A stretch of DNA of 64,000 nucleotides from the NCBI RefSeq assembly GCF_003473485.1, contig NC_053048.1:37692755-37756754 (forward strand). The letters run 5' to 3'. Under the pieces are notes generated by a model. It had not been told where the DNA came from. It saw nothing but the letters and a program-made list of their open reading frames with translations, and made no database searches. Source of the stretch: Medicago truncatula. Taxonomy: Eukaryota; Streptophyta; Magnoliopsida; Fabales; Fabaceae. Positions 1 to 64,000 of this stretch are shown here, one piece after another; position 1 is the first letter of the stretch, and each line of letters starts with the position of its first letter. Both the position numbers and the translations under genes were made by a program.

Positions 1-1900
1 GAAATAATGCATAGCGATAGATTCATGTAGATGGTTATTGGAATGAAATGTGGAGAGTCTTGGCACCACCAAGAGTGAGCACCTATTTTTGAGGGTGTTT
101 CAGGGGCTGCATTCTGACTCGACAGAAAAAGATTCAGAAAATTGTACAATGTTCTTCTAGTTGCTTGTTGTGTGATTCGTTCGTCGAGGATAAGATGCAG
201 GTTCTTTGAGTGTGAGAAGATGGAGTGTTGGATCGTGCGTGGCAGGCCTGAATCATGTTTTGCAAACACTGCTTCCTCAGTTTTAGTCAATGGGCGAGTT
301 GTTAATGGAGGTGTTGGCATGAGGTGTATAAATTGAAACATGCAAGAACCGCTCCTAACGGCCTAGTCTGGTTTGGCTTAAGTGTAACATGGATGTCGAT
401 TTTCGTCTAAGATCGGGTGTTAGGTCTTTAGGATGTTTCGTCTAGGATCCTTTGATTGAATCGTGAATACACGGTTCCATTCCCTTACAACTTTGTTTTC
501 CTTTTTAATTACAATATGGACTTAAGAAGTCCAAACTGAAAAATAATCAAATTATGACCACATTAGTCCAGTATGCATAAACAAAGACCAGACCAAATAA
601 TTGACCTAAACAAGTAAAATCATTCTCCCTCTCTCTTCCCCTTACTTTCTCTTTCTAAAAATCACATTTCCTTTCCCTTCTGCTTTATCAATTATGTAGT
701 TTCTCATTGTTTTGAGTTAATTTGTTTATGGTTTACTAATCTCTAAGCACCAAATCATGCTTTTTTGTTTGTTTGTTTTGTAAAAGTACCAATTCATGTT
801 GTTAAAAAGAGCTATTACTCAATTTTCCGACATCTTATCTTATAATTACTACTTTTCTACCCGAGTAATGTACAACTGAACTTATCTCTGGTTGATTGAT
901 ATAAATCATGTTATGGTGATCAAGCACATCAATGAAATATTCATTTGTGTTACTTTTAGACAAAAACTATCTATGAATGAAAGCCAAATGAAGGAATAAA
1001 GCATAACAACACTCATATAGATTCGCAAAAGGATATCTTTCCTTCATTTTGCGTAAAGTATAGTATTTGCTCACTTGATTGATTTAAGAGAGTAAAGAAG
1101 TTAGTTAAAAGTACAGAAGTACACCTTTTTTTCTACACTATTTTAATTCATTGGAGGATCAAATCAAATGTTATCAATCATTTGACTTGAGTAGACAAAT
1201 GTTCTTAATTTGGGTCTTATCACTAATTGTTTTGAATCTTAAATTAATAGTAGCTGACTATCAGTCGATGATCTTATCTCAATCTTGAATTTGTTTGTTG
1301 AGTCTATCAGTGTCATATTTTTCCTATAAAAAATCATTAATGTCTTATTTATCATTAATTTTTTTTTTCCTCAATAAAAATACCATTGAAAATACGCTTT
1401 GACACACAACCAACGATTCGACCCCCTAGCCAATGTAAAACATGAGTTTGTGCTTATCACATTTGTTTGTTGTTGGTTTAATTAGTGGGCAAATAGTCAT
1501 TTTCTTTTAAAAATGTGTAATGAGCAGTCACAATTGTCCTCGTCAACACGCAGGGGGAGAAAATAAGGAGTAGCCATGAAAGATGTACGTATTTCTTGAT
1601 CGAAAATAAGAGCACTTGTCCTCCTCAAGCACTATTTGATTAACAAAGTATATAATCATGAATTATTTTGTATTTTTGCTACATTGAATATTATTGTGAC
1701 TATAGTCAAAATTGATTATTTGTCTTTGATTAAAAAGCAAATATTTTAAGCTATGTTGAAGGATGTATTTCACGTTCAATACTCTAGTTACTTTCTTTCA
1801 TCCCAAGAAACCCTGAATTTCCCTAATCTCTAATCACTGCAAAATAAAAAAGCAATAATCTCTGAAAAATATGTATTTCACGTTCGTATACCCTTACATG
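1..1900. other. Intergenic, no supported gene
   Basis: No open frame with recognisable protein similarity was found. The first 500 bases are less AT-rich than the rest and hold one short frame (142-336) with no recognisable motif; they could be the edge of an old repeat. A stretch near 685-740 resembles the stretch at 3090-3145 just before the membrane-protein exon at 3149, suggesting a local duplication of intron-like sequence. The remainder is AT-rich spacer. Confidence 0.5.
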
Positions 1901-1904
1901 TTTC

Positions 1905-2085
1905 GTCGTTTCCATTCGCCACTGTTTCCGGTTCTCTCGTTATTCAGAAAAAGCAACTCAGCTCTCTTCTTCAAACCCAGTTACTCTCTCTCAGTTCTCA
2001 CTCACTCTAAGCTAAGCTAAGCATATCGATTCTCCAATTTCTCCTTCCTTCTCCAATTCTTCGTTTTAGCCTTTTAGAATTCGGA
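1905..2085 (+). promoter_or_regulatory. Possible 5' leader exon of the 3149 gene
   Basis: A CT-rich, ATG-poor stretch resembling a plant 5' untranslated leader lies about 1.1 kb before the coding exon at 3149. It is followed by a short imperfect direct repeat (about 2099-2145 and 2183-2225). The assignment is inference from composition only. Confidence 0.2.
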
Positions 2086-3148
2086 AATTGTTATTTATTT
2101 TCATGTATATCTGCTGTTTGTTCAAATGTCTCAATGAATCTCAAAATAATGGAATTAAGCTTTGGATTTTGTTTTTTATTTTGATGTATATCAACTGTTT
2201 GTTCAAATGTCTGAAAGAATCTCACTCACATTTACGTACGTGTTGTCGTTTCAACCTTGACCCAAATCACCATATGTGTCACCAGGGTTAAGCGGACAAT
2301 TAACTCGATTGAGTTTCTGGTTCTTAGTTCACCGATCACAGTATCTTACAAATGAAATCAGTCTTTTTGTTGTTATATAAACTTGTGAAGAAGTATAATC
2401 TTTTAGTTTTTATCATACAATTTATTTATGCCGAGTTCTTCTAATTTATGTGTAATTTTTCAAATGCTGCTTTTAGATATCTCGTCTTCGTTTGATGCTA
2501 AATTAAATATTTTCTGTGCTATAACTGTTCCTCTGAGTGATTGCAATTTAGTGTAGACTTGTCAAATATGACATGATCATCTTATTAGCGAAATTCTGAT
2601 TGTTGTCGAACATGTCTGGAATTTTGGACCAGTTGTTAAATGTTTCAACATATTTATTCCTTAGTTCTCAAAAGGGGAATGAAAATGTGCATAGGAGTGT
2701 CTCCTTTGCAGGTGTTAGAGTTCTTTTATTATTTGCTGTGTTTTCATCTTGTAAGGAACTTGCTCAATTTATCTTACAAATTTCCTTATTCTGCATGTTC
2801 TGTTGGTTAGTAACAGAGGAAATAACCTCTGGTTTTAAGGAGTTAGCTCTGGTTATTTTTCTTTTTATAAACTGGTTTTCCATTGAGTTAAGGAAATAAT
2901 CTCTGGTTTTAAGGGGTTAGCTCTGGTTTTAATGAATTGTGGAGTTACTGAAAAGAGTATGAGTACATTTGTTTTCGAATTTTTTTGAAAACAATAACTT
3001 GAGGAATAATGATAAATGCATGTTTGTTTTGTTGGATCCAACATTTACATTCTGGTTTATGTCCTACATATCATTAAATATTGCTTTATCAACTTTGTAG
3101 TTTCTCATTATTTAGATTTAATTTGTTTATGATTTGCTCTATGTAGTG

Positions 3149-3626
3149 ATGTCTCCCGATGAAAAGCTGCTTGCGGTTATGGGTTTTATTATGTTACTAG
3201 TGTGCCCCGCACTCTCCATTTATATTGATGTGTTTCGTAGCACACAAGTAGTGGTTGATGCATGGGAAGTCTTAATCTTTGCCGTACCTTTTATAGCATG
3301 GAGTGTATGGTTTCTGGCATGTTCCATCTTTTGCAGGAATGGTAATATGGAATGAGAGTAACTTCATTAGGTGGTCCTTCATAGGCTTCACCATTTCTGC
3401 CTACATATACGGGGCTTCCACATTTCTGTTTACTATGATGAGGTTTGTAATTAATTACAAATCAGGTGAGCTAAATCTAATCTTGGGTGTCTTTATTATT
3501 TGTGCTGGGTTGCTGTTACTTTTGACATTTCTCTGGGTACTACACTTGAAGTTGAAGCCTCTCTTGATGAAGTTTTGGCGGCTTACTGGTTCCTCCTACT
3601 TTGCATCTAAGGCAAAACTGTCATAA
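3149..3626 (+). pseudogene. Four-helix membrane protein, frame interrupted
   Basis: The exon begins just after a polypyrimidine tract and a good 3' splice site (AG at 3145-3146), with ATG at 3149. The first frame runs to a stop at 3355 and holds two hydrophobic segments, around LLAVMGFIMLLVCPALS and WEVLIFAVPFIAWSVWF. The downstream part, with two more hydrophobic segments (FIGFTISAYIYGASTFLF and LILGVFIICAGLLLLLTFLW), is in the next frame and ends at 3626. The two frames overlap at 3303-3355, so a one-base shift there would join a four-helix protein of about 155 residues. No plant-sized intron restores the frame without removing helix two. I do not recognise the family. It may be a pseudogene, a sequencing indel or an alternatively spliced gene. 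Confidence 0.45.
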
Positions 3627-4756
3627 TTGGTTACCTAGTTTAAGTTGAACGTGACACTCCAACATTTTCTTTTAGTTATTTTAATTTGTGTATATGATAT
3701 GCTCGGTGATCCAACCCATATTTTACGAGAACCTGTTCTAGGTAAGGGAAAATCTGATCCTACCTGATTAAACTTGAAGTAGATTGGATCACTTGCTGAT
3801 TTTGAATTTCTAACAGTTCAACCCAATGACATATCATTATTATTTTTCTCCATTGTTTATATATATTTTTAGTTTGAGAATGTTTGCTTGAGAGTATATC
3901 ACTTGCAATTCAGATTTGCGTTTGAAATTTCACTATGTTTAGCGTGTTCAAGTTATGAAAGTGTTTTGATTTAGTTATAATTTTGAAAAAAAAGTAGAAA
4001 ATATGCTTCTCTTTTAGGCCACATGAAACTATTTGAAAAGGGGTCAAAAAGTAGGCAAAATGCACTGGAAATGTGCTTCTCTTTTAAGCCGACATGAACA
4101 ATCAAGTTTCCCTGCTTTGTGCTGCAGTTGCATCCTTGCTGATCTTGCAACTAATAAATTCGAGTTGTCCATTACTACAAAATAGCACAACCATCGATCC
4201 TAAATATGAAAAATGTTCTTTTCTGTTAATTATTTGTTAAATAATTAAAAGTTATTAAAGTTAAAAATTATTAACCCGTTATTATTTACTTCTTACAAAA
4301 ATATATAAAATCCCATTAGAAACAATATGTGGTGATAAAATAACTCCATCAAATAGTTCCTCAAGTTTACTTGTGTAATGTGTTTGTGTACAACATGTAC
4401 GTCATTCTTTTGTCTCCTTAATTATGGCCAGAACACTCAGCACAAAAGTTTTATCCAGAGACGTTAATTGGTTTCTCTTTCATATAAATAAATGACGATA
4501 TCAGTAACACTGTCAGAATCCACATTTCTCAAGTTAGACTGTAAAGAAGAGACAGTTATCTGTACAATGTTGTATATAATTCAACCATATAACATAATTC
4601 ATAAATACGCAAGACTGAATATAGAATCGAGGAAATAGATTAAAAGATGCAAGTGGAGACAACAAGTAACATAATTTAATTAACAAGTCATTAATTGGTT
4701 CACTACGTACCCTCTACAACTAGATTGCATGCATCAAGAAAAAATGAAGGAAATTT
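3627..4756. other. Intergenic, no supported gene
   Basis: AT-rich spacer between the membrane-protein exon and the 3' end of the cyclin gene. The part next to 4756 should hold the cyclin 3' untranslated region. I see no coding signal or RNA gene. Confidence 0.5.
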
Positions 4757-6212
4757 TCAAACAGCTAATTGTTGTTGCTTTTGATGTGAAGATTCATCTT
4801 CATTGAAGCATACATGGGTATTTAGTGATTTTCCTAAACCTAAGGAAGAATCTGTAAAATTTAGAGGTTGTATCATCATCATTTCACTTTGTAGGTGAAC
4901 ACAATAAGCTTGGAAAGTGTTTGGAGTTACATTTAAATGGAACCCTAAACCAAATAGGAAGTCCAACTCAAGAAAGTTCATCTCTATGGTCGTGATTCCT
5001 CCAACTTTTGCATAGTAAGCATTGTTGTAGTACCTGAGGATTTAAAAAAAAATGAGAACTTATTCTAATATTATCGATATATAGTAAAATTTGTAACGTT
5101 TTTAATAATCTTACAATTATAATTAATTGACAGTGTTGAACTCTTTAAAATTCTTTACACCGACGACAATGTGTATGAATTGAATCTATTTTCAATTTCA
5201 GAATTATGTATAAATATACTTTTTAGAAAATTCGTGACTATGGTTAAAAGTTAGTTGCTGGCATGCTGCCTGCATGTAATAAGGATCACATGGGTGGGTT
5301 GTCTACATCTAATGGAAAGCCAGCCTGGACATAGTATTATTCACAAGCAAAGCTATATTCTTTTAACATGTATGGTCGTTTTCAATTTACATAAAAATGT
5401 CACATAATTATTGTAGAAACTAGAAAGTTAAAATCAAGGAATTTTACAAGGTAACTAACATGTAACATTTGGTTTCCCAGAGATTTTATGAAAAAAATGT
5501 CACTAACAAAATAAATTGAGTCATTTTTTGCTTTTATCTGATTAGGTGTCCTTAACACAGAAATTTTATATGAAGATGTTTAAAACCCCCAAAATTTTCT
5601 TAAATATGCTCTCCCAAATCAATCAACTTATTAAAGGAATATTTCACGGAATTTCTTTACAGATCAAGGACTAAACTAAACAAAACAAAGGACTAAACCA
5701 AACAACGTATCTGGTGTCCGACATTGATACGACACAACACAAACAGTTACATTTAATCAAATCATATATTTTTTCTAAATTATTATCGGTGTCAACGTGT
5801 CAGTGAGGTGGCCGATATATATATGTTCATGTTAGTGCTTCAAAGTCTTAACAACATCACAAAATGAAGAAACTTACATGTCATCCATGAATTTAGCAGC
5901 TACCATAACACTTGTAATGAGTAACCGATGAACATTGAAGGAGTTGATAGGCAAAGAGGGTTGTCTTTGAGTGAAACGATCAAGATAGACATATGCAACA
6001 ATGAAACAGGATGGACTACAATTGGCATACTTGAAAATTCTCTCAAGGTAGTTCTGAATTGAGATATTGGGACAAGTCAAGCCTTGAAAAACTGAGATCT
6101 TCTGTTCTAGGAGTTGCTGGTTAATATCATTTGATTCAGCTACCCTTTTGAGTAGAGAAGAGAGAAAAGCTATAAGCTTTGGCATCTCATTAGGATTCTC
6201 AAGCTCTGCCAT
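4757..6212 (-). CDS. P/U-type cyclin (CYCP4 / cyclin-U4-like)
   Basis: Two exons: 6212-5878 and 5033-4757, joined across a GT-AG intron of 844 bases. The donor is CAT|GTAAGT, and the split codon becomes Met. The product is 203 residues. The N-terminal half carries a short cyclin box with the core [12 protein letters not shown], then the [15 protein letters not shown] helix. The second exon continues with [19 protein letters not shown] and [15 protein letters not shown], the signature of plant P-type (U-type) cyclins, which bind CDKA-type kinases and resemble yeast Pho80. The length matches the family (about 200-220 residues), and the single intron after the DDM motif is typical. The tail is Gln-rich. 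The gene looks complete and functional. Family assignment is firm; subgroup 4 is likely but not proven. Confidence 0.93.
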
Positions 6213-6489
6213 TGGTAATAAGCAAAATTTTTGTACAAGAGTGCTTGGAATTTATGTCAGATGGTATATGGCTATATATATGTGTATATTATATAATATA
6301 AAATATGTACATTAAAATTTATGTTAAAAATAGTGAAAGTGGTTGTCTAGGGTAGGTACTTTAATTGGCCAAAATGCCCTCTTTGAGATTTAAATAGTTA
6401 CATGCATATGGTGTCATTTGTGGTGGATTATGTCTCTTTCAGCTTGAAATGTTTTTGGTTTTTGAGCTGGGTATATAATAAAGAACGAA

Positions 6490-6742
6490 TAAACCATTAA
6501 ATTGATCCCTATCTTTGTAAAGTCATTCTTAAATTAGTTTTAGACTCTATTAATATTTCAAACTAGTTCATATCTTTGTCAAAAGTTTTTCACTTAGATC
6601 CTTATCTTTATGTTTTTGTCACATGACGAGGGACCTAATTGAATTTTTTTTGACAAAGATAGGGATTAGTTTGAAATATTAATAAAGTCGGAGACTAATT
6701 TGAGAGTGACTTACAAAGAGAGAACCAATTTGATAGTTTACT
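6490..6742. repeat. MITE-like inverted repeat
   Basis: The left end (ATTGATCCCTATCTTTGTAA and onward) is the imperfect reverse complement of the right end (6640-6740), giving a foldback of about 250 bases with no coding capacity. It lies upstream of the cyclin gene, beyond its start at 6212. Confidence 0.7.
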
Positions 6743-6754
6743 CAATAAAGAATA

Positions 6755-7330
6755 TCTCTTTTTGTTGAGTTGTGTTATTTTGAAATCAAACTTTTACAAC
6801 AAATTACATGGTTAGTTGTGTTTTGTGGATGATTAAAGAGTTAAGATACATTTTGATATTCATTAACCATCTATTATGTGTAATCAATCATGTATTTAAA
6901 TTAACCCTTAAGGGTTGGTTTGGTGGTGTAGGTTTGAGACTTAAGAGTGTGTTTGGTCTCAAGTTTAAATTCTCTGGTTGGTAACAATTTCTATGTTGGA
7001 TAAATGATTTTGCTCTAATTTCATTTGAACCCTGCTAAATTGAACCACCAAATTAATCAATGGTTAAGTCAAATACTGAGTTTCCAAAAAGACCGTCTCT
7101 TTTTGTTGAGTTGTATTGTTTTGAAATAAAAAATTTACAACAACTTATATAGTTAATTATGTCTTGTCAATGATTAACGAGTCATGATATATGTTCATTA
7201 AACATCTACTATATGTAATTAATTATATATTTAAATTAACCCTCATGGGTCGACTTGGTAATTTGGGTTTGGGATTTAAAAGTATGTCTTTTGGATTTCA
7301 CTTTCGAAATCTCTAGGTGGCAACTTATCA
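6755..7330. repeat. Diverged direct repeat, two copies
   Basis: About 235 bases starting TCTCTTTTTGTTGAGTTG at 6755 recur from 7095 with an offset near 340. Both copies include the AATTAACCCT motif and the following 'GGTTTG'-type stretch. Divergence is moderate. No coding potential. Confidence 0.6.
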
Positions 7331-7396
7331 TGTGTTGGTTCCCCCAAATTAGTCAATTTTTTGACCGGATACCAAATTAAAAAATCTATATTTAAA

Positions 7397-7801
7397 GGGA
7401 ACTTCTACGGTACACCCGCAAATTAAGGTGTACCGGTACTCTTACTTCAAAAATTTATAAATTAACTATCAATTTTATGAAATAAAAAGCTATTTGTTGA
7501 TATTTATATTTTAGAAAATATCATTTCATAAGAAAAAATCATCATTTCATTGTTTATAAAAATGATACTAATTTTTTTACATTTATTGTAAAGAATAATC
7601 AAAATTCTCTATTACGATTACTAAAAATTCAGAAAAATCAAATTTTATTTCGTCGATGTTTTTGATAAATAAGATTTAATTATTATAATTATAGGTGATA
7701 GAAAACAATTTTTCTCTTCAAAAAATCACACATTTAACTATTAATTTAATGATTTTGTGTACCAATACACTCATATCTTTGGGTGTATCATAGAATTTAC
7801 C
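7397..7801. repeat. MITE-like inverted repeat
   Basis: The left end, with TACGGTACACCC and GTGTACCGGTAC, pairs with the right end, with GTGTACCAATACAC and GGGTGTATCATAGAA. The interior is very AT-rich and non-coding. It looks like a roughly 400-base non-autonomous DNA element. Confidence 0.65.
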
Positions 7802-9050
7802 ATATTTAAATTGTTGTCTAAATTATCATTTTTTCCCCTCTTCTCAATAACAAAACTTGATTTGCAAAAGAGGGAAGGTGGGCATGTTTATTGTGGATTC
7901 TGTGTATTTTTCTTGCAATGAAATTGTGGCTTAATGGTGATTTATTTGTGACAACAGAGATGGCATTCCATACCCATCATGTGAATACATGTGACAATTT
8001 TGTTACGGTAGTATAGGGTCCCACGTTTTAGGGGACCTTTGCATGTGTTTTGATTCTGTTCAAGTGGGTAATACAACATGGATTTGCAATGTTGGTCTTT
8101 AGTATTAGTATATGCTGCTTTTGTTCTATTTCCTTGCTTAACCAATTGAACAAATGCAGATAAAGGTGGTGCTTTGATTTTAAGATGGTTCATGTGACTC
8201 AAAATCAATTCAAATTTTTAATGGTATAATAATGAATTGTCACTAATTTGTAAGGTTCATGTGAAGGGATCCGACTTTGATTAGATTTAGAGATTTGGCA
8301 TATCAAACAGTCCATTACTTTGTGTCTGGATCGGTGAAATGTTTGGGTGCATTCCAATTATGAAATTCCTATTTTCTTGAGACAAAAAAATAATTAAAAA
8401 TACACTTATTTTTTCTTTCTAATTTTCATTACCACATTTTTCTTCATTTATACGGTGAAGATTATTTTTTACTATACCAAACTCCTCTGTTACATTTTAA
8501 ATTTGAGAGAGCATCATTGTCTTTTATTTTTCTCGGTTACCATGATATTGATATAAAGTTTCTACCACCGTTTAACAAATACTAATTTCTGTCGAAAAAT
8601 TTATGGGGCACACATGGTGGGCTTTTCCTCTCCCAACCGAATTTTTTCCGTACGCATAAATCAAGAATCAAATCCTAACCACATATTTAAGGGGTCCAAG
8701 TCTAAAGCCACTTCGATCAATTCATTGTTGGTAGAGCATTATTGTTTTTATCTATCAATAATATGAAATAACTACTCTTGTAACAAATGAAAACAGAGGA
8801 ATATCATATTATTAGTAGTTAAAATTACATTATAAATTTGTACAAAAAAAAAGTAACATTATAACTAATGATGTGATTACAATATGAAGTGTAATAATAA
8901 ATGTAGCCATTTGTAGTAAAAAAAAAAAATGTAGCCACTCAACTAACAATATGATCAATGACATAGATTTGTAAAGTCTACAAAATAATTCGGGAAAAGG
9001 ATAAACTTACAAACTAAAATAGAAGCTATATATTCAATTTGATCCTTTAA
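7802..9050. other. Intergenic, no supported gene
   Basis: A minus-strand frame at 7942-8208 has no recognisable domain and normal non-coding composition, so I do not call it. The rest is AT-rich spacer with A-tracts. Confidence 0.45.
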
Positions 9051-9054
9051 GTCT

Positions 9055-9310
9055 TCGTGAACTTAGCTTAGTTCACATGGATAATGTATAATAATATATA
9101 TCAGGTTCCGGGGTTCAAACCCTGACCACAAAAAATTTATGCTTTCAACTGTAGTACTTCAATAATGTCTTATCATGTTCTAGATGGCGGGTGTGATTAC
9201 CATAATAGAGGCGTCTTCCTCACCAAACTTTAGTGGATATGTTGTGTTGGGGAATCTGCAGGCGTCTTTCCCAACACAGGATCCACTCCCACTCCGCCAC
9301 TAAATTGAAT
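9055..9310 (+). mobile_element. tRNA-derived SINE-like element
   Basis: An A-box-like stretch (GAACTTAGCTTAGTTCACATGG) is followed by a B-box-like GGTTCAAACCC near 9112-9122, the RNA polymerase III promoter layout of a tRNA-derived SINE. The downstream body reaches about 9310. No clear poly-A tail or target-site duplication was found, so the ends are approximate. Confidence 0.5.
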
Positions 9311-9898
9311 TAGGGGCATTGGGAGTTCATAACTCCGAGAAAAATAATGGATTTAAATGTTATATGATCACAATGGAACAAGATATATATCACATCTTCA
9401 TCCATAACTTTAAAACATTAAGTATAAGAGTCACACATTTTTTATCCAATATTTTACTCATTCACAAACAATACGAGACTTAACCACTCATTTGAAACTT
9501 AACACCATGAGAAAAGAATGAGATATATAAGGAATCAATAATATTCAATGTTTCCTACTTAAGAAATCAATAATATTACATTTACATTTCTTGAGGTCAA
9601 TATGGAGTTACTTGGAAACTAATTATATTTTCTTATGACTTTTGTGCAACTAACGTGCTAGATAATTAGTATAAGATTTCTGACCCATAATTTTCTGCAT
9701 ATATGTTGTCAAAATTTGCTATACAGCCACCTTTCACTTGTCCTCTTTAGTGTTTCGGATATAGGCTATGAGAGTAATTAAATAATCTTAGTACAAACAC
9801 AATGACAATGCTTGACTTTGGGCCTATCAAAAAAAAAAAATGCTTGACTTTGGGGGTAGCAACTATCCATATATAAACTTTTGTAAATTAAATCTATG

Positions 9899-10955
9899 AT
9901 TAAATATGTTTTTAGTCCTTACATTTTGCGCCTCTTTAAAGAATAATCCATACATTTTATTAAATGTTTTTAAAATTCCTACATTTTTTCAGTCGTTAAT
10001 AAAATTGATCCCTGCAGTCTATTTTTGCTGACCGGACACACAAAACATGTCACGTGGACGCCACTAGGAAGCCACATGGCCTCATTAATGACATGTCATG
10101 CCACATGTTAAAATCCTAATTTAAATAAAAAAATTAATATTTTTTATTTATCACACTTAAAAAATTAAAATAAAAAAAAGTAAAACAATCCCTCTTCTTC
10201 CACGTTCTCTCTTCCATCATTTTTCAATTTTTCATAAATGAAAATTAAAAAGAAGAGGGTTTGTTTAAACATAAATTTGCACTAAAGATTTTTTTTGTGA
10301 AATCAGAGGTAAGAATTTCGTTTGGTTGAGAAAGGAATCATCAAGATGCAGCATATTATCACAGACAAATAATAAATCTAAGGAGTAAAAATAGCCATAC
10401 TGAGATTAAAGGGAAAATGGACCAAAAGCTGACCCACAAACCGAACTGAACCCAACCCCACCCCTTCACCGAAGAACGGAGCATGGCAGCGGATCTAGCA
10501 AGGTTCAGATATGTGAAACAACACCGACAGGAAAAAGGGTGGTGTGACAGCTAGAACAACAAGCAGCATCAAATTAACCATCTACAAAGAGGCGAGAAGG
10601 TAGCTTACATTCCAGAGAGAGGCGAGAGGATAAGGGGAAGAAAAGGAAATAGGATAAGCTTAGATTTGGGTTGGAGAGATAACAAATAGAGGAAGAAGAA
10701 GAAATGACATGAATTTGGGGATTGGAATCCAAACTGAAATGGGTTGGATCCATGGGTCGGGTTATTTTATCCATTTCATTTGGTCCAATCCATTTAAAAG
10801 GAAAAAATATATATTTAAAAATGCCACATCAGCATTCTTCGAAAGGACCAATTTTGTTAACGGTAGAAAAATGTAGGGATTTTAAAAATATTTAATGAAA
10901 TGTAGGGACTATTCTTCGAAATGGCGTAAAATGTAGGGACTAAAAACATATTTAA
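9899..10955. mobile_element. Non-autonomous DNA element, about 1.06 kb
   Basis: The terminal stretch TTAAATATGTTTTTAGTCC at the left is matched in reverse complement by GGACTAAAAACATATTTAA at the right, and the complementarity continues inward for tens of bases. The centre holds a more GC-rich piece (10390-10770) with no recognisable protein; the minus-strand frame at 10574-10774 is low complexity. The same terminal motif flanks the element at 22961-24140. Confidence 0.7.
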
Positions 10956-11255
10956 CCCTTAAATATATTAATAGTTTGTATTGATCTTCTACCAATTGAT
11001 GCAATTAAATTAGCAATAGCTCTTTTTAACTGGTGTTCTCTGCACAACCGTAAAAAGACAGACATTTGCATATCATCATAAGTCATATATTTGATGTTCA
11101 TAAGTCATTACATAGCCAAAAAAATAACATTACATAGCCATCAAGTCATCAAATCATTTGATGTTCTTAAGTGATTACATATCCAAAAAAGCATAAACTA
11201 AACAAGTTCAAAAAGTATTAATTAAACTAGTCGAAAAACATAATTTAAACATGCA

Positions 11256-11459
11256 TCAATGCTTTGGAAATCCTGGAGTTGGGATAAACTCCATGTATTG
11301 GGGTTGAGTAGAAGCGGATGACCCATAATTTGGATTTGGAACTGTAATAACTCCAGGAGCAGTTGGATTTTGTGGAGCAAGACCCCTCAGCGGTGTTTGT
11401 TTATGCATGTCATTTGAAATCACTGGTCCTTTCATGCCATATCTCATTGTACTCATTCT
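11256..11459 (-). pseudogene. Orphan terminal exon fragment
   Basis: A good 3' splice site (TTTGCAG|AGAATG) opens a 68-codon frame ending in a stop at 11256. The translation is rich in Pro, Thr and Asn (for example NPTAPGVITVPNPNYG) and ends EFIPTPGFPKH. It looks like the last exon of a protein-coding gene. Upstream on the minus strand there is only an inverted-repeat element (11473-11858) and a SINE, and no matching exon was found. I do not recognise the protein. It is probably a displaced or truncated gene piece. Confidence 0.35.
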
Positions 11460-11472
11460 CTGCAAATAAAAT

Positions 11473-11858
11473 CAATAATATCAGCCCTTAAATTACAACA
11501 AAATCCATCAAATTAGTCCTCAAATTATAACAGTAAGTCTCAAATCGATCTAGGACAACATAGGTAATGGGTATAATTGAAAACACAGAAAAAATTACAC
11601 CGAAAAGTTAAATCTCGAATTTTTACAATTTCCATCAATTTAGTCCTTGTACACGTGGCTGCCTTGTTGACATGTGTACAGGACAACACAGCATGCAATA
11701 GGACACATCATCACCACTAACGGAGCTTTTGGACGGAGAGACCATTTTGATGAACGTTTGTAAAATTCAGGGACTAAATAGATATTTCGTAAAATTAAGA
11801 GACGAATTTGGCCGATTTTTTAAAATTCAAGAACAAATTTAAGGTATTAGTCCCAAAA
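11473..11858. repeat. Degenerate inverted-repeat element
   Basis: The left end (about 11475-11530) and right end (about 11800-11858) are imperfect reverse complements sharing 'AATTTAAGG/CCTTAAATT' and related blocks. It abuts the splice acceptor of the orphan exon at 11459. Confidence 0.45.
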
Positions 11859-12070
11859 CATTGATTAAAGTAGAAGAGACATGTAACATCTCATCTGCTT
11901 AGTGATATATCTGAGTTGATGTATAGTTAAGTTGGATAGTTCTGGAAAATCATGGATGTGAATGTGCTTGTGTATGAGTCTATAAAACTTGAACCGACAA
12001 TTATTTCCATATGATCAGCAATTACACGTTTCCATATCAACATTTGTGAGATAATAAATCGCAATGTGTT

Positions 12071-12210
12071 ATCCCCGTGAGCTTAGCTCAGTTGGTAGTG
12101 ATATTGCATATTATATGCAGAGGCCGGGGTTCGAATCCCGAACACACCACTTCTCCACAATTTAATTGTTTGAACTCTAGCCACTAGACTACTGACAAAA
12201 AAAAAAAAAA
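12071..12210 (+). mobile_element. tRNA-derived SINE with intact target-site duplication
   Basis: The element starts with a tRNA-like head: an A box around GAGCTTAGCTCAGTTGGTAG and a B box in GGGGTTCGAATCCC. A short body follows, then CTAGCCACTAGACTACTGAC and a poly-A tail. It is flanked by a perfect 13-base duplication, ATCGCAATGTGTT, at 12058-12070 and 12211-12223. Exact duplications point to fairly recent insertion. The element at 63123-63245 shares its 3' body. Confidence 0.9.
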
Positions 12211-12481
12211 ATCGCAATGTGTTTTCTCTAAAAAAAAAAAAAAAAAAAAAAAAGGAAAAGCATATCGGATAAATGGAGAGAGAATATGATGTCTATACTT
12301 CTAAAACATGATTATCGCCGCCCTAACTACAAAAACCATGGCACACAATGGTTGGGTCACAAATTTGCAAAGAGAAATGATTATAAGCTGACGAATTGGT
12401 GGGAATAAATGAAAACATAGACGATAATACTCACAAGTAGAAGCGACATACAATGGTTGGTTGGGTCACAGATTCGCATAG

Positions 12482-12660
12482 AGAAATGATATTTGTACAA
12501 CCACTTTGTAACAATTTTTAGATAACTTTCTCTCTTATACTCATATTATATTCTTACTCTCTTTTCATTCTCTCTCTCTCCATTGTTTTTAACCAATGAA
12601 AAAAGAGAAAAGGAAGGTTGTCAAATAGGTTGTACTAAATGGTTGTTCAAATATGATTGC
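12482..12660. repeat. MITE, copy 1 of a local family
   Basis: The inverted ends AGAAATGATATTTGTACAACC and GGTTGTTCAAATATGATTGC enclose a CT-rich and GA-rich centre. A partial copy follows at 12691-12780, and a full copy lies at 53555-53728. Confidence 0.7.
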
Positions 12661-12690
12661 TCGTTGCAAAATACCTAGTCAATGTTTGGA

Positions 12691-12780
12691 GAAATGATAT
12701 TTGAACAACCATTTTTTACAACTTTTGTGACAACTTTCTCTCTCATACTCACATTATCTTTTTACTTTCTCTCTCTCTCT
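12691..12780. repeat. Partial copy of the 12482 MITE
   Basis: Starts GAGAAATGATATTTGAACAA as in the neighbouring element and keeps the CT-rich half. The opposite end is missing, so it is a half-element or a rearranged tandem copy. Confidence 0.55.
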
Positions 12781-13518
12781 ATTGCTTTGATTTTTGTGTC
12801 AATACCTCAACTCCAATGTTTTTGCTAGTCTGGCGGAATTATAGGTGTTTGGTGTTATTGGTTTGTGATAGGTTTTGACATTGGGTTCAGTCTTCCTGTG
12901 AAAGGACATTTTACAAATAGTGACTCTTTATGTCATGAGTGATCACTACTTCGTGGTATTAATCCAATTGCAGTGCTATTGGTGTTCCAAATTTTCCCCT
13001 TTTTTGCTATTTGTATGGTTATCTCTTTGACTGATGACATGGGTTGCTTGGAGTTACTCATATTGGATTTTGATTAAATATTGGAGTTTGCATGGCTTGA
13101 AAATTAGAGAAGAAATGTTCCTAGGTCACTGCTTGTTACGGGAGGTGAAATATTTGCAAGCAATGTTTATATTTCAACGGAAGCTAAACATTGTTAAGTA
13201 ATGTGCAGCTTGGTTAGCTACACGTCTAATATGAGCAAAGCTAATAGAATTAAAGCTAGAATTTAGTTTGATACACTCGTTTACAAATGTCAAATTAAGG
13301 GATATGATATGAATCTAGTAGTGCCAAATGCCAACTCCAATTATGAGACGGTGCAAATGTGACTTGAACAAAATGTTAATAATTAATTAAAACACAAGTT
13401 TAGTGCACAAAGTGGTGCTACCAAGGAAAGGTTTTTTTTGGTGAACACCAATATATATTACATTACAAGCACATAATACAACACGAAACACAAGTTGCAA
13501 ATTTAACTCCAATATTCT

Positions 13519-14312
13519 CTAAAATTTTCCACGAGCAAACACCCCAAAGACAACTATTCCGAGTATTGGAACACACATTGCGGTGATTGAATTGTGCGAT
13601 TTAAGATGCATCAAAATAGCCCAGAAGATAAACACAACCCTCTGCACTCGGACGAAGGGTACACCAACAAGAATCATTATAGCAACGGCCCAAACAAACG
13701 CCATAAAACCAAAAAACCTGAGTGAGGACACCCATATTGGACCACGTTGGACCTTCATAAGTAATGGCTCGATCCACATGTCAAAGAAAAGGGAACCAAA
13801 TAAAATGGTCAAGACTACAACAAATGAAACATATTGTGCAATTTCCTCACGTTTGTGCTTAAATTTAGGATATGATCTTGGCATGGTTTCCTTGTACTTA
13901 TATGGATAATTACTACTAGTGGAGTTGTGTTGCAATTGTGAAGTTATTTTTCCATCCTTGGCTAATGGTTGTTTAAATTTGAAGTCAAGAAAGGGTTCAT
14001 TGTTATGTAGAGACATCTTCTTGTTCCATGTAATGCTGTTTATTTGCCCCTCTTTATTAACGCAAATATGGAACTTCAAATGGTATGTTGTAGGACACTC
14101 TACAAAGAGAACATTCTGCGGTGTATAGAAAGTTAGAAGGAGGATTAGAAAACTCATACAAAGAAATAAGTTGAGCAAATTACCTGGAATTTGGGAGGCT
14201 CCAAACCAAAATGAATCCTTCTACTATTACCCTTAGAAAGACAGATATAAAAAACTTCAATGAGTCCTTGGTTTTGTAGTTCTCCTCGTTTAAAAGATGT
14301 TTGGATCAAATT
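13519..14312 (-). CDS. Two-helix membrane protein, family member A (partial 5' end)
   Basis: Two exons are visible: 14312-14184 and 14115-13519, joined in phase 0 (CAG|GTAATT donor, ACCGCAG acceptor). The first begins at a splice acceptor (TTGCAG|AATTTG), and no upstream start exon was identified, so the N-terminus is missing from this model. The visible product is 241 residues. A soluble part contains SKGNSRRIHFGLEPPKF and VECPTTYHLKFHICVNK. It is followed by a conserved KHKREEIAQYVSFVVVLTIL stretch and two or three hydrophobic helices ending GVPFVRVQRVVFIFWAILMH. The C-terminal half matches gene C (28931-29556), and the first exon matches the B fragment (20028-20282). The family is unknown to me. 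It has no known enzymatic motif and probably sits in a membrane. Confidence 0.6.
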
Positions 14313-15090
14313 CTGCAACTTAAGAATTAAAAATAAATTACACTTTAATGGTTGAAACACATGTTTCAATATAAGAAAAGAGAAGGATATCCATCTCTTG
14401 AAAGTTGCTCATTGGGATATGAGTACATGAAACTTAGAGATGATATTTAGCTTCGATGAGTAGTGGAACTAGTACAGATAGTAAAATCTTAGATTTTATG
14501 AGTCAATTTCAAACATAAAGTCTAACAAATTGGGGGGTTTTGTCTAATTATTTTATCTATTGGTGGGGTGATCTTAAATTAGTTTTCACAAGAATTGACC
14601 GGGAGGTCATTCTAGAAGACATTGTTAGGAATGGATTTGACTCTTCATAATTATGAGTTGATAACAATCATTATCATATATTTTAATTATTGTTATTATT
14701 GATATTTTGCTTATTTTTATATCAAAGTATTTATTAAAACGAGAAAACACAACATTTGAATATTTTTCTTGTCATCATTATTTATTTTCAAAGTCATCGA
14801 TATTAAGATATTCTCTCTTTGATTGCACATATTTTGGCACCAATTTTGAGATGTTTCTAAAATATGTTGTTGTGATAATTTCTATTTTTGATATGTTGTA
14901 ATGCATGGTTTTAAAATTTGTGTTTCTTGAAGATTTTGATTAGGATTTGGATTAGTATTTACTTATGATTATAAGTAGTAAATGTTTAATTGAGTTTTAA
15001 TTGTACTAATTTTGACACAAGTTTCAATATGTTGTGAAATATGATTTTAGAGACGTTTTGAGAATTTTGTTTTAAGAATCACGATTATAA

Positions 15091-17160
15091 TGATGATGAC
15101 TTAGTTGCATCTAGTATGTGATCACAATTAGATAGAGTTACCCGTTAAATGAAGCCGCCCTATGGAAAGACCGCCATTAAGAGGAGATGGTTATCAACAA
15201 GACTTAAACTTCCTTTGAGAATGTTTTACGTTTTGTTTTGAGTCGAGAGAAAAGAGCTATCCGTTAGATGGAGCTACCACTAAGGGAAAGACCACTCTTT
15301 ATAGGAAAGATCTATCAACTGTTGGAACAAAATGTGTTTAAAATTAACCCTTGAGAGTTTTGATGATAACAAGGTATTAAAAATTGTCAATTGGATATGC
15401 TAATATTTGTTCAAGTGTACAGGACTATAGACAAAATTTGATATCTTAAAAGGTCTTTGAAGAACAATAAAGAGCAAATGAATCAACAAAAAGGAAGCTT
15501 AAAGCGTTTGAAGAAAACTGCTCCTGAAGACAAAGTGCTCCTGAAGTGGTGAAGCCATCAGAAGCACGTTCATCAGAAGCTGCAGTTCATCAGGAGATGC
15601 AACTTAAAGCTTCAAAGGTTGTTCAACGGATTTAATCTCGTCTAAGTATTGCAGAAGATTGGAAAAGTGAAGCAACAACTATTTTGAAAGGATTTGAAGG
15701 CATTGGATGCTTATTCTTCAAAGAGCGTTGACAAAATACAATTGTACGAAGTGTACAACCACTACCTCCACTACTCTGTTTTTGTCTCTGCTACAAGACA
15801 AGAAAAACAGCTCTGCCTGCAACAATGTTCCCTCACAATGGAAATGCATTTGAAATTGATCCTTCATAGGACAATAACTATATCAGGCAAAAGATCACTG
15901 GTGATTGATCAAAGCTTCAAACGACTCTATTTTGAATGCGCTGGCAATTCACAATGTATCTTTCACACCTCCATATAAAGGAGTGAAGACTCAGAGTTAC
16001 ATACAGAACAGTACCAAGAACTAAAAGTGCTGAAACTCTACTGAAATTGTTCTGCATTCAAAAGTTCACTTAGAATTTCTTATCAACTTTCATATCTTAG
16101 ATATTCTAAAGTCTTAAGATAATAATGATGATGACTTAGTTGCATCTATGTGATCACAATTAGATAGAGTTACCTGTTAAATGAAGTCGCCCTATGGAAA
16201 GACCGCCATTAAGAGGAGATGGCTATCAACAAGACTTAAACTTCCTTTGAGAATGTTTTACGTTTTTTTTTTTAGTCGAGAGAAAAGAGCTATCTGTTAG
16301 ATGGAGCTACCACTAAGGGAAAGACCACTCTTTATAGGAAAGATCTATCAACTGTTGGAACAAAATGTATTTAACATTAACCCTTGAGAGTTTTGATGAT
16401 AACAAGGTATTAAAAATTGTCAATTGAACATGTTAATATTTGTTCAAATGTACAGGACTATAGACAAAATTTGATATCTTAAAAGGTCTTTGAAGAACAA
16501 AAAAGAGCAAATGAGTCAACAAAAAGGAAGCTTAAAACGTCTGAAGAAAACTGCTCCTGAAGACAAAGTGCTCCTGAAGTGGTGACGTCATCAGAAGCAA
16601 GTTCATCAGAAGCTGCAGTTCATCAGGAGATGCAACTTAAAGCTTCAAAGGTTGTTCAACGGATTTAATCTCGTCTAAGTATTGTAGAAGATTGGAAAAG
16701 TGAAGCAACAACTATTTTGAAAGGATTTGAAGGCATTGGATGCTTGTTCCTCAAAGAGCGTTGACAAAGTACAATTGTACGAAGTGTACAACCACTACCT
16801 CCACTACTTTGTTTTTGTCTCAGCTACAAGACAAGAAAAACAGCTATGCCTGCAACAATGTTCCCTCAGAATGGGAATGCATTTGAAATTGATCCTTCAT
16901 AGGACAATAACTATATCAGGCAAAAGATCATTGGTGATTGATCAAAGCTTCAAACGACTCTATTTTGAATGTGTTGGCAATTCACAATGTCTCTTTCACA
17001 CCTCTATATAAAGGAGTGAAGACTCAGAGTTACTTATAGAACAATACCAATAATTAAAAGTGCTGAAACTCTACTGAAATTGTTCTGCATTCAAAAGTTC
17101 ACTTAGAATTTTTTTATCAACTTTCATATCTTAGATATTCTAGAGTCTTAAGAGTCTGTA
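15091..17160. repeat. Tandem duplication, about 1,035-base unit
   Basis: The unit beginning TGATGATGACTTAGTTGCAT at 15091 recurs at 16126 and stays highly similar to about 17160. The unit contains 230 bases of DNA left of the LTR plus the first 790 or so bases of the LTR, so the duplication happened after the LTR inserted. Frames 15694-15978 and 16727-17011 are the same non-coding segment in each copy, not genes. Confidence 0.9.
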
Positions 17161-17454
17161 TCTGATTTGTATTGTGAACACCACTGATTGTATATCAAGT
17201 GTTCAACCTCAAACATTTTTCTTGTGTTACTGTTTGAATCGAGAAGTCTTTTGCAGTTGTGCTTGAGCAATAGAAGTCTCTTGATTGTGTTCAGGAGCAT
17301 AGGAAGTCTCTTGCAGTTGTGCTTGAGCAATTTGAAGTCTCTTGCTAGTTTTAGCAGTGAGCAGTTGTAATCAGATATTACATAGTGAACTCTCCTTGGA
17401 AGTGCAAGGGGGACAGGACTGACTTCCAGTTTGTGGAAGGAACCTATATAAATT

Positions 17455-17533
<79 letters not shown>

Positions 17534-17667
17534 TTTATCCGTTGCATCTAGTTCTGAACATCACTTCAGACGTAGAACTCTATCTGCTTCTAATCAGTGT
17601 ATTCAACTTAGGAGAAAAAGAAAACACAACTCAACCCCCCCTCCTCCTTGTGTTTTTCTCACCTTCA
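15320..17667 (+). mobile_element. Solo LTR with 5-bp target-site duplication, internally duplicated
   Basis: The sequence starts TGTTGGAACAAAATG, ends CTCACCTTCA and is flanked by TCAAC at 15315-15319 and 17668-17672, the TG...CA plus 5-base pattern of LTR elements. No gag or pol sequence is present, so this is a solo LTR. A promoter-like TATATAAA lies inside. The apparent 2.35 kb length includes the tandem duplication; the original was about 1.3 kb. A C-rich tract near 17633 before the end resembles copia-type LTRs of legumes, but the lineage is inference. Confidence 0.8.
17456..17532. repeat. (CT)n-(GT)n microsatellite
   Basis: About 30 CT units run directly into about 7-8 GT units within the solo LTR. 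This creates an artificial Ser-Leu frame that is not a gene. Confidence 0.95.
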
Positions 17668-18254
17668 TCAACAAGATGGAGCTAGTTTTCGGGTTACTCA
17701 TTTGATTATTTTCACTAAATTGAGATTTTTTAAAGATTTTTATTATGATTTTCATCAATACTTCTTTTAAAGACTTGTCATCTTATTTTCAACCTCTTTA
17801 CAATATTGGACAATTCTTTCTTATTTAATACAAATCAGTCGAACTATCCAACACCCTTATTAAAAGTATATCGATTTAGTTAAGGTTTTTAGGCGTCAAT
17901 TATAAATAAAATTCATTATATTCAACCATATTTATTATTTTGTTCTAAAAATGTTCTTATTTATCTGAGAATTTATTGGAGAGTCCGGAAAAGTCGGAGG
18001 CAACAATATGTCAATACTTCAGCCGCAAAAATACTTCTCTTGATGTCAATTATATTTGATGATGTTTTTTTCATTTTATGTGTAAATTTACTGTTTACAT
18101 AGCAAGAGCGTGAATGTGAGTCACATTTTGTTTTTTCTTCAAAAATATGTGAGTCACAATTTTTGTCTTATTTTTAAATATATGAGTCACAATGTTAATG
18201 TAGTTTCGGAGCATATTTTTTTAAGTTGTTCTCAACATGCAGTAATAATAACTA

Positions 18255-18650
18255 GGGTTAATATGTTTTTCGTTCATATAAAAAAATTTATTTGAAGTTT
18301 TAGTTCTTATAAAAGAAATTCATCAATTTTTTACCCCTAAAAATTTTTCTACCCTCAATTATGGTTCTGTTTTTAAATCAAATCATGTGTATACTTTACA
18401 TTTTTGAATGAATTTTTATCGAGATATTTATGATATTCGCAAAAAAAAATTAATTTTTTAACATGATATTAATTAAATATGAAGTTTTAAGCGGTAAAAA
18501 TTCAAATTTAATTCATCACTTGATAAAAACAATTTAACTTTTGCAAGAGAGATTTCTATAACGTTCTAAACATTGTGACAGAATTATTTTGAGGGAATAA
18601 AGATTTACGAAAAGTTTTACCGGGACTAAACTTTTATTTAATGTTTGTCC
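18255..18650. repeat. Degenerate inverted-repeat element
   Basis: The left end GGGTTAATATGTTTTTCGTT and the right end near ACCGGGACTAAACTTTTATT are weak reverse complements. It resembles the common legume element whose ends appear at 9899 and 22961. Ends are approximate. Confidence 0.4.
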
Positions 18651-18758
18651 ATGAAGCTTGTCGAATTATGAAGTATTAGTTCGTGCACATGTCATGATTA
18701 AAATTTTGGGTTGTGACAATGGTAACAGTAAAAATCCACCCCAAAAAATGGTAATAAT

Positions 18759-19972
18759 CTCTGAAGCCCCGATACTACAAAAATGGTGAAGTATCGTATC
18801 CGACACGTATTCGATACCGATACGCCCCGATACGTTCCGATACGGGTATCGAAAAAGTATCGGGCAATTAATATTTATTTTTTTGAAAAACAATGACTGA
18901 TACGTGTCGGATACGTCCCGATACGCGTATCGGAGAAGTATCAGACAATTAATATTTATTTTTTGAAGGAAAAAAATGACTGATACGTGTCGGATACGAC
19001 TAACTAACTTGTACTCCGACACAGCTTACTTATACTCCGACACCTATCAAGTCTGGCAGCGCTATCAAAATCATATTGTCTCTTCTAATCTAAAAAAATA
19101 GGGTTTCTCGTCACCACATAGCAATAGCTATTCTCTCTTCTAACCATTACCACCGATTGAATTCTACTATGTTTCTCTTCTCTCGATGTTATGTTTCTTC
19201 TGCCGTTTGTTTTCGATATAAATTAGTGTTAACTGTTAAATAGTCAACATTAGACAAAGATGTTCTTTTTTTTATAGTACTTATGATGTTCTCTTTGGAT
19301 GGTACTAATGATGTTTAGCTATATTCTATCTAATTTGTGCGGAAAAAACATGTAATTGTCACTTGTTTTGATCATTTTCATTAATGTGAATGTTTGTTTA
19401 TCATCATTTTTAGTTATGTTTATACATTGTGCACTTATACTATTAATTTTAAATTTAATTTTGGTTTATTGATGTGTTTAACCCTTGCAATTAGGCGGCA
19501 TTTAAAAATTCGTCCCTGTAATTGCTAATCCTGGCATTTTAACCCTGCAATTGTTAATCGTTTAAAATTTGGTCCTTGGACCAAATTAATCACTGCCACG
19601 TCACTAATTTGATGACGTGGCAATCACTGTTACACATGAAATTCCAATTTTGCCCTTAAGAAGAGGACAAAATATTGAAGAAAGAATTGGAAACCCAGGG
19701 GTAAATTTGGAATTTCATGTGGCGTGGCAGTGATTAAGTGGGGAGAGGGACGAAATTTTAAATGATTAACAATTGCAGGGTTAAAATGCCAGGATTAGCA
19801 ATTACAGGGACGAATTTTTAAATGCCGCCTAATTGCAAGGGCTAAACACATCAATAAGCCTTTAATTTTTTAATAACGTATTGATGCCGTATCGTATCGG
19901 GAATTTTGAAAATTTTCCCGTATCGCTGTATCGGTATCGTATCGGTATCGTGTCAGGTATCGGGGCTTCATA
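18759..19972. mobile_element. Mutator-like non-autonomous element with 9-bp duplication
   Basis: The inverted termini TGAAGCCCCGATAC and GTATCGGGGCTTCA lie next to GGTAATAAT at 18750-18758 and 19973-19981, a 9-base duplication as made by Mutator-like transposases. The ends contain iterated GATACG/CGTATCGG motifs. No transposase is encoded; the minus-strand frame at 18666-19022 is the repeat itself. It sits in what was the intron or 3' part of the B gene fragment, and a second element (19463-19860) lies inside it. Confidence 0.8.
19463..19860. mobile_element. Nested Mutator-like MITE, 398 bases
   Basis: Termini of about 100 bases are near-perfect reverse complements, starting GGTTTATTGATGTGTTTA and ending TAAACACATCAATAAGCC. 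They are flanked by TTTAATTTT at 19454-19462 and 19861-19869, again 9 bases. It is inside the larger element 18759-19972 and is therefore the younger insertion. Confidence 0.88.
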
Positions 19973-20027
19973 GGTAATAATGAATCTAGAATGAGAACTC
20001 ATACAAAGCAATAAGTTGGCAACCTAC

Positions 20028-20282
20028 CAGGATATTGGAAGGCCTCAAACCAGAATGAATGGCCTTAATATTTCCTCCACTTGAACCCTTATTTTGTATA
20101 AGAACATCATCATCAATTTGCTTGCACAGAAGATATTCAATTTTGCTTCCTAAATTTTGAAGTTCATCCAAACAGAGGATTCGCTGGTTCACAACAGCTC
20201 CAAATATTTTCAGCTCATCAATTAAAGTCTTTATGCTCTCACAAAAAAATTTAGTCTCTATTTCCATCTTATCAAATTTCCC
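20028..20282 (-). pseudogene. Exon fragment of the membrane protein family, member B
   Basis: An 85-codon exon lies between a splice acceptor (AACAG|GGGAAATTT) and a donor (CCTG|GTAGGT). It encodes KFDKMEIETKFFCESIKTL and ends IHSGLRPSNIL, matching the exon-1 end of gene A in sequence and splice position. The intron sequence right after the donor also matches A. The next exon, which should carry the helices, is absent. Instead the DNA at 19981 runs into the Mutator-like element. Upstream, 20430-20720 resembles the first exon and intron of gene C (29390-29560), but no clean start codon is visible. The most likely reading is a gene truncated by transposon insertion or deletion, on the opposite strand to gene 1 and head-to-head with it. 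Confidence 0.6.
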
Positions 20283-21631
20283 CTGTTATCCATAAAAAAG
20301 AAATGCGTACATGTTGCACAGATTCAGCTTTATTTTATGTATCACTCCACAATTACAATAGTCAAGAATAATATATAAACATCCTAAGCTAGATTATGCT
20401 ACATCCTATATTGTTAGGGTTTATGAAAAGATTCACATAGCAGTTTCATAAATTTCAACATAAAAACTAGTAAAAATAAACATATAAAATTTCTACAGAA
20501 TCTTTAAAAGGTTGATGGTTTTATTATATTTTTTACATAGAGAAGAGAATAGGGAACTGGAATGGATGTGAATAATTTATCGTACCTAACAATCTTGAAC
20601 GAAGCTATTGAATAAGATGAATCTTAGAATGTTGATTTGAGGATGAAGCTGTGAGATTCCAAATATATTTGTCAGGTCAACTCAAGATGTCGTCTTCAAA
20701 CTTTTCCTGGGTTTTTGGAAGGGATATTAGAAGATGAAATATAGTAAAGGATTATGGATGATACATGGTCTTAAATTAGTGTGAAAACAAACAAGTAAGT
20801 CTCTTGTTTCAGTGTGAAAAACAAACTATTAAGAACACTAAAGTCAGTCAGCATGTAGAGAGGGAAATTTCGAGCAAGAGCAAAAGCAAGTACCTTTTCT
20901 TTTTGTTGATATGAAAAAAGAGATTATGAGGGACAGCAAAGATTCTGGGAAATTTACATGAAGAAACGCTTGTTCAAAAAAATAAAAGTTAGCTGAAGAA
21001 TTATAGGAAAGGAAAATGCTGATTTCCGTTGAATCCGGAATTAAAATTGTTGGGTCATAAGGGAAGCTTGAGGGACCGCCCCACAGAGGCTAACCACACT
21101 AGTAAGAGATAGGTCACACTCTTACCCAAAACCTTCCATCAATATATTTACAGGTCTTTCACTTATAAAGTGTTCAACTTTTTCCTGATGTGAGACATAT
21201 AACTCACACACAACAAAAATTACGCAAAATATTTTGCCAAGTATTGTTTAACCCCACCACGTCCACTTTTTATTTATTCTATTTCAGAAATTTCTGCGCC
21301 CCTTCGTAATTTTTTCTTCTTTTAGTATTCATTCTGAAAAGAGAAGAAACATCGCATATATTCCTTTAAGGGTGGAGGGGGAAGCGAGGAAGTTGTAGTA
21401 TTTTTTTAAACAAAAAGTTCAAGAGTACACACTGCACTGCAACAGCATGGTCATCACCACAACATTAATTAATTAATTAATTATTTACCTCGTTTTTTTA
21501 GTGTTGATATTCATGTGACTTGGCTGAAAAGAATGTTGCTATTTATTTTGCCAAGATTATTTATTCTTTATCATTGTATATCAATTCATAATATTCTAGT
21601 TTTTTTTTATACTTATAATATCTGATTACAG

Positions 21632-23292
21632 GTGATTGAATCTCCCAAACTTATTTTTGGAATTGATTTCAGCCAGAGCAATCAGTTGACAGGTTAGGCC
21701 ATATTTATAAATAGTTTTGTTGTAAACCAAGATTTTAATTTAAGCATTATGTTGGTTTCAGGAAAGTATTCGCTTATCAGACAAAGTTTGCATGACATTA
21801 GGAATGTTCCAAATTCGTGTGAAAAAGCAATATCCATTATTGGAAAAAAGTTCTCTCCATTTCTGGATGATAACTTGATTCCTTGTTTTGGATTTGGGGA
21901 TGGTATGTGTCTCTCTCGCTCTCTCTCTCTCAAATTTATCGCTCAGACGGTCACAACTCAGAAATTTGTGAATTTTTGTTCGTAATTTAAAATCAAAATG
22001 TGCTACGGCAGCATCAACAAGTGATCACGATGTCTTTAGTTTCTATCGAGACGAAAGATTTTGCAATGGACATGAAGAAATTTTGAGTCGGTATAGGGAA
22101 ATTCGTCCTAATATTCAACCTGCAGGTTATATTATATGTTGTTGTTGATTATTATAATTTTTGGAATTCATGTTATAGAGAGTGACCTAATCATACTTAT
22201 GTTTTTAACATCAGGCACTACATCCTTTGCACCTATCATTGAAATGGCTACGAAAATCGTTGATCAGAGTGGAGGCAAACACCATGTTTTGGTGATAATT
22301 TCAGATGGTCAGGTATATATTCTTTTCTCTATCCCTCCCTTATGTACATACGTACGTACGTATGTATGTATGTATGTATGAATACATGCATGGATGTATG
22401 TAGAGTTTTTTTTGAACAAATCACAAAGACCAGGAGAAATACTTGGTTAAGCACAATACTAAACATTACATGTTAGTCACACACCCTTAAAACTAAAAAA
22501 AAAAAGGATTATAGTGATTGATGTGACTATTATCTTTTAATTTTTTTGATTTATGTATATGTGAGTTTAAATTTGAGGTCTAAATGTTTGTGCCTACGTA
22601 AGACTGTCTCCAAAGATTGAATTGCTATGAAAACACAAGAGGTTAACGTGGTGGAACCTTTCCTCTCACCGTCAAAATAAGAGAGAAATATATTATCTCT
22701 CATCCAACCTTTATTTTTTTCTCTCACACATGCCAAAAAGGTTAACGTGGTGGAACCTCTCCTCTCACCGTCAAAATAAGAGAGAAACATATTATCTCTC
22801 ATCCAACCTTTATTTTTTCTCTCACACATGCCAAAAAAAAAAATGACACATTGTTTTTTTTCTCCACAAGAAATGAATCACACTCATATGCAAATCAATG
22901 CAAATACATACCACATGAATTAACATGTATAAAATAGATCATTCGCCTTTTAAAAAAATGGTTAAATATATTTTTGATTTCTATAAATATATTAACTTTT
23001 CGTTTTAATTTCTTTAAAAAAATTATTCGACTTTTAAACCTCAAAAAGTTTCACATCTTCACTTTTGATCACTACTTTTAAGTAAACTCATATGTACAAG
23101 GGAAAAGATTGGTAAACACCCTTTAAAGGGTGTACCTCCCATACACACGCTGACATGACACATTTCTAATTAAAAATTTAAAAATAAAACATAAAAAATT
23201 CATTCTCACTTCTCTTCCTCTCTAACGCAAACTCTCTCTTTTTCTCACTCAACGAGTCTCATCCTCTCTCTCACATTCAACTCTGCAGCCTC

Positions 23293-23342
<50 letters not shown>

Positions 23343-24344
23343 TCCTTGGATTAGATCCGTGGCAGTGGTACACGTAAACATTTGAAATTCTTGATCATTT
23401 CTAGTGGCAGCAGATTCAGATACAATATCCAAAAGGACCCATCTGCAACTATTCCAAATCTGATGAGTTTTCAGTTCTCATCTCTTCTCCCATGCCTGAA
23501 CGCTCCATCTCTTACATGAATTTTCAGATTTAAATCTGATGACCAGAAAAATAGTGGACGGCGGTTGGTGTGATGGACGACGGCGTCGACAGTGGTGGAG
23601 TGTGCGACGACGGTTGGTGTGTTGGATGGTGAGGAGAAGAAAGAGAAAAGAGGATGACAGTTGTTGACTGTGTTGGACAATTTTGTCCCCTTGTTTTTTT
23701 GAAATGGACAATTTTGTCCCCTTGAAGTGGTAGGATGGTGCATGCCACGTTAGGATGTATGGGTATAATTACTCTATGTATAATTCATAATCTTGAATAC
23801 ATTTAGCAGAAAAGTTTCTAATATTATAAAAATCTCTTAGAAAAAATATATTCTTTTTTAACAAAAACATGAATTAAATATGAATTATTATATTTTTGGC
23901 TGTTAAAATTTAATATTTATTTCATGTTCTGTTAAAAAATTCTAAAAAAATTTTTTTTGAAGAGATTTTAACAATATCCTACACAATTTCATTAAAAAAA
24001 TACACATGAGTTGACTTAAAAATAGAAACCAAAAGTTGAGATCGATATTTTATAAGGACTAAAAGTCAAAAGAAAATTTTAGACGCACTAAAACGAAAAA
24101 TTTATATATTTATAAGGACCAAAAACATATTTATCCTTAAAAATATAACATCCCCGTTAAATTGATTTCCATGTACATAACAAGATATATACTATACACA
24201 CAAATAAAAGTATCCATACCACATGAATTAACATATATACACTGATAAAAAAAAAAAATATATAGATTGATTAAGCGATCGCATGACAATAGCTTTGACA
24301 TAAGACAAGCTCGTCTGCGAACAAAGAGGACGTGAACATACTAC

Positions 24345-24383
<39 letters not shown>

Positions 24384-27300
24384 CTTTTTTAAGGAGTAAG
24401 TTAACAATATATACCCACTTGATTATTTACATTCACTTTTTTTAAGTTTTATCAAATTATTTTATACCTATATTGATAGTTATTTGAACTCACTTTCATC
24501 ATTCCAAAATGACACACAAGTTTTTTTTGGATAAACAAACATAGGAAAGTGAGTGTAATTAATAAAATGGATGTCACATATTTAAAGAAGAGTGGAGGTA
24601 AATTAGCAAAGTGAGTGTTAATAATTTAAAGAAACTTACAAAACTAACCCTCAACTACAACTTTTAAATAACAAAAGGTTGGTGGTTTTAGTCAAAGTCA
24701 AGTGGGTGTAGATTGTCAATCTAATCTTCAGTAATTTTATGTTGGTGTAAATTAGCAGTCTTAGATACACATATTCACACACATGAGATCTCTAGCGCTC
24801 GCAAAGTAGAAATCATATCTCTCTTGTAGGTTCTCTTACACAAACAAGAAAAAGTGCGACTCACACACAAATACAAAATCAGCTATTGAGTGAGAGAATA
24901 AGAGAGGGGATTGGACACCACGACACATCTAATGTTAAAGGTGTCCGTGTTTCATAAGTCTTACATGTATAATTTCCACTGGTTTCCACATATGCTGGTT
25001 AGATTCAAGTTTTATGGGTCAACATACAACCCAGTTTAACTTTATAACCACATGTCATCATTATAAGTTTATTTATAATCTCATAAGAAGGAAATAAATT
25101 TTAAACGAGAATCAGAAAATTTCGTTTTAAATTTTAGCGTTGGAGTATGAGATTCCCATTATGAAGGATGAAAAGTATCTGACACCATTTTTGGTGCCTC
25201 AACTTTTCTTTACTATCTTGGATTTGTTTTGATATAGTTGTAAAGGTGATAAAATGGATGGATTTGATGAATATAGATTTGGATCATAATAGATGGATCA
25301 AAAAAATTCATTAATCCATTATAATCTACTATATTTCTTGTGGAAAAAAAATCATCAAATTCATCCATTAAATATAATGTCCATCCAATTCATCCATTAC
25401 TAGATTTTACCATCCATCTAATAAAATGTGTTATTTTTTTAATTTGTTTCACATTAATATTTTGTTGATAAATTGGTGCAAAAAATAAACATATTCAGCC
25501 CAATATATATTTATGTATAAGCCCAAAATATTTTTTTAACCAAGCCCAAAACAAATTTTAAATAGTTAATAATTAAATATATATACACTAAAAGAAAAAA
25601 TTAAATATATAATAATCACCGGTGGTGCACTATCATTGACCGGCGACCACATCCGTTGACCGGCATTGACCATGGCGGTGGGCGGTGGTGGTTCGGTAAA
25701 AAATCCGGCGATATGTGGTTGTTCAGCACAGCCCACGGGGGTCGGCGGCGGAGCTCTGGTGTTGACCGGCCATGCCCCGACGTTGACCACCACCTATATT
25801 AAATTAATAATATTTAAATATTAAAAAATAAATTTTTTCTGTCAGTTTATTTAATAAATTAATTTTATAATTATTTAAATAAAAAAAGATTAATATTATT
25901 TGAAATTATGCATTGGATTTTTATTTTTTAAAGAGGTGATCCAATGAATTTTTAAAATAAGGTGGATGGATTAGATGGATATAGATCTCATGAATCATAT
26001 TGCTACCCATAATTATTTGTATGTAAACAATTTTTTTTATATATTTCTTCCTTATATAATTTTAAAAATTTCAGATAACAATAAATATGAGCAGAATCAA
26101 ACAAACAGGGAGTTTATTGTTAATTTTCACCAACCAAAGTTTTAACGACAAAGTGGAGATACTGTTGGTTCATTCCCCACCTGATAATTTGTTATGATTT
26201 GCTTCCGGAACATCTTATGCAATATATACATGACTTTTGTGCAGGTAATAAGACGTAATGACGCTCAACATGGGAGCCTTAGTTCACAAAAGCTTCATAC
26301 AGTGGATGCCATTGTTGAGGCCAGGTGAATATGTTGCAAGGAATTATTCTCAAAAATGTTGTATTTTTCAAATATCTTGTCTTATTTATCTGCTTAATTT
26401 GTCACAGAAAATTTCCTCTTTCAATCATATTGGTTGGTGTTGGAGATGGACCTTGGGACATGGTGAAGGAGTTTCAGGACAATATCAAAATGCAAACTAG
26501 GACCTTTCATAATTTTAAGGTAGATAATGTACGAAGCACGGACCCCTCTAGCATTAGGTGTGTCGCGGTGTCCGACACGTGTCAATGTTCACACTTGTAT
26601 GACACTCATATGACACGTGTCGGACTACCTCAAACTGGTATCCTAATTTATTTATTTTTGTATCGACACTTCTTGGGTCGGTGTCTGACACTTGTATGAC
26701 ACTCATACCACACATGTCGAACAACTCGAACAAGTGTCCCATTTTTCTTCTTCTTTGCTTTGACACGCCTATGTAGCAGTGTTAGTATCCTATGTTTTTT
26801 ACATTAGCGGTATCGACGAGTTCATGTGAGTGTCTGTGTCAGAGTCAGTGTTTCGTAGATCATGAATATTAATAGTTGTTCAAATGCCGTAAATGATTGG
26901 AATTCATTGCATAATCTCTTTGTGCATCTAGTTTGTGAATTTCACGGAAATTATGTCAAAGTCAAACAACATTTCTCCTTCACTAAAAGAGGCGGAAATT
27001 CTTCTTGCAATCAGGGAAATTCTTTTTCAGTATAAGGCCGCAAAAGAGCTTGGTCTACTAGGGTAAAATTTTGATTAATGGCCTCCAATATTATTCTCTT
27101 GCGTTTTTCAAATTCAAAATATGAGGTGTTAAGTTCATTTCTGACAAAAATTTGTTGATATCCTCACAGAGTTGCCCTCCCAACACCCTCAGCATCTAGG
27201 GGCACTTCAAAACCATATTATAGGTCAGCATCTTTTCCCAGTGCAAGTTCAAGACCTTATCAATCTGCTAGTTTTGAGGGGAGAGCACCTTTTTACCCCA

Positions 27301-28094
27301 ACGACAACAATCTAGCAAGCCCGAGTTCTACTTATTACAATAAGGTAAACTATAAAATAGGGAATATCTCGAGCTCCTTAGTTTTGATGGCATGCCACAT
27401 AGGAATGCTGATATTATTCTGAAACTACTTTGATTCGATATTTCATGTTTTTCTTCAGGCAAAAAGAGAATCTGGTCTTCCTTTATCCTTGAAAAAATTA
27501 GGAAACACACGGGAAAAGAAATCGTTGACATGGAAGGCGTTTATAAGTCACGCATGTGACAGTGTGCTTGACATTCCTCCCAAGTATCACTGGGCCTTAC
27601 TGCTGATATGTGTTAGTTTCCTCAGTTATCAAGCAAAAAACACAACTGCTCCATTTGAATATTTCCAACTGGAAAAAACAATTAAGGCACCACCACAAAC
27701 ACTAGTACTTGCCTTTGGGGAAGCATTTGAAGTATTCTTTCCAGAAATAACACACATCACAAAGTTCATGTTGTGTTATTTTCTGACTCTGATGTTGGTT
27801 TGTTCACTACAACTTGGACTGCAGATTTTCTGTATACTACTAATAATTTCTGCACCCCTTTTTTACTTTCCCGAGCTGGTTCGCAGGGCTTCAAAGGTTG
27901 GTGTTGATTGTGGATTGTTCGAGTTGCCTCTAATATGGTTTGCAACTTTAGGGGCCGTTGGGCTTTCCCTTATTTGTGGGATATTGACATTACTATTAGC
28001 TTACTTGAGCTGGAGGTTCCTATCTAAAGGGAAACAAAATGTTGAAGATGTTGATGTTAGTTTAGAGGAATTGTCGGAGATTTTACAAGTATAG
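21632..28094 (+). CDS. RGLG/copine-type vWA domain fused to a multi-pass membrane module (gene 1)
   Basis: Nine exons keep frame: 21632-21692, 21762-21902, 22012-22125, 22215-22312, 26245-26324, 26408-26519, 26932-27062, 27170-27344, 27459-28094, giving 515 residues plus a missing 5' end (no start exon found upstream). Visible residues 7-215 form the vWA domain of plant RGLG/copine proteins: [47 protein letters not shown]. The metal site looks intact (Asp, Ser, Ser of DFSQS; Thr of TTSFAP; Asp of ISDGQ). After a Ser/Pro-rich linker (245-304), where RGLG proteins carry a C3HC4 RING finger, this protein has no RING. It has about four or five hydrophobic helices (near 349-362, 405-420, 425-441, 461-491) and an acidic tail. 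Intron 4 is 3.9 kb and full of repeats. The role is unknown; membrane-anchored protein binding is inferred. Confidence 0.75.
22641..22836. repeat. Two-copy tandem repeat, 99-base period
   Basis: GGTTAACGTGGTGGAACCT and the next 80 bases are repeated almost exactly at 22641 and 22740, inside intron 4 of gene 1. The minus-strand frame over it is a by-product of the repeat. Confidence 0.9.
22961..24140. mobile_element. Non-autonomous DNA element in intron 4 of gene 1
   Basis: The left end GTTAAATATATTTTTGATTT is matched in reverse by GACCAAAAACATATTTATCC at the right, with further inward pairing (for example the ACATGAGTTGACTTAAAA region against TTTAAGTAAACTCATATG). The centre (23100-23765) is a more GC-rich insert with a (CT)n tract. 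It is related by its ends to the element at 9899-10955. Confidence 0.6.
23296..23339. repeat. (CT)n microsatellite
   Basis: About 21 CT units inside the intronic element of gene 1. Confidence 0.95.
24347..24380. repeat. (AT)n microsatellite
   Basis: About 17 AT units in intron 4 of gene 1. Confidence 0.95.
25240..26010. repeat. Repeat-derived segment with a GC-rich core
   Basis: Iterated GATGGAT/ATCCATC motifs on both sides (25250-25430 and 25930-26000) frame AT-rich DNA. Inside lies an abrupt 180-base GC-rich island (25615-25800) with repeated TTGACCGGC-type words. It is probably an old transposon in intron 4 of gene 1. No protein is recognised; the frame at 25566-25793 is low complexity. 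Confidence 0.45.
26535..26870. repeat. GTGTCCGACACGTGTC-type repeat
   Basis: A stretch rich in 'GTGTC', 'GACAC' and 'CACTTGTATGACACTCAT' words occurs twice internally, within intron 6 of gene 1. Similar word composition appears near 48480-48560 and 61490-61625 in introns of other genes. Confidence 0.55.
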
Positions 28095-28930
28095 AAGTGA
28101 GGATATGATGGTGGTTTAAACGTGGTGGCGATGATCATGTAAAAATTATCCTATTTATAAAAGACATTGAGTATAGATTTTTTGGATGGTTTGTATTGTT
28201 TTTGGTGGCCAGTCACCTATCGAGTTTAGATCCTCTCAATTTCTTAGAATAAATGACAATTTCTATTACTATTACCATTTATTTAAGGAATAGAGAGGAT
28301 ATCTACTTCGGCCTATCACCACCACAACTATTATTAATTAAAAATTTGTTTCTGTTTAACCATTGTCTACAAAATTCAATGCAATATTAATTAAAAATAG
28401 GTTACATAATCGTCCATGAGATTTTGGAACCCTGTGTGAAATTCAAACACTTTGCGCGATTCAAGTTTTAATTCATATTCTCTTAAAAACTTTCAAAGCT
28501 TTCTGGAATGAGAAAATCAAAATATCTTATGAATATGCAATGTCCTAAAGTTTCAAATTGAGGATATGACATATAAAGTAGTTGGGCACTATTAGATTGC
28601 AAATGTGAATACTAACTCCAATAAAATTTATCAATCCAATTGAACGTGAACGATCACAGTTTTAATTAAAATGACAAGTTTGGTATTCAACAGCATACGT
28701 CACACTAGTGCTCCCAAGGCAAGTTATTACAACAATATATTACAATCACATATTACAACATGAAACACAAGCACATAAATGAAAATTTTGCTCATTTAAC
28801 TCCAACATTGTCTAAACTTTTCCACTGCCAAACGCGTTTGCAACACTTATTTCAACACACTCTCTTATTGGTTTAATACAATAAAAAAGTGAGTGTTAAA
28901 AATAGTGTGTTAAAACAAGTGTTGCCAACA
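28095..28930. other. Spacer between gene 1 and gene C
   Basis: Convergent 3' ends: the 3' untranslated region of gene 1 from the left and of gene C from the right are expected here. No other coding sequence or repeat was recognised. Confidence 0.5.
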
Positions 28931-29556
28931 TTACTCTAATTTAAGATGCATCAAAATGGCCCAAAAGACGAGTACAACACTCTGCACACGGATGAATGGT
29001 ACACCAACAAGAATCATGATTGCAACGGCCCAAACAAACACCATAAAACCAAAAAGCCCTAGCAAGGAGTCCCATATGGAAACACTTTGGACCATCACAT
29101 GTGGTGGCTTGATCCACAAGTCAAGGAAAAGACAACAGAAAATAATGCTCAAGACTACAACAAATGAAACATGTTGTGCAATTTCCTTACGTTTCTGCTG
29201 AAATATAGGATATGATTTAGGAATGGTTTCCTTGTGGTTCTTATGGAAAAATGACTTCAGGTAATGAGATTCCTCTCCGAGGAGCTGTGAAAAAATGACC
29301 ACAATGTAAAAGAGCACAATGAAGAAAAGCAAAGTAAAAAATGTATGAAAAAGAAACGAAGACAATAGTAATATCTTTTAGAAATGATAAAACTCATACC
29401 AGTTTCATAAATTTCAGCATAAAAGCTTGTAAAATGACATGCTAAGAACTGATAAAAGAAAACTAGAAATGGATGTGTATAACGTACCGAAACATTTTTC
29501 TCATTCGAACTCATCTTATCGTCTTCAAACTTTCCCTGCGGAATTTGAACAGCCAT
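28931..29556 (-). CDS. Two-helix membrane protein, family member C
   Basis: Two exons, 29556-29488 and 29284-28931, joined in phase 0 (GTTTCG|GTACGT donor, TTCACAG acceptor), give 140 residues from an ATG at 29556. The N-terminus is MAVQIPQGKFEDDKMSS; the second exon has ETIPKSYPIFQQKRKEIAQ. Hydrophobic helices follow (SFVVVLSIIFCCLFLDLWI and LFGFMVFVWAVAIMILVG), then VPFIRVQSVVLVFWAILMH. It is clearly homologous to gene A over the C-terminal 100 residues, but lacks the middle exon seen in A and B. The start lies about 60 bases from the first recognisable codons of gene 2 on the other strand. No known functional motif. I believe it is coding because splice phase and protein conservation with A agree. 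Confidence 0.65.
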
Positions 29557-29613
29557 CGAATCAAAGCTTAAAAGATGAAACAGAAGTAGTGGTTCTGGAA
29601 CTTCAAGGATAAC

Positions 29614-32074
29614 AAAAGTTTAAATCCCTATGAACAAGCAATATCCATTATTGGGAAAACCTTGGCTCCATTTGCCGAGGATAACTTGATTCCTTGTTTT
29701 GGATTTGGGGATTCATCAACACATGATCAAGAAGTCTTCGGTTTGTATCCGGATGAAAGACTTTGCAATGGATTTGAAGAAGTTTTGAGTCGGTATAGGG
29801 AAATTGTTCCTAATATTCGACTTGCAGGCCCTAGATCCTTTGCACACATTGTTAAAACGGCCACGGCCATTGTTGAGCGGAGTGGAGGCCAATACCATCA
29901 TGTTTTGATGATACTTGCAAATGGTCAGGTAAGGTATTCTATTATTTATTTATACAGCAGAAAGACTCGATTGCTTCTTACCGAGTTGTTTCTCTCTTTA
30001 AATCTAACGGTATCTACTACTGCAGTACTATACTGCAACTGTAGAAAGATCCAAGTTCGGATGTTGGTGGTAGAACTAATCTTAAGAAGTTGGCGCAGGT
30101 AACAAGAACTCGACATGGAAGGCTTAGTCCACAAGAGAGAAAAACAATGGATGCCATTGTTGAGGCCAGGTGATTATTCTCAATAATAAATGTTGTAACT
30201 TTACAAACATCTTGTCTTATTTATCTGCCTACTTTGTTGCCACAGTAAATTTCCTCTATCAATCATATTGGTTGGTGTTGGAGATGGACCTTGGGACAAG
30301 ATGAAGGAGTTTTGTGACAATATTCCAACTAAGGGCCTTTGATAATTTTCAGGTAGATAATGAATATTGATTTAATACTTGTTAAATGTTGCAAAATAAT
30401 TGAAATTCATCCCCTGAATTGTTGTGAAATCTCTTTAGTTTGTGAATTTCGCGGAAATCATGTCAAACAACATTTCTCTTACACGAAAAGAGGCAGCATT
30501 TGCTCTCGAAGCATTCATGAAAATCCCTTCTCAGTATAAGTATAAGGCCGCAGCAGCGCTTGGTCTACTAGGGTAAGATTATGATTCATTACCTTCAGTG
30601 TTATTCTCTATTATTTTTCATATTGAATAAAAAAAGAGTCTCAAGTTCATTTCTGTCAAAAATAATTGTTAATATTTGTGCTTGTTATTTATCTCAAAAC
30701 AGTAGTCCAAAGGCCAATGCTCCTAGGAGAGTTTCCCTCCCAACACCCCGTTATGGTTCAGCATATTTGGGCAGTCCAAGTTCTACTTATGACAATCAGG
30801 TACAGCCTACAAAGTGTTTCTAATAGAAATGTGTCATGTTCTTGATTGGGTGCAAACATTAATGTTACAATAAATTGCTTGAATTATATGAATATATGTT
30901 GTTTAGTACTAAGGCTGGTTTGGCGGTGTTCCGTGAACTTTGCTTAGTTGGTATGGACATTGTATTATAATACCAAGATTATTGAGAAGGATGTGAGTTT
31001 GCTTACTCTTCTGTTTCTTCACACTATACCATGTTGAAAAACATATATACTACAGTTAAATAAAGAAAAAAAATATCTAGAGAAAGATTAATTATTTCAA
31101 ATTGATAAAATAAGGAAATGTGACTATAATGAGTGTAGAATATACTAACCAACTTTATATAATGATATTATTTCGAAAAATAAAAAAATTTATAGAATGG
31201 ATATCTCATTAAAAAAAAATATTATTTGAATGGCGGTAAATTAGTCCATTTGTAGGTATTGTGTAAATTATTTTTGCATTTAATTTTTTTTTAGGGACTT
31301 TGTCAAAGACTAAATGTTGTATTTCAAATTAGCATTTAAAAAACTTACTATCTGTAGACTATTTTAAAGAAAGAACTAAACATGGTTTCATTTTAAAATA
31401 CTATTGTGAAACTACATTGATTGATTGTATATTTCATGCTTTACTTCAGGGTACGTAATAGAGAAAATGTTCTTCCTTTATCCTGGAAGGATTTAAGAGC
31501 ATCGTCTTTGACCTGGAACGATTTTATACATTACACACGTGACAGTGTAGTTAACATTCCTCCAAAATATCATGGGGCCTTACTCATACTGTGTGGTAGT
31601 TTCCTTGGTTATCAAGCAAAAAGCACAACTGCTCCATTTGAATTTCGATTCAAATATTCAACTAATGCACCTCAATCACTAGTACTTCCATTTGGGGAAG
31701 CATTTAAAGCATTCTTTCCAGAAATGACACAAATAGCAAAGTTCATTTTGTGTTATTTTCTGACATTGATGTTGGTTGTTCCACTACAACCTGGATTACA
31801 AATATTTTGTATGCTACTATTGATTTCTGCACCCTTTTTTTACTTCCCCGAGCTGGTTCGCAAGGCTTCAGTTTCAGGGGTTGATGTGGCATGTGGTGGA
31901 ACATTCAAGTTGCCTTTGATTGGGTTTGCAACTTTAGGGGCTGTTGGCCTTTCCCTCATTTGTGGTTTAGTGACATTGCTAATGGTTTATTTAAGCTGGA
32001 GGTTCTTATATAAAGGGAAATCAAGAGTTAGGGGAATTGAGGTTAGTCTTGATGATTTGTGTGAGATAGAATAA
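29614..32074 (+). pseudogene. Decayed paralogue of gene 1 (gene 2)
   Basis: Homology to gene 1 starts inside its exon 2, so the first MIDAS exon is missing and no in-frame ATG precedes the domain. Exons: to 29928 (gene 1 exons 2-4 fused without introns), 30099-30169, 30246-30352, 30439-30572, 30703-30799, 31450-32074. Exon 30246-30352 has one extra base compared with gene 1 and the family motif, giving a stop at CTT TGA just after the VGVGDGPWD motif. The last exon is also one base out of phase at its only good acceptor. MIDAS residues are replaced (TSFAP to RSFAH, SDGQ to ANGQ). Even so, the membrane module (31450-32074, about 208 codons) is open and well conserved, so a short membrane protein could still be made. 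It is a pseudogene by sequence; expression is unknown. Confidence 0.75.
30930..31030 (+). mobile_element. SINE-like fragment in the last intron of gene 2
   Basis: The A-box-like CGTGAACTTTGCTTAGTTGG resembles the head of the SINE at 9055. The B box is degenerate and there is no clear tail. Low-confidence remnant. Confidence 0.35.
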
Positions 32075-32354
32075 AATATTGTGAATTGTTTAGAAATTTC
32101 ATTTTAATTCAATCCTATAGCTCAATTATGTCTTACTACCATTCAATTCAGATGGTATGAAACAAGATAATTTTCTATGAATTTAAAGGAGATGCACCCA
32201 CAATGTAGTCCAATTTCACCATCATCTTATAAGAATCCAATATATTGAAATGTAAGCTTTTATTACAACCACTTTTCAAAAATAATTGCCAAATGCTTAA
32301 TTTCTAATCTATGTTGCATGAGTATGGGTTCGGTATCAGATACAAAATACGGCT

Positions 32355-32388
<34 letters not shown>

Positions 32389-35087
32389 TATACGTCAATA
32401 TAATTATAAGTTTTGTTATATAATATAATATGAACCTACCAAAAAAAATATATAATATAATATGAAGAAAAAAAAATCTACATTTCACAACAAAAGCTTC
32501 AAAATAAGAGTTAGTGAAAAACAAAAATGAGTGCTACCATTACCATACCGAATACTTCACCACTTTACAAATACCGCTTCATTAGATGTTAGTGAAAAAC
32601 TAATTAACCAACACTTAACACTTACGTGCATGTTCCCTTTTCTCATTTTCGATTCTATTTTAAAATTAAAAACATCAACAAAAAATCAAAGCATTAGATT
32701 TTTCAAGAATCTTCCATGAACACAACTCCAAATAAAAAAAATTAATCAAAAAATAATTCATTAACACCAATTGACATCATTTAATTTTACTTTTTTCAAA
32801 AATTTAGATTTGAATGTGTGCCCAAATATTTTTAGGGTCGTGTTAATTTGTACCATAAGGACATAGGTTAAGGAACTTTAGAATTAACAAATAAATTTAA
32901 TATTTAAATGATAACTTTTGAATCTTTCAAAGCATTGAATGCACAACTTTAAGAAAAAAATTTTATATTTGTTTTCTTAACTTATGCCTCAAGGACACAA
33001 GTTAACACATTTTTATTTAGGCTTATGCACAAGCATATTTCTCTTGATCTTTCTTCAAAGAGAACCTGATAAATGGGCTCCATTTCTGGTGGGAGACCTT
33101 GATAGGTAGCCTATGGTAGGAGACATAGTTTTTTTTTGTTTTTTGGTAAAAATGAATATGAACCATTAGATAAGGATTGATCAACCTTTGGATTATAAAA
33201 GTCTATAGTCTTACTATATCCTATCAACACTCAATAATTTCTTTTATTTCATCATCATTGTCTCTCTCCTATCATCTCTTGCATTTTTTCTTTTTCTCTC
33301 TTGAAAATTCAGATCTGCAGCAACCACCAACAAAGGAGCTTGGATCATTGATTGTCTAGTGGCAAGAAACATGCTTGAATGGAGGGGATGTTGAAAAATC
33401 TGCACCAAACAATGTGCGATGAAGAAAAATGCTCTCTTTAATTGTTGAAAGATTTGCTTTTTGGTAGTAATTTTTATGGGGTGTGTTCTTGATTGCTGAT
33501 GTAATATTTTCTCTTGAGTGTATACAAAAGTGTGAATCTTTTTATTGCTTTGTTCTTTATTGGATATCAAAGATTTGTTCTTGTATTTTTTAATTTATTT
33601 ATGAAAGTGTGAATCCTTCTTTAAGTTCATGCCATATCTTGGGACTAATTTTTCAGACACATGGACAATTAGTTTAATATAATGTTAGATTGAACTAGAA
33701 CAGTGAAGGCCAATATTGAATTTTACATGACTGATAAATGTAATGGAAGGACCGATGTTGTGGCTGTCTCGTATAACTCAACTAGTGGGAGACAAAAATA
33801 ATCAAGTGCATTTTGCTTATAGTATAATCTAATGGGCTTGATGAATCTAATGGTTTTAAAATGTCATGTACCGATAGGAGACCTATTAAGGTCTCTCACC
33901 TTGGACAGAGCCTGATAAATGATTGTAGCCGGTCTTTGTCAGGTCACGCAAGTAACATGATTAGCTGTACTAAATAAATAGATTTGCATGTGTCAAAAAG
34001 GAAAACTTCGCACTATCACACACATCAGCAAACGATGGAAAAAAAAAATGAACTACACACTTGAGACTAGAGAATACTGTACTGTACTTTGTGATATCAT
34101 GACTTGTACTCTCCAACAAGCAAGGGATATGTCACCTAAAGACAGCCAAAGTGACTTCAGAAATCAGAACATGTATTATCATTCATTGAGATACTTGGGT
34201 TGGGCATAAAGTGTGTCTTACTCTTGCATCATTCATTTAGACATACCATTCCACAAAGCAAATAAGCACGAATTAGAAAGAATCTAGAAATAAGCAGCAA
34301 ATCATGTACTATATTGCTGAATACATCAAATGTTAACAAAATCCAAATTCATTCTTAGACCTAACTAAGATGACCAAGTTTTCAATTCAATTTGACAGAA
34401 CATAATGTGTTTTGTGAATACTTTTTAAACCACACTTAAATTTAAAACACACACCATCATCCTTGAATCATGTCCTATCCTATAAAAACAGATTGCTAAA
34501 AGCACCTAAAAACAACAGCAAACATCAACAGAGATTGAGATTTACAATTTCAATTCTTATTTTAACATTGAAAACTCCTAAACTAAAACAACAGTATTTT
34601 CTACAATGAAATCTTCATCAAGATTCTCTTTAACTACACTTGACAATGGTCAGCATCGAAATACAACATCAGAACAGAACAGAACATAGACCTGCCAAAT
34701 TAAGCACATAAAATTCATAATTTCATCAAGGGATACCATACAAGACCAATATGAATCTATGTTCCCCCCGGAGTCAAATCATAACCATATCATATAATAA
34801 TTTAAATACAAGCCAGCAACATAATTACCAAAGAAAATCAAACACTAAAAAGCTACTAAATTCACCAAACAATACATCAAAATCTAAAACTAATCAAGTT
34901 CCAAAATTTACCAAAAACAAGAGGTCGACAGATGAATATAGCAACATCATTATATCAACCTACCTAAAATAAAAATCTATACTAGTTGGAAAAAACATGA
35001 TTTTATCTCATGGTGGGTGCAAATGCAAACACAGAACCGAAGAAGTTTCGATTTTTATTACCACCACTATTGACTATATAGATTTAT
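32075..35087. other. Intergenic, no supported gene
   Basis: AT-rich spacer with a long A tract (32359-32386) and several short frames without domains. A CT-rich, leader-like stretch at 33240-33330 could be the 5' end of an unrecognised transcript but has no convincing coding continuation. The end near 35087 should contain the 3' untranslated region of the trihelix gene. Confidence 0.45.
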
Positions 35088-36254
35088 CTACGATTCTGAG
35101 GGTGAAGCTATGTTGTTGTTGTTGTTATTGTTATTGCCGTTGTTGTTAATGATGTTGTTGTCGTTGTTGTTGATAGTATTACCCTTACGCAGTTTCCTCT
35201 TCTTGTTCTTCTCCGAAATAGCTTTCGCAAAAGCTTCAACAATCCTTTGCTGAGACTCAAGAATCATCTCAGTACGCTTCATCTCCATCTCCATTCTCAT
35301 AGTTTCAATCTCTCTAGCCATCTCCATCTTCATCTGCTCCATCCTCACAAACCCATCTCTCAAAACCTTAATAGCATTCACCATTTCACCAATTGGATCT
35401 CTTTCCCTTTCTCTCTCTACATCCCTCTCCCTCTCTCTCTTCCCCAAAACAACCCTCTCCTTAACAAGCCTCGTTCCACCATTGATCCTAGACCCAGATT
35501 CTGAATTGTTGTTCATTTTCGGATAGAATTTTGATCCGGGTTGTGCCACGCTAACACCAGTTGGAATCCTAATCCGAAACCCACTACCGGAACCACCAAA
35601 ACCACCGGAAACTCCATTCCGGTATAGCTTATCAAGACTTCTGGTATTACCAGAACCAGAACCACCACCAGCAGCACTTCTAAGTTCCTCATAAAGATCA
35701 TCATCATCATAATCATCGTTCTCTAGTGTTTCACGGTGGTTGATAAGGTTATGGCTATGGATGTGATTATGATTAGCGTTATGATTAGGGTTTTCTGGTT
35801 TATGCGGTGGAGAAGGAGGAGAAGGACCTTTTTCCATGGAATCCATAGCTTTGAAAAGAACCCACGAAGAAGAAGAACGAGATCTCGGAACCGGAAGAGA
35901 TCTAAGCTTCTGAATCTCAGATCGGTAACGTTTACGGAGCTTTTCCATTTTGTGACGACACTGAACGGCGGTTTTAGCGACGGGTGAAGAGTTAGGGCAA
36001 CGAACAGCGACGGCATCAGCAACTTCTTGCCAATGGGTTGCTTTGAGATTTGTTCGACCCAGAGAGTACCATTTGTCACGGTAAGAATCGATTAGAGCAG
36101 AGGTTTCTTCTGGTGTCCAGCACGGAGGTGGAAGACGACGAGATGAGGTTGGTGGTGGTGGTGGTGCTGGGAGGGAGAGAGGGAGAGGTACGGCGGATGG
36201 TGGTGATGGGATCGATTCAGTTGGTGATGATGGTGGTGGTGATGATGTTGCCAT
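35088..36254 (-). CDS. Trihelix transcription factor, SIP1/ASIL-type
   Basis: A single exon of 388 residues. I chose the ATG at 36254 (context GCCATGGC) over the one at 36269 because it fits plant start contexts and gives the MATSS start seen in related proteins. After a Pro/Ser-rich N-terminus, residues 46-112 form the Myb-like trihelix domain: CWTPEETSALIDSYRDKWYS, WQEVADAVAVRCP, TAVQCRHKMEKLRKRYRSE. Then come WVLFKAMDSME, a His/Asn-rich linker, a Gly-rich stretch, and near the C-terminus a Met/Glu-rich coiled coil (about 280-350) ending in basic KKRKLRK and an Asn run. The layout matches the SIP1 clade (ASIL1/ASIL2 and relatives), nuclear factors that bind GT-type elements. The gene appears complete; intronless structure is usual for the clade. 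Exact orthology is not established. Confidence 0.93.
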   Translation of the reverse strand: MATSSPPPSSPTESIPSPPSAVPLPLSLPAPPPPPTSSRRLPPPCWTPEETSALIDSYRDKWYSLGRTNLKATHWQEVADAVAVRCPNSSPVAKTAVQCRHKMEKLRKRYRSEIQKLRSLPVPRSRSSSSWVLFKAMDSMEKGPSPPSPPHKPENPNHNANHNHIHSHNLINHRETLENDDYDDDDLYEELRSAAGGGSGSGNTRSLDKLYRNGVSGGFGGSGSGFRIRIPTGVSVAQPGSKFYPKMNNNSESGSRINGGTRLVKERVVLGKRERERDVERERERDPIGEMVNAIKVLRDGFVRMEQMKMEMAREIETMRMEMEMKRTEMILESQQRIVEAFAKAISEKNKKRKLRKGNTINNNDNNIINNNGNNNNNNNNIASPSES

Positions 36255-38875
36255 GGCGTATAATAACAACAGAGAGCGAGAGGAAGAAGAAAAAGGTAAA
36301 ATTATTAGGGTTAAAATGAAGAGTGGTGGTTGTTATGGTGGAGGAGAAAAAAGAGAGAATTATTTTAGGGTGGAAGAGAAAAAAGGAGGGTATGGTAAGG
36401 TAAAAGAAAGAGGGTGGTGCGGCATGATAAGGGTGACGTGGGTGGATGAGGAGACGACCACCGTTTAGGTGAGAGGGCTAACGTGCGCGGAGGGGTGGTG
36501 AGGTCCACACTTCTGACTTTGCCCATCACCACCAAATCTAATCTCTTCATCAAAATTAGCTGTTTGTGGTTGGCCTAGAGGCTAGAGCAAAATAAATTAC
36601 AAAATCATAAGTTGGGTGACATGTTTGTTATGTATGTGATTTGGTTTAGTGAATTTTAATGGGAAATAGGGTGGGGTGATTTGATTTTGGGTGATGGTGT
36701 GTGTGGTGGCAATAGGGGTTTGGTTTGGTTTGACCGATAAATAAAAAGTGGTTGGGGGGTACATTGTATTTATTGGAGAGGGATGGATGGGTGTGCAATT
36801 TTGCTAACGTCATGGAGTGTAAATGGATGGCCTCCGACTCTATATTCTTCTTTTAACTCAAATCAATCAAACTACTTAACACTTAAGTGTACTTCATTCT
36901 TTTACATATTAACAAAAATTATGTACAAGTTTTCTTTTAAAAAATATAAAAAGTTTATATTTTAGAAATTTTATATGTTATAATTTATTTTTATAAATTA
37001 AAAGGCTTGTTTTTATATGTTGATAAGTGTTTTTAGGGTATTGTTTAATCATCCAAAAGTAGTATCTTTTATATTAAAAATTGTGTATTTATGACTTCAA
37101 CGTGTGTTTGATTTATATTTTCAAGATAAAATTTCTTTTTACGATTCTTTAAAAAATGCTCTTAGAACATCTGTTACCAAGACTCATAGAAAAATTATAA
37201 TCAAAATATATTAGGTGAATAGTGGACATTACCAAATTAGATCAATTAATGGGACATTGGAAATATGATAGATTCTAGGATGAAGACTCTATCAAGTCTC
37301 TCACCAATAGAACAGAAAAAAAAAAATCACCTTTTAATCAAATGGACCAGATCTATTACAAATAAATATGAGTGCATCTAAATATTTCTACATACAATTT
37401 TGTCCCCATATTTTTACTGTGTTCATAGGGTTCAAATGCTTCAGCCATTAGAGATATAAGAGTACTTAATCGAGTTATCACACCATGGGAATTTTTAATT
37501 GATTATTTATTTAAAATGTTATTATATTTATTATTAATTTTATTAATAATTATAATCCATTAATTTTTCCATGGATAATATATGCAAAGTTCAGGTTCGA
37601 ATCTCTAATTACCACATAAAAATCAATTATTTTTTCTTTTTGACTAAGTCCCATGCACGTTTTCTTTTGATTACTTACTTTGCCATGTGAAGCTAATTAA
37701 TAAGGTTTACGGTTTTTGCTTGAGAGAATTTGCAATGTAACATTGGTGTAGATTAATATGGGAGAAGCATAGTATACAAGCTATGTCTAATTTTCCTTCT
37801 TATAATAAACTCAATTGATAAAATTAATATTAAGTTTCATCGACATCTAAAAAGTTGCGATCTTGTGAAGTTGTTTCTGAGACCTTGCGAATTCACATGC
37901 GCCGCTAACAAAAAGTGATTGTTGTGTTGTAGTGATTGTTGTGATGGCAAAATACTCAATGAATCGCACGTCTCAGTCAATAATCGATAAGTTTTCCTAT
38001 TCTCTATTTTTATCTTATTAGGGGTCAAATTATTTGTATTGTATTTCCTCTATTTTTATCTTATTATGAGTCAATTTTTTTGTGTTGTATTTCTATATGA
38101 TTTTTACCCTTTATAATTGTTCTGTCTAATTTTTCCAATACGCGCTAGAATCCACCTAGAAAATAGTACTATTAAAGAAAAATAAACAAATAAATAAAAA
38201 GAAGTTACAAGTAGTGACCTTGTTGAAATTATAAAAAATATTTTTCTTATTGAAATTATGAACATAAAAATAGTACTAATTATATTTTGTGTTATATATT
38301 TGTTTATTTAATACGTGACAAATCTCAAATAGTGAATGTATAACAAAGGTTTCACAAATGAAAAAGAAAAAATTAGACAGAAAGGTGAAAATCATCATAC
38401 CAGATAAAGTTGATGAGCATTATGAAATAGATGGTGAATATAGACAATAAAAGTCGATGTCCACATAAATATGAAATATTCACTAATTTTTGTAGCTCAT
38501 AATGCTTGTGGTATCTTTGAAACTTTTTTTTTTCATTTCCTGTATGCATTCTTTTTCTTTACATCTATATCAGTTTCTTCAAAGGAAAAGAAAGATAAAC
38601 AAATCAAGAAAAATCCTCAAAGTCACATACCTATCAAACTAGTTGAAGCATATTCAACTCTATTTGTTTTGTAATCACCTACAACTTTTGTGCTATAATA
38701 CCTAAATTTATTTGAATCCCTTTTTATGCATTCAAGCATGTAGAGAAGGAACTTGAGACGAGATCCCTTCCTGCATCGCTTTGATTGATAGATAAAGCAT
38801 TATGACTTATAAAGGGAATTTTTTTTTTTTTGAGATAATGAACGGAACAATCTAACAGATTCGGCACCTCATGGC
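36255..38875. other. Intergenic, trihelix promoter side
   Basis: The first 300 bases are GA-rich on the plus strand (CT-rich leader of the trihelix mRNA on the minus strand), followed by a promoter-like region. The rest is AT-rich spacer. A degenerate B-box-like GGTTCGAATCTC near 37590 may be a SINE scrap. No gene supported. Confidence 0.45.
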
Positions 38876-41800
38876 TCATGTGCTTATTCTTCGGAACCGT
38901 AAGAAAATCGGCTTTTTTAAGAGAGAGACAGCAATGTTACTCCAAATCTCTGATCTAGTTCGAAGATGAGAAATTTTCTCTAAAATTTCCATATCTTCTG
39001 ATAGAACATAGCCAAAGACAGTGTATGAATCTCTCCATTCCTTGTGATTTGCAAGGCTGATGAAGAAATCTGGACCAGAACCAACCCATGCCACAGATCC
39101 TCTTTTTATGGCAGGACAGTGTTCTTTTGGAATATCCTTGAATTCAAACCCATGGGATTCCAATGTTCCTTGAACTAATGCAAATGGTGGTCCAAATGTA
39201 GCCTACATCATCATTCAAATTTAAAAATACACATTAGAAGTTTAAAAGAGAGAAGGATAACATATGAGCATCTTCAAGACATTTTCATGTAAGGTAGACC
39301 TAGGTTCTTTAGCATTGTCCACATAATATAGACGCAAAATTTTGTATAATCATTCGTGTAAGTTAAAGTTGCAGCCATGTGATTAGGAGATCACAAGTAT
39401 AAGCTGTGAAATCAACCTCTTGCAAATGCAAAGACTGTTTGAAATTCTTGGAATTTCGGTAGGGCTTAAGTCAACCCTTACAAAATTGTCTTATTAGATG
39501 AAGACTGCCACCACTTATAAACCCACTTTCAGGACTCTGCCATGACAATTTTCACTTTTATTTACATGATGAACCTTACCTTTTTTATGTGGTTTCCCGC
39601 TTCATCCCAAAGAATTCCCCGGGTTTCAGCGCGATAAATATGGCAACCAACACAATTTGGCAATGCCAACAGTTCAAGAATGTAGGAAACAGAATGTGGA
39701 GCACAGTGTGGCAAAAGCTGTAGAAATAAAAGTTCATAAAAGGGTTAAGGAAATAACATTCACGTTTAACTCTAGTAATAAACATAGATAAAAAAAAAAA
39801 CTAATTATGGTAAGAACACAAGTTTCCAGTTTCCAACTTTCAACCTATCTTACAAGCAACTATATTAACATTAGATTATCAAAATTCATATATCAGTTGT
39901 GAAATAGCATTACAAGTCACGTTAACAGCATGATTGATACCTAGAGAGTATAGAATCCTTATCCTAATTCTCACAAGGGTAAAACTAGAAGCAGAATTCA
40001 AACCTAAATACCTCCTTCCACACAGCCACACTCTCCAACAAATGGAAAGTATGAGGACAAAATGCGGATCTATGGAATTTCTTAAAGCTATAACTACTGC
40101 TCGGTACAGTTTATACCAGTTTTGTCAATTGCAGATAGTGGAAAACAGTGCTTTGTTCGAATTTCACTATGCTATAGCGCCGCCCTAGCTACTATTTAAC
40201 AACACTTTATACTAAATAGTGTATCACGGAAAATTATCAATTTATTTAATTTCCACCAGGCAATAGCCGCTATTTGAGAATACTGGTTTACACTTACACT
40301 AGAGACAGAGTCACTTTTTGTCTATTTAAAGTTTCACTCTGATATTGAACATGTCCCAGACTCTGATTAGCAAATAGGGTTTTTATCAACCCAAGTAAGA
40401 AGCCATGTTCCTTGCAACTTTTACACACCTGCATTCCAAGCTTAAATGCAACGAAAAACTACCCTTACAGACTTATATAAATATTGTCCTCAAAGTGATC
40501 TTCTACCCAGTAAAATGTTTCCAATCTGTGCTGTTCAAACCTTTGGCTGATGCTATCAGCGGGAACTTTTTACGTAAAGTTTATCAACCAAACAAAGTAT
40601 TAACATAAGCTCGGCAAAGTCATTTATTATTGTAAGACACACACAAATACATTGAGGACCAAAGAAGCAATCCACTGATAATTGTATACTTTTTAGATGG
40701 GTTTTGCATCCGCGTTGGACATTTCTCATTTGCCAGATTAAAAGTTAAGAAATAGACAATAGAAATATGACAAAATGCAAGACATATTCAGCATTTTGAA
40801 TACAAAATAACATGGTAAAATGTGCAATGAGCATCATAGACAAACAATAAATTGAAGATGTAGATAAATACTTACTTGTATGCGAAGAATCCCGTAGTCA
40901 GTTTCCAAACCAACAATTCCCTAAAAGTACAAACGTGTAATGAAAAGATAGATATTTTATAGGTAAAAAAAAATAGAGAAACAGAAATACATATGTAACA
41001 ATCACATAGCTTCAAGAAGCACACAAAACAAAAGTATAATGAGAATATGGCAAGGATCCTCTAAAGTGTAAAGTGAGAAAATCAAGGGTTGTTATTGTAA
41101 CAAACTCATGATTTGTTATGATATACCTACAAAATCAACCCTTAATTTGTTAATTAACGGTTGATATTGCGCACTTTACACTCTAAAGTTAGTTGCTCAC
41201 TTTAGAGGATTTAGATCCCTTTGAGTGCATTATCATGAACAAAATAAAGCATTGCTAACAAATTAAATACACTTATAGACAGTTTATCATGAAAAAACAA
41301 AATTCATTAATACATTCAGTTCTTAGAATGAAGTAATTCAAGCATAAAGTTGGATTCACAAAACATTGATCAAATAACTGGTAGTAAATGAGAGAAGTAA
41401 TACTTTTAAATCCATATAAAATAATTTGACACAGATACACATCTCAAATAGGTATGTTCAGTACATATCAATGAGAGTAATAATTACAACAACACAATAT
41501 TCTTACCTCGCCCTTATCAAAGACAAATCCAGAAGTCCACATAACTCTATCTCCCGAGCCAAATCGATCAGGGTTTAAAGCATCTTTTTGTCTTTTTAAC
41601 CAACACTGAAATGAAAGTAGGTAATGGTATAATATTAGGTAAAGTGCATATGACATTCTATGCCTAAGAGACTGGAACGAATCCTCAAACTATTCTACAT
41701 TTCAAGCAATCATAAACTACACAAGCTAAAAGAGTATATCTTTACAGTGGTGGTACTGCAGTATGAAACAGGTTTCCCAAAAAAAAATATAAATCATAAC

Positions 41801-42934
41801 CTTAAGAATCTGCAGAGGGAATACATTTTCAAAAGATATTCAACTAAATCAAGTCATTCGAGTGCTTCCAACTGACTAAAATGAATCTTAATTCTTAAAC
41901 ACTATTCAACTTTTGGTAATAAATAAATCTACGAGAAATTGAATTGGAATAAATTGGGAAGGGTGTAAAAGAAGCAACAGTTTACCAACATAAAGTTACT
42001 TCATATATACAGACAAATGGTACAACAAAAATTGAGCTGAACCCCATGTTCATTTATCATAATTAATCAATCAACAATTCAAGCTGAGTCTAAATGCACT
42101 ACAAAGTCGGTCTTTGATAACTAAAAGCGGAACGGAACATAACATACACATTTGAGTTTGATTTTGATACACTGTCAACAAATTACTCTCAATTACATAT
42201 GTATGACTTTATAAGTAATTATGATTAAATTCAAATACTTTTTAATTATATGATTATTACCATTAATTTAAACTATAAAAAATCTTTACATTCACGACTT
42301 GTAACAGCGACAAACAACCAAGCGATATCCTACTAAGTGCGGTCAGCGCCATAATGTACTATCATTCACAATATTGTATATATGAATTAAATCCTAAAGT
42401 TTTTGTTATATGGTCAATTTTATTTTTTTTGAGGGATTGTTATATGGTCAATTAAGGACTTCAACAAAAGAAATACAAAGATAATTATCATACACCACAA
42501 TCCAAAATCATATATAATCATCTAAACTGAAAAAAATGATAGAATTGCAACAATAATACCTCACCAAATCTAGGTCCACAAGCATTTCTATCACCACACC
42601 AAACCCAAGAATTACACAAACAACCACGACCATCACCACGACACGAATCCTTACAAGCCCTACAACATTCCTCAGAAGAATTAACCTTAAAATCATCACC
42701 CCATTTCACAGCATCACCCCATAGTTCCAAATGCTCAACCCCTCTACAGCATTTCCCTTCAAAACCATTCTTTTCATCCAAAACCTCGTACATTGTTGAC
42801 ACAGATTCAGTACTGCTCTGTCTGAAGACCATGGTAAGGAAAAAGTACACAGCAGAACAGGAGATTGCGCCAATCATGAAAAATATGAGGAGGGTGAATT
42901 TACCGAAATCTGAGTCGTTTTGGCGACGACCCAT
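38876..42934 (-). CDS. Membrane-anchored apple-like / degenerate cyclophilin-like protein
   Basis: Five exons, all phase 0: 42934-42560, 41605-41507, 40920-40876, 39717-39580, 39202-38876, giving 327 residues. A hydrophobic helix at 13-36 (LLIFFMIGAISCSAVYFFL), after a basic N-terminus, predicts a type II signal anchor. Residues 60-135 are Cys-rich (GKCCRGVEHLELW, SEECCRACKDSC, GCLCNSWVWCGD, CWLKRQ), similar to PAN/apple modules. From about 160 to 305 the chain resembles a cyclophilin: LETDYGILRIQL, APHSVSYILELL, GSGPDFFISLANHKEW, YTVFGYVLSEDMEILEKI. The position of the conserved active-site His appears to be Tyr (SYTVFG), and the usual FHR motif is IYR, so isomerase activity is doubtful. It probably faces the secretory lumen or cell exterior. 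Introns carry small repeats. The model is complete. Confidence 0.82.
40090..40290. repeat. TAGCGGTTTGTTC-type repeat, copy 1
   Basis: Words such as TTTGTTCGAATTTCACTATG, CTATAGCG and TATTTAACAACACTTTA resemble the stretch at 50505-50680. It is intronic to the cyclophilin-like gene and non-coding. Confidence 0.5.
41052..41221. repeat. MITE-like inverted repeat in intron 2
   Basis: AAGGATCCTCTAAAGTG at the left pairs with CACTTTAGAGGATTTAGATC at the right. A 170-base foldback within an intron. Confidence 0.7.
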
Positions 42935-43160
42935 GATGAGATTATGGGAAATTTGGTGGCTTTGTTCGGATTTTTTGACGGACAGTGTGATGAGAACAAG
43001 AAGAAGAACAACATTGACAACTTTTCATGTTGTTTTCACGATGAACTTGTTGGCTACAAATGCTAAAAGTAATGCTTCATTGTCACCATCAACTACCAAT
43101 TTACGACACGTTTCATATTTTCTTTGTTGTCTTTTTCTCCTACTCCTACCCATAATAATT

Positions 43161-43536
43161 AGGTCATCTCTTTTAAGTTTTTCGTTTTTCTTAAAATGGT
43201 CTTTTAAATTTCAAAATTTCAAACAAGTCGTTTTAGTTTTTGAATCGTTTCAAACAAGTCATATTGTAGATGGCATAGTTGGTAATTACTTCCTTAAACC
43301 CATCTTTGGTACCAAATTTGGCTCCTAACACCCACTTAAAATTAGTCATCTTTTTAAGCATGACAAATTGTGGATAATGCTCTTTGTTACTATCATCTAA
43401 ATCATCACCATCATCCTCTAAAATGACTTGTTTGAAACGATTCAAAAACTAAAATGATTTGTTTGGGACTTTTGAAACTTAAAAGACGACTTTGGGAAAA
43501 TCGAAAAACTTAAAGACCTTTAGATGCATTTGACCT
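43161..43536. mobile_element. MITE with AATAATT duplication
   Basis: Inverted ends starting AGGTCA and ending TGACCT enclose long complementary arms (TTTTGAATCGTTTCAAACAA against its reverse). They are flanked by AATAATT at 43154-43160 and 43537-43543. It sits 227 bases upstream of the start of the cyclophilin-like gene. Confidence 0.8.
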
Positions 43537-46366
43537 AATAATTATTACAAAGTTCCTTAAAAACAATAATAATAAAGGTATTGTTAATGACTGTCCTGTG
43601 CACTCTTTAAACATTCTAAATTAAAGAATTCTTTATAAAAAATTAAATATTTTAATTTTCAATGAATTGATTACACACTTTTAATTAATACTTATTGCTT
43701 ATATTCTTTAAAGAGTGTATCAAGACAACATTTCCCTAATAATAATAATTAGTATTACAATGTTTCACATAATCACATTCGAATTTGACTAAGATGCCCA
43801 ACATGATAATATAACTCTTAACATTTTCAACTACATGAATAAGTAACTCACTTGATTTAAGATAAAAAACTTACGAAGTTGTGTCGTAGTCTTAGTTTAT
43901 TTGATAAGAATATTGGATATTATATATAGTGGTTTTTGACAATATATTATATATAGTGGTTGGATCTTACTTATTTATCTTAAAAATATGAATTTATAGT
44001 CATTAAATTACTTGACCATACAAAATAATTCAAGATTTGAATTCTAACAAATGGGAATATACTAATATAACAATTTGGAGGGTGGGAGTAGCTCAATTAA
44101 TTTAAACTAAATGATAAAAAAGTTTAAAATAAGCGATATACTAACACCCCACTTATTTTCTAAAAAAAAATTCTAAGGTTGAGCTATCTTTGAAATGAAC
44201 AAGAACATGAATAGAACCAAGCTCTTTTCCTTGAGGAAGAATCACAATATCAATCTTCCGAACACCTAGAGTCGGATCCGATTAATGGCATAGTGTGGTT
44301 ATAGCCACACTAGATTTTTTCCAATTTCTTTTACACATGAAAGATGTTTATTAGAATAAGTGAAGGATGAATATTTTTTCAAAGTTATAGGTAGAATAAA
44401 ATGTTAGAGGAGGTTGACGATTCATTTTGTTCTAATTAGCAATTGTAAGGGTAACAAATAAATATAGTCTAATAAAACTTACCCAAATAATACTACTAAA
44501 ACTATTACTTTGAGTGAAATAGTACATGATGTTTAATTTTGTTGGGCAAATTCTTTTTATACTACTATTTTAGCAATGCCCCTGCGAACACCATGTCCAT
44601 GTTGGTGACAATTGAAATGTTTACGTGTCAAATACATTTTTTTACATAAAAAGAACAAAAGAAAAAGCGCACTATGAAACCACTAAAGAAGAATATGCTC
44701 CCTTTGGGATCTTTGTCAAGAAAACTAATGCCAGAATTATGTGACAACTATATTTGATCCAATTGAAATAAAATAAATTGATAAATAATAGATAGTGTCT
44801 TACACTAAGTTCAATTTTTTATTTTTTTTTATTTTTTTTTTATTTTTTTTTGCGTTTGTTATCCCTCTGATTGAGGGGAATGAATTTTGTTAATCTAGAG
44901 TTTGGTAGTGAAATAAGTATAGTCTGACAAAGAATTGTTTTATTCAAAAATTGAACTCAAGTTCTCCTGAACAATTCGTCCTTTCGTAAAGTTCATTACC
45001 ACATGAGTCTAATTTCTTGGTATAAATTTGATTGCTTTGATAACACATATTTAGTTATATTTTGATTACATAGAATACGAATAAACGTCCCAATATAAAA
45101 TGAGTTGCCGCGTATCACTTGCTACATCATCAAAATACAACCATAAATGCATAGGTAAAGAAAAATTTAAGCCCCTAAAAATAGGTAAGAATTTGGCTCA
45201 CACCCCTCAATAACGTAAGTTCAACTTCAGCCGTTAGTGTTAGAAACATGTTATTGTTTAATCTATAATCATATTTTGCAATGTCGACAGAGCATATTCT
45301 TAATCTAACGAGTCATTAAAACCTAACTCATTTAAATTTTCTAATACTAAAAATAATTCTGACATTAAAATTGAGGACCAGAATTATAAATTTAGAAATA
45401 GAAAACTAAAAATGGACACTAAATCAATGAATATAACGATATTTAAGTATTGATAAAAAAATAAAAAAATAAAAAACTGCATTTAAGTGTTTGTTAGAAA
45501 AATATATTTTATTTTTCCAAATTTAAAAATAGTATTAAATAAATAAGTCAATACTAATTGAACTTTGATAATCAAAAGTTCGAACCTCAACCCCTACATA
45601 TAACAAACTAAACCAATACTACTTGGAAACTTTGGCAATAGAGTTAGAACCCCAGCATATAACAATGAATCGTCGATCATCAAATCTTCAAAAATAATTT
45701 ACTTTTATTTGAGATATTTCTGGAGTCAACGCATCCCCGCTTTATTGTCTTAGTTACCTCTCTTTCCTAGGTCAACATATTACCACACAAAGTTACCACT
45801 TACCATATGGTTGCTGGCTCAACGAAATGCAGGATAATTCACTCATGTTCATTATAATTCGACTGGCAAAAAAATAAACTAATAAAAACTAAAAAAAATC
45901 AATTTAATAAACCAACTTTTTCGACAGCAAAAAATAATCCAAATCCATGGACTTCATTTTCTTTCCAAATGAACAGAGCCAGGAGATATCATATAAAACT
46001 AGGTTTTAATTACACATCACATGTTTGACACTCCTCTGTACATTTAGAATTAACCTCATAAATTGAATAACTTCAACTGTATCAAGAGAAGATCCAAGAT
46101 ATCTTGAATTGAAGTAATCCTTGATTAGTGGAAAATTCCAAATCAGTCTTTAACTCAGCAATAATCTTTTCTTCAAAATGACGGGCATCAGAACGTCCAT
46201 AAGCTACAAAATTCACATCCAACAGCAGCCAGCCTGTTACATTTAGATATGTTTAGACAAATGCACCGGGGACCAAGTGTGCAATCTTCGACGTCATCCG
46301 ACTGGGAGAAATATAAAGATGACATTTGAGGATAGAAAAACCGCCTAAAATATAAGATGACTTACC
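43537..46366. other. Intergenic, no supported gene
   Basis: AT-rich spacer with a T-rich tract at 44815-44852. Below 46366 lies the 3' untranslated region of the hnRNP-like gene, apparently spliced: a donor (GAG|GTAAGT) follows its stop codon directly, and a candidate acceptor lies near 46233. Confidence 0.45.
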
Positions 46367-49300
46367 TCAATAATAAGATCTAGATCCACCACCGCTACCA
46401 CTCATATAACTGCTACTACCGTTCATACCCCTACTAGAATACATGGATGAATATGAGCTGCCACCAACCTAAACCACCAGCAAAATAAAATTATGTCACA
46501 AATATTTAGCCATATATAATAAAACACTACTTCCAATCAGAAAGGATGGTAACATTACATCACTTCCACGAGATAAGTAATCACCACCATAGCTTGATGA
46601 GTAGATACCTCCATCACTACCACCAAGAGAGCCTGACACACAACATACAAGAAAGTTGCAAGACTAAGCAATAAAATTTGATGTTCAAAACAACATATCA
46701 GATTATTTGAAATAATATTCACCTCTGCCATAACTTGGGTCCTGTCGACTGCTATATGCCCCATGTGAGTTTTGATTAGATAGAGAACTTCTACTGCCAC
46801 TATATCCTAAACTAGATCTTTCGAGCCTACTAATCAAAATGTGAGGAATAAGTTAGCAAAGAACAACAGGGTCAGGTTGGGGGAATGCATGAACGTTGTT
46901 TGGAGCTAACTAACCTATCACCATAAGCCTCTCTATATCGGGAAGCACTGCCTCCATAGTCATAGTCTAAACGAGATCTTGATTGGCGAGCACCAGCATC
47001 AGCATACCGTGGAGAAATGTCATCCTGATTAGAAATGAAAAATAAGCAAAATTTAATTAGCTAAAATCAGAAATAAAATAAATGAGACCATTAAAATGAA
47101 TGTTTAAAATAGAATTTTACTATGGCAGCATAAGGACGTTTCGAGCCAGATAGTGCGTCATAATCGCGGGGGCGTCCTTCGCGATAACTTAGACGGGGAG
47201 ATGGAGAAGGAGGCCTTTCAAGTCTCCGATCATAACCATCATCCAGATAACCCCTCCTTGGTGCAGTACGAGATGTATCCCTATGCAGGTCAGGGTAGCC
47301 AGAGTCACGGGCTGGATAATCTCTATAAGATGGACCTCTTTGAGAGACCACCTGAGAACCATAATCTGCAGAAACTCTACTTCTTGGAGGTGGCAGATCC
47401 ACAGGTCGACCATAATCTCTCTTCATGCTACTTTTTGGATATGCAGCTGATAACAAGAGAGTATGATAATATATTATCATAAAGAAAGACTAATAACAGA
47501 ATCTCTACTAGGGAAAAAATGTAATTCATACCTGCTAATCTCCTGTAGGATCTAGCTGGAGGAGAGGCTGGCCTAGCTCTTACTGGTATCGACGTTACAG
47601 GACGTCTATTTCTCGCACTAGAAGGTCTAGCTGGTGGAATGCGACTCCCAAGTCTTCTGAACACATGAGCAGGTCGACTCTGTGGTGCAGGTCTACTACG
47701 TGGTGCAGGTCTACTACGTGAAGGCCTTTCCAATCTTCCAATCTTGCGGCCAGAAATGTCCCTATGAGGAACATGTTTACCACGAACTTTCGGAAGAGGT
47801 CTCGACAATCTAGCCCTAACTTTTGCCTGAAAGAAGCATGCATTATAAAAAAGCCATATTTAGCTGTTAGACATGTACATCAATTTTAAAAGCCAAACAA
47901 ACCTTTTTGTTGCCTTCGCCTAACCCTGCACTGGTAATGCTCTCAGCACATTCTACAGCAGCAGCATGTGTACCAAACGTAACAAATCCATAATTCTTCC
48001 TGCGAGCACCTGGCATGTTCTTAGCAAGCTCAACTTTTTCAACCGCCCCATATTTCTTAAGAAGAGCTCGGACATAATCTTCATCCCATGAAGGAGGCAG
48101 TAAATCAATAAATACTGTTTTAACCTGCAATTCAGATGCATTTGATCAGTTACACCAAAAACAAATGGTACAACTTCACCAACCTATGAAGCACAAGACT
48201 CTTATTAGATGTGTCCATATGTCCAACAGACAGCCACAATCATACAATAACATACAACATGTATCACACGCCTCACATAAGTGTCCCTGAAAATTATTCT
48301 CTTTGACATACCTCTGACATAGCTACAGACAGTGAGAGCACTTTTTTTTAAAAAAAATATCAGAAAAAAAAAAAAACTTTTAAAATTGCGATAATAGTAT
48401 TTTAATTAGACATTAGAAAGTTCCGCTTATGCACATCTTCCCACATACACACATCTTAATCTTCTCCGATCGTCATCTTATTTCTGTCAGTGTCTTGTAT
48501 TTTGCAGATTAGCGGTATGTACATGTCGATCGATACCTGTGTCGTGTCCGTGCTAACAACATTAAGTTATATTTAATTAATAAAATCTGAAAAACAATGG
48601 ACATGGCAAGGATGGAATACAAGCCTGTCCAGACATTAAAACTACTTAGGTTTCATCTTGTGATGCTTGTCCAACCTCCAGAGTAAACTAGGTAAAAATA
48701 TGTCGAAATTTATTAAATCAATCAGTCGTAAAGTGAACCCAGTGTTGCTTTTATAAGTAATTAGTAGGAAAAATAAAGTCATAATATAACACCAAAAATA
48801 TAGTTTACTATAAAAATGAACCACTACTGAGGTTTGAAGCCAACATAGATGTGTACCGATGGCCCGATTCCCAAACGCTTGAATGAGATCAAAGAACCAT
48901 GTTTTGCAGGTTCAATACATCAGCCCTTGACAAAAGCAAGGAAATGAGATCCAGAAATATACCTGTGCCATAATATCATCACCCAGGTCAATAAAGGAGT
49001 TTGCAAAGGAAACCTCGGCAGGTTTATCAACTCCAAAAACAACATCTGTCTTCTGCAATCGCTTATAGGCGTCCTTAGAATCTGAATGAGATGAAAATTC
49101 CAAAAAAGCACATCCACAGTTTGTTCCCTCATTGTTATCATCTTCTAATAAAGTCAAATCCTTGAAACTTTCAACTCCATAATGTTTCAATTTCTCCTTT
49201 AACTGGCATCAGAAGTTTCGTTAACAGTTAGAAACAAGGGCCTTGAAGGTGGCAAGATTTAATAGTAGTAAGCATTACTCGGGCCTTGAAGGCGGCAAGA

Positions 49301-51071
49301 AATAGACCTAGAAAAAAGACTTACAGCTTCCTTTTTCCATGACTTGCATATGTTATCTAAATAAAGAGTATCACTGTCCTGACATGTGGTGATAGTGATA
49401 CCACATTGTTTGCCATTAATCTGAAATTGTAGTCATGAAAAATATGATTTAAGACACTACAAATTGTAAATCTGCTCTAACCATGAGAAGATCAAAGATT
49501 ACCACAGGATTTTTTAGCTCTGCCAATGCTCTTTTAACATGTTCAACAGTTTCAAAACGCAATAAAGCAAATCCCTTGTTTCTTTTAGTCTGAGGATTCA
49601 CAGTCATCCTAACTTCAGTAATCTCCCCAACTTTACTGAAAACCTTCCTCAAATCATGCTCTGTAGCCTCCTTGTCTAGGCCCCCAACAAATACTTCCAA
49701 TTCCTTCTGCTTCTGCGTCTCCTTTATAACTTCAACTTGTTCCTCTTCCTTTACATCAGCCAGATGCTCATGCACGTTCTCCTCACTGGCATGCTCATCA
49801 TCACCAGCAACATCATCATCATCACCCTCGACTTCTTCATAAACATATTCAACTTCTTCAACTTCCTCATCACCTGTATCACCCTCTTCTTCATCCACAT
49901 TCTCTTCAGGTTCTTCCTCCACTTCATCTCCGGCCTCCTGACCCTCGTCTTGTTCAATTCCTCTCTCATCATAGTCATCATCACCAACATACTCCTCAGG
50001 ATCATACTCATGATAATTATCCTCAAAATCTAAGTGTTCATCTTTTTCATATTCATCTATGGACTCCTTAACCTCCTCTCCATTGTCTGCTATAAGATAA
50101 ATATTTAAAGCCATCCCGATCAAAACACTCTCGAATTTTCCAACATTATAGTATTCATAAAATTACTGTAATCCATATTCTATAATCAATCCAGCATCAC
50201 ACGAGGTAAAACACCAACACGAAATAGAGAAAGAACTCGAGCAAATTTAAAAAAATAAAATAAAAGAACTTCACAGTATATCTGATCCTATATGCAATAT
50301 AGTTGTTACATCAACTTGCCAAAATGACAGAAGTACAAAACAAACGATAATGTGCGGTACCACTTAATCAAAGAAACACTCTCATGTTCTACTAAAATCC
50401 CAAAACTTCCAAGTGGGTCAAGGGCTGGTGGAATATGTCATGTACATTTCCATCACTTCATTCACTATCACCAATAGTCTACCAAAACCATCGAAATTCA
50501 CAAGACAACCAATGTTGCCAATCCAGGATCGCAGGAAATAGCTGTTTGTTCAAATTTCGCTGTGATAAAATGTTATATCCACAATTTAACAGCACTAAAG
50601 CATATCGAGAAACAAACGATATCTGTTTGTTCAAATTCTACTACGCGCTATAACTGCTATTTGACAACACTAAAGACAAAAATACCAATAGACTAATTTT
50701 CATAACCTACTTGATAATCATCGCTAACATAAGCAAAAATTTGAAATTTTGATAAACCCCATGTCACATAACAGCCGCAATATGCATCAAACATGATAAA
50801 AAACACTACATATATCCAAAGAATGAAAAAATTCCACAAAAATTCATGAAAAAAATAAAAAGAGGAAAAGGGACTCACTTTCCACCATAGCTACACCATT
50901 AGGCACTGTTTCAACAGAATTCTCCTCCACCGCAGAATCATCAACATGATTGTCTTCATGATTCTTGATAGGTTTGGGTTCAGGTTCTTGCGGCGGATTC
51001 TGAATTGAGGTTTTTGAAGAAACCTTCGCCTTCTTTGCCGCAGAACCTCTTTTCACCACTTTCGGAGGCAT
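46367..51071 (-). CDS. hnRNP R/Q-like RNA-binding protein, three RRMs
   Basis: Eleven exons, frame continuous: 51071-50879, 50089-49503, 49420-49325, 49202-48963, 48124-47903, 47826-47532, 47446-47121, 47024-46915, 46829-46723, 46632-46559, 46468-46367, giving 783 residues. The N-terminus is basic (PPKVVKRG, KKAKV; likely nuclear). Residues 66-185 are extremely acidic. RRM1 (about 193-270) has LEVFVGGL and NKGFALLRF; RRM2 (270-360) has NCGCAFLEF; RRM3 (372-446) has VKTVFIDLL and KNYGFVTF. The rest is an Arg/Pro/Ser/Tyr-rich tail (RSRPAPRSRPAP, RDYPARDSGYPD) ending in SYSSMYSSRG, a likely disordered region. Architecture matches plant hnRNP R/Q-like proteins (relatives of LIF2). They act in RNA processing and chromatin-linked regulation; the target is unknown. 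Two acceptors (50089/50086 and 46829/46826) are NAGNAG pairs. The gene looks intact. Confidence 0.93.
50505..50680. repeat. TAGCGGTTTGTTC-type repeat, copy 2
   Basis: AATAGCTGTTTGTTCAAATT occurs at the left and again, as TATCTGTTTGTTCAAATTCT, in the right half, followed by TATTTGACAACACTAAA. It is intronic in the hnRNP-like gene and related to 40090-40290. Confidence 0.5.
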
Positions 51072-51904
51072 GGTTTGAATTAGATTTCTTAACCCTAATC
51101 CAAGAAACGAAATACTCAACACAAGAAAGTGTTATTCGGATTAGAAAATATTGAATTGATCGAATTGAAATTAAAATTGGAAGTTAACCTAATTCTGAAT
51201 TTGATAAAAGAGAGAAATTTGGGAATCGAGCGGATGAATCAAATAGGAACCAAGTAAGGAAAACCCAAAACTTTAGAGGAAAAAACAAATTATATTTTTA
51301 CCAAAAAGAATAAAATAAAATAAATTTATTAGGATTTGATAATAAAAATATGGAAGGAGATGAAAACATATTTTTATTAATATTCAATATTTTTTTCACC
51401 ATGTGTAGTGTTAAATCAAAAAAGAAAAATCCATAATTGGACAAAACATGTTTTGCAACAAATTTCCTTTCAAAAAAATTTTGTTTCGAAACAAATTTTT
51501 TTACATTTTTTTTTGTTACTCTCCTTATTTTATTATAAGTTGTTTTGGCATTTTCAAACAAATTAAGAAAAATTATGAGTAATTTTACAAAATTATCCTT
51601 CATTAATGATATAGGAAATTGAGACAAAAAATTAAAAATAAAAGTAATAAATAATAAAGAGTATGATAGAAATAAAACATTAATGATGTGTTGGTATTTT
51701 TTTTTTTGAAAAAATTAATGATGTATTTGTATTGTAAAGTAACATATAATGAAACACAAATATTTTTTCTAAAATGATGTATAATAGAAACACATAGAAC
51801 ATACGATTTTTTATTACTACCAATTTTCTGAAATTACCCTCACTAAATTTAATCAAATCACTAATTTAATATAGTATTTGTCTTTTTAGATTTTTAATTA
51901 CATT

Positions 51905-52765
51905 GGTCTTTCTCCTTCAAAAAAATAATTACATTGGTCTTTCAAATGGTGAGGAAACGGTGGCCTCCAAAGAAGGAAATGTGGTGCTCGTGAAAACAAT
52001 GCAACCAACAAATGTTCTATGTGTGTCCAATCTGCAATGCAAATTGATTTCAGTATCTCAACTGCTTAAAGATACTAATTACATGGTCCATTTTACTTAC
52101 AAGTTTTGTCTCTTACATGATCCCACTTTCCGAAGAATGTCCATTATAGCGAGCAAATAGAGAGACTATACTATGTAATGTACTTAGACTTGTGACTAGG
52201 GGTGTTCATGGTGCATAAACTGAACTGAAACTTAACCACATTAATGGCTCATTTCATTTTTTAAGTGATTCACTTTGGTTCAGTATAATGATATGGTTCA
52301 ATTAACCACATTTTTGCACACCCAATTTGTGACATATGCCTTAAAGCAAAACAATCACGAGAAAATTTTCTCATTGATGAAAATAATCTATGTACTATTG
52401 TTGATGATTGCTAGGCTAGAGAGTAGTGTGGATTTATCTTTTCATTGATAAAACATCTTAGTCAATTTTTAGCAATGGTTGAGAGGCAAACTTAGCGCAT
52501 AAGTGCAAATCATTCGTGGTGACAATGGTACTAAATTAACTTGCATGAAAGAATATAGTCATGTGTTGGGACACTACAACAAAATGGAAGAGTGGAGTGG
52601 AAGCATCGCCTCATCCTTAACGTTGTTTGTGCTTTACGGTTTCAAGTCAGCATTCCAATTCAATTTTGGGGAGAGGGGATCTTACTGCATGTTACATGAT
52701 CCATTGAACCCCTGCAAAGATTTTGGATGCAAAAACTCCATATGAACTTGCAGCCTCCCTCTCCT
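51905..52765 (+). mobile_element. Ty1/copia polyprotein remnant
   Basis: Broken frames show copia landmarks in order: IGLSNGEETVASKEG and NVLCVSNLQCKLISVSQLLK from the protease/pre-integrase region, IIRGDNGTKL from the integrase core, and ILDAKTPYEL further on. Stops and shifts separate them, and large parts of pol are missing. No LTRs were found near it. It is an old, dead fragment on the promoter side of the hnRNP-like gene. Confidence 0.8.
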
Positions 52766-53554
52766 AAGCATCTGCACACAATAAGGATGACAAATTTACA
52801 TTTGAATATATATATATAATCACAATATGATTAGTTTTCCTATAAGTAAGCATTTGACCCTTTGTAGCATACATCAAAAGTCTCAACAAAAGATGCATAT
52901 GGAATATTTTTCATTTCCTAGATATTACTCAAAAATACAAGACAAGGAGAGAAGCTATAAGTTAGACGTTCATTGAAAAAAGCTAAATAAAGTATGTTAA
53001 AACAACATACTGCATTTCAAACCTTGTTAAGATTAAAATAAGGCCACACATATCATTTTAACAATGAGCTTGCTTGAGCCAGGATTGCGTAAGGCAATTA
53101 ACAAACAGGAGAGGGAGATAGTCAAATTGGGAGAGTTATTAGTTCCCGGAAAACATGAAAGAAAAAATGGAAGTAAATATGATTTCTATTATTAGTGTTT
53201 CTTGCTCATAACATTGGTGCAATTTACAAAATCACTTTGGTAGCATCGTAATTTAATAGAAAGCTTAACTTTTACTAAAAGCATTGTGGTTTGTTAAAAT
53301 TCTGCTAATTTCATCGTTAATCCATATATACACCGAGAATAAATTATTTCTATTTTACACTACTAGAATAATCATTATTTGCTTTCTCTCCATATCATGC
53401 TTCTTCTAGAGTAAGATTTATTTATAGAGCTGGAAGGAAGAAAAGCTTGAGAATGATGCCAAATATTACAAAAAAAATGCATAAGGTAGTTACTGCAACC
53501 AATGTGGTATTTGGAGATAAAATGGAAAAGGTAAAAAGCAAATGTAAAAGATAA
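52766..53554. other. Intergenic, no supported gene
   Basis: AT-rich spacer between the copia remnant and a MITE. No coding signal recognised. Confidence 0.45.
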
Positions 53555-53728
53555 GAGTAGTGATATTTGAACAACCATTTTTGACAACTTCTTTTTCCTC
53601 TCTTTTTATTGGTAAAAAATAATTGAAAGAGAAAAAGGAAGAGAGAGAATAAAAATTTAATATGAATATTAAAGAGAGAGTTGTCAAAAAGTTGTCACAA
53701 AATAGTTCTACGAATATCATTTCTCAAA
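53555..53728. repeat. MITE, second copy of the 12482 family
   Basis: The ends GTGATATTTGAACAACCATT and ACGAATATCATTTCTC are inverted repeats and match the element at 12482-12660, with a central GA/CT-rich segment. Confidence 0.75.
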
Positions 53729-55348
53729 AGATTAATTGGGATGATTCTCAATATATGTCAAAACTCAAAATACCCCATGTGGTGTTTCTGTCTTTGTTGT
53801 TATGTTTCTTTTTGGCAGTGAAGTTTGGTGTGTGTTTGTTTTGTGAGACAGCTTTTGTTATTTCTTTTTCTTTTGTAAATTTAAATTTATCATTTTTGTT
53901 TCCATTTTTTTTTATCAAGGGGAAAATAAAAAAAATAAAAATAAAAAACTAAGCAAAATGCTGTCTAAATATCCCGGAGGCATCCGCAAGCAGAGAGATA
54001 TTTAGCTGAGGTGGAGGAGACATCCAAACTTGCCCAACCATTTTTTTAATATATCATTTTGTCTCTATTTTGTATTTAAATTAACAAAAGAATGAAGATA
54101 TATTTTTGGATGTTTAGATTTTATGTTTTTCATATTTCTTTTAAGAAAAATAACATGGCAAACATTATACAAACTAAAATTATTATAACCTATTTTTTTA
54201 GAATTTTTTGAAATGGTGGGACAAAATTAGAGTATAACACGACCATATAATTGGTTTTTTTTAAGTAGATCAAGTATAATATATAATTTATAATGTACAT
54301 TTTAAAAAACACATAGCTAATCATTTGAGAATGTAGAGTATAAGTTGACGAGCAATTCATCTTCCAAAATATACAACTCTATTCCTATCACAAGGTTTTG
54401 AACTTCAGACATAAGGTTAAAGGGGTCAAAATACTAGCCACTTAGACCACATCATGTTAGTTATTCCCGTTTAATTACTGTCCAGAAATCAACTTCTATA
54501 CAATAACATAGGTTCCCTCAAAACAAAACAAAAAAACATAGGTATTAATATTTGTGTTCATTAATTGGATTGTTTGCTTAAACATGACCTAAACTTTGAA
54601 AACACGAGACCCAATTTTACATGTGTTTTAGAACAAAATGCTTGAAAGTGTTGCTGAAAATAACCTTCAAAAAATTACACAAAGTTGAGTTACAACAAGC
54701 TTTTCATTTTAGTTTGTATATTAATTAATCAAAGTACAAAATTAGTTTAGCGAACAAGAGACATAATCAACAATCTCTACCTATATTTTATATTTATTTG
54801 CCTCAAGAATAGTAACTGACATGATTAAAGGATACACATGATCAATGACAAACATCAATTGGTAGTGTTACTACATGAAGAAACAAGCTTGGATCATCAA
54901 ATTGGATCATCAAACAAAGTTTTTAGGATGAACCCTTTTTCCTATGAGGCACTTGAACTTGTGCCAGGAAATGGAGACAGTTTTGCATTCAATCTTGAAG
55001 AGATCTTAAAATTACAATGTTCAGGAAATTATATTTAGAATAACCCAATGATCACCTGCAGACAGAATATACATTAAAATTTCGATGCAAGCATTTATAC
55101 TTTACAATAGACAATGCATTTATACTTGAATGCTCAATATTTCTTTTGAAGCCTTTATCAATGGAAGCCTATCGATCATGTGTTTCTTTAAGGATATTTC
55201 ATGTAAGTATGCAAAATATTTGCTTTTAAATCCTTTATACATGGTTTTTTGACATTTTTTCAATTACCAACAAAGAAAAGGGATTGTTAACTAGCTGGAG
55301 AAACTAAAACACATACAAAGAAAAACAAAGCATTTCTTACCAGTCTTC
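53729..55348. other. Intergenic, 3' side of the KDSA gene
   Basis: AT-rich spacer. A 66-codon frame at 54838-55038 has an ordinary amino-acid mix but no recognised domain and no splice context, so it is not called. The last few hundred bases should hold the KDSA 3' untranslated region. Confidence 0.4.
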
Positions 55349-58300
55349 TTATTCACGAAATGGTGTGAGATCAATGTTAAACGGCTTCTTCCCTTTGCTT
55401 ACCCTCTACAATTAATGAAGCTGGAGTTAAATCAAATATACCGGTTTAAAACTCAAAGCAAAACAGAACATTCAAATTGTTTGTCTTTTTGCTGAAAAGC
55501 AAATGTATTGCCACTTTCACCATGTATGCACCGTACTATTGACATTGGATGAACACCGTTTGGTCCAAAACGACCTTATCTGTGATCAATTTAACTGGGA
55601 CATAACAGATGAACCCTCTGGTTTATACATGGAGAGCTAGCATCTGGTGTGGATTCTTATTCTGCCACTCTTAACTCATATATACCCTAGTCTGTTCTTT
55701 CTGATCTTACCAGCTTAATTATAAAAAAATACTCACTCAACATTGACCTAACAGAAAACTGTGTGGATTGAATTGAAAATTTATAATAATAAAAGGGTGT
55801 TTTCTAACAACCTTAATGACAAAATACTTAAAAATCAATTTCTCTAGTTAAAATAAGAAATCACAATACATCCTAGGCCTCAGGGGTATCAAGACTAGTT
55901 CAGTTAGCTTATTTAAAAATGAGAATAATTTTGATGCACCATCAATGTAAAACTTTTAACTTATACACTGTCTACCAATCATGCTATTATCTCTATGACT
56001 TTTTAAGTTAGATACAAAGCAAGTCAAACTTTTTTAATGATTGAACGGTTATGATTGACACCCAGTGTAAAAAGTATTTACACAGTCAAGTGCATATGAA
56101 TTAAATCCTAAAATATATTATGAAACCTAGAATCCTAAATTTTAAAGCAATAACTTACAGAAATAGCTATAAGCTCTTCAAGTAGCTCCTCCAAGTGGCG
56201 CAAAGGCTGTCAACAAAAGGGATTTTGTATATATGTAATTCAGCACTCTATTTGATAATAAGCATCCAAAGGAAAACACATGTTGAGGAAATGGTATTTA
56301 TAAACCAGAACAACTGTTATAAGCAACAACTCACCCACTGTGTTGGACCATCTACAGGTGCGCTCAGTGGATCATCGTGCACCTGAAAACCCAAGAAATC
56401 TTTTAGAAGCTCATTGATAGAAAAAATAAATAGATAAAGAAGATCTTTAAATAGAAGCTTTTGGAATTACCAGCATGGTAAATACATTTTGGAATTTTTC
56501 CGTGAACCACTTTTGTTTATTTGAAGTACTAGCAAATTATAATAAGCCTAACTATTTTTTGTACCTCCATGAAGATCCCGTCCACTCCTACAGCAACTGA
56601 TGTCCTTGCAATGCAAGGTATCAGCTCTCGAAGACCTCCACTTGCAACACCTCCTCCATCCAACTATAGATGAAAGTATAATGTTAATCCAACCAAGAGT
56701 AGCATTTTGAGAAAGTTATTTAAAAGCTGGAATCAAAGAAGACAGATTTGATAGTTGGATTCAAGGTAAACATACTTAAAGATCATGTGAGACTCCAATT
56801 TACAGAGAATAAAATACAAAATGATATTACTAATTTATTATATTAATGAAGCATAGCATAGAAGTGAGTATGTGAAACACACACAAAAGAAAAGAAGCAA
56901 TACTTGAAGATTCTACATGATATTCATGAATCAACAAATCATAGAAGCCACCCCTCTTAACACCACAAATCTGAAAAGAAAACTATGATATCTAATACTC
57001 CCTGTGAAGTTAAACTAGGGCAGTTTGGTGTATGATGTGTTCACTTACTACGACATTCCCATTGCAAATATAAAAAATAAAATTGTTGAAATAAAGGGGA
57101 GAGATGTGAAAGAGAACCGGAAAAAAAATTATCAATACCAAGGTAACAAGACATAATGAATCCAAATATTCTAACAATTACTGCCAACACCAACACTTCA
57201 GCAATACAAGTTTATTACACCCTTTTGTGATTTTCAGAAGCATCACAGGCTACGATAATAAATAATAAAAGGTTGCAAAACCATGTTACTATGTTTGTAT
57301 CAAATAAGCATGGGAATTAGCAATAGTAAACAAACCTTCTTTCCAGCAGGTTGTTGTAGTGAGTGCGTTATATCAGCTACCTGAGACAAAACACAGGAAT
57401 TTTGAGATTTCAAGAAAATAGACAGCAGAGAGAGATAGTGGCAAGAAACTTCACCGTGAAATTTTTTAAATCATTGCCAACAGGCTGCTTAAGAACCGTT
57501 CTTCATAATAAGGACATAGTAAAGAATGACGTCGATCTCATTCTAGTAAATAGGCATGTTTAAGTTATAAGGATTTTAGATAAAGAAGGAAGAGAAAGAA
57601 GAAATATTGAATTATGAATACTGATTTATATGATTAGTGATTATTATTTTATATAAACAGAAGAAACACTTACCCTTATTTATTTATACTAATACATGAT
57701 TTCAAATCTTAATTGAATAGGGAAAACAGAGAAATATAGCACTTAATTTTAAGAGGCAGTCTAAGATACTTTGAAAAAGGAAACTAATTTTCTGAGATAA
57801 TCAGAGAGAAATTATAAAAGAAATATTTACTTACAACAGGACAATTGGCTTCTCTCAGCCACTCCAGGTTACGTGGATCAACAATCAAATCATCTATATA
57901 AAAAGGAAAAATAGTTTAATCAATCAGCAAAACAAAGGGAAATTGATTTCATTGTTTGCCAGTTTAAGACAAAGTTTATTACAGTTCTAAAGTTCAACCT
58001 CATACATAAAAATTTCAGAGGTAAGACATAGAAATAACTAGCATCACTCGATAAGGCCTTTTTCTTGGTTAAAACATGTCATGCAATACTGCAAAGAGCT
58101 TCAAAAATTGAAAACATACAAGACCTCAAAAAAGGTTATCAACTCACTGTAGCCAAACATTGTTCCTCTCTCACAAACCATCACATTAGGATTTCCAGCT
58201 AGCCGAACCTTTTCAGCCGAATTTGCCATAACCTATATATAACAAAACTAAGAATCATATGAATAATGCTAAAAACAAGCAACGCTCATTAAGTCATTGT

Positions 58301-61300
58301 TAACAATTCATAAATTTGAAAGCAATGAAATTGGAAATACTTACAGAAGGAGCACAGAACTGGCCCTTCTTGATGTTGATAATCTTCCCAGTTTGGGCTG
58401 CAGCAACTAGAAGATCTGTCTGTCATTACAAGAAAAACAAAAGAAATAGTTGATGTTACCACATTTATCTAATTTAATAGCCAGAAAACAAAGATGGATA
58501 GCTAAAGTGAATGCAACAAATATTTACTTGGCGACATAAGAAGGCTGGAATTTGAATGATATCTGCAACTCTGCCAACTGCTTCACACTGGCAAAAGCAA
58601 AGATAATGTGCCAATCAGACCAGGAGTCAGAATCTAAAACATATTACTACATTCTCCTTGCAACTTCCAAGTATATGTCGGAATAACCAATTTGATCATT
58701 TTAACATTACTAACTCACTTATTATAGAATTATCAATAAAAATAGGTACTAACCACTGTGGATTTTCAAATTCAAATGGGTAAGCCAATTGTTAAAGGAA
58801 AATATAAGTGATGATGAGATAACTGTTCAGATCTCTATTATTCCCCCACATTATTTCACACTTCAAATGTTCAGTTCGGAGCAATAGGCAGTGTGCTGAG
58901 AGTCCTTCGTCTTCTATAGATATGTTTATGGTAGTCTTATTACCTAATTTCATATTTTCAGTTGATGCATGACTCTCAACACACACCCTCACACCAAGGA
59001 CTAGGCATCTAGAGCGTGGACAAATGCTGGTGAAATAGAAGAGATCTTGACCCAATAACATATCTAGCTAGGTTTTGATACCATATTAGAAGTTGGGCTT
59101 ACAGTCTAACTTAACCCCACAAATCCAACTTGTAAAGTGAGGATCGGCCAACATTATAAGTATTATCAAGACCCAAGAAAAATGTCTTTCTAGTAGTTTT
59201 GTTATACAGTATATAGACCTCACCGATTCCTTTTGTCATGAGTTATCTGCCCATGCAAGGAACAAATGATAGGCTGTGCGATAGTCGGAATCAGTTTGAA
59301 GGAAAAGGAGCATAAAATAATGGGATAGGTGGCATTTGTTGAGTGAAGAGAGAGACAGAAAATCATTTGTATACATTAGAGAGATGGGGGTCAATGGGAT
59401 ATAGGCAAGGATTGAGTAGAATTGTGGATTTGGAAACTTTGGATGAGGAATGCAGGGTTCCTTTCCAGCAAGTTTATCACTTTTCTCTCTTAGTTTTCTC
59501 TAATTTCTTTGATTCATTTTACTGAGCATTGCTCCATTTATTTATGTAATTTTCAATTTCTGCATTTGTTGGTTTATCTGTAACAGCCTAAGGGTGTAGG
59601 AGTCATCTCCCTCAATTCAGTTTATATTTCAAAATCTGTCTGGTTCTTGTCAATATATAAGAATTTAATCCAGGTATCAACAATTCATTATATTAATTTT
59701 ATTTACGTAACAATCCCACTCATCTAAGCATCACTTAAAGAAAACCTTGCCAATTTTCTTCCTTTAGCACCAACACATATGTAATGATATCCCTTCAAAC
59801 AACCTATAATTGGTATGCCAAAAACTGTATGGGAGTTTAGTTAAGGGAAACAAGGCTACGGAATATGAATTATACAAAACACAACAAAGCAGAAAAAAAT
59901 TAAATGTGAAACCAGAAAGCTTATATTTTGGAAAAGTAAAATGGTTTTTACCTGGCTGGCCTCGTGCACATCTGTCACTATAGGAATGTCATAAGCTACT
60001 TTAACCTTCTCGAGTATCTGAGGAAAAAACAGCAAAAATAAAGAAGGAAATTCAGTTAAATAAGACAAAAGAGCTTTATCCAGTGCAAAATTATATGATT
60101 TAAACATAGTTAAACATTACTATGAAGCAACTTACATGTCAAACAAACATACTAGATGTGTATTGCCATACCGACACTTGTGCTAACTAAATGCCATAGT
60201 TCATCATATACTACAAGATGGCTTGAAACTTTACTAGTGTTACTATAGTATTTTTTTTTTCTCGCTTTGGCTACAGAAATATCTAGAACCGCAAGAGATG
60301 TTAATTGACTGATTGAAGTACTTCTGTTTTATATCCTTGCAAATCCTTACAAGGGAACCACATTTCTAAGGGTATGTTTGGATTAAGGTCTTCGAGGGGA
60401 GGATTTTGGAGAGCTAAGTCTACATTTGATTATATATTTGAGATTTAAAAAACAAAATGAAAGAATAACACGATAGATGATCATACATTTCAAATTTTCA
60501 ATCACACTTGATTTATTTTTAGAATATTTTTATAGCTTACTTAACTTTAAAAAGAAAAATAAGTTCTCCCATCCCAAGTCCTCCATCCAAATATACCCTA
60601 AAGGTCCTGCCAGAAGGTACACATATGCTACCTCCAGTAACATTTGACTCAAAAACCTCTAGGGATGAGTGGAGCCATACACAATATCAAGGACAATGTT
60701 AAGATCCCATATAGGCAGATATATGGCCAAAGTACCTCTTATAATTTACAATGAATTGGATGGTCCTATCCCTTTGAGCTTGCTTTTGGGGTAGTGTCAG
60801 TCTCATGAAAACTGCCAATTTTCTATTGCTTATGTTATCAGATAATCTAATAACAACTATAATCCTCGAGATGCAAACAACAAAATTATGTTATGACAAT
60901 CTTAGAAATATGAACCTTCAATCCCTCAACCATCCCTGGGCCACGGAATGATTTTGATGATGTCCGGTTAGCTTTGTCAAAGCTTGATTTGAAAACCAAT
61001 GGAATTCCAAATCTGAAAGATACATATATATTCAAAATCATGTCAGCTGTCAATAAAGATAAAACCAGATATAAAATCTACTAGCCATTTTACTTTGCAA
61101 GTTAATTTGCATTACCATGCAACCAATTATAGTTGTTATCAAGTCTATACTTTTGATTTTGAATTACTCTAACAATGGATCAAAACTAAGTCTTTTACTC
61201 CAAATATAGTGAAGAAAAAAGATTTAATTTCACACAAAATACCATAAAGCAGTTGGCTTCAAAAGGGTTTTACACAAGTACCTACTACCTAGGGTGAGTT

Positions 61301-61916
61301 GCGAAACATTTACTTAATGGTCATTAAATTAAAATTTGACATAGTTCCAAAAAATTCATAGCGAAATCAACAAATAGATGTTTCACATCTCCACATGCCT
61401 ACGTTATCAATGACCTAAAGGATTTCCATTTGATCACCTTCATTTCTCTACTATGTAGCACCAACACTTCTGATTAAAGTTATGTCTAGTGTCTAACACG
61501 TATCAGTGTCTGACACTGACACATTACATTACACTGAATCACTTTTATTTTCTCAAATTACTACGTATCTATGTGTCAGTGTTAGTGGCATGTGCCGTGT
61601 CCGTGTTTGTGTCAGTGTTTTTCCATTTAAGAAAAAAGCATAAGACTTAGAAAGAAAGCAACATACTTAGATGAAATAGCCTTGATGTGCTTAGCCATCT
61701 TCATTATATGCTCCTCTGATTCAATCACATTGGGACCAGCTAGCAGGAAAAACGGGTGTGCAGCCTAATGGATTCAAACAAAAACAACCCATCAGATGTA
61801 AAAACAAAAAAATAGCATTTTGATTACGACCCACAAAATTTAAAATTATGTAAACTCATGATCAGAAAGAAATCACGAACCTTGAGCTGATTATACAGCA
61901 ATGCAGATGGATCCAT
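55349..61916 (-). CDS. KDSA: 2-dehydro-3-deoxyphosphooctonate aldolase (KDO-8-phosphate synthase)
   Basis: Thirteen coding exons with exact phase: 61916-61881, 61764-61667, 61012-60916, 60017-59952, 58587-58528, 58419-58345, 58232-58148, 57893-57835, 57380-57336, 56663-56565, 56382-56335, 56206-56159, 55405-55349. The product is 290 residues, the usual plant length. It condenses arabinose-5-phosphate with phosphoenolpyruvate to KDO-8-phosphate, needed for rhamnogalacturonan II in the cell wall, and is cytosolic (no transit peptide seen). Signature stretches: [105 protein letters not shown]. Asn24 sits where metal-dependent enzymes have Cys, so this is the metal-independent class. A 5' untranslated intron (about 62036-61934) precedes the ATG. 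Confidence 0.97.
55925..56095. repeat. MITE-like repeat in the last KDSA intron
   Basis: TTTTGATGCACCATCAATGT at the left and TTTACACAGTCAAGTGCATA at the right are imperfect inverted ends, a pattern frequent in legume genomes. Non-coding. Confidence 0.5.
59070..59175. repeat. Dispersed repeat fragment in KDSA intron 4
   Basis: The run TTTTGATACCATATTAGAAG, then 'ACAGTCTAACTTAACCCC' and 'CTTGTAAAGTGAGGAT', is a familiar legume interspersed repeat type. No ends were determined. Confidence 0.4.
60368..60602. repeat. MITE in KDSA intron 3
   Basis: AAGGGTATGTTTGGAT at the left is the reverse complement of ATCCAAATATACCCT at the right, with the inner arms GAGGGGAGGATT and AAGTCCTCCATCC also pairing. 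About 235 bases. Confidence 0.8.
61490..61625. repeat. GTGTCAGTGTC-type repeat in KDSA intron 2
   Basis: Dense 'AGTGTCTGACACTGAC' and 'GTGCCGTGTCCGTG' words, similar to 26535-26870 in gene 1. Confidence 0.5.
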
Positions 61917-61933
61917 TTGGTGAGAAAATGAAT

Positions 61934-62100
61934 CTGCAGGAGAAAGAAAAGCACAGAAACACTGATCAGTGATTTACAAAAGTCAATGTGATTGATCTTT
62001 GGGGGGGAGAGATATGTTATTGGAAACGAAGAGTACCTTGTAGCTTGGTTGATAGTGAAGAAGAAAACGATAGAATGATGTTACTGTAGGAAATAAATTT
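61934..62100 (-). promoter_or_regulatory. KDSA 5' leader with a spliced intron
   Basis: A donor (CTACAAG|GTACTC at 62037/62036) and an acceptor (CCTGCAG|ATTC at 61934/61933) mark a 103-base intron in the untranslated leader, just before the ATG at 61916. The transcription start was not determined. Confidence 0.55.
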
Positions 62101-63122
62101 GTTGCTAAATAATTGTCGGTGAATGATTCAGTTACTCATCGGTCATCGGTAAAGAGGAAGATTCTATGAAGCTTTTTTTTTTTACCTTCCATTTTTTAAT
62201 GAACACCAAATTTTAATAATCATTTTGCATCTGTATGTGTAATGGGTAATCGCAATTATTTTTCAATTTATCAAAATTTTAAAATAATCAGTTAATTTCG
62301 TTAATCAAGATATTATCTAATATTAAAATGTTTCATTAATATTGTTATAGCAATCTTTCAATATACTTATTTGTTATCGTATCAATTCTCAATAGTACTT
62401 ATTTATTATCATTTCAATCCTTATATAAAATGAGTTATTGTGAGTATTCAGATATTATTTTAGCGTCAATACTATTTTGACTAATAGAGTGAACAATTAG
62501 AGATTATTTCAAAATTTTGATACACTGAGGAATTATTGTAACTATTCGTTACATATTCAGGGACTAAAGTGACGATTACTCAATTTTATAATTATGATAT
62601 TTTTTCCTCACATCAATTTAATTTGAAAAAAATATATACTACACTAATTCCAAACATTTTTAACTTATGAAAAAACTATTTTCTCTTAACTTTTATAATA
62701 TGTTGGGACGGTTTGTTGTAACAAAAAAAAAGTTTGGGATAGTTTGTCTTTCTTATCCTTATTTATCAATTTTGATACGTTTGCAACAATTTAACTTAAT
62801 TTTTTTTCCGCTCATTTGCTTTATTATGTTTGCAATTATTTAACCTAACAAATTCCATCTAAAAAAATGCATCGCACCTGATAGGATTATCAAATTTTCT
62901 TTTATAATATTTTCAGATTTCATACATTTTATGATGTGTTTTATTTTGTCTATTATGGATTATCACGTGTTATTTTTTTACCGTTACCTATCATATATTG
63001 CATTTTATTATTCGTATGTCAATCCCTTTACAATAAATCCGAGCGGAGCACGGGTCAAAAATCTAGTAGAAATATTAAAGACGGACTTGAGTATTATTTT
63101 TTGTAAAAGACAAAATTTGCAA
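62101..63122. other. Intergenic, KDSA promoter side
   Basis: AT-rich spacer with a weak inverted-repeat element at about 62240-62590. The frames at 62931-63227 and 63008-63217 are parts of the adjacent SINE and its flank, not genes. Confidence 0.45.
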
Positions 63123-63245
63123 GAGCCGGTGATATCACATTTTATATGTAGGAGTCGGGGTTCGAACCCCGAACACTCCACTTCTCCACAATTAAATTGT
63201 ATGAGTTCTAGCCACAAGGCTACGTGAAAAAAAAAAAAAAAAAAA
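63123..63245 (+). mobile_element. tRNA-derived SINE, 5'-truncated
   Basis: The B box GGGGTTCGAACCCC, then ACACTCCACTTCTCCACAAT and a tail near CTAGCCACAAGGCTACGTG plus about 19 A, is the same family as 12071-12210. The A box is not recognisable, so the head is truncated or diverged. Confidence 0.8.
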
Positions 63246-63322
63246 TTGGTTAAAAGAAAATTGAAATTAAATTGGACGGGGCATCAAATAGCGTGTCTCA
63301 ATCATGTGGTATTGTGTAGTGG

Positions 63323-63323
<1 letters not shown>

Positions 63324-63386
<63 letters not shown>
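63324..63386. repeat. Long (AT)n microsatellite
   Basis: About 31 uninterrupted AT units followed by a T tract. Confidence 0.97.
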
Positions 63387-63394
<8 letters not shown>

Positions 63395-64000
63395 TAAATA
63401 GTATGTTATTATATCAAGCATGAAAATAAATTTTTATAGATTATTAATTTATGGAGAAAATCACACATTTGCTTAAAAAAAGTTTGCTTAACGAAAACGT
63501 GTTAATCTAATGGAAAATGGTAAGGAGTTAGGACACTCTTCAAGAGTTTAAAATAGTAAGATTTTGTAGAAGAGTAGTGTTATAGTTCCCGAGAAAAGTC
63601 TTCCAAATATATCCCGAATGCTAAAATGTTGTTACAAAAAACAAAAAAACAGCTCCCACTTTCATGCGGTGACAAAAAAACAATTGTGTCGTGATGTTCC
63701 GCGAATTTATGATTTTCTATAAAAAAAAAAAAAAAAAAGCATTTCCTTTTATAGAAATGTGTGCATCAATTAATTTATTTTTTTTTTATAAAAATAAATG
63801 ATATTCATTCATTCAAATTGATAGAGTACATCGATATAATGCAAATTCGCTAAAAACAAAAGGATGAATATGTGAACAGACTCACAACATCTATGTTAAT
63901 AGCATAAAACGGCAAGGTACAAATGCATACACATATGACTATATTTAAATCTCCGGAATAGCCATGCCTCCGGATCTGCAACGTGGATGATGTCAAAGTC
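63387..64000. other. Window edge, possible exon of a neighbouring gene
   Basis: Mostly AT-rich spacer. At the very end, on the minus strand, CACGTTGCAG|ATCCGGAGGCATGGC resembles a splice acceptor followed by a short open frame (DPEAWLFRRF then stop). It could be the terminal exon of a gene lying beyond the window, but this is too short to support. Confidence 0.2.

What the first reader, a model, noticed from the sequence alone, without database searches (positions are those of the whole stretch)
21632..28094. RGLG/copine vWA domain fused to a multi-pass membrane module instead of a RING finger
The nine-exon reading frame is open throughout. It starts with a vWA domain that matches plant RGLG ubiquitin ligases ([18 protein letters not shown]) with all three MIDAS elements kept. 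Where RGLG proteins end in a C3HC4 RING, this one has a roughly 210-residue module with four or five hydrophobic helices. That would turn a soluble or myristoylated ligase into an integral membrane metal-dependent binding protein. I know of no described plant protein with this layout. Gene 2 carries the same module, so the fusion predates their duplication.
Basis: partly seen in the sequence, partly recalled or inferred. Interest (0 to 1): 0.8.

Follow-up and report, generated by a model that had tools for sequence, protein, structure and literature searches.

The report
RGLG fragment fused to membrane exon
In a legume-like plant genome, part of a ubiquitin-ligase gene was copied without its start exon and without its ligase (RING) exons and can splice, in frame, onto an exon for an unknown membrane segment, giving a young chimeric gene that is perhaps a membrane-tethered decoy or else a gene on its way out.

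Summary
The nine exons are real: canonical GT-AG introns, one open frame of 515 codons, an RGLG-type copine/vWA domain (PF07002 2.9e-50; RGLG1 crystal constructs 4e-91), then a 211-residue hydrophobic exon without Pfam or NCBIfam match. The window's 430 Mb genome holds the likely parent, an intact RGLG at C6:7.65 Mb (L018). Gene 1 is a DNA copy that begins inside the parent's intron 1; in gene 2 similarity ends inside the intron before the RING exons. So both the start-codon exon and the RING were left behind, and I found no replacement start exon. The membrane exon was found only twice in the genome, both here. Selection signals are mixed: gene 1's exonic indels are all multiples of three (9 of 9; introns 2 of 15), so the frame was kept, but its vWA changes at a near-neutral rate. 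Gene 2 is broken (5' end gone, MIDAS lost, frameshift, linker-module join out of frame), though its membrane exon stays open (module dN/dS 0.50). Best reading: a young exon-shuffled chimera that, if expressed, is a RING-less, membrane-anchored vWA protein. Function is plausible, not shown.

The parts
21490..21631 (+). remnant of the parent's intron 1; 5' breakpoint of the RGLG-derived segment near 21490 (clear similarity from 21542)
   Evidence: alignment to L018 intron 1; no similarity to L018 exon 1 found
21632..21692 (+). gene 1 exon 1 of the finding (= RGLG exon 2), first MIDAS motif DFSQS, 24-base in-frame deletion against L018
21762..21902 (+). gene 1 vWA exon (= RGLG exon 3)
22012..22125 (+). 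gene 1 vWA exon (= RGLG exon 4)
22215..22312 (+). gene 1 vWA exon (= RGLG exon 5), MIDAS Thr and Asp
22313..26244 (+). 3.9 kb intron with internal repeats; the same intron is 354 bases in L018
26245..26324 (+). gene 1 vWA exon (= RGLG exon 6)
26408..26519 (+). gene 1 vWA exon (= RGLG exon 7), VGVGDGPWD, 6-base in-frame insertion
26932..27062 (+). gene 1 vWA exon (= RGLG exon 8), in-frame indels of 3 and 6
27170..27344 (+). gene 1 linker exon (= RGLG exon 9), Ser/Pro-rich, matches the L018 linker up to SSTYENQ, after which L018 splices to its RING exons
27459..28094 (+). gene 1 membrane exon (211 residues and stop), orphan
29622..29928 (+). gene 2: RGLG exons 3 (part), 4 and 5 fused without introns; first MIDAS motif absent, Thr to Arg, Asp to Asn
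30099..30169 (+). gene 2 exon = RGLG exon 6, 9-base in-frame deletion
30246..30352 (+). gene 2 exon = RGLG exon 7, one-base frameshift
30439..30572 (+). gene 2 exon = RGLG exon 8, 6-base in-frame insertion
30703..30799 (+). gene 2 linker exon (= RGLG exon 9), 135-base in-frame deletion; similarity to L018 runs on to 30904, inside the parent's intron 9 (3' breakpoint)
31450..32074 (+). gene 2 membrane exon, open, 68% identical to gene 1; out of frame with the linker if the consensus donor is used

Best explanation
Gene 1 is a young chimeric gene made by exon shuffling at the DNA level. A segment of an RGLG ubiquitin-ligase gene, exons 2-9, from inside intron 1 to inside intron 9, was copied next to an exon for an unknown membrane segment. 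Both bordering introns are phase 0, so the segment can sit between other exons without breaking the frame. The copy left behind the parent's exon 1 (start codon, N-terminal S region opening MGGQSS) and both RING exons. The frame was kept open afterwards. If transcribed with some upstream start exon, the product is a vWA domain plus linker held in a membrane by 3-5 C-terminal hydrophobic spans, without a RING. Most likely role if any (inferred): a membrane-held, ligase-dead partner or decoy that binds some RGLG clients or RGLG itself. Gene 2 is a decayed sister.
For: Intact parent L018 has the same intron positions and phases, a linker ending SSTYENQ and then RING exons. In the two introns compared, gene 1 and gene 2 are closer to L018 (69-81%) than to L019 (52-64%). 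Similarity begins inside L018 intron 1 for gene 1 and ends inside L018 intron 9 for gene 2. In-frame indels 9 of 9 in the eight RGLG-derived exons of gene 1 against 2 of 15 in five introns, p 4e-5; without the linker 4 of 4, p 0.004. Pairwise g1-L018 dN/dS 0.60 (0.38-0.94). Exon 9 open in both genes, dN/dS 0.50, bootstrap 0.33-0.75. All eight donors of gene 1 score positively, 1.9-4.7, in a donor matrix of recalled frequencies.
Against: No start exon found. Changes private to gene 1's vWA are near neutral (N/S 0.79 or 0.95 by choice of reference, against 0.11 on the L018 branch). With the two looser of four other gap settings the indel contrast weakens to p 0.046 and 0.011. Five of the nine exonic indels lie in a repetitive linker where in-frame slips may come easily. 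Zero stops in exons 3-5 occurs in 19-28% of neutral simulations. The vWA tree does not place gene 1 with L018. The 3' edge of the copied block is not seen in gene 1 itself. No transcript data.
Confidence: 0.6

Rival explanations
1. Both genes are pseudogenes: the RGLG fragment was dead on arrival (no start exon), gene 1 simply has not yet picked up a stop, and gene 2 already has.
For: No start exon; near-neutral N/S in gene 1 and gene 2 vWA; gene 2 truncated, frameshifted, MIDAS lost; zero stops in exons 3-5 alone is not surprising.
Against: In-frame indels 9 of 9 against 2 of 15 in introns; eight canonical introns; g1-L018 dN/dS 0.60 with interval 0.38-0.94 (0.61, 0.39-1.04, on the smaller set shared with gene 2); module dN/dS 0.50.
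Confidence: 0.27
2. Two separate genes: the membrane exon belongs to its own small gene, and the RGLG fragment upstream is an unrelated remnant.
For: The module is constrained between the copies while the vWA of gene 2 is broken and its linker-module join is out of frame with the consensus donor; synonymous divergence of the module (0.43) exceeds that of the vWA (0.17). Gene 2's module ORF has an ATG just upstream of the acceptor.
Against: Gene 1's module ORF has no ATG before residue 104 of the module (residue 408 of the joined product); its linker donor and module acceptor are canonical and in phase; linker indels in gene 1 are in frame up to the join.
Confidence: 0.1
3. The gene is a full RGLG whose start and RING exons lie elsewhere and are spliced in from a distance.
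For: None found.
Against: Similarity to the parent stops inside intron 1 (gene 1) and inside intron 9 (gene 2); RING and exon 1 probes found nothing convincing in the window (best E 0.40 and 0.83) or, at E 0.01, in the two 10 kb flanks.
Confidence: 0.03

Closest known systems
RGLG ubiquitin ligases (Arabidopsis RGLG1-5; here L018 and L019)
   Same: copine-type vWA domain along its whole length but for a short deletion at its start, linker, intron positions and phases
   Different: no start exon or myristoylation signal found, no RING exons, added membrane exon, fast-evolving vWA
Copines / BONZAI1
   Same: vWA domain of the copine type, Pfam PF07002; weaker match to BON1 structures (3.7e-8)
   Different: no C2 domain found in the nine exons by Pfam; membrane spans instead of C2-mediated lipid binding
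Exon-shuffled chimeric plant genes in general (recalled)
   Same: partial gene copy bounded by same-phase introns joined to an unrelated exon
   Different: this combination (RGLG vWA with an orphan membrane exon) did not turn up in the literature searches made here

Membership tests
RGLG E3 ligases | copine/vWA domain of RGLG type | tested here: met
   PF07002 2.9e-50; RGLG1 constructs 4e-91 over residues 2-250
RGLG E3 ligases | C-terminal RING finger | tested here: not met
   none in the frame, none convincing in the window; RING found in 10 of the 13 fetched RGLG-type stretches and, for L019, in the adjoining L022; not for L011 or L014
RGLG E3 ligases | N-terminal region with myristoylation start | tested here: not met
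   exon 1 of L018 (MGGQSSKE...) has no counterpart in the window or, at E 0.01, in the 10 kb flanks; a different start exon further off is not excluded; RGLG1 myristoylation from passages of PMC9788111
RGLG E3 ligases | shared intron positions and linker | tested here: met
   L018 comparison
RGLG E3 ligases | ubiquitin-ligase activity | not testable with these tools
   no RING, so none expected
Copines (C2-C2-vWA) | two C2 domains | tested here: not met
   Pfam reported only PF07002 at E up to 1 in the nine exons; an unknown upstream exon was not tested
Metal-binding vWA (MIDAS) | DxSxS, Thr, Asp present (recalled definition) | tested here: met
   sequence of gene 1; gene 2 lacks all three
Integral membrane proteins | hydrophobic spans | tested here: met
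   two blocks, residues 401-446 and 455-493, at KD 1.6 or more; topology not settled, model pLDDT 37

The most novel reading that the evidence does not exclude
A lineage-specific integral-membrane protein with a working metal-binding RGLG vWA domain and no RING, acting as a membrane-tethered, ligase-dead competitor of RGLG ligases, created by copying exons 2-9 of an RGLG gene in front of an orphan membrane exon.
Probability: 0.22. Interest if true: 0.6.

Novelty: new variant of a known kind. Interest (0 to 1): 0.42.

Why it matters
It is a traceable case of exon shuffling in a plant: the likely parent gene, a breakpoint in each of two same-phase introns (one seen in gene 1, one in gene 2), and a sister copy in decay are all in one genome. 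If expressed, it would show how a lipid-anchored ubiquitin ligase can be turned into a RING-less membrane protein, a natural dominant-negative design in a family that tunes ABA and immune signalling.

Tried and rejected
Start exon: probes made from recalled RGLG N-terminal letters, then the real L018 exon 1, found nothing convincing. In one search the best score upstream of gene 1 was 26 against shuffled maxima of 21-42; a score of 40 (and one of 34) with the longer recalled probe in 28.1-29.7 kb was set aside as spurious without shuffles for that region. A RING spliced in from nearby: not found (sees only an unsplit RING). Module as a member of a known family: Pfam gave only sub-threshold matches (best E 0.1), NCBIfam none; viral contigs and plasmids gave no relative, as expected for a plant. 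Module related to the minus-strand membrane ORF: BLASTP E 8.8. AlphaFold of the module: pLDDT 37, so no fold search was made. Tree of vWA proteins: gene 2 groups with L018 (support 77), but gene 1 sits on a long branch and is not placed with L018; parentage of gene 1 rests on its introns and linker, not on that tree. Indel test: two introns of gene 1 that hold large insertions (22313-26244 and 26520-26931) were left out, and gaps at the ends of an alignment were not counted. Under four other gap settings the counts were 7 of 12, 8 of 10, 9 of 9 and 9 of 9 in exons against 3 of 17, 3 of 14, 2 of 13 and 2 of 13 in introns. A genome search with gene 2's module did not complete, so 'found only twice' rests on one search with gene 1's module that scored 3 candidates; a 43%-identical 77-residue match found in another search suggests that such a search can see diverged copies, but short or very diverged ones may be missed. 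The other copine hits, on C1, C7 and C8, were taken as BONZAI-like from their letters and not studied. No other legume genome could be searched. Paper searches are limited to openly licensed PMC papers; passages of PMC9788111, PMC10397244 and PMC6118397 were seen, the rest only as search listings with abstract openings.
Full report
What is there. Joined, they give 516 codons ending in a stop, with GT-AG at all eight introns and donors scoring 1.9-4.7 in a donor matrix of recalled frequencies. Residues 29-243 match Pfam Copine, PF07002, at 2.9e-50 (with a typed version that had one residue too many at the linker). Residues 2-250 match RGLG1 crystal constructs at 4e-91; RGLG2 and RGLG5 constructs follow (7.5e-90, 2.6e-84) and BONZAI1 gives 3.7e-8. 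The three MIDAS elements (recalled definition) are kept in gene 1. One Asp that is Ala in two RGLG1 constructs (the first D of EFDDN, seen in the alignments) is Gln here.

The membrane exon. Exon 9 (27459-28094) has no Pfam or NCBIfam match above threshold. A Kyte-Doolittle scan finds two hydrophobic blocks, residues 401-446 and 455-493; a possible third is weaker. AlphaFold on the two available sequences failed (pLDDT 37). A search of the whole genome gave two matches, gene 1 and gene 2 of this window (3 candidates scored). Between the two copies dN/dS is 0.50 (bootstrap 0.33-0.75), and both frames are open although about 4.3 stops would be expected after that many random changes (chance of none 0.012; 0.07 if half the changes are counted).

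The parent. The window lies at C7:37692755-37756754 of a 430 Mb genome with 42 contigs; this fits Medicago truncatula, which is my recollection, not a tool result. I fetched 13 stretches that I judged RGLG-type among the copine hits. RING matches were found in 10 of them, and for L019 in the adjoining stretch L022; L011 and L014 gave none. L018 (C6:7646000-7652000) is an intact RGLG: an exon 1 opening MGGQSSKE and ending NSIDE, seven vWA exons, a linker exon ending SSTYENQ, then two RING exons. In this numbering gene 1's exons 1-8 are RGLG exons 2-9; borders and phases agree, with four exons of the same length and the other four differing by multiples of three. In two introns compared (the parent's introns 6 and 8), gene 1 and gene 2 are 69-81% identical to L018 but 52-64% to the sister gene L019 (the L019 intron 8 piece is approximate). 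The vWA protein tree does not place gene 1 with L018, where gene 1 has a long branch; I rely on introns and linker.

How the chimera arose. Similarity of gene 1 to L018 begins about 140 bases before the first vWA exon, inside L018's intron 1 (clear from 21542, traceable to about 21490). Similarity of gene 2 to L018 runs through the linker and ends at 30904, inside L018's intron 9, before the RING exons. In gene 1 itself the 3' edge is not seen: its linker-module intron is only 114 bases long and its last 48 match gene 2. The copied block is therefore exons 2-9, between two phase-0 introns. Left behind are the start-codon exon at one end and the RING at the other. Upstream of gene 1, at 21048-21209, lies a dispersed repeat with 50 other matches in the genome.

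Is it alive. For: in the eight RGLG-derived exons of gene 1, 9 of 9 indels against L018 are multiples of three, in five introns 2 of 15 (p 4e-5); leaving out the repetitive linker, 4 of 4 (p 0.004) (two introns with large insertions and terminal gaps left out). With four other gap settings the contrast gives p 0.046, 0.011, 0.0002 and 0.0002. Pairwise gene 1-L018 dN/dS is 0.60 (0.38-0.94) and 0.53 in exons 3-5. Against: changes private to gene 1's vWA run at N/S 0.79 (where L018 and L019 agree) or 0.95 (where L018 and gene 2 agree), not distinguishable from neutral (p 0.61, 0.85), while the L018 branch shows 0.11 (p 0.002); gene 2 gives 0.61 and 2.33 (p 0.15, 0.39). Zero stops in exons 3-5 is not remarkable (chance 0.19-0.28). 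No start exon was found: a scan of 19-21.6 kb gave no ATG exon with a phase-0 donor above 3, and a laxer scan of 15-21.6 kb gave four candidates of 14-21 codons. If translation begins at the first internal Met, residue 116, the first MIDAS motif is lost.

Gene 2. Its similarity starts inside RGLG exon 3. It has lost introns 3 and 4 exactly (exons 3-5 are fused, 87-94% identical to L018), lacks the first MIDAS motif, has Arg for Thr and Asn for Asp at the others, carries a one-base frameshift in its exon 7, and its linker is out of frame with the module if the consensus donor is used; a weak donor 15 bases downstream (score -1.9) would be in phase. Its other indels against L018 are in frame (4 of 5), so it may have decayed recently. 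The module's synonymous divergence between the genes (0.43) is higher than that of the vWA (0.17; p 0.0017) and than gene 2-L018 (0.21; p 0.008), less clearly than gene 1-L018 (0.27; p 0.08), and about that of L018-L019 (0.48; p 0.61). Either the modules were duplicated before the RGLG block arrived, or gene conversion has refreshed the vWA part.

How it would work. Shown: sequence, open exon frame, absence of a RING in the frame and of the parent's start exon nearby. From papers (passages only): RGLG1 is myristoylated at the plasma membrane and moves to the nucleus when myristoylation falls (PMC9788111); for RGLG2, the N-terminal S region and the vWA (C) region together bind BIK1, neither alone (PMC10397244). 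Inferred: without RING there is no ligase activity; with C-terminal spans the vWA would be fixed at a membrane; without the S region, binding of some clients would be weakened. A membrane-held decoy or partner is the likeliest function if there is one; a gene in decay is the main rival.

Novelty. RGLGs, copines and exon shuffling are known. The combination did not turn up in eight searches of the open PMC library, which does not show that annotation databases lack it. I rate it a new variant of a known kind, moderately interesting.

Noticed in passing
window 28934-29377 (-), 13519-14220 (-), 19989-20285 (-): A second orphan membrane-protein family on the minus strand alternates with the chimeric genes: two good copies here and one broken copy about 200 kb away (L030) were the only three matches in the genome search. 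The 19989-20285 ORF is linked to them only by short DNA repeats; its own search did not complete.
   Followed up: partly
L014 (C6:42298000-42304000) with L023: Another RGLG copy keeps its vWA exons, but its similarity to L010 ends about 115 bases before the place of L010's RING and no RING was found in the next 8 kb; a reverse-transcriptase-like ORF lies further on (label from reading, not a search).
   Followed up: partly
window 29622-29928: Exact loss of two neighbouring introns in gene 2, while later introns are kept; this looks like conversion by a reverse-transcribed RGLG message (inference).
   Followed up: partly
window 21048-21209: Dispersed repeat of about 160-180 bases with 50 other matches, several in pairs about 250-520 bases apart, like short LTR pairs.
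   Followed up: no
window 15115-17153: Tandem duplication of about 1.03 kb, 95-97% identical in the parts compared.
   Followed up: no
C2:32.55-32.62 Mb and C6:42.27-42.30 Mb: Two RGLG clusters that look like copies of each other (L010 and L014 are 91-94% identical).
   Followed up: no
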